Shown: positions 1 through 40,379 of the stretch, piece by piece
Numbering within the stretch: the first letter of the stretch is position 1
Layout: every line of letters starts with the position of its first letter
NCBI RefSeq assembly: GCF_011947195.1
Contig: NZ_JAATVY010000041.1
Span: 1 to 40,379, forward strand
Source: Planosporangium thailandense
GTDB taxonomy: Bacteria > Actinomycetota > Actinomycetes > Mycobacteriales > Micromonosporaceae
Length of the DNA: 40,379 bases
Direction: 5' to 3'
Position numbers and translations under genes: made by a program
Notes under the pieces: model-generated
Databases searched by the model: none
Seen by the model: the letters and a program-made list of their open reading frames with translations, nothing else
What the model was told of the DNA's origin: nothing

Positions 1-176
1 GTCGCAGCCGCTCAGATGTGCCAGCGGTGGCGTCGACCCGATATAACGGTCCTCAATCCGGTTGCACAGCGATGCCGGTGTGCCGATCGGTTGTGCACGG
101 AGTCGGCCCTCGGGTCGAAGTCCTTGTAGGTTAGGTCTCTCCAGCGTGACCGTCCGAGACCGAGAAGGGGGTGGCC
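1..176. other. Left edge, upstream of the SseB-like gene
   Basis: I see no convincing gene in this stretch; the open frames crossing it run antisense to the next gene and have low-complexity Arg/Gly-rich translations. The last bases (about 161-170) carry the purine-rich ribosome binding site of the next gene. An AT-richer patch near 122-140 could hold its promoter, but no clear -35/-10 pair is visible. Confidence 0.4.
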
Positions 177-2297
177 GTGAGCGACTGGGAGCCGGCCACC
201 GAGGCCGAGGCCGCGATGCGGGACACGCTCCGTGCCGGAGACCAGGAGAGCTACTTCCGCTTCCTGGCCCGCACCGAGTTGATCCTGCCGGTGGACGCCG
301 ATGCGTTCGCCGGCCGTGCGCCGATGGCGTGGGGCACCTGGATCACCGATTCCCGTACCCACGTCCTCGCCTTCACCTCGCCCGCGGCCCTCCGCATCTG
401 CCTGGCAGAGCACGCCGGCACATACCGCACGCTGGCGTTCCAAGAGCTGGCTGACTCGTGGCCCGATCAGGAGTGGTGGCTCGCCGTCAATCCGGGCCTG
501 CCGATCGAGGGCTATCTCCCGCCGTGGTTCGTGCTCCAGATCAGTCGCGGCGACGTCAGCCTGCCCGGTCGTACGTTGGGCGCCCGGGCCCGTATCGAAC
601 ACGCGAACGCGCTGCGGTCACGCGCCGTGGACGCGACCGCGCTGCCCGGCCCGCCGACCCGTAACGGCGGGCTGCCGTCGGCAGAGGGCACCCTGCCGAA
701 CGGCGGTCGCGCGCTGTCGCGCCGAGCGGAACTGCTGAGCCGGCACGGCTTCGGCCCGCCCGGCCGTCAACCCGCGCCTCAGCCTGGCGGCCCGGTGACG
801 GACAACGGCGGCCCGGCCCGGAGCGCTCCGGGCAATGACGCGAGGGAGTATTTCGACCCGTACCGAGACCTCGTCGGCCGGCACACGACCGACGAGGACC
901 ACGATCCGCTCGGGCTGGAGGGCGGAGCCGACGGCGGGTACGAGCCGCTGTACGAGCGCGCACACGAGCCGGCGACCGACCTCGTGGCGCCGGCGACGAT
1001 CCCCGTAGCGCCGGAACCGCCCTCGACGGCGCATCCTGAGCCCGCTGCGCAGGCGCTCCTGCCGGAGGCCCCGGCGCCGTACGGGACCGCTGTGGATGTC
1101 CTGGGCGCGCCGCCGGGGGCCCTGCTGCCGGACGCCCTGACGCCACTGGACCCGCCGCTGCCGGACGCTCTGACGCCACTGGACCCGCCGCCGTCGCAGC
1201 AGCCGCCGGTGGCCCAGCCCGAACCGCCGCACCTCGAAGCGCCGCAGCCGGAGCCGGCGCACCTCGAAGCGTCGCAGCCGGAGCCGGCGCACGTCGAGGC
1301 GCCGCAGCCGGAGCCGGCGCACGTCGAACCGCCGCCGGACACCGCGCAGGCCGGCTTCACGCCGGCCAACGAGGTCGAATCGGCCCTGCTCGACGCCGCG
1401 AGCGAGGGCAGCACCGACAGCTTCCTGTCGACCCTGCTGCTGGCCAAGGTGCTGATGCCGGGCCCGGCCGGCGATCCCCTTGCCGCCACCGACCGGTGGT
1501 ACACCGAGGAGGTGGACGGCCAGCGGTACGCCGTGGTCTTCACCTCCGACGAGCGGCTGCGCGAGCACCTCGGCGACGACTCACCGGCCAGTTGGGTCAG
1601 GTTCACGCAGTTGATCAGCTCCTGGCCCGGGGAGGGGTTGTGGTTCGCCGTCAACCCCGGCAGCCCCATCCAGGCGACCCTGCCCGGCGTCCAGATTCTC
1701 ACCCTCGCCACCTGGGCTGCGGGGGAAGGCCTCACCGACGAGCGGCCGGAGCCTGAAGTGCCCGCGGCCGAGCCCGAGCCGCTCCACCACAGCATCACGC
1801 CACCCCCGGCGCCCGGCCCGGTCCTGATGCAGAAGACCATCTCCGCCCAGCAGGTGCCCTACTACCTCGACCGAGGCTACGACCGGGTCTCCGGCTTCGT
1901 GCACCGCGCGAGCGAGGTCGCGCATCTTCGCACGCCCCCGGAGCTTTACAACGCGCTGGGCCTGGGCTACTCGGAGTCGCGGTTCAGCCCCGACGACGCC
2001 GAGGTGTTCGTGCTGCGCTGGGCGGCATACCGCGGAAACCTCTACCGCATCCCCTACGGCGGGCAGAACGAGGCCGCGATGCAGGCGATGCAGGGGTGGG
2101 TCATCGAGCGCCCGCCGTTTCGCGGCAACGGCTTCGCCCCGAGTGAGAGCCGGGACGTGATCGCCGAGTTCAAGGTGGACAGCGTCCGGCTGCCGCACGG
2201 CGCGGAGCTGTGGCGCCTGGATAGCCAGGGCACCGAGACCCTCGTCGCCAGGTTCGACGCGGACGGGCCGCGCTGGCAGCGGGTGGACGAACAATGA
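177..2297 (+). CDS. Double SseB-domain protein with proline-rich repeat linker and unknown C-terminal domain
   Basis: The protein has about 706 residues in three parts. Residues 1-125 and roughly 393-513 each look like an SseB-type domain, with shared wording such as WWLAVNPGLPIEG and LWFAVNPGSPI followed by a short hydrophobic stretch. Between them lies a low-complexity acidic and Pro-rich linker with two in-frame tandem repeats. The C-terminal part (about 550-706, containing GFVHRASEVAHLRTP) is a globular domain I do not recognise. GTG at 177 is preferred over GTG at 171 because the GAGAAGGGG ribosome site is then spaced properly. SseB domains occur in actinobacterial cytosolic proteins of unclear function, some near type VII secretion genes; no signal peptide or membrane segment is seen. 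The 3' end overlaps the next gene by 4 bp, so the two are probably translated together. The exact function is unknown. Confidence 0.8.
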   Translation: MSDWEPATEAEAAMRDTLRAGDQESYFRFLARTELILPVDADAFAGRAPMAWGTWITDSRTHVLAFTSPAALRICLAEHAGTYRTLAFQELADSWPDQEWWLAVNPGLPIEGYLPPWFVLQISRGDVSLPGRTLGARARIEHANALRSRAVDATALPGPPTRNGGLPSAEGTLPNGGRALSRRAELLSRHGFGPPGRQPAPQPGGPVTDNGGPARSAPGNDAREYFDPYRDLVGRHTTDEDHDPLGLEGGADGGYEPLYERAHEPATDLVAPATIPVAPEPPSTAHPEPAAQALLPEAPAPYGTAVDVLGAPPGALLPDALTPLDPPLPDALTPLDPPPSQQPPVAQPEPPHLEAPQPEPAHLEASQPEPAHVEAPQPEPAHVEPPPDTAQAGFTPANEVESALLDAASEGSTDSFLSTLLLAKVLMPGPAGDPLAATDRWYTEEVDGQRYAVVFTSDERLREHLGDDSPASWVRFTQLISSWPGEGLWFAVNPGSPIQATLPGVQILTLATWAAGEGLTDERPEPEVPAAEPEPLHHSITPPPAPGPVLMQKTISAQQVPYYLDRGYDRVSGFVHRASEVAHLRTPPELYNALGLGYSESRFSPDDAEVFVLRWAAYRGNLYRIPYGGQNEAAMQAMQGWVIERPPFRGNGFAPSESRDVIAEFKVDSVRLPHGAELWRLDSQGTETLVARFDADGPRWQRVDEQ
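1125..1190 (+). repeat. Two 33-bp in-frame tandem repeats in the SseB-protein linker
   Basis: Two copies (1125-1157 and 1158-1190) differ by one silent C/T change and encode LPDALTPLDPP twice. The length is a multiple of three, so copy-number change would keep the frame. Confidence 0.85.
1211..1330 (+). repeat. Four 30-bp in-frame tandem repeats in the SseB-protein linker
   Basis: Units at 1211-1240 (diverged), 1241-1270, 1271-1300 and 1301-1330 encode a decapeptide close to AQPEPAHLEA. They form an extended Pro/Glu-rich spacer between the two SseB-like domains. Confidence 0.85.
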
Positions 2298-2659
2298 TCC
2301 GCGACGGCTACGCCGCCCGGTGGCAGGGGCGCGAGTACGAGGCGAGCCCGGACGGCGAGCAGGTGCGCCTCTACCGACCGGACCCGGAAGACGGCTTCGA
2401 CGAGGTACGACCCGGGCGGTTCCGCCGCTGTGTGCCGGGCGACGAGGTCGACGAGCTCGTATACATCCGGACGATGTGCACGTGGCGCGGTGAGCCGTTC
2501 ATCGTGCTGGCCGAGCACGACTCCTGGCTGCGGGTCGAGTACACGGGCGGGCTGGCTCCGGTCGCCCGGCAGCTGGGGCTCGAGGAGTTCGACTTCGGCG
2601 TCTACCAGGGCTGGGTGGCGCGCGACGAGGTGACCGAGCTGCGCGAGTACCGGGTCTAG
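2294..2659 (+). CDS. Small conserved-looking protein overlapping the SseB fusion gene
   Basis: This 121-residue soluble protein starts at an ATG inside the ATGA overlap with the stop of the preceding gene, which implies translational coupling and probably a shared job. It is acidic and rich in aromatic residues (for example YAARWQGREYEA, CTWRGEPFIVL, FGVYQGWVARDEV) and has no signal peptide or membrane segment. I do not recognise the family. The arrangement of a large multidomain protein followed by a tiny overlapping gene is seen in toxin/immunity pairs, but nothing in the sequence proves that role; a chaperone or regulatory partner is equally possible. Confidence 0.75.
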   Translation: MIRDGYAARWQGREYEASPDGEQVRLYRPDPEDGFDEVRPGRFRRCVPGDEVDELVYIRTMCTWRGEPFIVLAEHDSWLRVEYTGGLAPVARQLGLEEFDFGVYQGWVARDEVTELREYRV

Positions 2660-2739
2660 TGCGCTGAGCCGGCGATGAGTTTCGCCGTCGTGACAGGTCT
2701 GCACCAGTGGAGATCGAGAATCCGCTGGAAGGGGCATCG

Positions 2740-3606
2740 ATGACGGAGCCGAAGACCCACACCCTGGCCGTGCCGGGCGCTGTCCTGCACTACGACGTCC
2801 GGGGCAACGACACCAGCACCCTGCCGGTCCTGCTGCTCATCGGGTCGCCGATGGGCGCCGCCGGATTCGGCACCCTTGCCGGGCATTTCGACGACCGTAC
2901 GGTCGTGACCTACGACCCGCGCGGTGCGGAGCGCAGCAAACGTACCGACAACGCCACGGAGTCCACGCCCGACGAGCACGCGGACGACCTGCACCGACTG
3001 ATCTCCGCCCTGGACGCCGGACCGGTCGACATCTTCGCCAGCAGCGGTGGTGCGGTCAACGCCCTGGCCCTGGTCGCCCGGCACCCGGAACAGGTCCGGA
3101 CCCTCGTGGCGCACGAGCCGCCGGTCGTACAGGAGCTACCCGACCGCGAGGCGGCGCTGGCCGCAGCCGCCGACATCCACCGGACGTACCAGCGCAGCGG
3201 CTTCGGCCCGGCGATGGCGAAGTTCATCGCGCTCGTCAGCCACGAAGGTCCGATCCCGGCCGGGTTCGCCGACCAGCCCGGGCCGGACCCCGCCGCGTTC
3301 GGGTTGCCGACCGAAGACGACGGCTCCCGCGACGACCCGCTGGTCGGGCAGAACATGATTTCGTGCACCCACTACGGGCACGACTTCGACGCGCTCCGCG
3401 AGGCGTCGACCCGCGTCGTCATCGGGGTGGGGGTCGAATCCGCCCACGTGATGACCGGACGCGCGGCCGTGGCCGTGGCCGAACGGCTCGGGACGACGCC
3501 CGCCACCTTCCCGGGCGGCCACGGCGGATTCCTCGGTGGGGAGTACGGCGAGACGGGCGAACCGGACGCCTTCGCCGCCACCCTGCGCAAGGTTCTCAGC
3601 GAGTAG
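2740..3606 (+). CDS. Alpha/beta hydrolase
   Basis: The 288-residue protein has an alpha/beta-hydrolase fold: an early strand-loop LLLIGSPMGAAGF, the YDPRGAERS turn near residue 58, the nucleophile elbow FASSGGAV with Ser102 as likely nucleophile, and a C-terminal GGHGGF holding the probable catalytic His. The ATG at 2740 follows a good GGAAGGGG ribosome site; the in-frame GTG at 2707 lacks one. No signal peptide is seen, so it is probably cytosolic. The substrate cannot be told from sequence; the family includes esterases, peptidases and haloperoxidase-like enzymes. It runs convergently into another alpha/beta hydrolase 19 bp downstream, of a different subgroup. Confidence 0.85.
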   Translation: MTEPKTHTLAVPGAVLHYDVRGNDTSTLPVLLLIGSPMGAAGFGTLAGHFDDRTVVTYDPRGAERSKRTDNATESTPDEHADDLHRLISALDAGPVDIFASSGGAVNALALVARHPEQVRTLVAHEPPVVQELPDREAALAAAADIHRTYQRSGFGPAMAKFIALVSHEGPIPAGFADQPGPDPAAFGLPTEDDGSRDDPLVGQNMISCTHYGHDFDALREASTRVVIGVGVESAHVMTGRAAVAVAERLGTTPATFPGGHGGFLGGEYGETGEPDAFAATLRKVLSE

Positions 3607-3625
3607 TGCCGGGTCGGCGCGCCAG

Positions 3626-4546
3626 CTAATCCTTCGCCCAGCGGAGGATCTCACCCGCGACGAAGTCCGGTGCCTCCAGGTGGGGGAAGTGTCCGATCCC
3701 GTCCAGCAGTTGCCATTCGTACCGGGCGATCACGTACCGGCCGGAGCCCTGCGCGGTGCGCGGCAGCACGGCCGAGTCCAGCGCGCCGTGCAGGTGCAGC
3801 GTCGGGCTCGTGATCGGCTGCTGGAGCAGCTTGACGAAGCGGTACCCGTGTGGGCGCAGCACCGAACGTACCGCCCAGCGGTAGGTCTCCATGGCGCAGA
3901 ACGCCGCCTGCGGAATCCGCATGGCGTCACGGCAGCACTGTTCATAGTCGTCGAAGTCGGCGGTGCGCTGCCAGGCCGGTCCGGCCCAGCGGCGCAGGTA
4001 CTCACCGACCAGCGTGGCGTTGTCGCGGGTGAGGAGGTGCTCGAAGCGCGGCACCTGGAATCGCAGCAAGGGCAGCGACGCCGTGAGCTGTCCGCGGGGG
4101 TCGCTGGCGAGCGCGGCGCGCAGCCGCAGCGGGTGCGCCGCGCTCATGACGACCAGTCGGCGGACGAGCGTGGGGTGGAACGAGGCCGTCGTCCAGGCGA
4201 TGGTGCCGCCGTACCCGGCGCCGACCAGGACGGCGCTGCGTTCCCCGAGAGCGCGGATCAGGCCGGCCACGTCACCGGCCATCGTGTATCCGTCGTACCC
4301 GCGCGGTGGCTTGTCGCTGGCGCCGTACCCGCGCAGGTCGACGGCGACGGCGCGGAAGCCGGCCTCGGACACCAGCCGTAACTGGTGATGCCAGGCCCAC
4401 CAGAACTCGGGAAAGCCGTGCAGGAAGAGCACCAGCGGGCCGCTACCGGCCTCCACGACGTGGAAGCGGGTGCCGTTGGCGCTGACGAAGCGGTGTGTCC
4501 ACGGGCCGTCGACCAGCACGCAGGACTCGTCGACCGGGGCAGTCAT
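3626..4546 (-). CDS. Epoxide-hydrolase-like alpha/beta hydrolase with altered nucleophile
   Basis: This 306-residue protein resembles soluble epoxide hydrolases and haloalkane dehalogenases: oxyanion motif HGFPEFWWAW (about residues 43-52), VDLRGYGASDKP (about 69-80) and a terminal GIGHFPHLEAP with the expected catalytic His. The nucleophile elbow, usually VGHDWGG, reads VGAGYGG (108-114), so the nucleophilic Asp position is Gly111. The enzyme may be inactive toward epoxides or use other chemistry; I recall related actinobacterial proteins with Gly here. The start at 4546 (MTAPVDES) fits the family better than the longer frame beginning at 4651, whose extra 35 residues are unlike the family. 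No signal peptide is seen. Confidence 0.82.
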   Translation of the reverse strand: MTAPVDESCVLVDGPWTHRFVSANGTRFHVVEAGSGPLVLFLHGFPEFWWAWHHQLRLVSEAGFRAVAVDLRGYGASDKPPRGYDGYTMAGDVAGLIRALGERSAVLVGAGYGGTIAWTTASFHPTLVRRLVVMSAAHPLRLRAALASDPRGQLTASLPLLRFQVPRFEHLLTRDNATLVGEYLRRWAGPAWQRTADFDDYEQCCRDAMRIPQAAFCAMETYRWAVRSVLRPHGYRFVKLLQQPITSPTLHLHGALDSAVLPRTAQGSGRYVIARYEWQLLDGIGHFPHLEAPDFVAGEILRWAKD

Positions 4547-4649
4547 GACGCTCAGCGTACGGAAATCCCGCGACTTCGCATCCACAGCACGGATGTGAAC
4601 GCATGAACGGTGTGGCGGATCGTGGTGTCCATCACTCTTGTCAATATCC

Positions 4650-4692
4650 ATCCCGCCGACCGGGAAGGGCTGTCCCTCCCGGTCGGCGGGAT
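4650..4692 (-). terminator. Hairpin terminator downstream of acs
   Basis: Perfect 16-bp arms at 4650-4665 and 4677-4692 flank an 11-nt loop that can pair further. It lies 8 bp beyond the acs stop. There is no U tract on the minus strand, as is common in high-GC actinomycetes, so intrinsic termination is likely but not certain. Confidence 0.75.
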
Positions 4693-4700
4693 GGTGCGGC

Positions 4701-6668
4701 TCAGTCCTCGTCCGTCTTCCCGGACTTCATGCCACCGGCGATGAGGTCCATCACCGTGGAGTCCTGCAGGGTGGTGACGTCGCCCAGCGACCGGTTCTCC
4801 GCCACGTCACGCAGCAGACGTCGCATGATCTTCCCGGAGCGGGTCTTCGGCAGTTCTGGCACGATCATGATCTGCCGTGGCTTCGCGATCGGGCCGAGGG
4901 TCTTCGCCACGTGCTCGCGCAGCTCCTTGAGCAGCGCCTCGCCGGTGGCCTCGTCCTCGGGCACGCTGCCCCGCAGGATCGTGAACGCCACGATGGCCTG
5001 GCCCGTCGTCGGGTCGGTCGCGCCGACCACCGCGGCTTCGGCGACCTTCGGGTGGCTGACGAGGGCGCTCTCCACCTCCGTCGTCGAGATGTTGTGGCCC
5101 GACACCAGCATGACGTCGTCGACCCGGCCGAGCAGCCAGATGCTGCCGTCGGCGTCGCGTTTGGCGCCGTCACCGGCGAAGTACATGTTGTCGAACCGGG
5201 ACCAGTACGTGTCGATGAAGCGCTGGTCGTCGCCCCACACGGTGCGCAGCATGCTCGGCCACGGCTCGCGGATCACCAGGTACCCGCCACCGCCGTTGGG
5301 TACCGAGTTGCCCTGGTCGTCGACCACGTCGGCGCTGATGCCGGGCAGCGGGGTCATGGCCGAGCCGGGCTTGGCGGCGGTCACGCCGGGGAGCGGGCTG
5401 ATCATTATCGAGCCGGTCTCGGTCTGCCACCAGGTGTCCACGACCGGGGTCTGGCCCCGACCGATGTTCTGCCGGTACCACATCCAGGCCTCGGGGTTGA
5501 TCGGCTCGCCGACCGAGCCCAGGATCCGCAGCGACGACAGGTCGTATTGGGCGGGGACGTCGTCGCCCCACTTCATCATCGTGCGGATCAGGGTCGGCGC
5601 GGTGTACAGGATCGTGACCCCGTACTCCTGCACGATCTCCCAGAAACGGCCGCGGTGCGGGGTGTCCGGGGTGCCTTCGTACATCACCTGCGTCGCGCCG
5701 TTGGACAGCGGACCGTACACGATGTAGCTGTGCCCGGTCACCCAGCCGATGTCGGCGGTGCACCAGTACACGTCCGTGTCCGGCTTGTGGTCGAACACGG
5801 CGTGGAAGGTCCAGCTCGCCTGGGTCAGGTAGCCCCCGGAGGTGTGCAGGATCCCCTTGGGCTTCGCGGTGGTCCCGGACGTGTAGAGGATGTACAGCGG
5901 GTGCTCGGCGTCGAACGGCTGCGCGGTGTGGTCCGTGCTGGCCTGTTCGACGGTGTCGTGCCACCAGAGGTCGCGGCCCTCGCGCCAGTCCACGTCCTCG
6001 CCGGTACGGCGGACGACGAGGACGTGCTCGACACTGGCGCAGCGGTCGACCGCCTCGTCGACGGTGGGCTTGAGGGCGCTGGGCTTGCCCCGGCGGTAGC
6101 CGCCGTCGGCGGTGATGACGAGCTTCGCGTCGGCGTCGGTGATGCGGCTGGCGAGCGCGTCGACTGAGAACCCGCCGAAGACCACGCTGTGGGTGGCGCC
6201 GATCCGGGCGCACGCGAGCATCGCGACCACGGCCTCGGGGATCATCGGCAGGTAGATGGCGACCCGGTCACCCGCCCGTACGCCGAGTTCGAGCAGCGTG
6301 TTCGCGGCCTGGCAGGTGAGGCGGTGCAGGTCGGCGTAGGTCAGGCAGCGGGTGTCACCCGGCTCGCCGATCCAGTGGATCGCCGCCTTGCTGCCCCGGC
6401 CCTCGTCGATGTGGCGATCGAGGCAGTTGTACGCGACGTTGAGCTGACCCCCGACGAACCACTTGGCGAACGGGGGGTTGGACCAGTCGAGCGCCTGGTC
6501 CCACTCCTTGGCCCAGTGCAGCCGTCGGGCCTGGGTCTCCCAGAAGGCGAGCCGGTCCGCCTTGGCCGCCCCGTACGCGTCCTCCTTGACGTTGGCGTTC
6601 GCCGCCAGTTCGGCAGGCGGTGGGAACTGCCGGGTCTCGTTGAGCAGGTTTGCCAACGTTTCACTCAT
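4701..6668 (-). CDS. acs: Acetyl-coenzyme A synthetase
   Basis: The 655-residue protein is full length for AMP-forming acetyl-CoA synthetase, which activates acetate through acetyl-AMP to acetyl-CoA in the cytosol. Visible hallmarks are the N-terminal WAKEWDQALDW region, the phosphate-binding loop YTSGTTAKPKG, the WWQTETG substrate motif, and the C-terminal LPKTRSGKIMRRLL whose Lys is catalytic and a known acetylation switch in this family. The ATG at 6668 is preceded by AGGAGA and overlaps the TGA of a 22-codon upstream ORF. A strong hairpin follows the gene. It is divergent from the Fic-like gene and transcribed alone as far as can be seen. Confidence 0.97.
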   Translation of the reverse strand: MSETLANLLNETRQFPPPAELAANANVKEDAYGAAKADRLAFWETQARRLHWAKEWDQALDWSNPPFAKWFVGGQLNVAYNCLDRHIDEGRGSKAAIHWIGEPGDTRCLTYADLHRLTCQAANTLLELGVRAGDRVAIYLPMIPEAVVAMLACARIGATHSVVFGGFSVDALASRITDADAKLVITADGGYRRGKPSALKPTVDEAVDRCASVEHVLVVRRTGEDVDWREGRDLWWHDTVEQASTDHTAQPFDAEHPLYILYTSGTTAKPKGILHTSGGYLTQASWTFHAVFDHKPDTDVYWCTADIGWVTGHSYIVYGPLSNGATQVMYEGTPDTPHRGRFWEIVQEYGVTILYTAPTLIRTMMKWGDDVPAQYDLSSLRILGSVGEPINPEAWMWYRQNIGRGQTPVVDTWWQTETGSIMISPLPGVTAAKPGSAMTPLPGISADVVDDQGNSVPNGGGGYLVIREPWPSMLRTVWGDDQRFIDTYWSRFDNMYFAGDGAKRDADGSIWLLGRVDDVMLVSGHNISTTEVESALVSHPKVAEAAVVGATDPTTGQAIVAFTILRGSVPEDEATGEALLKELREHVAKTLGPIAKPRQIMIVPELPKTRSGKIMRRLLRDVAENRSLGDVTTLQDSTVMDLIAGGMKSGKTDED

Positions 6669-6733
6669 CGCGTCTCCTCGCTGTGCTCGCAAGCGGCGAG
6701 AAGCGCACTGGTCCGCTCGCTGCGCTCGCTCAT
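6665..6733 (-). CDS. Putative 22-residue leader ORF coupled to acs (MSERSER element)
   Basis: An ATG at 6733 preceded by GGGGAG at a 9-nt spacing opens a 22-codon frame beginning MSERSER. Its stop codon overlaps the acs start as ATGA, the same coupling layout used elsewhere in the window. The opening bases (GAGCGAGCGCAGCGAGCG) form a purine-rich imperfect repeat that I recall as a common repeated element before genes in Micromonosporaceae. It may be a coupling leader, a repeated element or chance; there is no proof that the peptide is made. Confidence 0.35.
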   Translation of the reverse strand: MSERSERTSALLAACEHSEETR

Positions 6734-6967
6734 TACGCGGTGCTCCCCTGATGTGGCTCCGGGTCCTTTGCCTAGCAGGCTAATCGCGGTGTGACGGTCG
6801 ATGCGAGGGTCATGGACGCGCAGCGTCGAATGCGCGTAACGGCGCGCCGGCCGGCACATCACTGCTCATATGTTGCCGTTTCGCGCGGCTTTCGAACAGT
6901 ACTGAGCAGAAATTGGTTGCGGGTACGGGCTGAGGGCGCCCCGGACCGGGATGGAATCATCGCCACC

Positions 6968-7720
6968 GTGACCAATCCGCTCGCACCGCTTCTCGAGCTC
7001 GCCGACGTGCCAGCCGTGCTCGACAATGCCCGCCGGGCCGCCGACGCGGCCATGCGACACCGCGCGCTGCGGCGCTCGGGTGGCCAGGTCGCCGTCGAGG
7101 TGGGCCTGCGGTCCGCGGTGGCCAGCGCCGCGCTCGAGGGGCACGGGTACGACCTGGAGCAGGTACGCGCCGGTCTGGTGACCGACCCGACGCTGCAGGG
7201 GGCGCTCCGGGTCAGCACGGCGCTCGACGGGCTGACCGCCGCCTGGGTGCGCTCGCCGCGGCAGGCGCTCGCCCGCCTGCACGTTCTCGCCGCCCGTGGC
7301 GTGGTGGACGAGGCGGAGCTGGGCCGGCCGGTGGGCGAGCCGGCCGTGGCCGCCCGGCTGGACGCGTTGGCCGGGGTGGTCGTCGGGCAGGCGGAGGGTC
7401 AGGGCGGCAGCGTTCCGGCGCTGCTGCAGGCCGCCGTGGTCCACGGCGAGCTTCTCGCGCTGCGCGCGTTCGCCGGTCCGAACGGAGTGGTCGCCCGCGC
7501 CGCCGCACGGCTCACGCTCATGGCGGCCGGGCTCGACCCGCGGGGCCTGCTCGCGGTGGAGGTGGGGCACCAGGCGCGCGAGCCCGAATACGTGGGATCC
7601 GCCGGCGCCTTCGCCACGGGTACGCCTGACGGGCTCCGGTCCTGGTTTCGGCACTACGCGGCGGCCGTCGAGGTCGCCGCGGCCGAACTCAGCGATATCT
7701 GCAGCGGGATATCCGGGTGA
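6968..7720 (+). CDS. Degenerate Fic-fold protein
   Basis: The 250-residue protein aligns by eye with Fic proteins, which usually transfer AMP to target proteins. The regulatory helix motif S-x-x-x-E-G is present as SAALEG (53-58). The active-site helix region VHGELLALRAFAGPNGVVAR (158-177) lines up with the canonical H-P-F-x-D-G-N-G-R-x-x-R, but the catalytic His is Arg166, the Asp is Gly170 and the first Arg is Val174, while Phe168, Asn172, Gly173 and Arg177 remain. It is therefore probably not an AMP transferase. Orthologues may carry misleading oxidoreductase annotations. GTG at 6968 is chosen because the residues encoded upstream look non-coding; its ribosome site is weak. Its 3' end overlaps the next minus-strand gene by 32 bp. 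Confidence 0.75.
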   Translation: MTNPLAPLLELADVPAVLDNARRAADAAMRHRALRRSGGQVAVEVGLRSAVASAALEGHGYDLEQVRAGLVTDPTLQGALRVSTALDGLTAAWVRSPRQALARLHVLAARGVVDEAELGRPVGEPAVAARLDALAGVVVGQAEGQGGSVPALLQAAVVHGELLALRAFAGPNGVVARAAARLTLMAAGLDPRGLLAVEVGHQAREPEYVGSAGAFATGTPDGLRSWFRHYAAAVEVAAAELSDICSGISG

Positions 7721-8258
7721 GGGAACGCGGCGTTCCGCGGCGGTCGTGGCGGCGTCGCATGGGCGGGGCCGCCTCCTCCGATCTCTGGTCGCTCGCGGTG
7801 CGGTGCGAGACCTGGGTGACCGCACGCGCGCGGCCGACCTGAATTGATCGGCTCACCGGTGTGAGCTGCGTCACCGGGTCGGGGTAATGCGGGCCGTCGG
7901 AGTCGGTGAGACTCGGCAGGGTCGCGTGGTGGCGGGACGCCTTACGGTCGAGATCCCACCCCTTGGCCGTCCTCGCGGACCGCACCTGGTCGGACGCCCG
8001 CCTCCTCGGTGTGGCCGGCCGCGCGGGCCGTTGTGGTGCGATCATGATTGCGCCGAGCAGCAGCAGGGACGGGATGCCGACCGCGTACGCGGGCGCCGGA
8101 TTGGCCGACATCAGCAGTTGACCAGTGCCGACGGCGAGGGCCAGAGTCAGGGCGCAGGCGGTAGCCCTGCGCCAGAACGGCAGACCTGCCTCGCAGGCGT
8201 ATCCGACGGCCAGCGCCGCGCCGACCACATAGGTGATCAAGGTCAGCAGTGGTGCCAC
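7689..8258 (-). CDS. Small putative membrane protein with charged tail
   Basis: From a GTG at 8258 with an AGGAG site 5-6 nt upstream, the product would be about 189 residues. Three hydrophobic segments are visible (about 4-22, 32-50 and 57-74), followed by a long Arg/Ser-rich tail without recognisable domain. The hydrophobic part and ribosome site support a real gene; the tail has weak coding character and overlaps the convergent Fic-like gene by 32 bp, so the true end could differ if there is a frameshift. The function is unknown. Confidence 0.5.
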   Translation of the reverse strand: MAPLLTLITYVVGAALAVGYACEAGLPFWRRATACALTLALAVGTGQLLMSANPAPAYAVGIPSLLLLGAIMIAPQRPARPATPRRRASDQVRSARTAKGWDLDRKASRHHATLPSLTDSDGPHYPDPVTQLTPVSRSIQVGRARAVTQVSHRTASDQRSEEAAPPMRRRHDRRGTPRSLTRISRCRYR

Positions 8259-8660
8259 TCCGTCTCCTCGCCTCGAACCGTCAACGGCTGTCACGTTAAG
8301 CCGAGGGCGCGACAGTTTCTGTCCCCCGGTTGAGTTGGTTTCCGACACGGCACGGCCAGGTCGTGTGGTACTCGTTCGCACATTCCGCCGGTGTCAGCGG
8401 CGGCGAGAGGCGCCTCAAGGGTCAGGCGAACCGCTCACGGCGTCGACGCATCGACGGCGGGTGTGGGAGGTGGCTGGCCGTACCCGTTCCCCGATGGTCT
8501 CGTCCGAACCCGTCGCCGGGCCGCACGTCACTTTCTACGCTGGTCAGGGGCCGGATTCCAGTAACCTGTCGGTAGCGGTTTCGGTGCCGTGTCCGCAGTC
8601 GACGCGGGCGCCGCCCCCGCCCGGGGTCGCCGGGGCGCGCGCCGCGCCTTCGCGGGGGTC
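8259..8660. other. Gene-free stretch between membrane protein and HAD phosphatase
   Basis: I see no credible gene here; the open frames are Arg/Pro-rich and without domains. The left end should hold the minus-strand promoter of the membrane-protein gene. A small perfect inverted repeat GACAG-TTT-CTGTC lies near 8311-8323. Confidence 0.45.
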
Positions 8661-9515
8661 TCAGGTCAGGGGGACGCGAGCGCGCCGGTGGCGGCCGTAC
8701 ACCGCCAGCCCGATCGCGACCGCGGCGCCGAGGCCGACGGCCGCGGCGGCCATCGGAACCGCGGGACGTTGCCGCAGCCGGCGCATCAGCGGAATGGGGT
8801 GGCGGAACTCCAGTACCGGCCAGCCCCGCTCGACCGCCACCTTGCGCAGCGCCCGGTCCGGGTTGACCGCCGTCGGGTGGCCCACCGTCTCGAGCAGCGG
8901 CGTGTCGCTGATCGAATCCGAGTACGCGTAGGAGTCGGCGAGGTCGTAGGAGCGCTCGGCGGCGAGCTCGCGGATGGCGGTGGCCTTGTTCGGACCGGCT
9001 GCGTAGAACTCCACTTCGCCGGTGTAGCAGCCGTCCTCGATGACCATCCGGGTGGCGATGACGTCGGTGATGCCGAGCAGTTCGCCGATGGGGCGCACCA
9101 TCTCCTCGCCGGACGAGGAGACCAGTACGACGTCCCGTCCCGCCGCCCGGTGTTCGAGGATGAGGGAAGCGGCTTCCGCGTACACGTAGGGGTCTATCAG
9201 CTCGTGCAACGTCTCGTTGATGATCTGGCGGACCTGTTCGGCCCGCCAGCCCTTGCACAGTTGCGCGACCGCGTCGCGGATCCGGGCCATCTGCTGGTCG
9301 TCCGCGCCCCCGAGGCGGTAGAGGAGCTGTGCGTACGCGGCTTTGATCATCTCTCGGCGCCCGATGAGGCCGTCGCGGTAGAGCGGCCGGCCGAACGCGA
9401 GCGCGCTGGACTTCGCGATGACCGTCTTATCGAGGTCAAAAAATGCGGCGCTGCGACCCACGGGCGGCAGTCTAGCCGGCTGTGTTCGCCGCTCGTGGTT
9501 GATATGTGTCAACAT
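8661..9515 (-). CDS. HAD-IB family phosphatase with C-terminal membrane anchor
   Basis: The 284-residue protein has all four haloacid dehalogenase motifs of the SerB-like IB subfamily: FFDLDKTVI (nucleophile and acid Asp), VLVSSSGEE, a Lys in AGPNKATAIRE and YSDSISDTPLLE. A cap domain lies between motifs I and II. The last about 35 residues form one hydrophobic segment ending in RRARV, suggesting a membrane-anchored phosphatase facing the cytosol. The substrate is unknown; phosphoserine- and phospholipid-linked head groups are known for relatives. The start is uncertain: the first 18 residues look unconserved and GTG at 9461 (just before GRSAAFFDLDKT) is a good alternative, though neither start has a strong ribosome site. 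Confidence 0.88.
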   Translation of the reverse strand: MLTHINHERRTQPARLPPVGRSAAFFDLDKTVIAKSSALAFGRPLYRDGLIGRREMIKAAYAQLLYRLGGADDQQMARIRDAVAQLCKGWRAEQVRQIINETLHELIDPYVYAEAASLILEHRAAGRDVVLVSSSGEEMVRPIGELLGITDVIATRMVIEDGCYTGEVEFYAAGPNKATAIRELAAERSYDLADSYAYSDSISDTPLLETVGHPTAVNPDRALRKVAVERGWPVLEFRHPIPLMRRLRQRPAVPMAAAAVGLGAAVAIGLAVYGRHRRARVPLT

Positions 9516-9934
9516 TGTTCCGAGAAATCCGAGTGCATCGATACCGAGTTGCGGATAGTCGAACGTCGCGCTACTCGACGTACGGCGATACCTCGGGCAT
9601 GCTTAGTATTTGCGGTAAGCTTGCGCTTCCTGCCCTGTATGTCTGCTCTGTGGCGCATAATCCTGTTTCCGTGGCTACACCCTGGTTTCTCGGCGTTCAC
9701 ACCCCCCGTGATTGCCGAGCGGGTTCGGCTCGACCCCCCGGAGTCGGACCCACGACGACCCCCGCCTCCCCCCGGCGGGGGTCGTCCCTTGTACGGTCCC
9801 CGGCGACGGCCCAGCTCACGGGTGCATGTCCGCGAGACGATGTGCGGCAGGTTCAAGTGGCCTACGGGCTGGCGGGCATCCCCGGCGAAACGTCCTGTCA
9901 CGCCGACGTGAGAGCGCGGCCCTGGACGCGAGTG
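9516..9934. other. Gene-free stretch, AT-richer than its neighbours
   Basis: No gene is recognised. The part from about 9590 to 9690 is clearly less GC-rich than the window and includes TTAGTATTTGCGG-like text, suggesting promoter or regulatory DNA rather than coding sequence. A strong hairpin lies at 9754-9786. Confidence 0.45.
9754..9786. terminator. Strong GC hairpin, probable terminator
   Basis: A perfect 13-bp stem (9754-9766 with 9774-9786) encloses a 7-nt C-rich loop. It lies beyond the 3' end of the minus-strand lipoprotein gene, about 150 bp from its stop at 9935, and is followed on the plus strand by CCTT only. It could stop transcription from the lipoprotein gene. Confidence 0.55.
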
Positions 9935-10480
9935 TCAGCCGCAGCGCTCCTTGACGAACGAGCTGCGTGACACCACCTTGGAGCGCTTATGGTCAATCGG
10001 GGCTAGCACCTGGCCCGCTCCGATCCTGGGCAGGTCATCAGTGGTGAAGGTGACCGCTGGCGCGCTCGCGCCTTCAGGGCCACCGGTCGACGAATCGAGG
10101 GTGTAATGGTGCCCGGTTTCGATCGACGTCAACGGTACGACTTTGAAGCTGCCGGGGCTCGCGCCGATGATCTTCTCCTCGTTGGAGGTGATCTCCCAGC
10201 CGGGTCGTGCTGTCCCAAGCAGCTCCACCTCGACGTCTTGAACCCGGTTCGGCGGCGTGACCGTGACGGACCACAGGTGCAGCTCACCGTCCCTGCTGTG
10301 GTCATTGAGGTACAGCTCGACCCTGACTGTTGAGCGTTCACACACGGCGACGACCGCCGTCGGCCGCCCAGCGATCACGGACAAGGCCGCATATTGCACC
10401 GGATCCGGACCAAGGTAACAGGCGCCCAGCGATATCCATGCCATGACCGCGGCCACCGCCACGGCGAGCGACCGCCTCAT
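9935..10480 (-). CDS. Putative lipoprotein of unknown function
   Basis: The 181-residue protein starts with MRRS, a hydrophobic core and a lipobox ending LGAC with Cys21, so it is probably exported and lipid-anchored. The mature part is hydrophilic and beta-rich in appearance, with no recognised domain; it has three Cys including the lipidated one and one near the C-terminus. The longer open frame back to 10882 is rejected because the signal peptide begins at 10480. No ribosome site is obvious before the ATG. It is divergent from the DinB-like gene. Confidence 0.72.
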   Translation of the reverse strand: MRRSLAVAVAAVMAWISLGACYLGPDPVQYAALSVIAGRPTAVVAVCERSTVRVELYLNDHSRDGELHLWSVTVTPPNRVQDVEVELLGTARPGWEITSNEEKIIGASPGSFKVVPLTSIETGHHYTLDSSTGGPEGASAPAVTFTTDDLPRIGAGQVLAPIDHKRSKVVSRSSFVKERCG

Positions 10481-10932
10481 GAAGGAACTATCGATGATCA
10501 CTATCACGTGCCGATCACAGGTGGGCGTCAATGCCGCCAACCAGCGGCCTCGATCCGGAAGGCGATCGACATCGCCGGGATTCCGTGTCACCTGAGCTGG
10601 TGATCGCTCCCCGGACGAGTGCGACGCGAATGACGTGCGGAGTGCCATGAGATCGATTAGCGCTGATCTGATGGCCGGCAGGGTGGCTAGCGGACGGTGG
10701 CCGTACGAGGCGCCCGCGCCTGACGACAACCCGCCCGACAGCGGCGTTCGGGAGCCCTGCCGACCTGTAGCGCCTGAAGGTGCGGGTAGCGGGACCGCTC
10801 CCGTTCTCGACCTCGACTGACATCGACCGTCAGCAGAGCGGCCAGCCCAGCTTCCAGTGTCGTCAGGCGAATCGCCGGTCAACGGCCGGTTTTCGGTTGT
10901 TCGTAGAAGACTGCCTTTGGGATGCTTCGTAC
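10481..10932. other. Divergent intergenic region, lipoprotein / DinB
   Basis: About 450 bp without a credible gene. It must contain the promoters of both flanking genes. On the plus side, TTGTTC and GATGCT separated by 18 bp lie just before the DinB ATG, which would give a very short or absent leader; this match is weak. Confidence 0.4.
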
Positions 10933-11451
10933 ATGTCCTCCCTCCCGGCGACGTCCGCTGAAGACGCCATCAACCAATCGGCCCGAGCACAGTTCGATGC
11001 GTTCCTCAACGAACACCGGGAAGCGCTCAACGGCTGCCTCGACGGGCTGACCGAGGAGCAAGCGCGCCGGTCGCTGGTACCCTCCCGGACCACGCTGTTA
11101 GGGCTGGTGAAGCACGCAACCTTCGTCGAGAAGGTTTGGTTCGACGAAGCCATCACATGCCGGTCGCGCGCTGAAATCGGCATCCCGGCGACACCGGACG
11201 AGTCGTTCATCCTCGATGACGACGACACCATCGCCACCGTCCGGCGAGCACACCGCGAAGCATGCGAGGCATCACGCCGTGCGACGTCCTCGCTGGGGCT
11301 GGACGACATGGTCCACGGCAACCGGCGCGGTCCCCTCCCGCTGCGCTGGGTATACCTCCACGTGCTGCGCGAGCTCGCGCAGCACTGCGGCCACGCAGAC
11401 ATCCTGCGCGAGCAGCTTGTCAACGAGCAGCGCCCAGACGTCCGCCCATAG
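10933..11451 (+). CDS. DinB-like (DUF664-type) protein
   Basis: The 172-residue protein has the four-helix layout of the DinB/YfiT superfamily. The region LLGLVKHATFVEKVWF (His61) and the C-terminal helix with RELAQHCGHADILREQL hold the His residues that usually bind a metal ion. Members include thiol S-transferases using bacillithiol or mycothiol as well as many of unknown function; the actinomycete host makes a mycothiol-linked role plausible. The ATG at 10933 begins at MSSLPAT; residues encoded upstream in the same frame do not look like protein. It stands alone on the plus strand. Confidence 0.85.
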   Translation: MSSLPATSAEDAINQSARAQFDAFLNEHREALNGCLDGLTEEQARRSLVPSRTTLLGLVKHATFVEKVWFDEAITCRSRAEIGIPATPDESFILDDDDTIATVRRAHREACEASRRATSSLGLDDMVHGNRRGPLPLRWVYLHVLRELAQHCGHADILREQLVNEQRPDVRP

Positions 11452-11565
11452 CCGCCTGTCGCAGTCAAACGCCTTCGTGCCCCGGTAACGGCCCGCCCAC
11501 TCCGCGCGGTCGTGTCGGTTTGTCTCAGCGCGGAGACATAGCAGATCAACGACTGTCGCCTTGGA

Positions 11566-11593
11566 CTGTCCACAGGCACCCTCGCTGTCCACA
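11566..11593. promoter_or_regulatory. Two Streptomyces-type DnaA boxes (CTGTCCACA)
   Basis: CTGTCCACA occurs at 11566-11574 and 11585-11593, same orientation, 19 bp apart, about 90-110 bp upstream of the Tad operon start. Both fit the relaxed actinomycete DnaA-box consensus. They may bind DnaA or be part of an unrelated operator. Confidence 0.45.
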
Positions 11594-11678
11594 GATCAAC
11601 CGAGCTGGGCGGCGCCGACCCCACCGCTTGCCCCACGGTGGGGCGGTCCGTTCCGCCCCTCGATCCGTGGAGACCGCC

Positions 11679-12773
11679 GTGGCCTCTCGCCGAACCGCAG
11701 TCTGTGAGCCGCTCCGCCCTCTCCTGATCACCGATGACCCGTACCTGCTCGACGAAGCCGTGCGGATCGCCTCGGACGCGCGCGTGGAGCTGGACGTCGC
11801 GCCCGATCCGGTCGCGGCACGCACCCGTTTCGCCGCGGCTCCGCTCGTACTGGTGGGGGTACGGGCGGCCGAGGCCTGCGCGCGGGCCCGGCTACCCCGA
11901 CGCCCCGGGGTCGTGCTCGTCGTCGTCGAGCCGCTCGAACAGCCGCCGTGGGACGTGGCTGAGAACCTCGGCGCCGAACACATCGCCGTGCTGCCTGCCG
12001 CCGAGCCTTGGCTGGTGGACCGGCTGGCCGCCGCGGTCGGAGCGCCCCGACCGGCGGCGGTCGTCGCGGTGCTCGGTGGGCGGGGCGGTGCCGGCACGAG
12101 CGTACTGGCGGCCGGGCTGGCCGTGACCGCGGCGCGCGCCGGCCTGCGGGCCCTGCTGGTCGATGCCGATCCGATCGGCGGTGGGGCCGACCTGGTCCTC
12201 GGTTGGGAGGACCTGGACGGGCTGCGGTGGCCCGCGCTTTCGCACGGCTCCTCGGGCGTGGCGCCGCCGGCGCTCGTGGACGCGCTGCCCAACCGGGGCG
12301 AGCTCGCGGTGCTCTCCTGGGACCGTGGCGAGCTGGTATCGGTACCACCGGACGCGATGGAGGCCGCCCTGGACGCCGGCCGCGCCAGCCGTGACCTCGT
12401 GGTCGTCGATCTGCCCCGGCGCCTCGACGACGCGGCCGTGGTCGCGTTGACGGCCGCGGACCGCGCCCTGCTGCTCGTGCCGGCCGAGCTTCGCGCCTGT
12501 GCGGCCGCGGCCCGCGTAGCCGCTGTCGCGGCGGTCCATACCGGTGCGCTCCGGGTGGTCGTACGCGGTCCGGCTCCCGGACGGCTCAAGGCTCGCGAGA
12601 TCGCCCGGGCGCTGGGCCTTCCCCTTGCCGGGACGCTTCGCAGCGAGCCCGAACTCGCCCGAGCCATCGAACGCGGCCAGCCGCCGGCGGGCACCGGTCG
12701 GGGCCGGCTGGCGCTGCTCTGCCAGCGGATTCTGCGCGAGCTGAACCTCGAGGCACGGGAGCCGGTGGCATGA
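11679..12773 (+). CDS. TadZ/CpaE/Ssd-like septum-site family protein
   Basis: The 364-residue protein has an N-terminal receiver-like region (about 12-120) and a ParA/MinD-like fold from about 127. This matches Ssd/CpaE/TadZ proteins, which place Tad pili at the cell pole or affect septation in actinobacteria. The P-loop reads GGRGGAGTS (133-141): the signature Lys is Arg135 and the usual P-loop Lys is Thr140, so ATP hydrolysis is doubtful. Downstream elements VDADPIGGGADLVLG and VVVDLPRR fit the ParA fold. GTG at 11679 has a GGAG site 6-7 nt upstream; the frame is open much further back but overlaps dinB. It heads the Tad operon and overlaps tadA by 4 bp. Confidence 0.9.
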   Translation: MASRRTAVCEPLRPLLITDDPYLLDEAVRIASDARVELDVAPDPVAARTRFAAAPLVLVGVRAAEACARARLPRRPGVVLVVVEPLEQPPWDVAENLGAEHIAVLPAAEPWLVDRLAAAVGAPRPAAVVAVLGGRGGAGTSVLAAGLAVTAARAGLRALLVDADPIGGGADLVLGWEDLDGLRWPALSHGSSGVAPPALVDALPNRGELAVLSWDRGELVSVPPDAMEAALDAGRASRDLVVVDLPRRLDDAAVVALTAADRALLLVPAELRACAAAARVAAVAAVHTGALRVVVRGPAPGRLKAREIARALGLPLAGTLRSEPELARAIERGQPPAGTGRGRLALLCQRILRELNLEAREPVA

Positions 12774-13831
12774 CCACCGAAACGGCCGATCCGTCCGGCC
12801 CGGCTCACGGCGCCAGCGGTGTAGGCGGGCTGATGGCGCTGCTCGCCCAGGCCGACGTGACCGACGTGCTGGTCAACGGGGCAGACGTCTGGGTCGACCG
12901 GGGAGCCGGCCTGCAGCGGGCGGGCGTCTGGCTCGGGCCTCCGGCTGACGTACGTCGCCTCGCGCAGCGGCTCGCGGCTGCCGCCGGGCGTCGCCTCGAC
13001 GAGGGCAGCCCCTTCGTCGACGCGCGGTTGCCCGACGGCACCCGGTTGCACGCGGTACTGCCGCCCATAGCCCGCGACGGCCCGTACCTGTCGCTGCGGA
13101 CCCTTCGCCGACGCGCGTTCACCCTGCCCGAACTCGTAGCCGCCGGCAGCCTCGACGTCGAAGCGGCCGCGCTGCTCGCCGCGATCGTGGCCGCACGGTT
13201 GGCCTACCTTGTGGCCGGCGGGACGGGGGCGGGCAAGACGACGCTCCTGGCGACCCTCCTGTCGCTCGTACCCCCGACCGAACGGATCGTCGTCGTCGAG
13301 GACGCGGCTGAGCTGCGGCCGGCGCATCCACACGTCGTGGCGTTGGAAGGCCGGCCACCCAACATCGAGGGCGCGGGTGCGGTGACACTGCGCGACCTCG
13401 TACGGCAGGCGCTCCGGATGAGGCCGGACCGGCTCATCGTGGGCGAGTGCCGCGGCGCCGAAGTCATCGATCTCCTCGGGGCGCTGAACACCGGCCACGA
13501 GGGTGGTGCGGGCACGCTCCACGCCAACAGTTCGGCGGACGTACCCGCTCGGTTGGAGGCGTTGGGGCTTCTCGGCGGAGTGCCCAGGGAAGCGCTGCAC
13601 GCCCAGATCGTCGCCGCTCTCCAGGTCGTGCTCCAGGTACGTGCGACGGCGACCGGTCGCGTCCTGGACGAGATCTGCCTGCTGCTGCCTGCGGCCGGGT
13701 CGCGGCTCGTGCGGGCCGTACCCGCCTGGCGGCGCGGCACCGGAGCCGGCCCGGCTGCCCGGGAGCTCGCGGACCTGCTGGCGGCGCGCGGCGTCGCGCC
13801 TCCACCGGTACTACACAGGGGGTCGTCGTGA
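12770..13831 (+). CDS. tadA: TadA/CpaF-type secretion ATPase
   Basis: The 353-residue protein is a type II/IV secretion hexameric ATPase of the CpaF/TadA branch that powers Tad pilus assembly. It shows Walker A GGTGAGKTTLL (Lys156), the Asp box region VVVEDAAELR, Walker B-like LIVGECRGAEVIDLL and the His box GGAGTLHANSS. The N-terminal domain is short compared with longer CpaF proteins, as in other actinobacterial versions. The ATG lies in an ATGA overlap with the tadZ stop, and its own stop overlaps the tadB GTG, so the cluster is translationally coupled. It is cytosolic, at the inner face of the membrane. Confidence 0.95.
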   Translation: MTTETADPSGPAHGASGVGGLMALLAQADVTDVLVNGADVWVDRGAGLQRAGVWLGPPADVRRLAQRLAAAAGRRLDEGSPFVDARLPDGTRLHAVLPPIARDGPYLSLRTLRRRAFTLPELVAAGSLDVEAAALLAAIVAARLAYLVAGGTGAGKTTLLATLLSLVPPTERIVVVEDAAELRPAHPHVVALEGRPPNIEGAGAVTLRDLVRQALRMRPDRLIVGECRGAEVIDLLGALNTGHEGGAGTLHANSSADVPARLEALGLLGGVPREALHAQIVAALQVVLQVRATATGRVLDEICLLLPAAGSRLVRAVPAWRRGTGAGPAARELADLLAARGVAPPPVLHRGSS

Positions 13832-14547
13832 TCCGGGGAAGGGGCGCACGGCGGCGGCTGTCACGGCTCACCGGTTCGCGGGCGTCCCGGCAGGTACGGC
13901 TCGCCGCAGTGGTCGCGCGACCGCGCACCACCCTGGCGATGGCGGGCGTTGCCACCCTCGCCGCCGGCGTGGCGGGAGCCTTCGGCGGCGGGGTCGCCGC
14001 CGCCCTCGTGCTGGGGTACGCGCTCCTCGCGCTGCGGGCGCTGCGCCGGGCTGTGACGGATCGGGGGCTCGCCGACGGCCGCGACGCCGCGCTGGACCGG
14101 ATCGGAGGCCTCGCAGCGGACCTGCGTGCCGGCGTCACCACTTCGACGGCCGTGGAAGCGGTCCGGGCAGCCCTACAGGCAGGCAAGGCGGATCCGGCGG
14201 TACGGCGGGCCCTGGCACTGCTGTCCGTCGCGTACGAGGTGAGCGAACAGCTGGGCTCGCCGCTGGCTGACCTGCTCGACCGCGTTGAGCACGACCTGCG
14301 CGCCGTCGAGCGGGCGCGGCTCGCCGTGGCGGCGCAGACCACCGGCGCCCGGTCCAGCGCGGTGCTGCTCGCGTTGCTGCCCGTCGCCGGCGTGGGCCTG
14401 GGGTACGCGATGGGGGCCCGGCCGGTCTACACACTGCTGCACACACCGTCGGGGGCGGTCTGTGCGCTTGCTGCGCTGGCTCTCCAGTACGGCGGTCTGA
14501 GCTGGACCGGCAGGCTGTGCCGGAGCGCCGTGGAGCGGGCGTCGTGA
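13828..14547 (+). CDS. tadB: TadB-like type II secretion F-domain membrane protein
   Basis: The 239-residue protein has an N-terminal hydrophobic pair (about residues 30-70), a helical cytosolic T2SSF domain in the middle (LAADLRAGVTTSTAVEAVRAAL to VEHDLRAVERARLAV region) and C-terminal membrane segments (AVLLALLPVAGVGLGYAMG and a following helix). With TadC it should form the membrane platform on which TadA acts. The GTG start at 13828 sits in a GTGA overlap with tadA and has an AGGGGG site. It is shorter than proteobacterial TadB, in line with actinobacterial homologues. Confidence 0.87.
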   Translation: MIRGRGARRRLSRLTGSRASRQVRLAAVVARPRTTLAMAGVATLAAGVAGAFGGGVAAALVLGYALLALRALRRAVTDRGLADGRDAALDRIGGLAADLRAGVTTSTAVEAVRAALQAGKADPAVRRALALLSVAYEVSEQLGSPLADLLDRVEHDLRAVERARLAVAAQTTGARSSAVLLALLPVAGVGLGYAMGARPVYTLLHTPSGAVCALAALALQYGGLSWTGRLCRSAVERAS

Positions 14548-15302
14548 CGGCCGGCCGACGCCGAGCCCCCGGTGCGCGGGGCCCGTGGCGCCGCGCCTCC
14601 GCCACGCCGGTCCGCCAGCGAAGCGCGGCGGAAAGTTGGCGAGCAGGCGCGACGCCGAACTGGCGAGCAGGCGCGACGCCGCGCCCGCGAGAAGGTGCGA
14701 CGCCGAACTGGCGAGCCGGCGCGGCGGTGGCCCTGGCGGGCGTGGCCACGGCGGGCCTGGTGGGTGGCTGGTTCGGCCCGGCGGCCGGTGGGGTTGTCGC
14801 CGTCACGGGCTGGTGGGCGTTACGGCGCTGGCCGGTGGGTAGCGGGGGCGAGCGCCGAGCGGCCGCCGCTGATCTGCCGGTCGCGGTCGATCTGCTGGCC
14901 GCCGCTCTCCGAGCAGGTGCTCCCCAGGCCAGGGCCGCCGAGGTCGTCGGCGAAGCGTTCGGCGGTCCGCTCGGCCGGCGTCTGGTACGCGTCGCAACCG
15001 CGCTACGCCTCGGCGCGAGGCCGGTGGAGGCGTGGGCGCCGTTGACTGACGTTCCGGGCGTCGAGCGGGTGTGCCGCGCCGCCGTACGCAGTGCCGACAG
15101 CGGCGGGGCGATGGCCGGGGCGCTCGACCGGGTCGCCGGTGACCTGAGAGCGATCAGGGCAGCGCGGGCCGAGGCTGCGGCCCAGCGCCTGGGCGTACTG
15201 GTCGTACTACCGCTCGGCCTGTGTTTTCTACCCGCCTTTCTGCTCACCGGTGTGGTGCCGGTGGTCGTCGCCGTGCTCGGCGACGTTCTTCGATCCGGAT
15301 GA
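14544..15302 (+). CDS. tadC: TadC-like type II secretion F-domain membrane protein
   Basis: The 252-residue protein has a T2SSF domain (DLPVAVDLLAAALRAGAPQ to IRAARAEAAAQRLG) flanked by hydrophobic segments (VALAGVATAGLVGGWFG and a pair, then the C-terminal LVVLPLGLCFLPAFLLTGV). It pairs with TadB in the pilus platform. The first about 60 residues are unusual: Arg-rich and containing an eight-residue tandem repeat WRAGATPN in almost four copies. The GTG start overlaps the tadB stop; a start beyond the repeat would leave the gene uncoupled. Confidence 0.85.
   Translation: MTAGRRRAPGARGPWRRASATPVRQRSAAESWRAGATPNWRAGATPRPREGATPNWRAGAAVALAGVATAGLVGGWFGPAAGGVVAVTGWWALRRWPVGSGGERRAAAADLPVAVDLLAAALRAGAPQARAAEVVGEAFGGPLGRRLVRVATALRLGARPVEAWAPLTDVPGVERVCRAAVRSADSGGAMAGALDRVAGDLRAIRAARAEAAAQRLGVLVVLPLGLCFLPAFLLTGVVPVVVAVLGDVLRSG
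14637..14730 (+). repeat. 24-bp in-frame tandem repeats in TadC N-terminus
   Basis: Units at 14637-14660, 14661-14684, 14685-14708 and a degenerate fourth to about 14730 encode WRAGATPN, WRAGATPR, PREGATPN and WRAGAAVA. The repeat sits just before the first membrane segment. Confidence 0.85.
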
Positions 15303-15323
15303 GCTCGATCAGGAGGAACCGAG

Positions 15324-15506
15324 ATGACCCGAACGAAGATCCGGAAGCTGTTGGATCGGCTGCGCGGTGACGCCGGCATGAATACCGCCGAGTACGCGGT
15401 CGGGACCCTCGCCGCGGTCGCGTTCGCCGGCCTGCTGCTCAAGGTCGTCACGTCCGATACGGTCCGCGCGGCGCTCGCCGCCATCATCCAGCGGGCCCTC
15501 AATTGA
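15324..15506 (+). CDS. DUF4244 Flp-type pilin
   Basis: The 60-residue protein has a basic leader and the type IVb prepilin site: Gly18 followed by MNTAEY, giving Glu at +5 and Tyr at +6 after cleavage, then a hydrophobic helix GTLAAVAFAGLLLKVV. This is the main pilus subunit candidate of the Tad locus. A strong AGGAGG site precedes the ATG, the only gene of the operon with its own gap (21 bp), as expected for a highly made subunit. The stop overlaps a TTG that may start the next gene. Confidence 0.92.
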   Translation: MTRTKIRKLLDRLRGDAGMNTAEYAVGTLAAVAFAGLLLKVVTSDTVRAALAAIIQRALN

Positions 15507-16162
15507 GTCGGCGTCGAGGCCGGGATCGGGCTGCCGCAAACCGGCGCATCGGCCCGCCGTGGGCGCGGTGCGGCCGCAGCAGCAATCCACTGGCCGGTCA
15601 CGCGCACCCGCCGTCCAGCACCGGGGATCCGCCAGCCGGGGGCGACGGCGATCGGTCGTCCCGCAACCGCGCCGGGTCGGCCCGTCAGTGTGACCCGGAG
15701 ATCGCGGTCGTGAACCGCCAGTGTGACCCGGAGATCGCGGTCGTGAACCGCCAGTGTGACCCGGAGATCGCGGTCGTGAACCGCCCGGGCGGCGGCTACC
15801 GGCGGTGGGCGGTGCGGGACCGGGACGGCGAGCGCGGGTCGGTGACGGCCGAACTGGCGGTCGCCATGCCGGTGCTCGTCTTGCTGCTGGTCGCGGGGCT
15901 GGCCTCGGTGAACGCTGTCGCCACGAAGTTGCGCTGCGTCGATGCGGCGCGGGAAGCGGCGCGGACACAGGCGCGGGGCGATGGGGGTGTCGCGGCCGGC
16001 CGCCGTGCCGCACCCGCCGGCTCCGACGTCACCGTCGACGGGGACGGGGAGCTGGTCCGGGCGACGGTACGCGCAATCGTGCACCCGCTTGGCGGCCGGC
16101 TGCCGGGCCTCGGCATCGAAGCGTACGCCGTGGCCGCGCGCGAGCCGGAGCCGGTGTCGTGA
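15503..16162 (+). CDS. TadE-like pseudopilin with long repetitive N-terminal extension
   Basis: Residues from about 108 onward are a typical TadE minor pilin: RGSVTAELAVAMPVLVLLL gives a cleavable G-S-V-T-A-E-L site and membrane helix, followed by CVDAAREAARTQARGD and a small exported domain. The start is uncertain. A TTG at 15503 overlaps the pilin stop and would give 219 residues with an odd hydrophilic extension that includes three copies of RQCDPEIAVVN; in-frame GTG codons at the repeats or just before RDRDGERGS (about 15810) would give the usual family length near 115-120. The shorter form fits the family; the unbroken frame and exact multiple-of-three repeat support the longer. Its stop overlaps the next gene by 4 bp. 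Confidence 0.8.
   Translation: MSRRRGRDRAAANRRIGPPWARCGRSSNPLAGHAHPPSSTGDPPAGGDGDRSSRNRAGSARQCDPEIAVVNRQCDPEIAVVNRQCDPEIAVVNRPGGGYRRWAVRDRDGERGSVTAELAVAMPVLVLLLVAGLASVNAVATKLRCVDAAREAARTQARGDGGVAAGRRAAPAGSDVTVDGDGELVRATVRAIVHPLGGRLPGLGIEAYAVAAREPEPVS
15686..15784 (+). repeat. Three perfect 33-bp tandem repeats at the TadE 5' end
   Basis: Copies at 15686-15718, 15719-15751 and 15752-15784 are identical and contiguous. In the TadE frame they encode RQCDPEIAVVN three times. Identity of all three copies suggests recent expansion. Confidence 0.93.
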
Positions 16163-16554
16163 GCGCGAAACCGGATGACGAGCGCGGATCGGCTTCGCTG
16201 TGGCTGCTCGGGGTCGGGCTCGCGGTGTTGACCTTCGCGGGCGCGGTAGCCGGGGCAGGTTCGGCGCTCATCGCCAGACACCGCGCTCAGGCAGCCGCGG
16301 ACCTGGGCGCGCTCGCGGGCGCGGTGCGGGCCGGGGAAGGTGACGACGTGGCGTGCGACCGGGCCGGGCGTGTGGCCGCCGCCAACGACGCCCGGCTGGT
16401 GGAGTGTCGGCTGGACGGGCTCGACGTGGTGGTCGGCGTGGAGTCGGATGCGGCGGGTCTCGGTCGGGCGGCCGGTCCGGTACGGGCGTGGGCCCGTGCC
16501 GGACCGGCCCGCTCCCCAGCCGCGATCATTGGGCGCGACCCGGACTCTCCATGA
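16159..16554 (+). CDS. Rv3654c-like TadE-family small protein
   Basis: The 131-residue protein begins with a short hydrophilic stretch, ERGSASLWLLGVGLAVLTFAGAVAGAG as a membrane helix, then ARHRAQAAADLGALAG and a small domain with two Cys (VACDRAG, LVECRLDG). This matches the Rv3654c-type TadE/G-like proteins that end actinobacterial Tad operons, probably as a minor exported or cell-wall component. It lacks the Glu at +5 of true pilins. The GTG at 16159 overlaps the TadE stop. It ends exactly where the convergent helicase gene ends. Confidence 0.87.
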   Translation: MSAKPDDERGSASLWLLGVGLAVLTFAGAVAGAGSALIARHRAQAAADLGALAGAVRAGEGDDVACDRAGRVAAANDARLVECRLDGLDVVVGVESDAAGLGRAAGPVRAWARAGPARSPAAIIGRDPDSP

Positions 16555-18909
16555 TCACGGGGTACGGGCGGCGCCGGCCAGCTCCTCCAGGACCAGGTCG
16601 AGTACGCGTACGGCGTCATCCTTGGCCAGCGGGGAGTTGCCGTTGCCGCACTTGGGCGACTGCACGCACGACGGGCAGCCGCTCTCGCATCCGCACGACG
16701 CGATCGCCGACCTGGTGGCGCCCAGCCACTCGGCCGCGACGGCGAAGGCCCGTTCCGCGAAGCCGGCGCCGCCCGGGTGGCCGTCGTAGACGAAGACGGT
16801 GGGCGCGTCCGTGTCGGGGTGGGCGGCCGTGGACAGGCCGCCGATGTCCCACCGGTCACACGTCGCCACCAGCGGCAGCAATCCGATCGACGCGTGTTCG
16901 GCGGCGTGCAGGGCACCCGGCACGTCCGCGGCCCGCACCCCGGCGTCGGCCAGCGCGCCGGGCGACACCGTCCACCAGACGGCGACGGTACGCAGGCAGC
17001 GCTCCGGCAGGTCGAGCGGGCGGGTGTCCATCACCTCGCCGGTGCTGATGCGTCGACGCTGGTAGGCGACGACCTGGTTGGTCACCTCGACGTCGCCGAG
17101 GAACAACCCCACCGGGCCGGCGTCGACGTACGAGCGCACCGACAGCACCGACAGGTCGGTCACCTCGCGGGCGTGCGTGGTGAAGTCGGGCTCCTCGGCG
17201 TGCACCAGCGCGACCGCGTCGTCGAGGTCGAGGTCGTCGACGACGTACGACACGCCCTGGTGCAGGTAGACGGCACCGGGGTGGACCTGGACATGCGCCG
17301 AGGCGCCGTCGACCGTGCCGAGCAGCCGGCCGGTCTTCGACTCGACCACGACCACCTGGGCGCCGCCGGAGCCGCGCAGATCGACCTCGGGCCGACCCCG
17401 TTGGGTCCAGTACCAGCCGGTGGGGCGCTTGCGCAGCACGCCCTGCTCAACCAGCGCCGCCACCGCGTCCGAGGCCGCCTGTCCGCCGAAGAGCTCCAGG
17501 TCGGCGGGCGTCAGGGGCAGTTCCGAGGCGGCGCACGCCAGTTGCGGACCGAGCACGTACGGGTTGGTCGGGTCGAGCACCGTCGCCTCGACGGGGCGGG
17601 AGAACAACGCCGCCGGGTGGTGGATGAGGTAGGTGTCGAGCGGGTCGTCGCGGGCCACGAGGACGCACAGCGACTCCCGGCCCGACCGGCCCGCCCGTCC
17701 GGCCTGCTGCCACAGCGAGGCGAGCGTTCCCGGATAGCCGGCGAGAATGACGGCGTCCAGGCCCGACAGGTCGACGCCGAGTTCGAGCGCGTTCGTGGCG
17801 GCCAGGCCGAGCAGGTCACCGTCGAGCAGCGCCCGCTCGAGTACCCGGCGCTCCTCGCGCAGGTAACCGGCGCGGTACGCGGCGACGTACTCCCCGAGGC
17901 CGGGCGCCGCGTCGTCGAGCGAACGCCGGGCCATCGCGGCGACCACCTCGGCGCCCCGCCGGGACCGTACGAACGCCAGGGTGCGTACCCCGTGCGCCAC
18001 CGTGTCGGCGAGCAGGTCGGCGGTCTCCCGCAGCGCTGACTTCCGCACCGGCGCGGCGTCCTCGACCGCCTCGCTGACGTCGGCGGCCAGGCCGGTCACC
18101 GGGTTGAGCAGCGGCGGCTCCCACAGCGCGAACGTCGTCGCGCCGCGCGGCGAGCCGTCCGCGGTCACCTCGGTCACGGGTACCCCGGCCAGGCGCTCCG
18201 CGGTGCCACCGGGGTCACCGACGGTCGCCGAGGCGAACGCGAAGACCGGCTCGCGGCCGTACCGGGCGGCGATCCGCCGCAGGCGGCGCAGGACGTGCGC
18301 CACGTGGGATCCGAAGACCCCCCGGTAGGCGTGGCACTCGTCGACCACGACGTACGCCAGCCGCCGGAGGAAGGTCGTCCACGCCCCGTGGCCCGGCAGG
18401 ATGCCGTGGTGGAGCATGTCAGGGTTCGTCAGGACGAAGCGGGCGTGCTGGCGTACCCATTCGCGCTCTTCGCGCGGGGTGTCTCCGTCGTACCCGGCCG
18501 GCCGGACGCCGGGTAGGTCCAGCGCGGCCAGGGTGCGCAGCTGGTCGGCGGCGAGCGCCTTGGTCGGGGCCAGGTACAGCACCGTGGCGCGCGGGTCGTC
18601 GAGCAGGTGCGCGAGCGTGGGCAGCTGGTACGCCAGCGACTTCCCGGAGGCGGTGCCTGTGGCGACGACCACGTGCCGCCCGCTGTGCAGCAGATCGGCG
18701 GCCCTGGCCTGGTGCTCCCACGGTGAGGTGACGCCGCGACCGGCGAACGCCCGGCGCAGGTCCGGCGTCACCCACTCCGGCCAGGGGACCCGTTCGCCGG
18801 GCCGCGCCGGTACGCGCTCGACGTGTGTGAGCGGTGTCGCCTGCCGTCCCCGCAGCAGCCGATCCAACAACTCTGCCGGCTCGGGCAATACGCTCGTCAC
18901 GATCTGCAC
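16555..18909 (-). CDS. DEAD/DEAH-box helicase with C-terminal Cys cluster (MrfA/YprA-like)
   Basis: The 784-residue protein is a superfamily 2 helicase. Visible motifs are GTASGKS (Walker A), YLAPTKALAADQ (Ia), VVDECHAYRG (DEAH-type motif II), FASATVGDP (III) and in RecA2 YRAGYLREERR, AATNALELGVD and GRAGRSG. The C-terminal third carries a DUF1998-like region with CDRW and the cluster CGCESGCPSCVQSPKCGNGN that should bind zinc. MrfA in Bacillus, with this domain set, acts in repair of mitomycin damage; that role here is inference. Start is GTG 18909 or GTG 18900; neither has a good ribosome site. It is divergent from bldG, an arrangement I recall from Streptomyces. Confidence 0.93.
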   Translation of the reverse strand: MQIVTSVLPEPAELLDRLLRGRQATPLTHVERVPARPGERVPWPEWVTPDLRRAFAGRGVTSPWEHQARAADLLHSGRHVVVATGTASGKSLAYQLPTLAHLLDDPRATVLYLAPTKALAADQLRTLAALDLPGVRPAGYDGDTPREEREWVRQHARFVLTNPDMLHHGILPGHGAWTTFLRRLAYVVVDECHAYRGVFGSHVAHVLRRLRRIAARYGREPVFAFASATVGDPGGTAERLAGVPVTEVTADGSPRGATTFALWEPPLLNPVTGLAADVSEAVEDAAPVRKSALRETADLLADTVAHGVRTLAFVRSRRGAEVVAAMARRSLDDAAPGLGEYVAAYRAGYLREERRVLERALLDGDLLGLAATNALELGVDLSGLDAVILAGYPGTLASLWQQAGRAGRSGRESLCVLVARDDPLDTYLIHHPAALFSRPVEATVLDPTNPYVLGPQLACAASELPLTPADLELFGGQAASDAVAALVEQGVLRKRPTGWYWTQRGRPEVDLRGSGGAQVVVVESKTGRLLGTVDGASAHVQVHPGAVYLHQGVSYVVDDLDLDDAVALVHAEEPDFTTHAREVTDLSVLSVRSYVDAGPVGLFLGDVEVTNQVVAYQRRRISTGEVMDTRPLDLPERCLRTVAVWWTVSPGALADAGVRAADVPGALHAAEHASIGLLPLVATCDRWDIGGLSTAAHPDTDAPTVFVYDGHPGGAGFAERAFAVAAEWLGATRSAIASCGCESGCPSCVQSPKCGNGNSPLAKDDAVRVLDLVLEELAGAARTP

Positions 18910-19072
18910 TTTGACACCACGGAGGCGTTACCGTCCACGCTCGGATGGGCCGAACGGACGTGTTCACGGTGCCGAATGACCAGGGACGCGTCGCCCGCCC
19001 GTAGGGTCGATGGTTAGATTCCCGCAGGGGACTTGCGGTGCCGCCAGCGGCACCACGGTTGAGGAGGTCCGC
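18910..19072. promoter_or_regulatory. Divergent promoter region, helicase / bldG
   Basis: The 163-bp gap must drive both genes. Toward bldG, TGACCA near 18975 and TAGGGT near 19005 give a loose -35/-10 pair with about 19 bp spacing. The bldG ribosome site GAGGAGG is near 19062. TTGACA at 18911-18916 has no matching -10. Confidence 0.35.
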
Positions 19073-19435
19073 ATGGAGTTGTCGCTGTCGACCCGCACCG
19101 TCGACGATCACACGGTGCTCGAGGTCGGTGGCGAGGTCGACGTCTACACCGCTCCGCGGTTGCGTGAGCGCCTCGTCGAACTGGTCGAGGCCGGCGCGCG
19201 TAGCGTGATCGTCGACCTGAGCCGCGTCGAGTTCCTGGACTCGACCGGACTGGGCGTTCTGGTGGGAGCACTCAAGCGGCTGCGGGCCGCTGGAGGCACG
19301 CTGGCGCTGGTCTGCGGCCACGAACGGTTGCTGAAGATCTTCCGGATCACCGCACTTGACCGGGTCTTCGCGCTGTACGACTCGGTGGAGGCCGCCACCG
19401 CGGCTACGGACGCTGACCCGGGCCAGTCGGCGTAA
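19073..19435 (+). CDS. bldG: Anti-sigma-factor antagonist BldG
   Basis: The 120-residue STAS-domain protein is close to Streptomyces BldG throughout: [20 protein letters not shown] at the N-terminus and [19 protein letters not shown] in the middle. Ser57 in LDSTGLG is the residue that is phosphorylated in this family to release the partner. In Streptomyces, BldG is needed for aerial growth and antibiotic production by binding anti-sigma factors such as that encoded next door. The ATG at 19073 follows a strong GAGGAGG. It is 2 bp from the next gene, so both are co-transcribed. Confidence 0.95.
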
Positions 19436-19437
19436 CG

Positions 19438-19914
19438 ATGCCGACGGTCCGCCTGTCGTTCTCGCCGGCACCGGCACACGTTCGCACCGCGCGTCTCGTC
19501 GCGGTCGCCGTGGCTCGCCGTGCCGGCGTGGCCGATGCGCTGCTGGAGGAGATCCGGCTGGCCATCGGCGAGGCCTGCTCGCGTGCGGTTGCGCTGCACC
19601 GTTCGCAGGGCACGGACAGCCTCATCGACATGGCGATGGACAACGGGGACCGGTTCACCGTGCGGGTGGTGGACCGGGCGGTCGAGGGGCCCGCGACGAC
19701 CGCGGCGACGTCCGATCCTGCCGCGTTCCTGGTCGATGACGCGCCGGCGGTCGAGGTGCCCGAGACGCTTGCCGAGGAGGCGGTGGCCGCCCGGATGGGG
19801 CTCGCCCTGCTCGCCGGCCTCGTCGACGATCTGAGGGTCAGCGCCGTGCCCGGCGGCTCGGGCACCGAGGTCAGCATGTCCTGGCCGGTCACCCGCCGGC
19901 CCGCCGACGCCTGA
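19438..19914 (+). CDS. Anti-sigma-like GHKL protein, BldG partner
   Basis: The 158-residue protein has the layout of an RsbW/SpoIIAB-type ATP-binding anti-sigma factor and follows bldG after 2 bp. The N-box reads IRLAIGEACSRAV (39-51): Glu45 is kept, but the Mg-binding Asn is Arg49. No clear D-x-G-x-G box is seen; VVDRAVEG sits in its place. Its kinase activity is therefore in doubt, as in the Streptomyces protein next to BldG as I recall it. Its last codons RPADA plus TGA are the first unit of a 15-bp tandem repeat that continues downstream. Confidence 0.85.
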   Translation: MPTVRLSFSPAPAHVRTARLVAVAVARRAGVADALLEEIRLAIGEACSRAVALHRSQGTDSLIDMAMDNGDRFTVRVVDRAVEGPATTAATSDPAAFLVDDAPAVEVPETLAEEAVAARMGLALLAGLVDDLRVSAVPGGSGTEVSMSWPVTRRPADA

Positions 19915-20001
19915 CCCGCCGACGCCCGACCCGCCGACGCCCGACCCGCCGGCGCCTGACCCGCCGGCACCCGACCCACCGGCGCCCGACCCGCCGGCCC
20001 C
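19900..20001 (+). repeat. 15-bp tandem repeat containing the anti-sigma stop codon
   Basis: Almost seven units of CCCGCCGACGCCTGA or close variants run from 19900. Units 1 and 4 end in TGA and the others mostly in CGA, so the gene's stop is one variant base in the repeat. A TGA-to-CGA change in unit 1 would add about 15 residues of RPADA type before unit 4 stops translation. Confidence 0.85.
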
Positions 20002-20072
20002 ACGGGCCCACTCACGCGAGGCCCGCCGACTCCAGACCCGCCCGGCGCCGACCGGCGACCCCGCGTCACCCG

Positions 20073-20121
20073 AAAGGGGGGCGGTACCGCACCAAGTTGG
20101 TGCGGTACCGCCCCCCTTTTT
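20073..20121 (+). terminator. Rho-independent terminator of the bldG operon
   Basis: A perfect 18-bp stem (20076-20093 with 20099-20116), extended by three A-T pairs, closes a 5-nt AAGTT loop and is followed by TTTTT. This is the most classical intrinsic terminator in the window and separates bldG from hppA. Confidence 0.93.
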
Positions 20122-20271
20122 CGTTCCGGCGGTTCGCGTGTGGAAGCGGACTTCGTGGGCACCTGCTGGGAGCGTTTCCAATACGAAGCCGGCTAACACG
20201 TCGGCGTACGCCGATACGACACAACGGTCGCCGGTGTGACCGCGCACACGTTCGGCGGTTACAGTACGCGG

Positions 20272-20283
20272 GTCATATATGAC
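20272..20283. promoter_or_regulatory. 12-bp perfect palindrome GTCATATATGAC
   Basis: A perfect palindrome in an AT-rich patch about 120 bp upstream of hppA. It could be an operator or overlap a -10 element (TATATG). No matching regulator is known to me. Confidence 0.4.
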
Positions 20284-20401
20284 ATCCCGGATGCCCGTAC
20301 CCCGGGTGAACTGGATGTCGGGGCGCCCCGCGTGAAGACTGGACCGTTGGCGTGTCGTCTGCGGTGCCCGTCATGCGTGCTTGGTATCAGGAGGACGACG
20401 A

Positions 20402-22741
20402 ATGTCCGGGCAACTTCACTTCGCCAAAGGGGGCGAGGTGACCCTCACTGGTGGCAACCTGACCTACATCATCGTCGCCGCGGTCATCGCTCTAGTAGCG
20501 CTTGGATTCGCGGCGGCCCTGGTCAAGGCGGTTCTTGCCACCAACAGGGGCACAGAGAAAATGCAGGAGATCGCCGGGGCGGTACAGGAGGGCGCTACGG
20601 CGTACCTGTTCCGTCAGTTCAAGACCCTCGGCATCTTCGTCGTGATCGCGGTCGTGCTGCTGTTCGTGCTCCCGGTGAACGACGCGGGGACGCACGAGAC
20701 GGCGGTCAAGATCGGCCGTGCGCTCTTCTTCATCATCGGCGCGGTCTTCTCCGCGTTCATCGGTGGTGCCGGGATGGCGATGGCCACCCGGGCCAACCTG
20801 AGGGTCGCCGCGGCCGCCCGGGAGGCAGAGGGCGGACGTGAGAAGGCGATGCAGATCGCGTTCCGTACGGGTGGCGTCGTCGGGTTCCTCACCGTCGGCC
20901 TGGGCCTGCTCGGCGCGTCGATCGTCGTACTGATCTACAAGGGCAACGCTCCGACGGTCCTGGAGGGCTTCGGTTTCGGGGCCGCGCTGCTCGCGATGTT
21001 CATGCGGGTCGGCGGCGGCATCTTCACGAAGGCCGCCGACGTCGGCGCCGACCTGGTCGGCAAGGTCGAGAAGAACATCCCCGAGGACGACCCGCGCAAC
21101 GCGGCCACCATCGCCGACAACGTCGGCGACAACGTCGGCGACTGCGCCGGCATGGCGGCCGACCTGTTCGAGTCGTACGCGGTGACCCTGGTCGCGGCGC
21201 TGATCCTCGGCAAGGCCGCGTTCGGCAGCCACGGTCTCATCTTCCCGCTGATCGTCCCCACGATCGGCGTGCTGACGGCGATCGTCGGTGTGTTCATCAC
21301 CCGGCTGCGGAAGTCCGACCGCTCCGGCCTCACCGCGATCAACCGGTCCTTCTACCTGTCCGCGCTGATCTCGGCCGTCCTCGTGGCCATCGCCGCGTTC
21401 TTCTACCTGCCGGCCACGTTCGGCGACCTGGACGGCACGTCGCTGACCAGCAGCCGCAACCCCCGGGTCATCGCCATCGTCGCGGTGGTCATCGGCATCG
21501 TGCTCGCCGCGATCATCCAGGCCCTGACCGGGTACTTCACGGAGACGGGCCGCCGTCCCGTGCGGGACATCGGCAAGACCGCGCTGACCGGCCCGGCCAC
21601 CGTGGTGCTCTCCGGCGTGAGCGTCGGTTTCGAGTCCGCGGTGTACTCGGCGATCGTGATCGCGGCCGGCGTGTACGGCGCGTTCCTGCTCGGCGGTGGA
21701 TCGATCACGCTGTCGCTGTTCGCCGTGGCGCTCGCCGGCACCGGCCTGCTCACCACCGTCGGTGTGATCGTCGCCATGGACACCTTCGGCCCGATCAGCG
21801 ACAACGCGCAGGGTATCGCCGAGATGTCCGGCGACATCGACGAGCACGGCGCCCGTACCCTCACCGAGCTCGACGCGGTCGGCAACACGACCAAGGCGAT
21901 CACCAAGGGCATCGCGATCGCGACGGCGGTCCTCGCCGCGACCGCGCTGTTCGGGTCGTACACCGACACCGTCAGCACCGCCCTGCGCAACGCCAACGTG
22001 GGCACGGCGCTCGACCAGATCCTCAACGTGGCCAACCCGAGCAACCTGGTCGGGCTGGTACTCGGCGCGGCGGTCGTGTTCCTGTTCTCCGGCCTCGCGA
22101 TCAACGCGGTCTCGCGGTCGGCGGGCGCGGTCGTGTTCGAGGTGCGCCGCCAGTTCCGCGACTTCCCGGGGATCATGGACGGCACCCAGCGGCCCGAGTA
22201 CGGCAAGGTCGTCGACATCTGCACCCGGGACGCCCAGCGCGAGCTGATGACTCCCGGCCTGCTCGCGGTCATGGCTCCCGTCGCGGTCGGCTTCGGCCTC
22301 GGCATCGGCCCGCTGGCCGCCTACCTGGCCGGCGTGGTCGGGACGGGCACGCTGATGGCGCTGTTCCTGGCCAACTCCGGTGGCGCCTGGGACAACGCGA
22401 AGAAGCTGGTCGAGGACGGCCACTTCGGCGGTAAGGGGTCCGACGCGCACGCCGCGACGGTCATCGGCGACACCGTCGGTGACCCGTTCAAGGACACCGC
22501 CGGCCCGGCGATCAACCCGCTGATGAAGGTGATGAACCTGGTCGCGCTGCTCATCGCGCCGGCCGTGGTCACCTACAGCACGGGCGACAACAAGAACACG
22601 CCGCTGCGTATCACCATCGCGGTCGTGGCCGCGCTGATGGTAGTCGCCGCGGTGACGTTCAGCAAGCGCAAGCCGATCGCCATGTCCGAAGGCGGCGATG
22701 CGGACGTGCCCGCCGAGAAGCAGGCGAAGGTCACCGCCTGA
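20402..22741 (+). CDS. hppA: Proton-translocating membrane pyrophosphatase, K+-independent type
   Basis: The 779-residue polytopic protein has about 15-16 hydrophobic helices and the pyrophosphate site of H+-PPases: DVGADLVGKVE (from about residue 213), NIPEDDPRN and ADNVGDNVGDCAGMAADLFE, plus the C-terminal GDTVGDPFKDTAGPAINP. It couples pyrophosphate hydrolysis to proton export. The motif GNTTKAITKG places Lys498 where K+-independent enzymes have Lys and K+-dependent ones Ala, so it should be K+-independent. The ATG at 20402 follows AGGAGG. It is flanked by strong hairpins on both sides and is probably monocistronic. Streptomyces carries the same gene near bldG and topA. Confidence 0.97.
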   Translation: MSGQLHFAKGGEVTLTGGNLTYIIVAAVIALVALGFAAALVKAVLATNRGTEKMQEIAGAVQEGATAYLFRQFKTLGIFVVIAVVLLFVLPVNDAGTHETAVKIGRALFFIIGAVFSAFIGGAGMAMATRANLRVAAAAREAEGGREKAMQIAFRTGGVVGFLTVGLGLLGASIVVLIYKGNAPTVLEGFGFGAALLAMFMRVGGGIFTKAADVGADLVGKVEKNIPEDDPRNAATIADNVGDNVGDCAGMAADLFESYAVTLVAALILGKAAFGSHGLIFPLIVPTIGVLTAIVGVFITRLRKSDRSGLTAINRSFYLSALISAVLVAIAAFFYLPATFGDLDGTSLTSSRNPRVIAIVAVVIGIVLAAIIQALTGYFTETGRRPVRDIGKTALTGPATVVLSGVSVGFESAVYSAIVIAAGVYGAFLLGGGSITLSLFAVALAGTGLLTTVGVIVAMDTFGPISDNAQGIAEMSGDIDEHGARTLTELDAVGNTTKAITKGIAIATAVLAATALFGSYTDTVSTALRNANVGTALDQILNVANPSNLVGLVLGAAVVFLFSGLAINAVSRSAGAVVFEVRRQFRDFPGIMDGTQRPEYGKVVDICTRDAQRELMTPGLLAVMAPVAVGFGLGIGPLAAYLAGVVGTGTLMALFLANSGGAWDNAKKLVEDGHFGGKGSDAHAATVIGDTVGDPFKDTAGPAINPLMKVMNLVALLIAPAVVTYSTGDNKNTPLRITIAVVAALMVVAAVTFSKRKPIAMSEGGDADVPAEKQAKVTA

Positions 22742-22753
22742 GCCCGGATGACA

Positions 22754-22799
22754 GCAGGGTGCCCCCGTACGACGAGATCGTCGTGCGGGGGCACCCTGC
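22754..22799 (+). terminator. Long hairpin terminator after hppA
   Basis: A 46-nt hairpin, 13 bp beyond the stop, has a 14-bp perfect outer stem and eight more inner pairs (one G-T). No U tract follows. It ends 31 bp before the next start. Confidence 0.8.
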
Positions 22800-22830
22800 G
22801 TTGAGGGCTCTGCGCTCTACGCTGACGGCC

Positions 22831-23427
22831 ATGACGATCACGCTGACGACGATGCCCCTCGTACGCCGCCTCGTGCCGTCATTAACGGTGATCATGATGG
22901 TGCCCGCCGTCCTGAGCGCCGGCTGCGGCTCCGGCAGCGTGAAGAGCGGCGCGGCGGGCACTGGATCGGGTGTGCCGCCGACGGCCTGGGCGAAGTCGGT
23001 GTGCACGGCGCTGTCGCCCTGGCGGGCCCGGCTCGCCAGCCTCACCGGCTCGACGCAGGCGCAGCTGACCAGCACCACCACTCCGGCGCAGGCCAAGCAG
23101 AACCTGGTCGACCTGCTCGGCGGTGCGGAGAGCGCGAGCGAGGCCGCCCGCCAGAAGATCGCCGACGCGGGTACGCCCGCGGTCGACAAGGGCGGCGAGA
23201 TCGCGGCGCGGTTCGTGGCTTCGCTGCAGGCGGCCCGCGACGCGTACGCGCACGCCAGGAGCACCGTCGCCGGCCTCGACACAGGCAACGCGTCCACGTT
23301 CTACACGGCCGTGGCGTCGGCGTTCGACAAGCTTCAGCACGAGTACGCGGCGAGCGCGCTCGACACCGACAAGCTCTCCTCCGCGCCGCTGCGTCAGGCC
23401 TTCAACGAGGTACCCGAGTGTCGTTAG
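22831..23427 (+). CDS. Putative lipoprotein, helical
   Basis: The 198-residue protein has a signal peptide ending in VLSAGC (Cys32 from the ATG at 22831; a second ATG at 22852 would shorten the signal). The mature part is Ala-rich and probably mostly helical, with one early Cys (KSVCTALSPW) and one near the C-terminus (VPECR) that could pair after export. I do not recognise the family. It overlaps the next gene by 10 bp, so both form a two-gene unit between hppA and topA. Confidence 0.8.
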   Translation: MTITLTTMPLVRRLVPSLTVIMMVPAVLSAGCGSGSVKSGAAGTGSGVPPTAWAKSVCTALSPWRARLASLTGSTQAQLTSTTTPAQAKQNLVDLLGGAESASEAARQKIADAGTPAVDKGGEIAARFVASLQAARDAYAHARSTVAGLDTGNASTFYTAVASAFDKLQHEYAASALDTDKLSSAPLRQAFNEVPECR

Positions 23428-24005
23428 ACAGGCAGCTGTCCCTGTTCGGGGTCGAGGCGCGACCGGCGTCGCCGCTCGACTTCGAGGGGCTGCTCGCCGG
23501 GGCCGGCCAGGTGGTCCGGATGGGCGGTACGGCCCGGGTCTCGGTCGTCGTCGACGCCCCGTGGCGGGCCCGGGCGCTGCTGGCCGAGGCGACCGCCCGG
23601 GGCATCCCCGCGACCGGCGAGCGGACGGAGGTCGAGGGGCAGATCCGCTTCCGCACCGCGTACTCGTCGGCCCTCGCCGTCCTGGGCGCGACCTGGCTGC
23701 GCGGCGCGGTGAAGTACCCGCCGCCGGGGTTCGCGCTGGACGGCCGGCGGCTGCGGTTGTGGGCGATCGCCGCCGGCGGGCGCGACGGTTCGGCGGCCTT
23801 CACGCTGGGGCTCGGGATCTCCGACGAGCAGTGCTGGGAGGTCGTCGGTAGCGCGCTCGCGACCGTGGGCCTGCCGGCGACACTGGTCGGGCCGGAGGCC
23901 GAAGGCGGCCCGGCGTACCGGATCGCCGGCCGTCGCCGGCTGGCCCGGCTCGCGGAACTGGTCGGTGATCCACCGGCCGGGGTACCCGGGGAATTTTGGG
24001 TCTGA
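23418..24005 (+). CDS. Conserved-looking hypothetical protein between hppA and topA
   Basis: The 195-residue protein begins at a GTG overlapping the lipoprotein stop (VSLDRQLSLFGVEARP). It has an ordered mix of strands and helices, for example GTARVSVVVDAPWRARALL, TEVEGQIRFRTAYSSALAVLGATWLRGAVKYPP and LRLWAIAAG. No signal or membrane segment is seen. The middle part faintly recalls LAGLIDADG/WhiA-type folds, but I cannot confirm that. Position next to topA suggests a DNA-related role, only as inference. Confidence 0.8.
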   Translation: MSLDRQLSLFGVEARPASPLDFEGLLAGAGQVVRMGGTARVSVVVDAPWRARALLAEATARGIPATGERTEVEGQIRFRTAYSSALAVLGATWLRGAVKYPPPGFALDGRRLRLWAIAAGGRDGSAAFTLGLGISDEQCWEVVGSALATVGLPATLVGPEAEGGPAYRIAGRRRLARLAELVGDPPAGVPGEFWV

Positions 24006-24127
24006 AAACCGGACATGGAAGCGGTAAAACGGGTATGACACCGCTTCTGACTGGCTCCTCGGTGTACGGTGGCGCCGTCCGGACTGTGACGTGCCCCCTA
24101 AACCGGTCGTCGGTCGGCGCGTTACGT

Positions 24128-24156
24128 TTGACAGTCGTTCAGCCGACCGGCTGATA
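24128..24156 (+). promoter_or_regulatory. Possible topA promoter
   Basis: TTGACA at 24128-24133 is a perfect -35 hexamer. The best -10 candidates at 17-19 bp spacing (CTGATA/TGATAT, 24151-24157) are poor. The start codon lies about 25 bp further on. Confidence 0.35.
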
Positions 24157-24181
24157 TCCGCATAGTCTCACGGGGAGAGCC

Positions 24182-26938
24182 GTGCCCAAGTCGTCCGCCA
24201 AGACAACACGTCTTGTCATCGTCGAGTCACCGGCGAAGGCCAAGACGATCTCGGGCTATCTCGGTCCCGGGTACGTCGTGGAGGCCAGCCTGGGCCACGT
24301 TCGCGATCTCCCGCGCAACGCCGCCGACGTGCCGGCCAAGTACAAGAAGGAGCCGTGGGCGCGGCTCGGCGTCGACGTCGACAACGACTTCCAGGCGCTG
24401 TACGTGGTGTCTCCCGACCGCAAGCAGCAGATCGCCAAGCTGACCAAGCTGGCCAAGGAGGTCGACGAGGTCTTCCTCGCCACGGATGAGGACCGCGAGG
24501 GCGAGGCCATCGCCTGGCACCTGCTCGAGACGATCAAGCCCAAGGTGCCGGTCAAGCGGATGGTCTTCCACGAGATCACCCGGCCGGCGATCCAGGCCGC
24601 GGTGGCCAACCCGCGCGAGATCGACCGGGCCCTGGTCGACGCCCAGGAGGCACGGCGCATCCTCGACCGGCTGTACGGGTACGAGGTGTCGCCGGTCCTG
24701 TGGAAGAAGGTCATGCCGAAGCTGTCGGCGGGCCGGGTGCAGTCGGTGGCCACGCGCATCGTGGTCGAGCGCGAGCGGGAGCGGATGCGGTTCCGCTCCG
24801 CCGAGTACTGGGACATCCGGGCCCTGCTCGGCGTCGACGGCGTGACCGAGGGGCCACGCTCTTTTTCTGCCACGCTGGTCGCCCTGGGCGGCGACCGGAT
24901 CGCGTCGGGCAAGGACTTCGAGCCCACGACCGGCCGGGTACGGCCCGGCGCGGGCGTGGTGCACCTCGACGAGCAGGGCGCCCGCGGCCTCGCGGCGCGC
25001 CTGCAGGGCCGTCCGTTCACGGTCACCCGGGTCGACGAGAAGCCCTACCGGCGTCGGCCGTACGCCCCGTTCATCACCTCGACGCTCCAGCAGGAGGCGT
25101 CGCGCAAGCTGCGCTTCTCGTCGCAGCAGACGATGCGCACGGCCCAGCGGCTGTACGAGAACGGTTACATCACCTATATGCGTACCGACTCGGTGAACCT
25201 GTCCGAGTCGGCGATCGCGGCCGCCCGTACCCAGATCCGCGAACTGTACGGTGACGCCGCCGTGCCGCCGGAGCCCCGCCGGTACACCGGCAAGGTCAAG
25301 AACGCCCAGGAGGCGCACGAGGCGATCCGCCCCGCCGGCGATGTGTTCCGCACGCCGGGCGAGGTGGCCAAGGAGCTGGCGCCCGAGGAGTTCCGGCTGT
25401 ACGAGTTGATCTGGCGGCGCACTATCGCGTCCCAGATGACCGACGCGGTGGGTTCGTCCGTCACGGTCCGCATCAACGCGACGACGCTGGCCGACGAGTC
25501 GGCGGACTTCGCCGCCACCGGTAAGACGATCACCGACCCCGGCTTCCTGCGCGCGTACGTGGAGTCGTCCGACGACGAGGACGCCGAGGCCGAGGACGCT
25601 GAGCGCCGGCTGCCGACGCTCGCCAAGGGCCAGCCGCTCACGGCCGAGGAGCTGGCCGCGATCGGGCACACCACGCAGCCGCCGGCCCGGTACACGGAGG
25701 CGTCGCTGGTGAAGGCGCTCGAGGAGCTGGGCATCGGCCGGCCCTCCACGTACGCCTCGATCATGCAGACGATCCAGGACCGCGGGTACGTGTTCAAGCG
25801 CGGCCAAGCGCTGATCCCGTCGTTCCTGGCGTTCGCCGTGGTCGGGCTGCTGGAGCGGTACTTCCCGCGGCTGGTCGACTACAGCTTCACCGCCACGATG
25901 GAGGACGAGCTGGACGAGATCGCCGGCGGCGACGCGGCGGCGATCGACTTCCTGCGCACCTTCTACTTCGGCGGTGAGATCGGCGCCGAGGACTCGGTCA
26001 GCCGCGCCGGTGGCCTCAAGCGGATGGTCACCGAGCAGCTCGGCGAGATCGACGCGCGCGGGGTCAACTCCATCCCGCTGTTCGACGGCGTGGTCGCCCG
26101 GGTCGGCCGGTACGGGCCGTACCTGCAGCGCGGCAGCGAGGAGGACGGCGACCGGGTGTCGCTGCCCGACGGCATCGCGCCCGACGAGTTGACCCCGGAG
26201 AAGGTCAACGAGCTGTTCCTCGGCGGCGGTGGCGAGCGCAAGCTGGGTGAGCACCCGGAGACCGGCGAGCCGATCGTGATCAAGTCGGGCCGTTACGGGC
26301 CGTACGTGTCCAGCGGCGACCGCAACGCATCGTTGCTGAGCACCCAGGCCCCCGAATCGCTGAGCCTGGAGCAGGCGCTGCAACTGCTGACGCTGCCCCG
26401 GGTGGTGGGGACCGACCCCGAGGGCGCGGAGATCACCGCGCACGCCGGGCGGTACGGGCCCTACATCAAGCGGGGCGAGGACACGCGGTCGCTGGAGTCC
26501 GAGGCGCAGCTGTTCACGATCACCCTCGACGAGGCGCTCGCGCTGCTCGCCGCGCCGAAGACGCGGGGCCGGCGGGTGGCCGCCGCGCCGCTTCGGGAGC
26601 TGGGGGTCGACCCGCAGACCCAGAAGCCGCTTGTGATCAAGGACGGCAGGTTCGGGCCGTACGTCACCGACGGGGAGACGAACGCGTCGCTTCGCCGCGG
26701 GCAGGCCGTGGACACGATGACGGTCGAGCAGGCCAGCGAGATGCTCGCCGAGAAGCGGGCGAAGGGTCCGGCGCCGCGCAAGGCGGCGAAGAAGGCCCCG
26801 GCCAAGAAGGCGGCGGCCGCCAAGGCCACGAAGGCGACGACGGACACGAAGGCGAAGGCGACGACGGCCAAGGCCACCGCGACGAAGGCCGCCAAGGCGC
26901 CGAAGAAGGCGTCGGCCAAGAAGGCGTCGTCCGACTGA
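24182..26938 (+). CDS. topA: DNA topoisomerase I
   Basis: The 918-residue type IA topoisomerase relaxes negative supercoils. A Toprim domain is at the N-terminus (LVIVESPAKAKTISGYLG; ATDEDREGEAIAWHL) and the catalytic Tyr332 lies in GYITYMRTDS. The C-terminal half has repeated RYGPYV/RFGPYV units of actinobacterial topoisomerases in place of the zinc fingers of the E. coli enzyme, and ends in a tail of about 60 residues rich in Lys and Ala (AKKAPAKKAAAAK and similar) that in this group helps DNA binding and processivity. GTG at 24182 follows GGGGAGAG. A hairpin follows the stop. Confidence 0.98.
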   Translation: MPKSSAKTTRLVIVESPAKAKTISGYLGPGYVVEASLGHVRDLPRNAADVPAKYKKEPWARLGVDVDNDFQALYVVSPDRKQQIAKLTKLAKEVDEVFLATDEDREGEAIAWHLLETIKPKVPVKRMVFHEITRPAIQAAVANPREIDRALVDAQEARRILDRLYGYEVSPVLWKKVMPKLSAGRVQSVATRIVVERERERMRFRSAEYWDIRALLGVDGVTEGPRSFSATLVALGGDRIASGKDFEPTTGRVRPGAGVVHLDEQGARGLAARLQGRPFTVTRVDEKPYRRRPYAPFITSTLQQEASRKLRFSSQQTMRTAQRLYENGYITYMRTDSVNLSESAIAAARTQIRELYGDAAVPPEPRRYTGKVKNAQEAHEAIRPAGDVFRTPGEVAKELAPEEFRLYELIWRRTIASQMTDAVGSSVTVRINATTLADESADFAATGKTITDPGFLRAYVESSDDEDAEAEDAERRLPTLAKGQPLTAEELAAIGHTTQPPARYTEASLVKALEELGIGRPSTYASIMQTIQDRGYVFKRGQALIPSFLAFAVVGLLERYFPRLVDYSFTATMEDELDEIAGGDAAAIDFLRTFYFGGEIGAEDSVSRAGGLKRMVTEQLGEIDARGVNSIPLFDGVVARVGRYGPYLQRGSEEDGDRVSLPDGIAPDELTPEKVNELFLGGGGERKLGEHPETGEPIVIKSGRYGPYVSSGDRNASLLSTQAPESLSLEQALQLLTLPRVVGTDPEGAEITAHAGRYGPYIKRGEDTRSLESEAQLFTITLDEALALLAAPKTRGRRVAAAPLRELGVDPQTQKPLVIKDGRFGPYVTDGETNASLRRGQAVDTMTVEQASEMLAEKRAKGPAPRKAAKKAPAKKAAAAKATKATTDTKAKATTAKATATKAAKAPKKASAKKASSD

Positions 26939-26947
26939 GACCGACCC

Positions 26948-26988
26948 GATCTTGGGGAGTTCGACATCGGGTCAAACTCCCCAAGATC
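26948..26988 (+). terminator. topA terminator with alternative fold
   Basis: A perfect 14-bp stem pairs 26948-26961 with 26975-26988 around a 13-nt loop. An alternative 8-bp stem pairs 26943-26950 with 26966-26973 and excludes the first three pairs. No U tract follows. It also faces the convergent oxidase gene and could serve both. Confidence 0.75.
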
Positions 26989-27033
26989 CCGATTGCGGCG
27001 TACCTCAGGTCCGATATGTCCCCACAGAGTGGC

Positions 27034-27086
27034 TGTGGATAACTCTGTGAATTGTGGATAACCCTCGTACGAACGGCTGTGGATAA
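27034..27086. promoter_or_regulatory. Cluster of three perfect DnaA boxes (TTATCCACA on minus strand)
   Basis: TGTGGATAA occurs at 27034-27042, 27053-27061 and 27078-27086, all in the same orientation; each is the exact reverse complement of TTATCCACA. They fill the gap between the topA terminator and the end of the convergent oxidase gene, whose stop codon starts 1 bp later. No dnaA, dnaN or AT-rich unwinding element is nearby, so this is not a typical origin. Confidence 0.65.
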
Positions 27087-27087
27087 C

Positions 27088-28407
27088 TCACCCGAGGATC
27101 CGGTCGAGGTATCCGTTCGTGAAGACGCGATCGGGATCCAGCGCGTCCCGGACGGCCTGGAAGTCTCCGAACCGCGGGTACGCCGACGCGAAGTAGGACG
27201 CGTCGCGGAAATGCAGCTTGCCCCAGTGCGGCCGGCCTCCCAGCGCGGTCGCCGCGGCCTCGAACCGCCGGAAGTACTCCTCGTAGGGCATCCCCACGTA
27301 CTGGTGGATGGCGATGTAGGCGGAGTCGCGGCCGTAGCCGTGCGACAGCCACAGGTCGTCGGCGGCCGTGAAGCGCACCTCGACGGGGAACACCACGTGC
27401 GACGGCAGCGCCGCCACGATGCGCCGCAGCGCCGCGAACGCCTCGGGTAGGGCCTCGCGCGGCAGCCCGTACTCCATCTCCACGAAGCGCACCCGGCGCG
27501 GCGTGCAGAACACCTCGTACGAGGGCGCGGTGTACGTACGCGCCGACAGCGCCCGGGCGGCCACCCCGTTGATGGCCGGAACCAGCCCCGGCACCGCGCG
27601 CCCGAGCCGGCAGGCACCGGCGAAGACCCGGTTGGACAGGAGATCGTCGTCGAGCCAGCCGCGCCACCGCGAAAGCGGCGCGTCGTTCACGGGTACCCGG
27701 TTGTTGCGCTTGACCTGTACCCGGTCGGTGTAGGGGAACCAGTAGAACTCGACGTGATCGTTGGCCGCGACGAGCGAGTCGAGATCGGCGAGGACGGACG
27801 ACAGCGGCGCCGGCTCCTCCTCGGCCCGCAGCGTGAACGCGTCGACGCAGCGCAGCGTCAGCTCGGTGACGATGCCGAGCGCGCCGACGTTGACGGCGGC
27901 GGCGTGGAAGACGTCGGGCGACGAGGAGGTGGAACAGCGCAGCACCTCGCCCTTACCCGTGACGAGCTCCAGGCTGTCGACGAACGTGGACAGGCACCCG
28001 AAGCCCGCCCCGGTGCCGTGGGTACCGGTGGCCAGTGCGCCGGAAATCGTCTGGGTGTCGATGTCGCCCAAATTGGGTAGCGCCAGCCCGTGTGCCGCGA
28101 GTACGGCGTTCAGTCGGCGCAGCGTCATGCCGGCCTGTACGGTCGCGAGGCGGGCCGTCGGGTCGATCGAGACGAGCCCGTCGAGTTTGCCGAGCTCCAC
28201 CCGTACGCCCGAGGTGGCTGCGGCGGCGGTGAAGGAGTGTCCACTGCCCACGGCCTTGACCGGCAGCCCGTCGGCCGCCGCCGCGGCGACCGCGGCGACG
28301 ACCTCGTCGCGACTCGCCGGGGCAACAATTCGGGTGGCGGTGCTCGACGTGGTGCCCGCCCAGTTGGACCATGAGATGTGCGTCACAGCTATGTGAATAC
28401 TCTTCAT
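27088..28407 (-). CDS. FAD-linked sugar 1,4-lactone oxidase-like protein
   Basis: The 439-residue protein has a VAO-type FAD-binding domain (about residues 15-180: TRIVAPASRDEVVAAVAAA, VGSGHSFTAAA, LPNLGDIDTQTISGALATGTHGTG) and a C-terminal ALO-type substrate domain ending in FGDFQAVRDALDPDRVFTNG. It belongs with D-arabinono-, L-gulono- and related lactone oxidases or alditol oxidases; the true substrate is unknown. The His in GSGHSF is where some relatives bind FAD covalently. No signal peptide is seen. The gene is divergent from a TetR regulator that probably controls it. Confidence 0.92.
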   Translation of the reverse strand: MKSIHIAVTHISWSNWAGTTSSTATRIVAPASRDEVVAAVAAAAADGLPVKAVGSGHSFTAAAATSGVRVELGKLDGLVSIDPTARLATVQAGMTLRRLNAVLAAHGLALPNLGDIDTQTISGALATGTHGTGAGFGCLSTFVDSLELVTGKGEVLRCSTSSSPDVFHAAAVNVGALGIVTELTLRCVDAFTLRAEEEPAPLSSVLADLDSLVAANDHVEFYWFPYTDRVQVKRNNRVPVNDAPLSRWRGWLDDDLLSNRVFAGACRLGRAVPGLVPAINGVAARALSARTYTAPSYEVFCTPRRVRFVEMEYGLPREALPEAFAALRRIVAALPSHVVFPVEVRFTAADDLWLSHGYGRDSAYIAIHQYVGMPYEEYFRRFEAAATALGGRPHWGKLHFRDASYFASAYPRFGDFQAVRDALDPDRVFTNGYLDRILG

Positions 28408-28529
28408 GTATAGCCTGCGTCAATGGAGCGCCGGGCGCTCCCGCACAGTTCGAATACCAGGGGGACGCCCTGCTGCGGCACGTCCGCGCGGGGCGGGTAG
28501 GGCCAAGACGAACGAGGGGGGTGCACGCA
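28408..28529. promoter_or_regulatory. Divergent promoter region, oxidase / TetR
   Basis: This 122-bp gap should hold both promoters. It contains the inverted repeat listed separately, and an AT-rich patch with a loose dyad spans the oxidase start near 28388-28412. Confidence 0.5.
28425..28441. promoter_or_regulatory. Candidate TetR operator, inverted repeat GGAGCGC-N3-GCGCTCC
   Basis: A perfect 7-bp inverted repeat with a 3-bp spacer lies 18 bp upstream of the oxidase start and about 90 bp from the tetR start. Size and place fit a TetR operator; binding is inferred. Confidence 0.45.
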
Positions 28530-29183
28530 GTGGCAACACCGACGACGGCCAGGTCTGCGAACGAGCGGGCCCGCACCGACGGCCCACTGCGCCGGGTGCC
28601 GGTGCAGGGGCGGAGCGTGGCGCGGGTGGCCCGCATGCTGGACGCCTGCGCCGAGCTGGTGGATGAGCTCGGCTACGACGGGCTGACGACCACGCTGCTG
28701 GCCGAGCGCGCCGGGGTGGCGATCGGCTCGGTGTACCAGTTCTTCCCGGACAAGCGCGCCGTCGTACAGGCGCTCACCATGCGCAACCTGGAGGCCTACC
28801 TGCAGCAGCTGGGCGCCCGGATCGCCGACGAGCGCTTCGCGTACTGGTGGGACGCGGTCGACGCGGCGATCGACGAGTACATCGCGATGCACCGCACCAC
28901 CCCGGGGTTCCGCACCCTGCACTTCGGTGACGTGGTCGACATCCACCTGCTCGACGACGAGCGCGACAACAACTCCGTCATCGTCGAGCACCTCGCCGCG
29001 CTGCTGGTCGAGCGGTTCGGCATCGTCTCGGGTGCGCGCCTGGAGTTCGCGCTCGGCATCGCGGTGGAGACGGCCGACGCGCTGATCAAGATGGCGTTCC
29101 GCCGCGATCCCACCGGGGACCCGATGGTGATCGACGAGGCCAAGGCCCTGATTCGGGAGTATCTGCACCGCCACGTCCGGTGA
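28530..29183 (+). CDS. TetR family transcriptional regulator
   Basis: The 217-residue protein has a TetR N-terminal helix-turn-helix (LTTTLLAERAGVAIGSVYQFF followed by PDKRAVVQAL, about residues 48-78) and a helical C-terminal ligand-binding domain. GTG at 28530 has a GAGGGGG site about 8 nt upstream. It is divergent from the flavin oxidase gene, which it most likely represses together with itself. The ligand is unknown. A 91-bp gap without clear signals separates it from the next gene. Confidence 0.92.
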   Translation: MATPTTARSANERARTDGPLRRVPVQGRSVARVARMLDACAELVDELGYDGLTTTLLAERAGVAIGSVYQFFPDKRAVVQALTMRNLEAYLQQLGARIADERFAYWWDAVDAAIDEYIAMHRTTPGFRTLHFGDVVDIHLLDDERDNNSVIVEHLAALLVERFGIVSGARLEFALGIAVETADALIKMAFRRDPTGDPMVIDEAKALIREYLHRHVR

Positions 29184-29274
29184 GTGGTGAGCACCACAGA
29201 CGCTGTCGGTGGTCTCCGGCGGCGGCGCATACTTGCGACGACCGGTACCCCGTTGTTGAGGACTGGATCGTCAC

Positions 29275-30168
29275 ATGAGTACATCGCCGCTGAGTGTCGG
29301 CATTGTCGGCGCCGGACGGGTCGGCGCGGTCCTCGGGGCCGCCCTCGCCGCCGCCGGCCACGAGATCGTCGCAGCCTCGGGCGAGTCCGCCGCGTCGCGA
29401 CGCCGGATCGCCGAGCTGCTGCCCACCACCCCGGTGCTGCCGGCGGCCGAGGTCGCCGCCCGTGCGCGGTTGGTCATCGTCTCCGTACCGGACGACGCGC
29501 TCACCGCGCTCGTCACCCACCTGAGCCGGGCGGGCGCGCTGGGGCCCGAGCAGGTCGTCGCCCACACCTCCGGCGCCCACGGCCTCGGCGCTCTCGCCCC
29601 GGCCGTCGTCGCCGGGGCCACGCCGCTCGCGCTCCACCCCGCCATGACCTTCACCGGCACAGCGGTCGACCTGGAGCGGCTGCGCGCGGGCGTGAGCTTC
29701 GGCGTCACCGCCCCGACGGGGCTGCGTGCCTTCGCCACCCGGATCGTCGCCGACCTGGGCGGCGCGGTCGAGTGGATCGCCGAGGAGCACCGGGTCCTGT
29801 ACCACGCCGCGCTCGCCCACGGCTCGAACCACCTGGTGACCCTCGCCAACGAGGCGATGGACCGGCTCCGCGACGCGGGCGTCACCGACCCGGCCCGCGT
29901 GCTCGCCCCGCTGCTGCGCGCGGCGCTCGACAACGCGCTGCGACTGCACGACGCGGCGCTGACCGGACCGGTGTCGCGCGGCGACGCCGGCACGGTCACC
30001 CGGCACCTGGTGACGCTCGGCGCGACCGCGCCCGAGTCGGTACCCGCCTACCTGGCGCTCGCCCGCCGTACCGCCGACCGTGCCATCGCCGCCGGCCGGC
30101 TGCGCCCGGCTGCCGCCGCGCCGCTGCTGGACGTGCTGGCCGGCAACCGGCAGGAGGCGACCGCGTGA
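29275..30168 (+). CDS. Rossmann-fold DUF2520 protein
   Basis: The 297-residue protein has an N-terminal dinucleotide-binding fold ([23 protein letters not shown]) and a helical C-terminal DUF2520 domain ([21 protein letters not shown] onward), a ketopantoate reductase-like architecture. It is often found just before panC in actinobacteria, so it may supply or regulate pantoate synthesis, but that is inference from position. The start has a GAGGA-like site. Its stop overlaps the panC start by 4 bp. Confidence 0.9.
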
Positions 30169-31025
30169 GCGCGACCGAAACGGCCAGCCTGGTGGTGGCC
30201 CGCAGCCGCGCCGAACTCGCCGCCGCCCGGGCCGCCCTGACCGGCACCGTCGGCGTCGTCATGACCATGGGCGCCCTGCACGCCGGCCACGCGAGCCTGC
30301 TGCGTACCGCCCGCGCCGCCTGCGACCACGTCGTCCTGACCGTGTTCGTCAACCCGCTGCAGTTCGGCCCGAGCGAGGACTTCGACCGGTACCCGCGGAC
30401 CTTCGACAACGACCTCGAGATCGCCGCGGCGGAGGGAGCCGACATCGTCTTCGCGCCCACGGTCGACGAGATGTACCCGGGCGGCCAGCCCGCCGTCCTG
30501 GTCACCCCCGGCCCGCTGGGCGAGGTGCTCGAAGGCGCCACCCGTCCCGGCCACTTCGCCGGCGCGCTGACCGTCGTCTGCAAGCTGCTGCACCTGACCC
30601 GCCCCGACGTCGCGTACTTCGGTGAGAAGGACTACCAGCAGCTCGTCCTCATCCGGGCCATGGCGCGCGACCTCGACCTCGGCGTCGAGATCCGTGGCGT
30701 GCCGACCGTACGCGAGCCCGACGGCCTGGCCCTGTCCAGCCGCAACCGGTACCTCTCGCCGGCCGACCGGGAGCGCGCGCTCGTGCTGTCGCGGGCGCTG
30801 CGCGTCGGCGCCGAAGCCGGAGCGGGACTCGGCGAGAGTCCGGACGGCATACTCGCCGCCGCCCGTTCCGTGATCGCGCAGACGCCCGGCGTCGAGCTGG
30901 ACTACCTGGTGCTCACCGACCCCGACCTGGGGCCGGCCCCACAGCACGGCCCGGCGCGGCTGCTGGTCGCGGCGCGGGTAAGCGCCACCCGCCTCATCGA
31001 CAACATTCCGGTGGAGATTCCTTGA
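30165..31025 (+). CDS. panC: Pantoate-beta-alanine ligase
   Basis: The 286-residue enzyme joins pantoate and beta-alanine with ATP to make pantothenate. Hallmarks are [18 protein letters not shown] (HIGH-type ATP motif), [28 protein letters not shown] and [14 protein letters not shown] at 30165 overlaps the preceding stop; the frame is open further upstream but inside the DUF2520 gene. Its stop overlaps the panD ATG, giving tight coupling of the two pantothenate genes. Confidence 0.97.
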
Positions 31026-31453
31026 TGTTCAGTCGGACCATGCTCAAGTCGAAGATCCACCGCGCCACGGTGACGCAGGCGGACCTGCACTACGTGGGTT
31101 CGGTGACGGTGGACGAGGACCTGATGGACGCGGCCGACCTGCTCGCCGGCGAGCAGGTCGCGATCGTCGACGTCACCAACGGGGCCCGGCTGGAGACCTA
31201 CGTGATCCCCGGAGCGCGGGGGAGCGGCGTGATCGGGATCAACGGCGCGGCGGCCCACCTCGTACACCCGGGCGATCTGGTCATTCTCATCTCGTACGCG
31301 CAGATGGACGACGCCACCGCGCGCGCCTACCGCCCCCGCGTCGTACACGTCGACGCCGACAACCGCGTCATCGAGCTGGGCAGCGACCCGGCCGCGGCGG
31401 CGGCCGGAATGGTCGGCGATCTCCGCCGTGGTGATCTCACAGCAACAGGCTGA
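31025..31453 (+). CDS. panD: Aspartate 1-decarboxylase proenzyme
   Basis: The 142-residue proenzyme cleaves itself between Gly25 and Ser26 ([10 protein letters not shown]) to form the pyruvoyl group, then converts aspartate to beta-alanine for PanC. The N-terminal [20 protein letters not shown] and the later [23 protein letters not shown] are typical. The ATG at 31025 overlaps the panC stop by one base. The C-terminal about 20 residues are disordered-looking, as in mycobacterial PanD. Confidence 0.97.
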
Positions 31454-31501
31454 ACTCGCGTATGCTCCGCCCGGGCAGATGCCCGAAGGGGAGTTGTACA
31501 G

Positions 31502-32407
31502 GTGCGAGCAAGGGTTGTCGGCGCGGTGCTCGGAGCGGCTGCGGTGCTGCTGCTCGCGGGCTGCGGCGGGCTGCCGCCCGGGGTGGACGGCAACCTGACC
31601 GACAACTGGCCGCCGATGCCGCCGGCGACGATCTCGGTTCCGCCCGCCCCCGCGTGCTACGACGTCACCGACCCGCAGCCCGGGATGACGAAGCTGCCAC
31701 CGGTGGTGGACTGCGGCGCCAGCCACACCCTGGAGACCGTTCACGTCGGCGGCTTCAGCGGCGCCGACGCCGCCACCGACGTGCCGCCGCCGGACGGCGG
31801 GCCGGTGCAGCAGCGGGCGTACGCCGACTGCACCAAGACCGTCGACGCACTCGTCGGCGGCGACTGGCGCACCGGCCGGATCGGGCTGGACCTGACCCTG
31901 CCGTCCCCCGCGCAGTGGGAGGCCGGCGCCCGGTGGTACCGCTGCGACGTGGTCGAGTTCGCCGATCTCGACTCGTACGCCGTGGTCGGCCGTACCGGCA
32001 GCATGCAGGGCGCGCTGACCGGGCCGCGCCCGCTCGCCCTGGGCTGCTTCAAGGTCGCCATCAAGGGCGAGGACATCGACACGATGGTCGCGACCGACTG
32101 CGCGGCGCCGCACAACAGCGAGTTCGCCGGCGTCTGGGACGCCCCGCCGGGCGTCTACCCGGCCGACGCCGGCCAGCGCCAGTCGACGCAGCTCAACGGC
32201 TGCCGGGGCGTCATCGCGTCGTACACGGGCGTGCCCAATGACGGCATGGTGCGCTACCGGACCGGTCAGATCACCTTCGGCTTCGGCAAGGCCGACTGGG
32301 ATCTGGGCAACCGGGGCGCGCGCTGCTACCTCTGGCTGGACAACAAGAGCCTCACCAGGTCGCTCAAGGGAGCCGGGACCAGGGGACTGCCCGTCAATAC
32401 GGCATGA
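31502..32407 (+). CDS. Septum-formation-domain lipoprotein
   Basis: The 301-residue protein has a lipoprotein signal with LLLAGC (Cys21) and an exported part with regularly spaced Cys and repeated patterns (PVVDCGASHTLETVHVG, ADCTKTVDALVGGDW, ATDCAAPHNSEFAGVW). This fits the actinobacterial Septum_form family (PF13845), whose cell role is poorly known. GTG at 31502 has a GGGGAG site. The next gene encodes a related protein, so they look like a tandem duplication inside a cofactor cluster. Confidence 0.85.
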   Translation: MRARVVGAVLGAAAVLLLAGCGGLPPGVDGNLTDNWPPMPPATISVPPAPACYDVTDPQPGMTKLPPVVDCGASHTLETVHVGGFSGADAATDVPPPDGGPVQQRAYADCTKTVDALVGGDWRTGRIGLDLTLPSPAQWEAGARWYRCDVVEFADLDSYAVVGRTGSMQGALTGPRPLALGCFKVAIKGEDIDTMVATDCAAPHNSEFAGVWDAPPGVYPADAGQRQSTQLNGCRGVIASYTGVPNDGMVRYRTGQITFGFGKADWDLGNRGARCYLWLDNKSLTRSLKGAGTRGLPVNTA

Positions 32408-32421
32408 CTACCCGCGGGTAG
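32408..32421. promoter_or_regulatory. 14-bp perfect palindrome between the two septum-domain genes
   Basis: CTACCCGCGGGTAG starts right after the stop codon of the upstream gene and ends 23 bp before the next GTG. It could be an operator or a small RNA hairpin; its stem is too short for a strong terminator. Confidence 0.4.
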
Positions 32422-32444
32422 CTTTCGTCGCGTACCCTCCCGGG

Positions 32445-33308
32445 GTGCGTAAGCGCTGGATCGGGCTGGCCGTGTTCGTCGTCGTGGCCGCCCTGGTGGC
32501 AGGCGGGGCCTACTGGCTGACCCGCCCGAAGACCGTGAGCGCGGAGCGCCCCAAGGGTGCGCCGGCGGTCGGGTCGTGCTGGAACGTCTCCGAGGAGGCC
32601 GTCGCCGCCGCTTTCCCGTGGCCCGGCGCGCCGGTCGGCTGCACCGCCTCGCACACCGCCGAGGTCTTCCTGGTCGGGCAGGTCGACCGGGAGCTGGCCG
32701 CCAAGGCGGCCGCGGCCAAGGGCGACGAGGCCAAGGTCGGCCAGAGCCTGATGTACGCGCAGGCCCGCCACGCCTGCCTCACGGTGGCGCCGAAGTACCT
32801 CGGCGGCGACTGGCACGCCAGCCGGGTACAGGTGGTGGCGAGCTGGATCAAACCGGCCTGGGTCGGCTTCTTCGGCTGCGCCGTGGTCGAGGCGGCGGCA
32901 CCGGGCGGCAAGCGGTTCGTCCCCCGTACGGCGAGCCTGCGCGGCGCGCTCGGCGGCGGCGGCCTCGACATCGCGTGCGTGGCGCGCGACACGACCAGCG
33001 AGATGCGGTACGTGCCGTGCGACCAGCCGCACGACGGCGAGTTCACCGGCACGTACACGATCACCCCGCCGGGCGCCCCGTTCGTGGCGGACAAGGTGAG
33101 TGCGGCGGTGACCGCCGGCTGCGGCGAGGCGGCCAAGAGCTACATCGGCGCGCCCCGCACCGACCTCAGCGCCCGCTTCGTCGGCCCGACCAGCACCGGT
33201 GACTGGCTCGGCAGCGACCAGACGTACGCCTGCTACGCGCTGGTGACCGACGGGCAGCGGCTGCGCGGCTCGGTCAAGGGCCTCGGGCCGGGACCGCTGC
33301 CGCACTGA
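32445..33308 (+). CDS. Septum-formation-domain membrane-anchored protein
   Basis: The 287-residue protein has one N-terminal membrane helix (WIGLAVFVVVAALVAGGAYWL) without a lipobox, so it is probably anchored with the domain outside. The exported part has the same Cys pattern and wording as its neighbour (VGSCWNVSEEA, GCTASHTAEVFLVGQ, VPCDQPHDGEFTG, LGGDWHASR), and both end in the pattern S-x-K-G-x-G followed by a short tail. GTG at 32445 is the last in-frame start before the helix; its ribosome site is weak. The role is unknown; coexpression with panCD or nadBC is possible. Confidence 0.83.
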   Translation: MRKRWIGLAVFVVVAALVAGGAYWLTRPKTVSAERPKGAPAVGSCWNVSEEAVAAAFPWPGAPVGCTASHTAEVFLVGQVDRELAAKAAAAKGDEAKVGQSLMYAQARHACLTVAPKYLGGDWHASRVQVVASWIKPAWVGFFGCAVVEAAAPGGKRFVPRTASLRGALGGGGLDIACVARDTTSEMRYVPCDQPHDGEFTGTYTITPPGAPFVADKVSAAVTAGCGEAAKSYIGAPRTDLSARFVGPTSTGDWLGSDQTYACYALVTDGQRLRGSVKGLGPGPLPH

Positions 33309-33319
33309 TCCACTGAGTG

Positions 33320-34972
33320 ATGTTCACTGTCGGGGTGGATCTGCCGAGACTTCCAGAGCTCCCGAGCCGACTCCGCGCCCCGCAGCCCGGCTGGGCGGAG
33401 ACGACCGATGTCGTGGTCGTCGGCTCCGGTGTCGCGGGCCTCACCGCCGCGCTGCACCTGCGCGAGGCCGGGCTGCACGTCACCGTCGTCACCAAGGTGA
33501 ACATCGATGACGGGTCCACCCGCTGGGCGCAGGGTGGCATCGCGGCCGTGTTCGACCCGTACGACACCCCGGCCGCCCACGCCGAGGACACGCTGGTCGC
33601 GGGCGTGGGGCTGTGCGATCCGGCCGCCGTCGACGTGCTCGTCAACGAGGGGCCCGCGCGGGTACGGGAGCTGATGCGCTGGGGTGCGGAGTTCGACCGC
33701 AACGCCGACGGTTCCCTCATGCTCACCCGCGAGGGCGGCCACCACGCCAACCGGATCGTGCACGCCGGGGGCGACGCCACCGGCGCGGAGGTGCAGCGGG
33801 CGCTGCACGCGGCGGTCCGCCGCGACCCGTGGATCCGGCTGTTCGAGCACGCCCTGGTCCTCGACCTGCTCCGGGACGCCGCCGGGCGGGCCTGTGGAGT
33901 GACGCTGCACGTGCTCGGGGAGGGCTCCGAAGACGGCGTGGGCGCGGTGCTCGGCCGGGCGGTCGTGCTGGCCACCGGGGGCATGGGGCAGGTGTACGCG
34001 GTGACGACCAACCCGGTCGTCTCCACCGGCGACGGCGTGGCCCTCGCGCTGCGGGCCGGTGCCGCGGTTACTGACCTGGAGTTCGTCCAGTTCCACCCGA
34101 CGGCGCTGGTGACAGGGGCGGCGAGCGCCCAGCAGCCGCTGGTCAGCGAGGCGCTGCGCGGCGAGGGCGCGTACCTGCGCGACGGCGACGGCAAGCGCTT
34201 CATGGTGGGCCAGCACGACCTGGCCGAGCTCGCCCCGCGGGACGTCGTGGCCAAGGGCATCCACCGGGTGATGCTGGCGGAGGGCAGCGCGAACGTGTGG
34301 CTGGACGCGCGGCATCTCGGGGCGGAGTTCCTCGAGGCCCGCTTCCCGACGATCATGACGAGCTGCCGCGCCGCCGGGATCGAGCCCACCACCGACCTGA
34401 TCCCGGTCGCCCCGGCGGCGCACTACGCCAGCGGCGGCGTGCGGACCGATCTACGCGGGCGTACCTCCATCCCCGGCCTGTACGCGTGCGGCGAGGTGGC
34501 CTGCACCGGGGTGCACGGCGCCAACCGGCTCGCCTCCAACTCCCTGCTGGAAGGGCTCGTGTTCGCCCGCCGGATCGCCACCGACATCGCGGCCGACCTC
34601 CCGCCGCAGACCGAACCGGTGACCGGTGACGCGCCGCAGTGGGCGGTCGATCCGGCGGTCCGCCAGCCGCTCCAGCAGGCCATGAGCCGCGGCGCGGGCG
34701 TCCTGCGGAGCGCGACCTCGCTCGACGAGGTAGCGGCCACGCTCACCCGGCTCGGCACCGAGCGCGCGCCCTCCGACACCGCCAGTTGGGAGGCGGCCAA
34801 CCTGGTCACGATCGCCGCCGCGCTCGTGGCGGCCGCCGCCTGCCGGCAGGAGACCCGCGGCTGCCACTGGCGCGACGACTTCCCCATCACCGACGAGGCA
34901 TGGTGCGGCCACCTGCTGGCCACGGTGACGGACACCGGTGTACTGACCGAGACGTGGGAGCCCTTGACATGA
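33320..34972 (+). CDS. nadB: L-aspartate oxidase
   Basis: The 550-residue flavoenzyme oxidises aspartate to iminoaspartate, the first step of NAD synthesis. It has the FAD site TTDVVVVGSGVAGLTAALH, STRWAQGGIAAVFD, LEFVQFHPTAL and the C-terminal GLYACGEVACTGVHGANRLA and SNSLLEGLVF typical of the NadB/succinate dehydrogenase family. Starts at GTG 33317, ATG 33320 and GTG 33335 are close together; the ATG is used here. It is 11 bp after the septum-domain gene and overlaps nadC by 4 bp. The quinolinate synthase gene nadA is not in the window. Confidence 0.96.
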   Translation: MFTVGVDLPRLPELPSRLRAPQPGWAETTDVVVVGSGVAGLTAALHLREAGLHVTVVTKVNIDDGSTRWAQGGIAAVFDPYDTPAAHAEDTLVAGVGLCDPAAVDVLVNEGPARVRELMRWGAEFDRNADGSLMLTREGGHHANRIVHAGGDATGAEVQRALHAAVRRDPWIRLFEHALVLDLLRDAAGRACGVTLHVLGEGSEDGVGAVLGRAVVLATGGMGQVYAVTTNPVVSTGDGVALALRAGAAVTDLEFVQFHPTALVTGAASAQQPLVSEALRGEGAYLRDGDGKRFMVGQHDLAELAPRDVVAKGIHRVMLAEGSANVWLDARHLGAEFLEARFPTIMTSCRAAGIEPTTDLIPVAPAAHYASGGVRTDLRGRTSIPGLYACGEVACTGVHGANRLASNSLLEGLVFARRIATDIAADLPPQTEPVTGDAPQWAVDPAVRQPLQQAMSRGAGVLRSATSLDEVAATLTRLGTERAPSDTASWEAANLVTIAAALVAAAACRQETRGCHWRDDFPITDEAWCGHLLATVTDTGVLTETWEPLT

Positions 34973-35820
34973 ACCTGGACCAGACCGCCGTACGCGAGAT
35001 CGTCCGGCGCGCCCTCGCCGAGGACCTCGGGCCGGACCGTCTCGACGTGACGAGCGTGGCGACGATCCCGGCCGACCAGACCGACACCGGCGACCTGGTC
35101 GCCCGCGCCGACGGAGTGGTGGCCGGGCTGGACGTGGCCGCCGCCGTCTTCGACGAGGCTTCCGGCGGTACGGTCGGGTTCGCGAAGAAGGTGTCCGACG
35201 GCGCGCGGGTGGCCCGCGGGGATGTCCTGGCCACGGTGGCCGGGCCGACCCGGGCGATCCTCACCGCCGAGCGCACCGCCCTCAACCTGCTGTCCCGCAT
35301 GTCCGGGGTCGCGACGCACACCCGGGCCTGGGCCGACGCCCTGGCCGGCACGAAGGCGTTGGTGCTCGACACCCGCAAGACCACACCCGGCCTGCGGGCG
35401 CTCGAGAAGTACGCGGTGCGCGCGGGTGGCGGCACGAACAAGCGCATGGGCCTCTACGACGTGGCCATGATCAAGGACAACCACACGGTGGCGGCCGGTG
35501 GCATCGCGCCGGCGTTCCGCCTGGTCCGGGAGGCCTTCCCGGACGTGACCATCCAGGTCGAGGTCGACACGGTCGCCGAGGCCGTCGAGGCGGTGGAGGC
35601 CGGGTCCACTTTCCTGCTTCTCGACAACATGGAGCCCCACCAGCTGCGCGAGGTGGTCGCCGCCGTGGACGGTCGGGCCGAACTCGAGGCAACGGGTGGC
35701 CTGACCCTGGACCGGGCTCGTGAGTTCGCCGAAACGGGCGTGGACTACCTTTCGGTAGGGGCGTTGACGCACTCCTCGCCCATCCTCGACATCGCGTTGG
35801 ACCTGCGCCCTCGGAGTTGA
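34969..35820 (+). CDS. nadC: Nicotinate-nucleotide pyrophosphorylase (carboxylating)
   Basis: The 283-residue enzyme turns quinolinate and PRPP into nicotinate mononucleotide. Motifs seen are LTAERTALNLLSRMSGVAT, DTRKTTPGLRALEKYAV, GGGTNKRMGLYDVAMIKDNH and the terminal ATGGLTLDRAREFAETGVD barrel strands. The ATG at 34969 lies in an ATGA overlap with nadB. The stop is 5 bp before the coaX start. Confidence 0.97.
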   Translation: MNLDQTAVREIVRRALAEDLGPDRLDVTSVATIPADQTDTGDLVARADGVVAGLDVAAAVFDEASGGTVGFAKKVSDGARVARGDVLATVAGPTRAILTAERTALNLLSRMSGVATHTRAWADALAGTKALVLDTRKTTPGLRALEKYAVRAGGGTNKRMGLYDVAMIKDNHTVAAGGIAPAFRLVREAFPDVTIQVEVDTVAEAVEAVEAGSTFLLLDNMEPHQLREVVAAVDGRAELEATGGLTLDRAREFAETGVDYLSVGALTHSSPILDIALDLRPRS

Positions 35821-35825
35821 CATCC

Positions 35826-36590
35826 GTGCTGCTCTGCATCGACATCGGTAACACCAACACCGTTCTCGCCACCTTCGAGGGCGAGAAGCTGGTGCACTCC
35901 TGGCGCACCAAGACCGACGCCCGGGACACCGCCGACGAGCTGGGGCTGCTCTTCCGGGGCCTGCTGGCCGGCGACGCGGTGCAGGTCACCGGGATCGCCG
36001 CCTGTTCGACCGTGCCGGCGTCGCTGCGGTCGCTGCGGACGATGCTCGGCCGCTACTACGCCGACGTACCCACGGTGATCCTGGAGCCGGGCATCCGCAC
36101 CGGCGTCTCGCTGGTGTTCGACAACCCCAAGGAGATCGGGGCCGACCGGATCGCCAACTCGCTCGCGGCCTACACCCTGTACGGTGGGCCGGCGATCGTC
36201 GTGGACTTCGGTACCTCCACCAACTTCGACGTGGTGAGCGCCAAGGGCGAGTTCCTCGGCGGGGTGCTCGCGCCCGGGGTCGAGATCTCTGTGGACGCGC
36301 TCGCCGCCCGCGCAGCCCAGCTGCGCAAGGTGGAGCTGGTCAAGCCCCCCCGCGTCATCGGCAAGAACACGGTCGAGGCGCTCCAGTCCGGCGTGGTGTA
36401 CGGCTTCGCCGGTCAGGTCGACGGCATCGTCCGCAATATCATGTCCGAGCTGGGCCCAGCGCAGGCCGTGGTAGCCACCGGCGGGCTCGCCCCGATCGTG
36501 ATCGGCGAGTGCGAGACGATCACCCACCACGAGCCGATGCTCACTCTGATCGGCCTGCGGATGATCTTCGAGCGCAACATCGGGTCATGA
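35826..36590 (+). CDS. coaX: Type III pantothenate kinase
   Basis: The 254-residue enzyme phosphorylates pantothenate, the first step of CoA synthesis. It shows the ASKHA-fold motifs LLCIDIGNTNTVLATF, ADRIANSLAAY, VVDFGTSTNFDVVS and the long GGVLAPGVEISVDALAARAAQL. GTG at 35826 has a GGAG site at 9 nt and gives the usual N-terminus; a TTG at 35817 overlapping nadC is less likely because the GGAG touches it. The 3' end overlaps the convergent methyltransferase by 6 bp. Confidence 0.96.
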   Translation: MLLCIDIGNTNTVLATFEGEKLVHSWRTKTDARDTADELGLLFRGLLAGDAVQVTGIAACSTVPASLRSLRTMLGRYYADVPTVILEPGIRTGVSLVFDNPKEIGADRIANSLAAYTLYGGPAIVVDFGTSTNFDVVSAKGEFLGGVLAPGVEISVDALAARAAQLRKVELVKPPRVIGKNTVEALQSGVVYGFAGQVDGIVRNIMSELGPAQAVVATGGLAPIVIGECETITHHEPMLTLIGLRMIFERNIGS

Positions 36591-37331
36591 GATCCGGTAC
36601 GTCCGGTACGCCTCGGTGACGTAGGGCAGTTCGAACTCGGCGCGCCCGGCCAGGTCGGGGTGGCTGGCGCACAGACCCTGGACGGCGGCCTCCACGGCGG
36701 CTCGCTTCACCGGCTCCGCGACCAGGTAGAACGACCGGGAGCGCACCAGGTCGAGCAGCGTGTCCGGGGTGTGGGTCACCGAGTGCCGGAAGTCGGCCCG
36801 CTCCACCGGGGTGAACTGCGGCCCGAGGGGCGTGACCTGCGTGCCTCCACCCTGTCCTCCACCCTGTTCATCGATGATCTTGCTCAATGCGGCTACCCAC
36901 GCCACGCCTTCGTCGCGCTCGTTCCACAGCGGCCCGAACACTCCGCCCGGCTTCAGGACCCGGGCGATCTCCGGGTGCGCCTTGTCCGGGTCGAACCAGT
37001 GGTACGCCTGCCCCGCGACGACGGCGTCCACGGACGCGTCGGGTAGCGGGATCGCCTCGGCGGACCCTTCGACGGCCGCCGGCGCGCCGCCGGCTTCGTC
37101 CATCTTTGCTCGCATTCCGGCGTCCGGTTCGACCGGAATGACCTCGTACCCGAGCCCCGCCAACTGCCGGGACAGGATGCCGGTGCCGGCACCCAGGTCC
37201 ACGACCCTCGCGGGCGCGTCGCCGAGGATCCACCGGATCGCCTCGACGGGATAACGGGGGCGGACGCGGTCGTACAGATCGGCCGCCGGTCCGAAGGAGC
37301 GGGCGTGTGCCTGCCAACGTTGAGAGTCCAC
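36585..37331 (-). CDS. Class I SAM-dependent methyltransferase
   Basis: The 248-residue protein has the Methyltransf_11 pattern: VVDLGAGTGILSRQL (motif I), VIPVEPDAGMRAKM, DASVDAVVAGQAYHWFDPD and ARVLKPGGVFGPLWNERD. The substrate is unknown; the YHWFD wording is common in bacterial small-molecule methyltransferases. The GTG start at 37331 is 70 bp from the divergent lysS start. Confidence 0.9.
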   Translation of the reverse strand: MDSQRWQAHARSFGPAADLYDRVRPRYPVEAIRWILGDAPARVVDLGAGTGILSRQLAGLGYEVIPVEPDAGMRAKMDEAGGAPAAVEGSAEAIPLPDASVDAVVAGQAYHWFDPDKAHPEIARVLKPGGVFGPLWNERDEGVAWVAALSKIIDEQGGGQGGGTQVTPLGPQFTPVERADFRHSVTHTPDTLLDLVRSRSFYLVAEPVKRAAVEAAVQGLCASHPDLAGRAEFELPYVTEAYRTYRIS

Positions 37332-37401
37332 GGCTGAAAAATACCGGGTGACGGTGAGTAGGCTCAGTGGCGACGAATGCCCCGAGCTTTGAGGAAAAAC
37401 G

Positions 37402-38907
37402 GTGACCGATCAGTCCGTGCCCATCGATGCCCCCGACGACCTGCCGGAGCAGATGCGGGTACGTCGGGAAAAGCGCGCCCGAATTCTGGAGTCCGGCCAG
37501 GAGCCGTACCCGGTGGGTTTTCCCCGGACGGCGACGCTCGCCGAGATCCGGGAGCGCTTCGGCGACCTGCCGACCGACACGGCCACGGGCGAGAAGGTCG
37601 CGGTCACCGGACGGGTGATCTTCATTCGCAACACCGGGAAGCTGAGCTTCGCGACTCTGCGCGAGGGTGACGGCACCGAACTGCAGGCGATGCTCTCCCT
37701 CGACCGGGTGGGGCAGGAGGCGCTCGACGAATGGAAGCGGCTGGTCGACATCGGCGACCACGTCGGAATCACCGGCGAGGTCATCACCAGCCGCCGCGGT
37801 GAGCTGTCCGTGCTCGCCGACGGCTGGCAAATGACCGCGAAGTCACTTCGCCCGCTACCGGTCGCGCACAAGCCGATGAGTGAGGAATCGCGGGTCCGGC
37901 AGCGTTATGTCGATCTGATCATGCGGCCGCAGGCGCGGGAAACGGTCCGGACAAGGGCCACCGTTGTGCGCAGTCTGCGTGAGTCATTGCACAACCGTGA
38001 TTACCTCGAGGTCGAAACCCCGATGCTGCAGCTGTTGCACGGCGGTGCCGCGGCTCGACCCTTTGTCACTCGTAGCAACGCACTGGACACGGAGTTGTAT
38101 CTCCGGATCGCTCCGGAACTTTTCCTGAAGCGATGCGTGGTCGGGGGTATCGAGCGGGTCTTCGAGATCAACCGGAACTTCCGCAACGAGGGTGTGGACT
38201 CCTCGCATTCGCCGGAGTTTGCCATGCTCGAGGCCTACCAGGCGTACGCCGACTACAACACGATGGCGACCCTCACCCGCGAGATCGTGCAGGAGGCCGC
38301 GATGCGGCTGAGCGGTTCGCACGTCGTGCACCACCACGACGGCAGGGAGTTCGACCTCGGCGGCCAGTGGCGGGAGGTGACGCTGTACGGCGCCCTTTCC
38401 GGCGCCCTGGGCGAGGAGGTCACCGTGGAAACCCCGATGGCCCGCCTGATGGAATTCGCGGCCAAGCACGACGTCGCCGTCGACCCCAAGTGGGGGCCCG
38501 GAAAGCTGGCCGAAGAGCTCTTCGAAGCGCTGGTGGTGCACACGCTGCAGGCGCCGACCTTCGTGCGTGACTACCCGGAGGAGACCAGCCCGCTGACCCG
38601 GGCGCACCGCGAGGTGCCGGGGCTGACCGAGAAGTGGGACCTGTACGTGCTCGGCTTCGAGCTCGCGACGGCCTACTCCGAGCTGGTCGACCCGGTGGTG
38701 CAGCGGGACCGGCTGGTTGCGCAGTCGCTGCAGGCGGCAAAGGGCGACCCCGAAGCCATGCAACTCGACGAGGACTTTCTGCGTGCGATGGAGTACGGAA
38801 TGCCGCCCGCTGGCGGTATGGGCATGGGAATCGACCGGTTGCTGATGGCGCTCACCGGCCTGGGGATTCGCGAGACAATCCTCTTTCCGCTCGTACGTCC
38901 TGAGTGA
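37402..38907 (+). CDS. lysS: Lysyl-tRNA synthetase (class II)
   Basis: The 501-residue enzyme charges tRNA-Lys. It has an OB-fold anticodon domain at the N-terminus ([21 protein letters not shown]), then the class II core with motif 1 near [15 protein letters not shown], motif 2 [20 protein letters not shown] and motif 3 [21 protein letters not shown] site precedes GTG 37402. Loose -10 text TAGGCT near 37359 lies in the 70-bp gap shared with the methyltransferase. The order lysS, lsr2, clpC is conserved in actinobacteria. Confidence 0.96.
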
Positions 38908-38920
38908 TTTCCCGTACCCG

Positions 38921-38951
38921 TTGACGTTGCGCCCGCGCGTTGGGTTATTGT
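38921..38951 (+). promoter_or_regulatory. Probable lsr2 promoter
   Basis: TTGACG (38921-38926) and TATTGT (38946-38951), 19 bp apart, form a plausible sigma-70-type promoter. It lies in the lysS-lsr2 gap, which becomes AT-rich from 38941, and the GGAGGG ribosome site follows about 30 bp later. Confidence 0.45.
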
Positions 38952-38993
38952 TTTTGGCTAACAGGCGGGTGCGGACTTTCGGAGGGAATACTC

Positions 38994-39344
38994 GTGGCCA
39001 AGCGAACTATCCACGTGCTGGTCGACGACCTGGACGGCGGCGAGGCCGATGAGACCGTCAAGTTTGCGATCGACGGCATTCAGTACGAGATCGACCTGTC
39101 GACGAAAAACGCGAACAAGATGCGTGAAGCTCTCGCGCCCTATGTTTCCGCGGGCACCAAGGTAGGCCGGGGCGGCGTGCTGGCCGGCGGTCGCTCGGCG
39201 AGCCGTATCCGCGGTGCCGGTGGCGACCGTGACCAGAACCGGGCGATCCGCGAGTGGGCCCAGAGCAAGGGCATCAAGGTCTCCGACCGCGGTCGGATCA
39301 AGCAGGAGATCGTCGACCGGTACAACGCCGAGGCCGGTCAGTAG
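38994..39344 (+). CDS. lsr2: Nucleoid-associated protein Lsr2
   Basis: The 116-residue protein begins AKRTIHVLVDDLDGGEAD after a GTG with a GGAGGG site and has the N-terminal oligomerisation domain (FAIDGIQYEIDLSTKNANKM) and C-terminal DNA-binding part (AIREWAQSKGIKVSDRGRI) with the RGR hook that enters AT-rich minor grooves. Lsr2 silences horizontally acquired genes. The linker is basic and Gly-rich. A hairpin follows about 50 bp after the stop. Confidence 0.97.
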   Translation: MAKRTIHVLVDDLDGGEADETVKFAIDGIQYEIDLSTKNANKMREALAPYVSAGTKVGRGGVLAGGRSASRIRGAGGDRDQNRAIREWAQSKGIKVSDRGRIKQEIVDRYNAEAGQ

Positions 39345-39394
39345 CGGCTTCTGGCTGGTCGGCAGCGGCCTCGCGCCGGTCAGTACGCGCGCCG

Positions 39395-39419
39395 GCCCGG
39401 CTGGTGGGACCAGCCGGGC
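39395..39419 (+). terminator. Hairpin terminator after lsr2
   Basis: A perfect 11-bp stem (39395-39405 with 39409-39419) has a 3-nt GGG loop, 51 bp after the lsr2 stop. No U tract follows. Its right arm enters the first unit of the tandem repeat. Confidence 0.65.
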
Positions 39420-39539
39420 TCAGTGCGGACCGGTGAGCGCCGTGGCCGGGCTCAGTGCGGACCGGTGAGCGTCGTGGCCGGGCTCAGTGCGACCGGTGTG
39501 CGTCGTAGCCGGGCTCGGCGTCGACCGGTGAGCGCCGCG
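39413..39539. repeat. Four 31-32-bp non-coding tandem repeats
   Basis: Units at 39413-39444, 39445-39476, 39477-39507 (one base shorter) and 39508-39539 share GCCGGGCTCAGTGCG and GACCGGTGAGCG cores. The 32-bp spacing is not a multiple of three, in line with non-coding DNA. Confidence 0.85.
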
Positions 39540-39589
39540 GCCGGCTGACCCGGCCGAACTCGCTGGTCACCCAGCACCATGATCTATTT

Positions 39590-39620
39590 CGGGCCCCCCC
39601 GGCTTTGCCGGGCGGGCCCG
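39590..39620. terminator. Second hairpin downstream of lsr2
   Basis: CGGGCCC (39590-39596) pairs with GGGCCCG (39614-39620) and CCCGGC (39598-39603) with GCCGGG (39607-39612) around a TTT loop, with one C-C mismatch. Both flanks have ATTT-like text, so it could end transcription in either direction. Confidence 0.6.
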
Positions 39621-39870
39621 ATTTCGCTCTGCGCGTAGCGCCGAGACCGACGGGAACACCTGAGGGGCCCTGTCTGTTGGCCTCAAATGTCGCGTAACCA
39701 GCCATTTCCCGGGGTACGAGTCCGGTAGCCGACGCGTTTGTCAGGGCTTCTGTGCGGGCGCACCGGCTGGAACCGTCGTCCCACGGCGATAGAGTAAGTG
39801 CACGGTCACGTCGGATCTCGTCTGGTAGTCAGCCAGGTGCGACGGCGGCACGGCACATGAGGGAGCAGGA

Positions 39871-40379
39871 ATGTTCGAGCGGTTTACCGACCGAGCACGT
39901 CGGGTGGTCGTCCTGGCTCAAGAAGAGGCCAGGATGCTCAACCACAACTACATCGGCACGGAGCACATCCTGCTCGGTCTCATCCACGAGGGTGAGGGCG
40001 TGGCGGCCAAGGCTCTGGAGAGCCTGGGCATCTCGCTGGAGGGTGTGCGCCAGCAGGTCGAGGAGATCATCGGCCAGGGGCAGCAGGCACCCAGCGGGCA
40101 CATCCCGTTCACGCCGCGTGCCAAGAAGGTCCTGGAGCTGTCGCTTCGCGAGGCGCTCCAGCTCGGCCACAACTACATCGGCACCGAGCACATCCTGCTC
40201 GGTCTGATCCGTGAGGGCGAGGGTGTTGCGGCTCAGGTGCTGGTCAAGCTCGGCGCCGACCTCAACCGTGTTCGCCAGCAGGTGATCCAGCTGCTCTCCG
40301 GCTACCAGGGCAAGGAGCCCGCCGCGGCGGGCACCGGCTCGACCGGCGAGGCGGCACCGTCCACGTCGCTCGTGCTCGA
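39871..40379 (+). CDS. clpC: ATP-dependent Clp protease ATP-binding subunit ClpC (5' part, cut by window end)
   Basis: The frame starts at ATG 39871 (AGGGAG and AGGA upstream) and is still open at the window end, about 169 codons. The visible part is the Clp N domain with its two repeats, each containing the phrase [14 protein letters not shown], followed by the beginning of the linker ([18 protein letters not shown]). ClpC is a Hsp100 unfoldase that feeds ClpP; in actinomycetes it is essential in several species and a drug target. The AAA+ domains lie beyond the window. Confidence 0.95.

Follow-up and report, generated by a model that had tools for sequence, protein, structure and literature searches.

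Behind topA, the window (the whole stretch of 40,379 bp of Planosporangium thailandense DNA that was analysed) carries a compact cluster of three predicted DnaA boxes. We lean, with some caution, towards a non-origin, oriC-proximal DnaA-binding cluster that would titrate or modulate DnaA and help to prevent untimely re-initiation. As in a chromosomal DnaA-box cluster, consensus boxes lie close together outside oriC (three exact boxes in 53 bp), oriC is near, and the boxes are conserved among close relatives, here within the genus. Several DnaA molecules would bind to the three head-to-tail boxes of high consensus, probably in a cooperative manner. Lying about 0.2 Mb from oriC, the cluster would be doubled soon after each initiation, and the doubled cluster might take up free DnaA or modulate it, by titration or through its nucleotide state. 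The lower level of free or active DnaA could then curb untimely re-initiation, much as described for clusters in Streptomyces and Bacillus or for datA. A titration or reactivation site had already been suggested in the initial annotation, and a titration or modulation site gives the best fit (present in 4/4 genus genomes searched, head-to-tail, oriC-proximal and away from promoters), whereas the regulation of topA, also suggested there, is unsupported.

Structure of the box cluster

Three perfect TTATCCACA boxes had been described on the minus strand behind topA, and three exact matches were found there (Table 1). They are arranged head-to-tail on the same strand, with their starts 19 and 25 bp apart. 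Inside the gap, the topA hairpin comes first and the boxes follow, the third being separated by one base from the stop codon of the oxidase gene. In 2-kb steps, the window has a GC content of 66–76%, compared to 55% in the gap between topA and the oxidase gene and 45% in the box cluster itself. The RNA structure of the box region shows no excess over shuffles (z +1.1).

Table 1. Features of the topA–oxidase gap and its surroundings (positions in the window), with a recurrent array found in relatives
Feature	Position	Strand	Evidence
topA, DNA topoisomerase I, 918 aa	24182..26938	+	Pfam Topoisom_bac E 4e-116, Toprim, four Toprim_C_rpt stretches
Convergent intergenic region with the cluster, 149 bp	26939..27087	.	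55% GC
Strong hairpin 3' of topA, probable terminator	26948..26988	+	RNA fold of 26939-27000: -31 kcal/mol, z -4.2
DnaA box 1 (predicted)	27034..27042	-	Exact TTATCCACA; exact in 4/4 genus genomes searched
DnaA box 2 (predicted)	27053..27061	-	Exact TTATCCACA; exact in 4/4 genus genomes searched
DnaA box 3 (predicted)	27078..27086	-	Exact TTATCCACA; exact in 3/4 genus genomes, one mismatch in G001
FAD-linked D-arabinono-1,4-lactone-oxidase-like gene	27088..28407	-	Pfam ALO E 1.5e-81, FAD_binding_4; convergent with topA
ThiF-like/DUF5679 array	Loci L231, L233-L242, L244-L248		Three-box array, 32+21 bp, in many relatives

At up to one mismatch, TTATCCACA has no match in the window besides these three boxes. 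The window scan likewise gave no box at up to one mismatch near the topA promoter. A DnaA site at that promoter is ruled out, the other near-boxes of the window being solely those at 11566 and 11585, far from topA. Therefore, the site gives no support for a control of topA initiation, and the regulatory effect on topA proposed earlier finds no backing in the site itself.

A near-box pair weaker than the topA cluster was observed elsewhere in the window, where CTGTCCACA occurs twice on the plus strand (11566-11574 and 11585-11593), 19 bp apart. The pair lies close to where a ParA/CbiA-like gene begins, with a T2SSE gene next in line, and a near-box pair of identical spacing is kept in the sister genome G002 (C34:27877 and 27896).

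Frequency of the boxes in the genome

The bare number of matches is unremarkable, as three TTATCCACA matches at up to one mismatch were reached in 11 of 100 shuffles of the window. One-mismatch boxes are at background level in the window (5, with 4.7 expected) and near it genome-wide (795, compared to 736 in the control). Because these counts are so close to the control and the shuffles, the signal lies in the exactness and the clustering of the boxes rather than in how many near-boxes there are. Under a first-order model of the window, 0.02 exact TTATCCACA sites are expected in the window and 3.5 in the 7.01-Mb genome, in which 16 were observed versus 1 for the reversed control. When 16 sites were scattered randomly, such a triple appeared in none of 200,000 trials. 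The genome-wide scan for clusters that the initial annotation had called for retrieved 44 exact TTRTCCACA sites, with the topA gap as the only place having three within 100 bp. Its claim that the cluster is unlikely to have arisen by chance is upheld by this uniqueness together with the random scatters. A dispersed repeat of equal density is ruled out, with 16 exact copies in 7.01 Mb. Exact direct TTRTCCACA pairs are scarce in the genus genomes, with 4, 4, 6 and 6 per genome.

Conservation in the genus and absence outside it

Conservation next to topA, a further check proposed at the outset, was confirmed for the genus: the cluster is present between topA and the oxidase gene in all four genomes searched (G000–G003) and in none of the 57 other family genomes examined. 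In the four genomes, 11 of the 12 aligned boxes are exact and the spacings are 19+25, 19+25, 19+26 and 20+20 bp. The length of the gap varies from 104 to 274 bp, with no alignment outside the boxes. In all four, a single base separates the oxidase stop codon from box 3, which has one mismatch in G001. G001 has six boxes and near-boxes, three of them exact and all in one direction, spaced by 21, 21, 35, 20 and 20 bp. In G002 (L224, 12070-12865), the oxidase gene is broken: about 155 residues are missing and its pieces fall into different frames. The three boxes beside it are nevertheless all exact; therefore, the boxes are not kept for the oxidase. Strong hairpins behind topA are also predicted in G001 and G003, i.e. 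in three of the four species, and RNA folding gave no strong hairpin behind topA in G002.

Judged by the named relatives of its TopA, the studied genome falls within Micromonosporaceae. Outside the genus, 58 family genomes were sampled at topA, one of which (G084, L100) was discarded because its sequence stops short of the gap. None of the remaining 57 Micromonosporaceae has an exact box or two near-boxes within 250 bp behind topA, although the oxidase gene is convergent behind topA in 18 of them, its end lying within about 155 bp. The arrangement of the genes is therefore older than the boxes. Taken together, the 57 genomes lacking the cluster and the 18 sharing the arrangement indicate that, as judged from the sequences compared, the topA cluster is a gain at genus level. 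Its absence at this place from all 57 means that the control does not universally depend on it, a point against the titration reading.

The search was extended to 700 bp behind topA. Among the 57 family genomes, this gave one exact TTGTCCACA in a single genome (L084, at 251), while two others (L190 and L207) each have a pair of near-boxes separated by hundreds of bases. A set of 80 named topA loci was also covered, four of which had less than 700 bp left (L120, L131, L135 and L183). The sole case among the 80 loci with four exact TTRTCCACA behind topA, at 180–550 bp, is Rhodococcus rhodnii (L169). Its layout differs, with TTGTCCACA on the plus strand and TTATCCACA on the minus strand, twice, and these boxes are perhaps of independent origin.

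Distance to oriC

A single copy of dnaA was found, on contig C27, with the box-binding Bac_DnaA_C domain at 108.8 bits. It is adjoined by dnaN, with boxes in between that include an exact TTATCCACA at C27:195411. In G002, one contig holds the topA cluster at 12.9 kb, gyrBA at 208 kb and dnaA at 217.9 kb, i.e. a distance of 205 kb between cluster and oriC. The contig of the window is collinear with the start of this G002 contig, and C27 starts about 2.2 kb farther on. Based on this collinearity at the contig ends, the distance in the studied genome is about 224 kb. The earlier remark that no origin genes are near is thus correct for the window itself and does not extend beyond it.

In 20 family genomes outside the genus, topA and dnaA are roughly 0.34–1.05 Mb apart as calculated from coordinates, three of these distances being measured across a contig end on the assumption that the contig is circular. 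As topA itself is oriC-proximal in the family genomes compared, the short distance to oriC is a property of the gene and not of the cluster alone. This is evidence against the titration reading, since the location of the cluster may be incidental.

Box arrays elsewhere in the family

Exact direct TTATCCACA pairs, 10–39 bp apart, were found in 35 of 37 family genomes versus 2 of 24 genomes from other families of the order, while direct pairs of the reversed control were found in none of these 61 genomes. Out of 150 pair spacings, 27 are 11–13 bp, 80 are 17–22 bp, 28 are 30–33 bp and 15 fall elsewhere. The 150 include eight from the studied genus as well as overlapping spacings within triples and orthologous ones, for which a set reduced to one per genome and spacing (103) corrects only partly. 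In this set, R is 0.42 at 10.5 bp, with a best period of 10.6 bp, a value reached by 0 of 20,000 draws under the null of uniform spacing. When the full set of family pairs is used instead, the best period becomes 11.4 bp (R 0.39). Regarding the topA cluster, the 19-bp spacing fits the helical phase and the 25-bp spacing does not, the latter counting against the titration reading, as does the 11.4-bp period.

Among 300 family genomes, 60 have exact direct triples. Locus positions are available for 30 triples, and 16 of these share one place, between a ThiF-like gene (a match below Pfam's cut-off) and DUF5679/YgjP genes, mostly with 32+21 bp spacing (Table 1). dnaA could be located in nine of these 16 genomes; three of the nine distances cross a contig end and were left out, and in the six genomes read directly the array lies 0.86–0.93 Mb from dnaA. 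The studied genome has boxes at this place as well (C38:435019-435653; L042, 5020-5654).

Several further arrangements were observed. Genus g12 has a different recurrent triple of 51 bp with 21+21 spacing (L250, L252, L254-L259 and further g12 genomes). A spacing of exactly 18 bp, at scattered places, accounts for 12 of the 14 direct pairs in G010 and 11 of the 18 in G007, suggestive of paired boxes spread over the whole genome. In the studied genome, one exact box and two near-boxes are found at C27:47777-47839 (L045) near a radical-SAM (CofH/MqnC-like) gene, and G035 (L060) has an exact pair between the homologues of the flanking genes.

The gap between gyrB and gyrA was inspected in the sample of 61 genomes, of which 58 were retained (G008 and G027 had no gyrB match, G084 partial matches only). 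At least one exact TTRTCCACA is present in 35/58 and at least two in 27/58, 31 bp apart in 20 of these 27, and at least two near-boxes are present in 38/58 (L260-L317). In the studied genome, this gap holds one exact box and two near-boxes.

A broader conjecture, which we find doubtful but worth stating, is that Micromonosporaceae carry distributed, helically phased head-to-tail arrays, gained and lost by lineage, which would couple initiation to supercoiling at gyrB-gyrA and topA, with the topA cluster as a recently born member. If true, this cluster would be an array caught in the act of arising, and two array places would be at topoisomerase loci (gyrB-gyrA in 38/58 genomes, topA in the genus).

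Alternative explanations

The position of the cluster brings two other roles into view. DnaA might couple initiation to supercoiling via topoisomerase genes, topA here and gyrA elsewhere, given the boxes 3' of topA in the genus and those in the gyrB-gyrA gap of many relatives. Such a link between DnaA and supercoiling is possible as a general matter. As an account of this cluster we consider it rather unlikely, because the boxes at topA sit behind the gene with none at up to one mismatch near its promoter, and because gyrBA lies a mere 8 kb or so from oriC, so that its boxes may have a part in initiation instead. The gyrB-gyrA boxes in many relatives lend indirect support and make a link between DnaA and topoisomerases worth testing, no more. 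DnaA bound to the boxes might also act as a roadblock that stops RNA polymerase between the convergent genes, shielding topA from oxidase transcripts or the reverse. DnaA of E. coli can block RNA polymerase at its boxes, the cluster is flanked by the stop codons of the two convergent genes, the one-base distance from the oxidase stop to box 3 (with its mismatch in G001) is seen in all four genus genomes, and G002 lacks a strong hairpin behind topA. However, three of the four species already have strong hairpins there, the G002 boxes are exact although the oxidase gene is broken, and the cluster is missing from 18 relatives that share the gene arrangement, making a roadblock an unlikely explanation.

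The identity of the binding protein is a separate matter. Exact direct pairs in 35/37 family genomes versus 2/24 from other families of the order would also fit a protein other than DnaA that binds TTATCCACA in Micromonosporaceae, but the same nonamer is found between dnaA and dnaN (C27:195411) and beside dnaA in G001 and G002 (L318 and L319), and G003 has TTATCCACA at the dnaA promoter with TTGTCCACA on the opposite side of dnaA; we give this explanation only a slim chance. A neutral chance cluster would be compatible with the intergenic position and with the absence from the same place in the 57 other family genomes examined. It is very improbable given the random-scatter statistics and the retention of the boxes in four species despite diverged spacers. 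Finally, a box cluster in a locally AT-richer gap could be a minor or former replication origin. We regard this as extremely improbable: the neighbours are topA and the oxidase gene, with the only dnaA found being on C27; the cluster still has 45% GC and the gap 55% (base composition alone was examined); and the dnaA–dnaN gap with its boxes lies elsewhere, on C27. No initiator gene adjoins the cluster.

For a role in the timing of initiation, the genus-specific cluster and the box-free relatives offer a natural before-and-after comparison, while the regular spacing seen in box pairs and the boxes within the gyrase operon provide concrete sites for testing an effect of DnaA on supercoiling.

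Comparison with known systems

Searching titles and abstract starts in the open-access literature, no report was found on DnaA boxes behind topA or on box clusters in Micromonosporaceae, and little was found in the literature searched on limits on DnaA in actinobacteria other than Streptomyces. DARS1 and DARS2 of E. coli have a three-box core according to a figure legend in PMC5742627, as does the topA cluster. DARS raise DnaA-ATP and, unlike the topA cluster, are not called oriC-proximal in the passages concerned. The essential boxes of datA are all in one direction according to one of two reviews (PMC5742627 and PMC4585315), and the topA boxes are likewise all on the minus strand, the six in G001 also sharing one direction. 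However, datA needs IHF and promotes DnaA-ATP hydrolysis. Minimal datA is given as 183 bp in one passage of the review (PMC5742627) and 262 bp in another, compared to the 53 bp of the topA cluster.

According to passages of PMC5742627 and PMC4585315, untimely initiation is repressed in Streptomyces coelicolor and Bacillus subtilis by clusters of DnaA boxes near oriC. For B. subtilis, one passage of PMC5295017 describes a strong effect only if all six clusters are removed, leading to early initiation, while elsewhere in the same paper they are described as having no significant role in initiation. Based on these passages, the B. subtilis clusters resemble the topA cluster in being outside oriC and differ in that six act together, in another phylum, and no common descent is implied. 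The S. coelicolor cluster is described there as actinobacterial and outside but close to oriC, like the topA cluster. A table in PMC4285127 gives TTGTCCACA as the high-affinity box for both S. coelicolor and M. tuberculosis, in contrast to TTATCCACA in the topA cluster, which counts against the titration reading. The topA cluster is thus new as a site, and of a kind already known from other bacteria.
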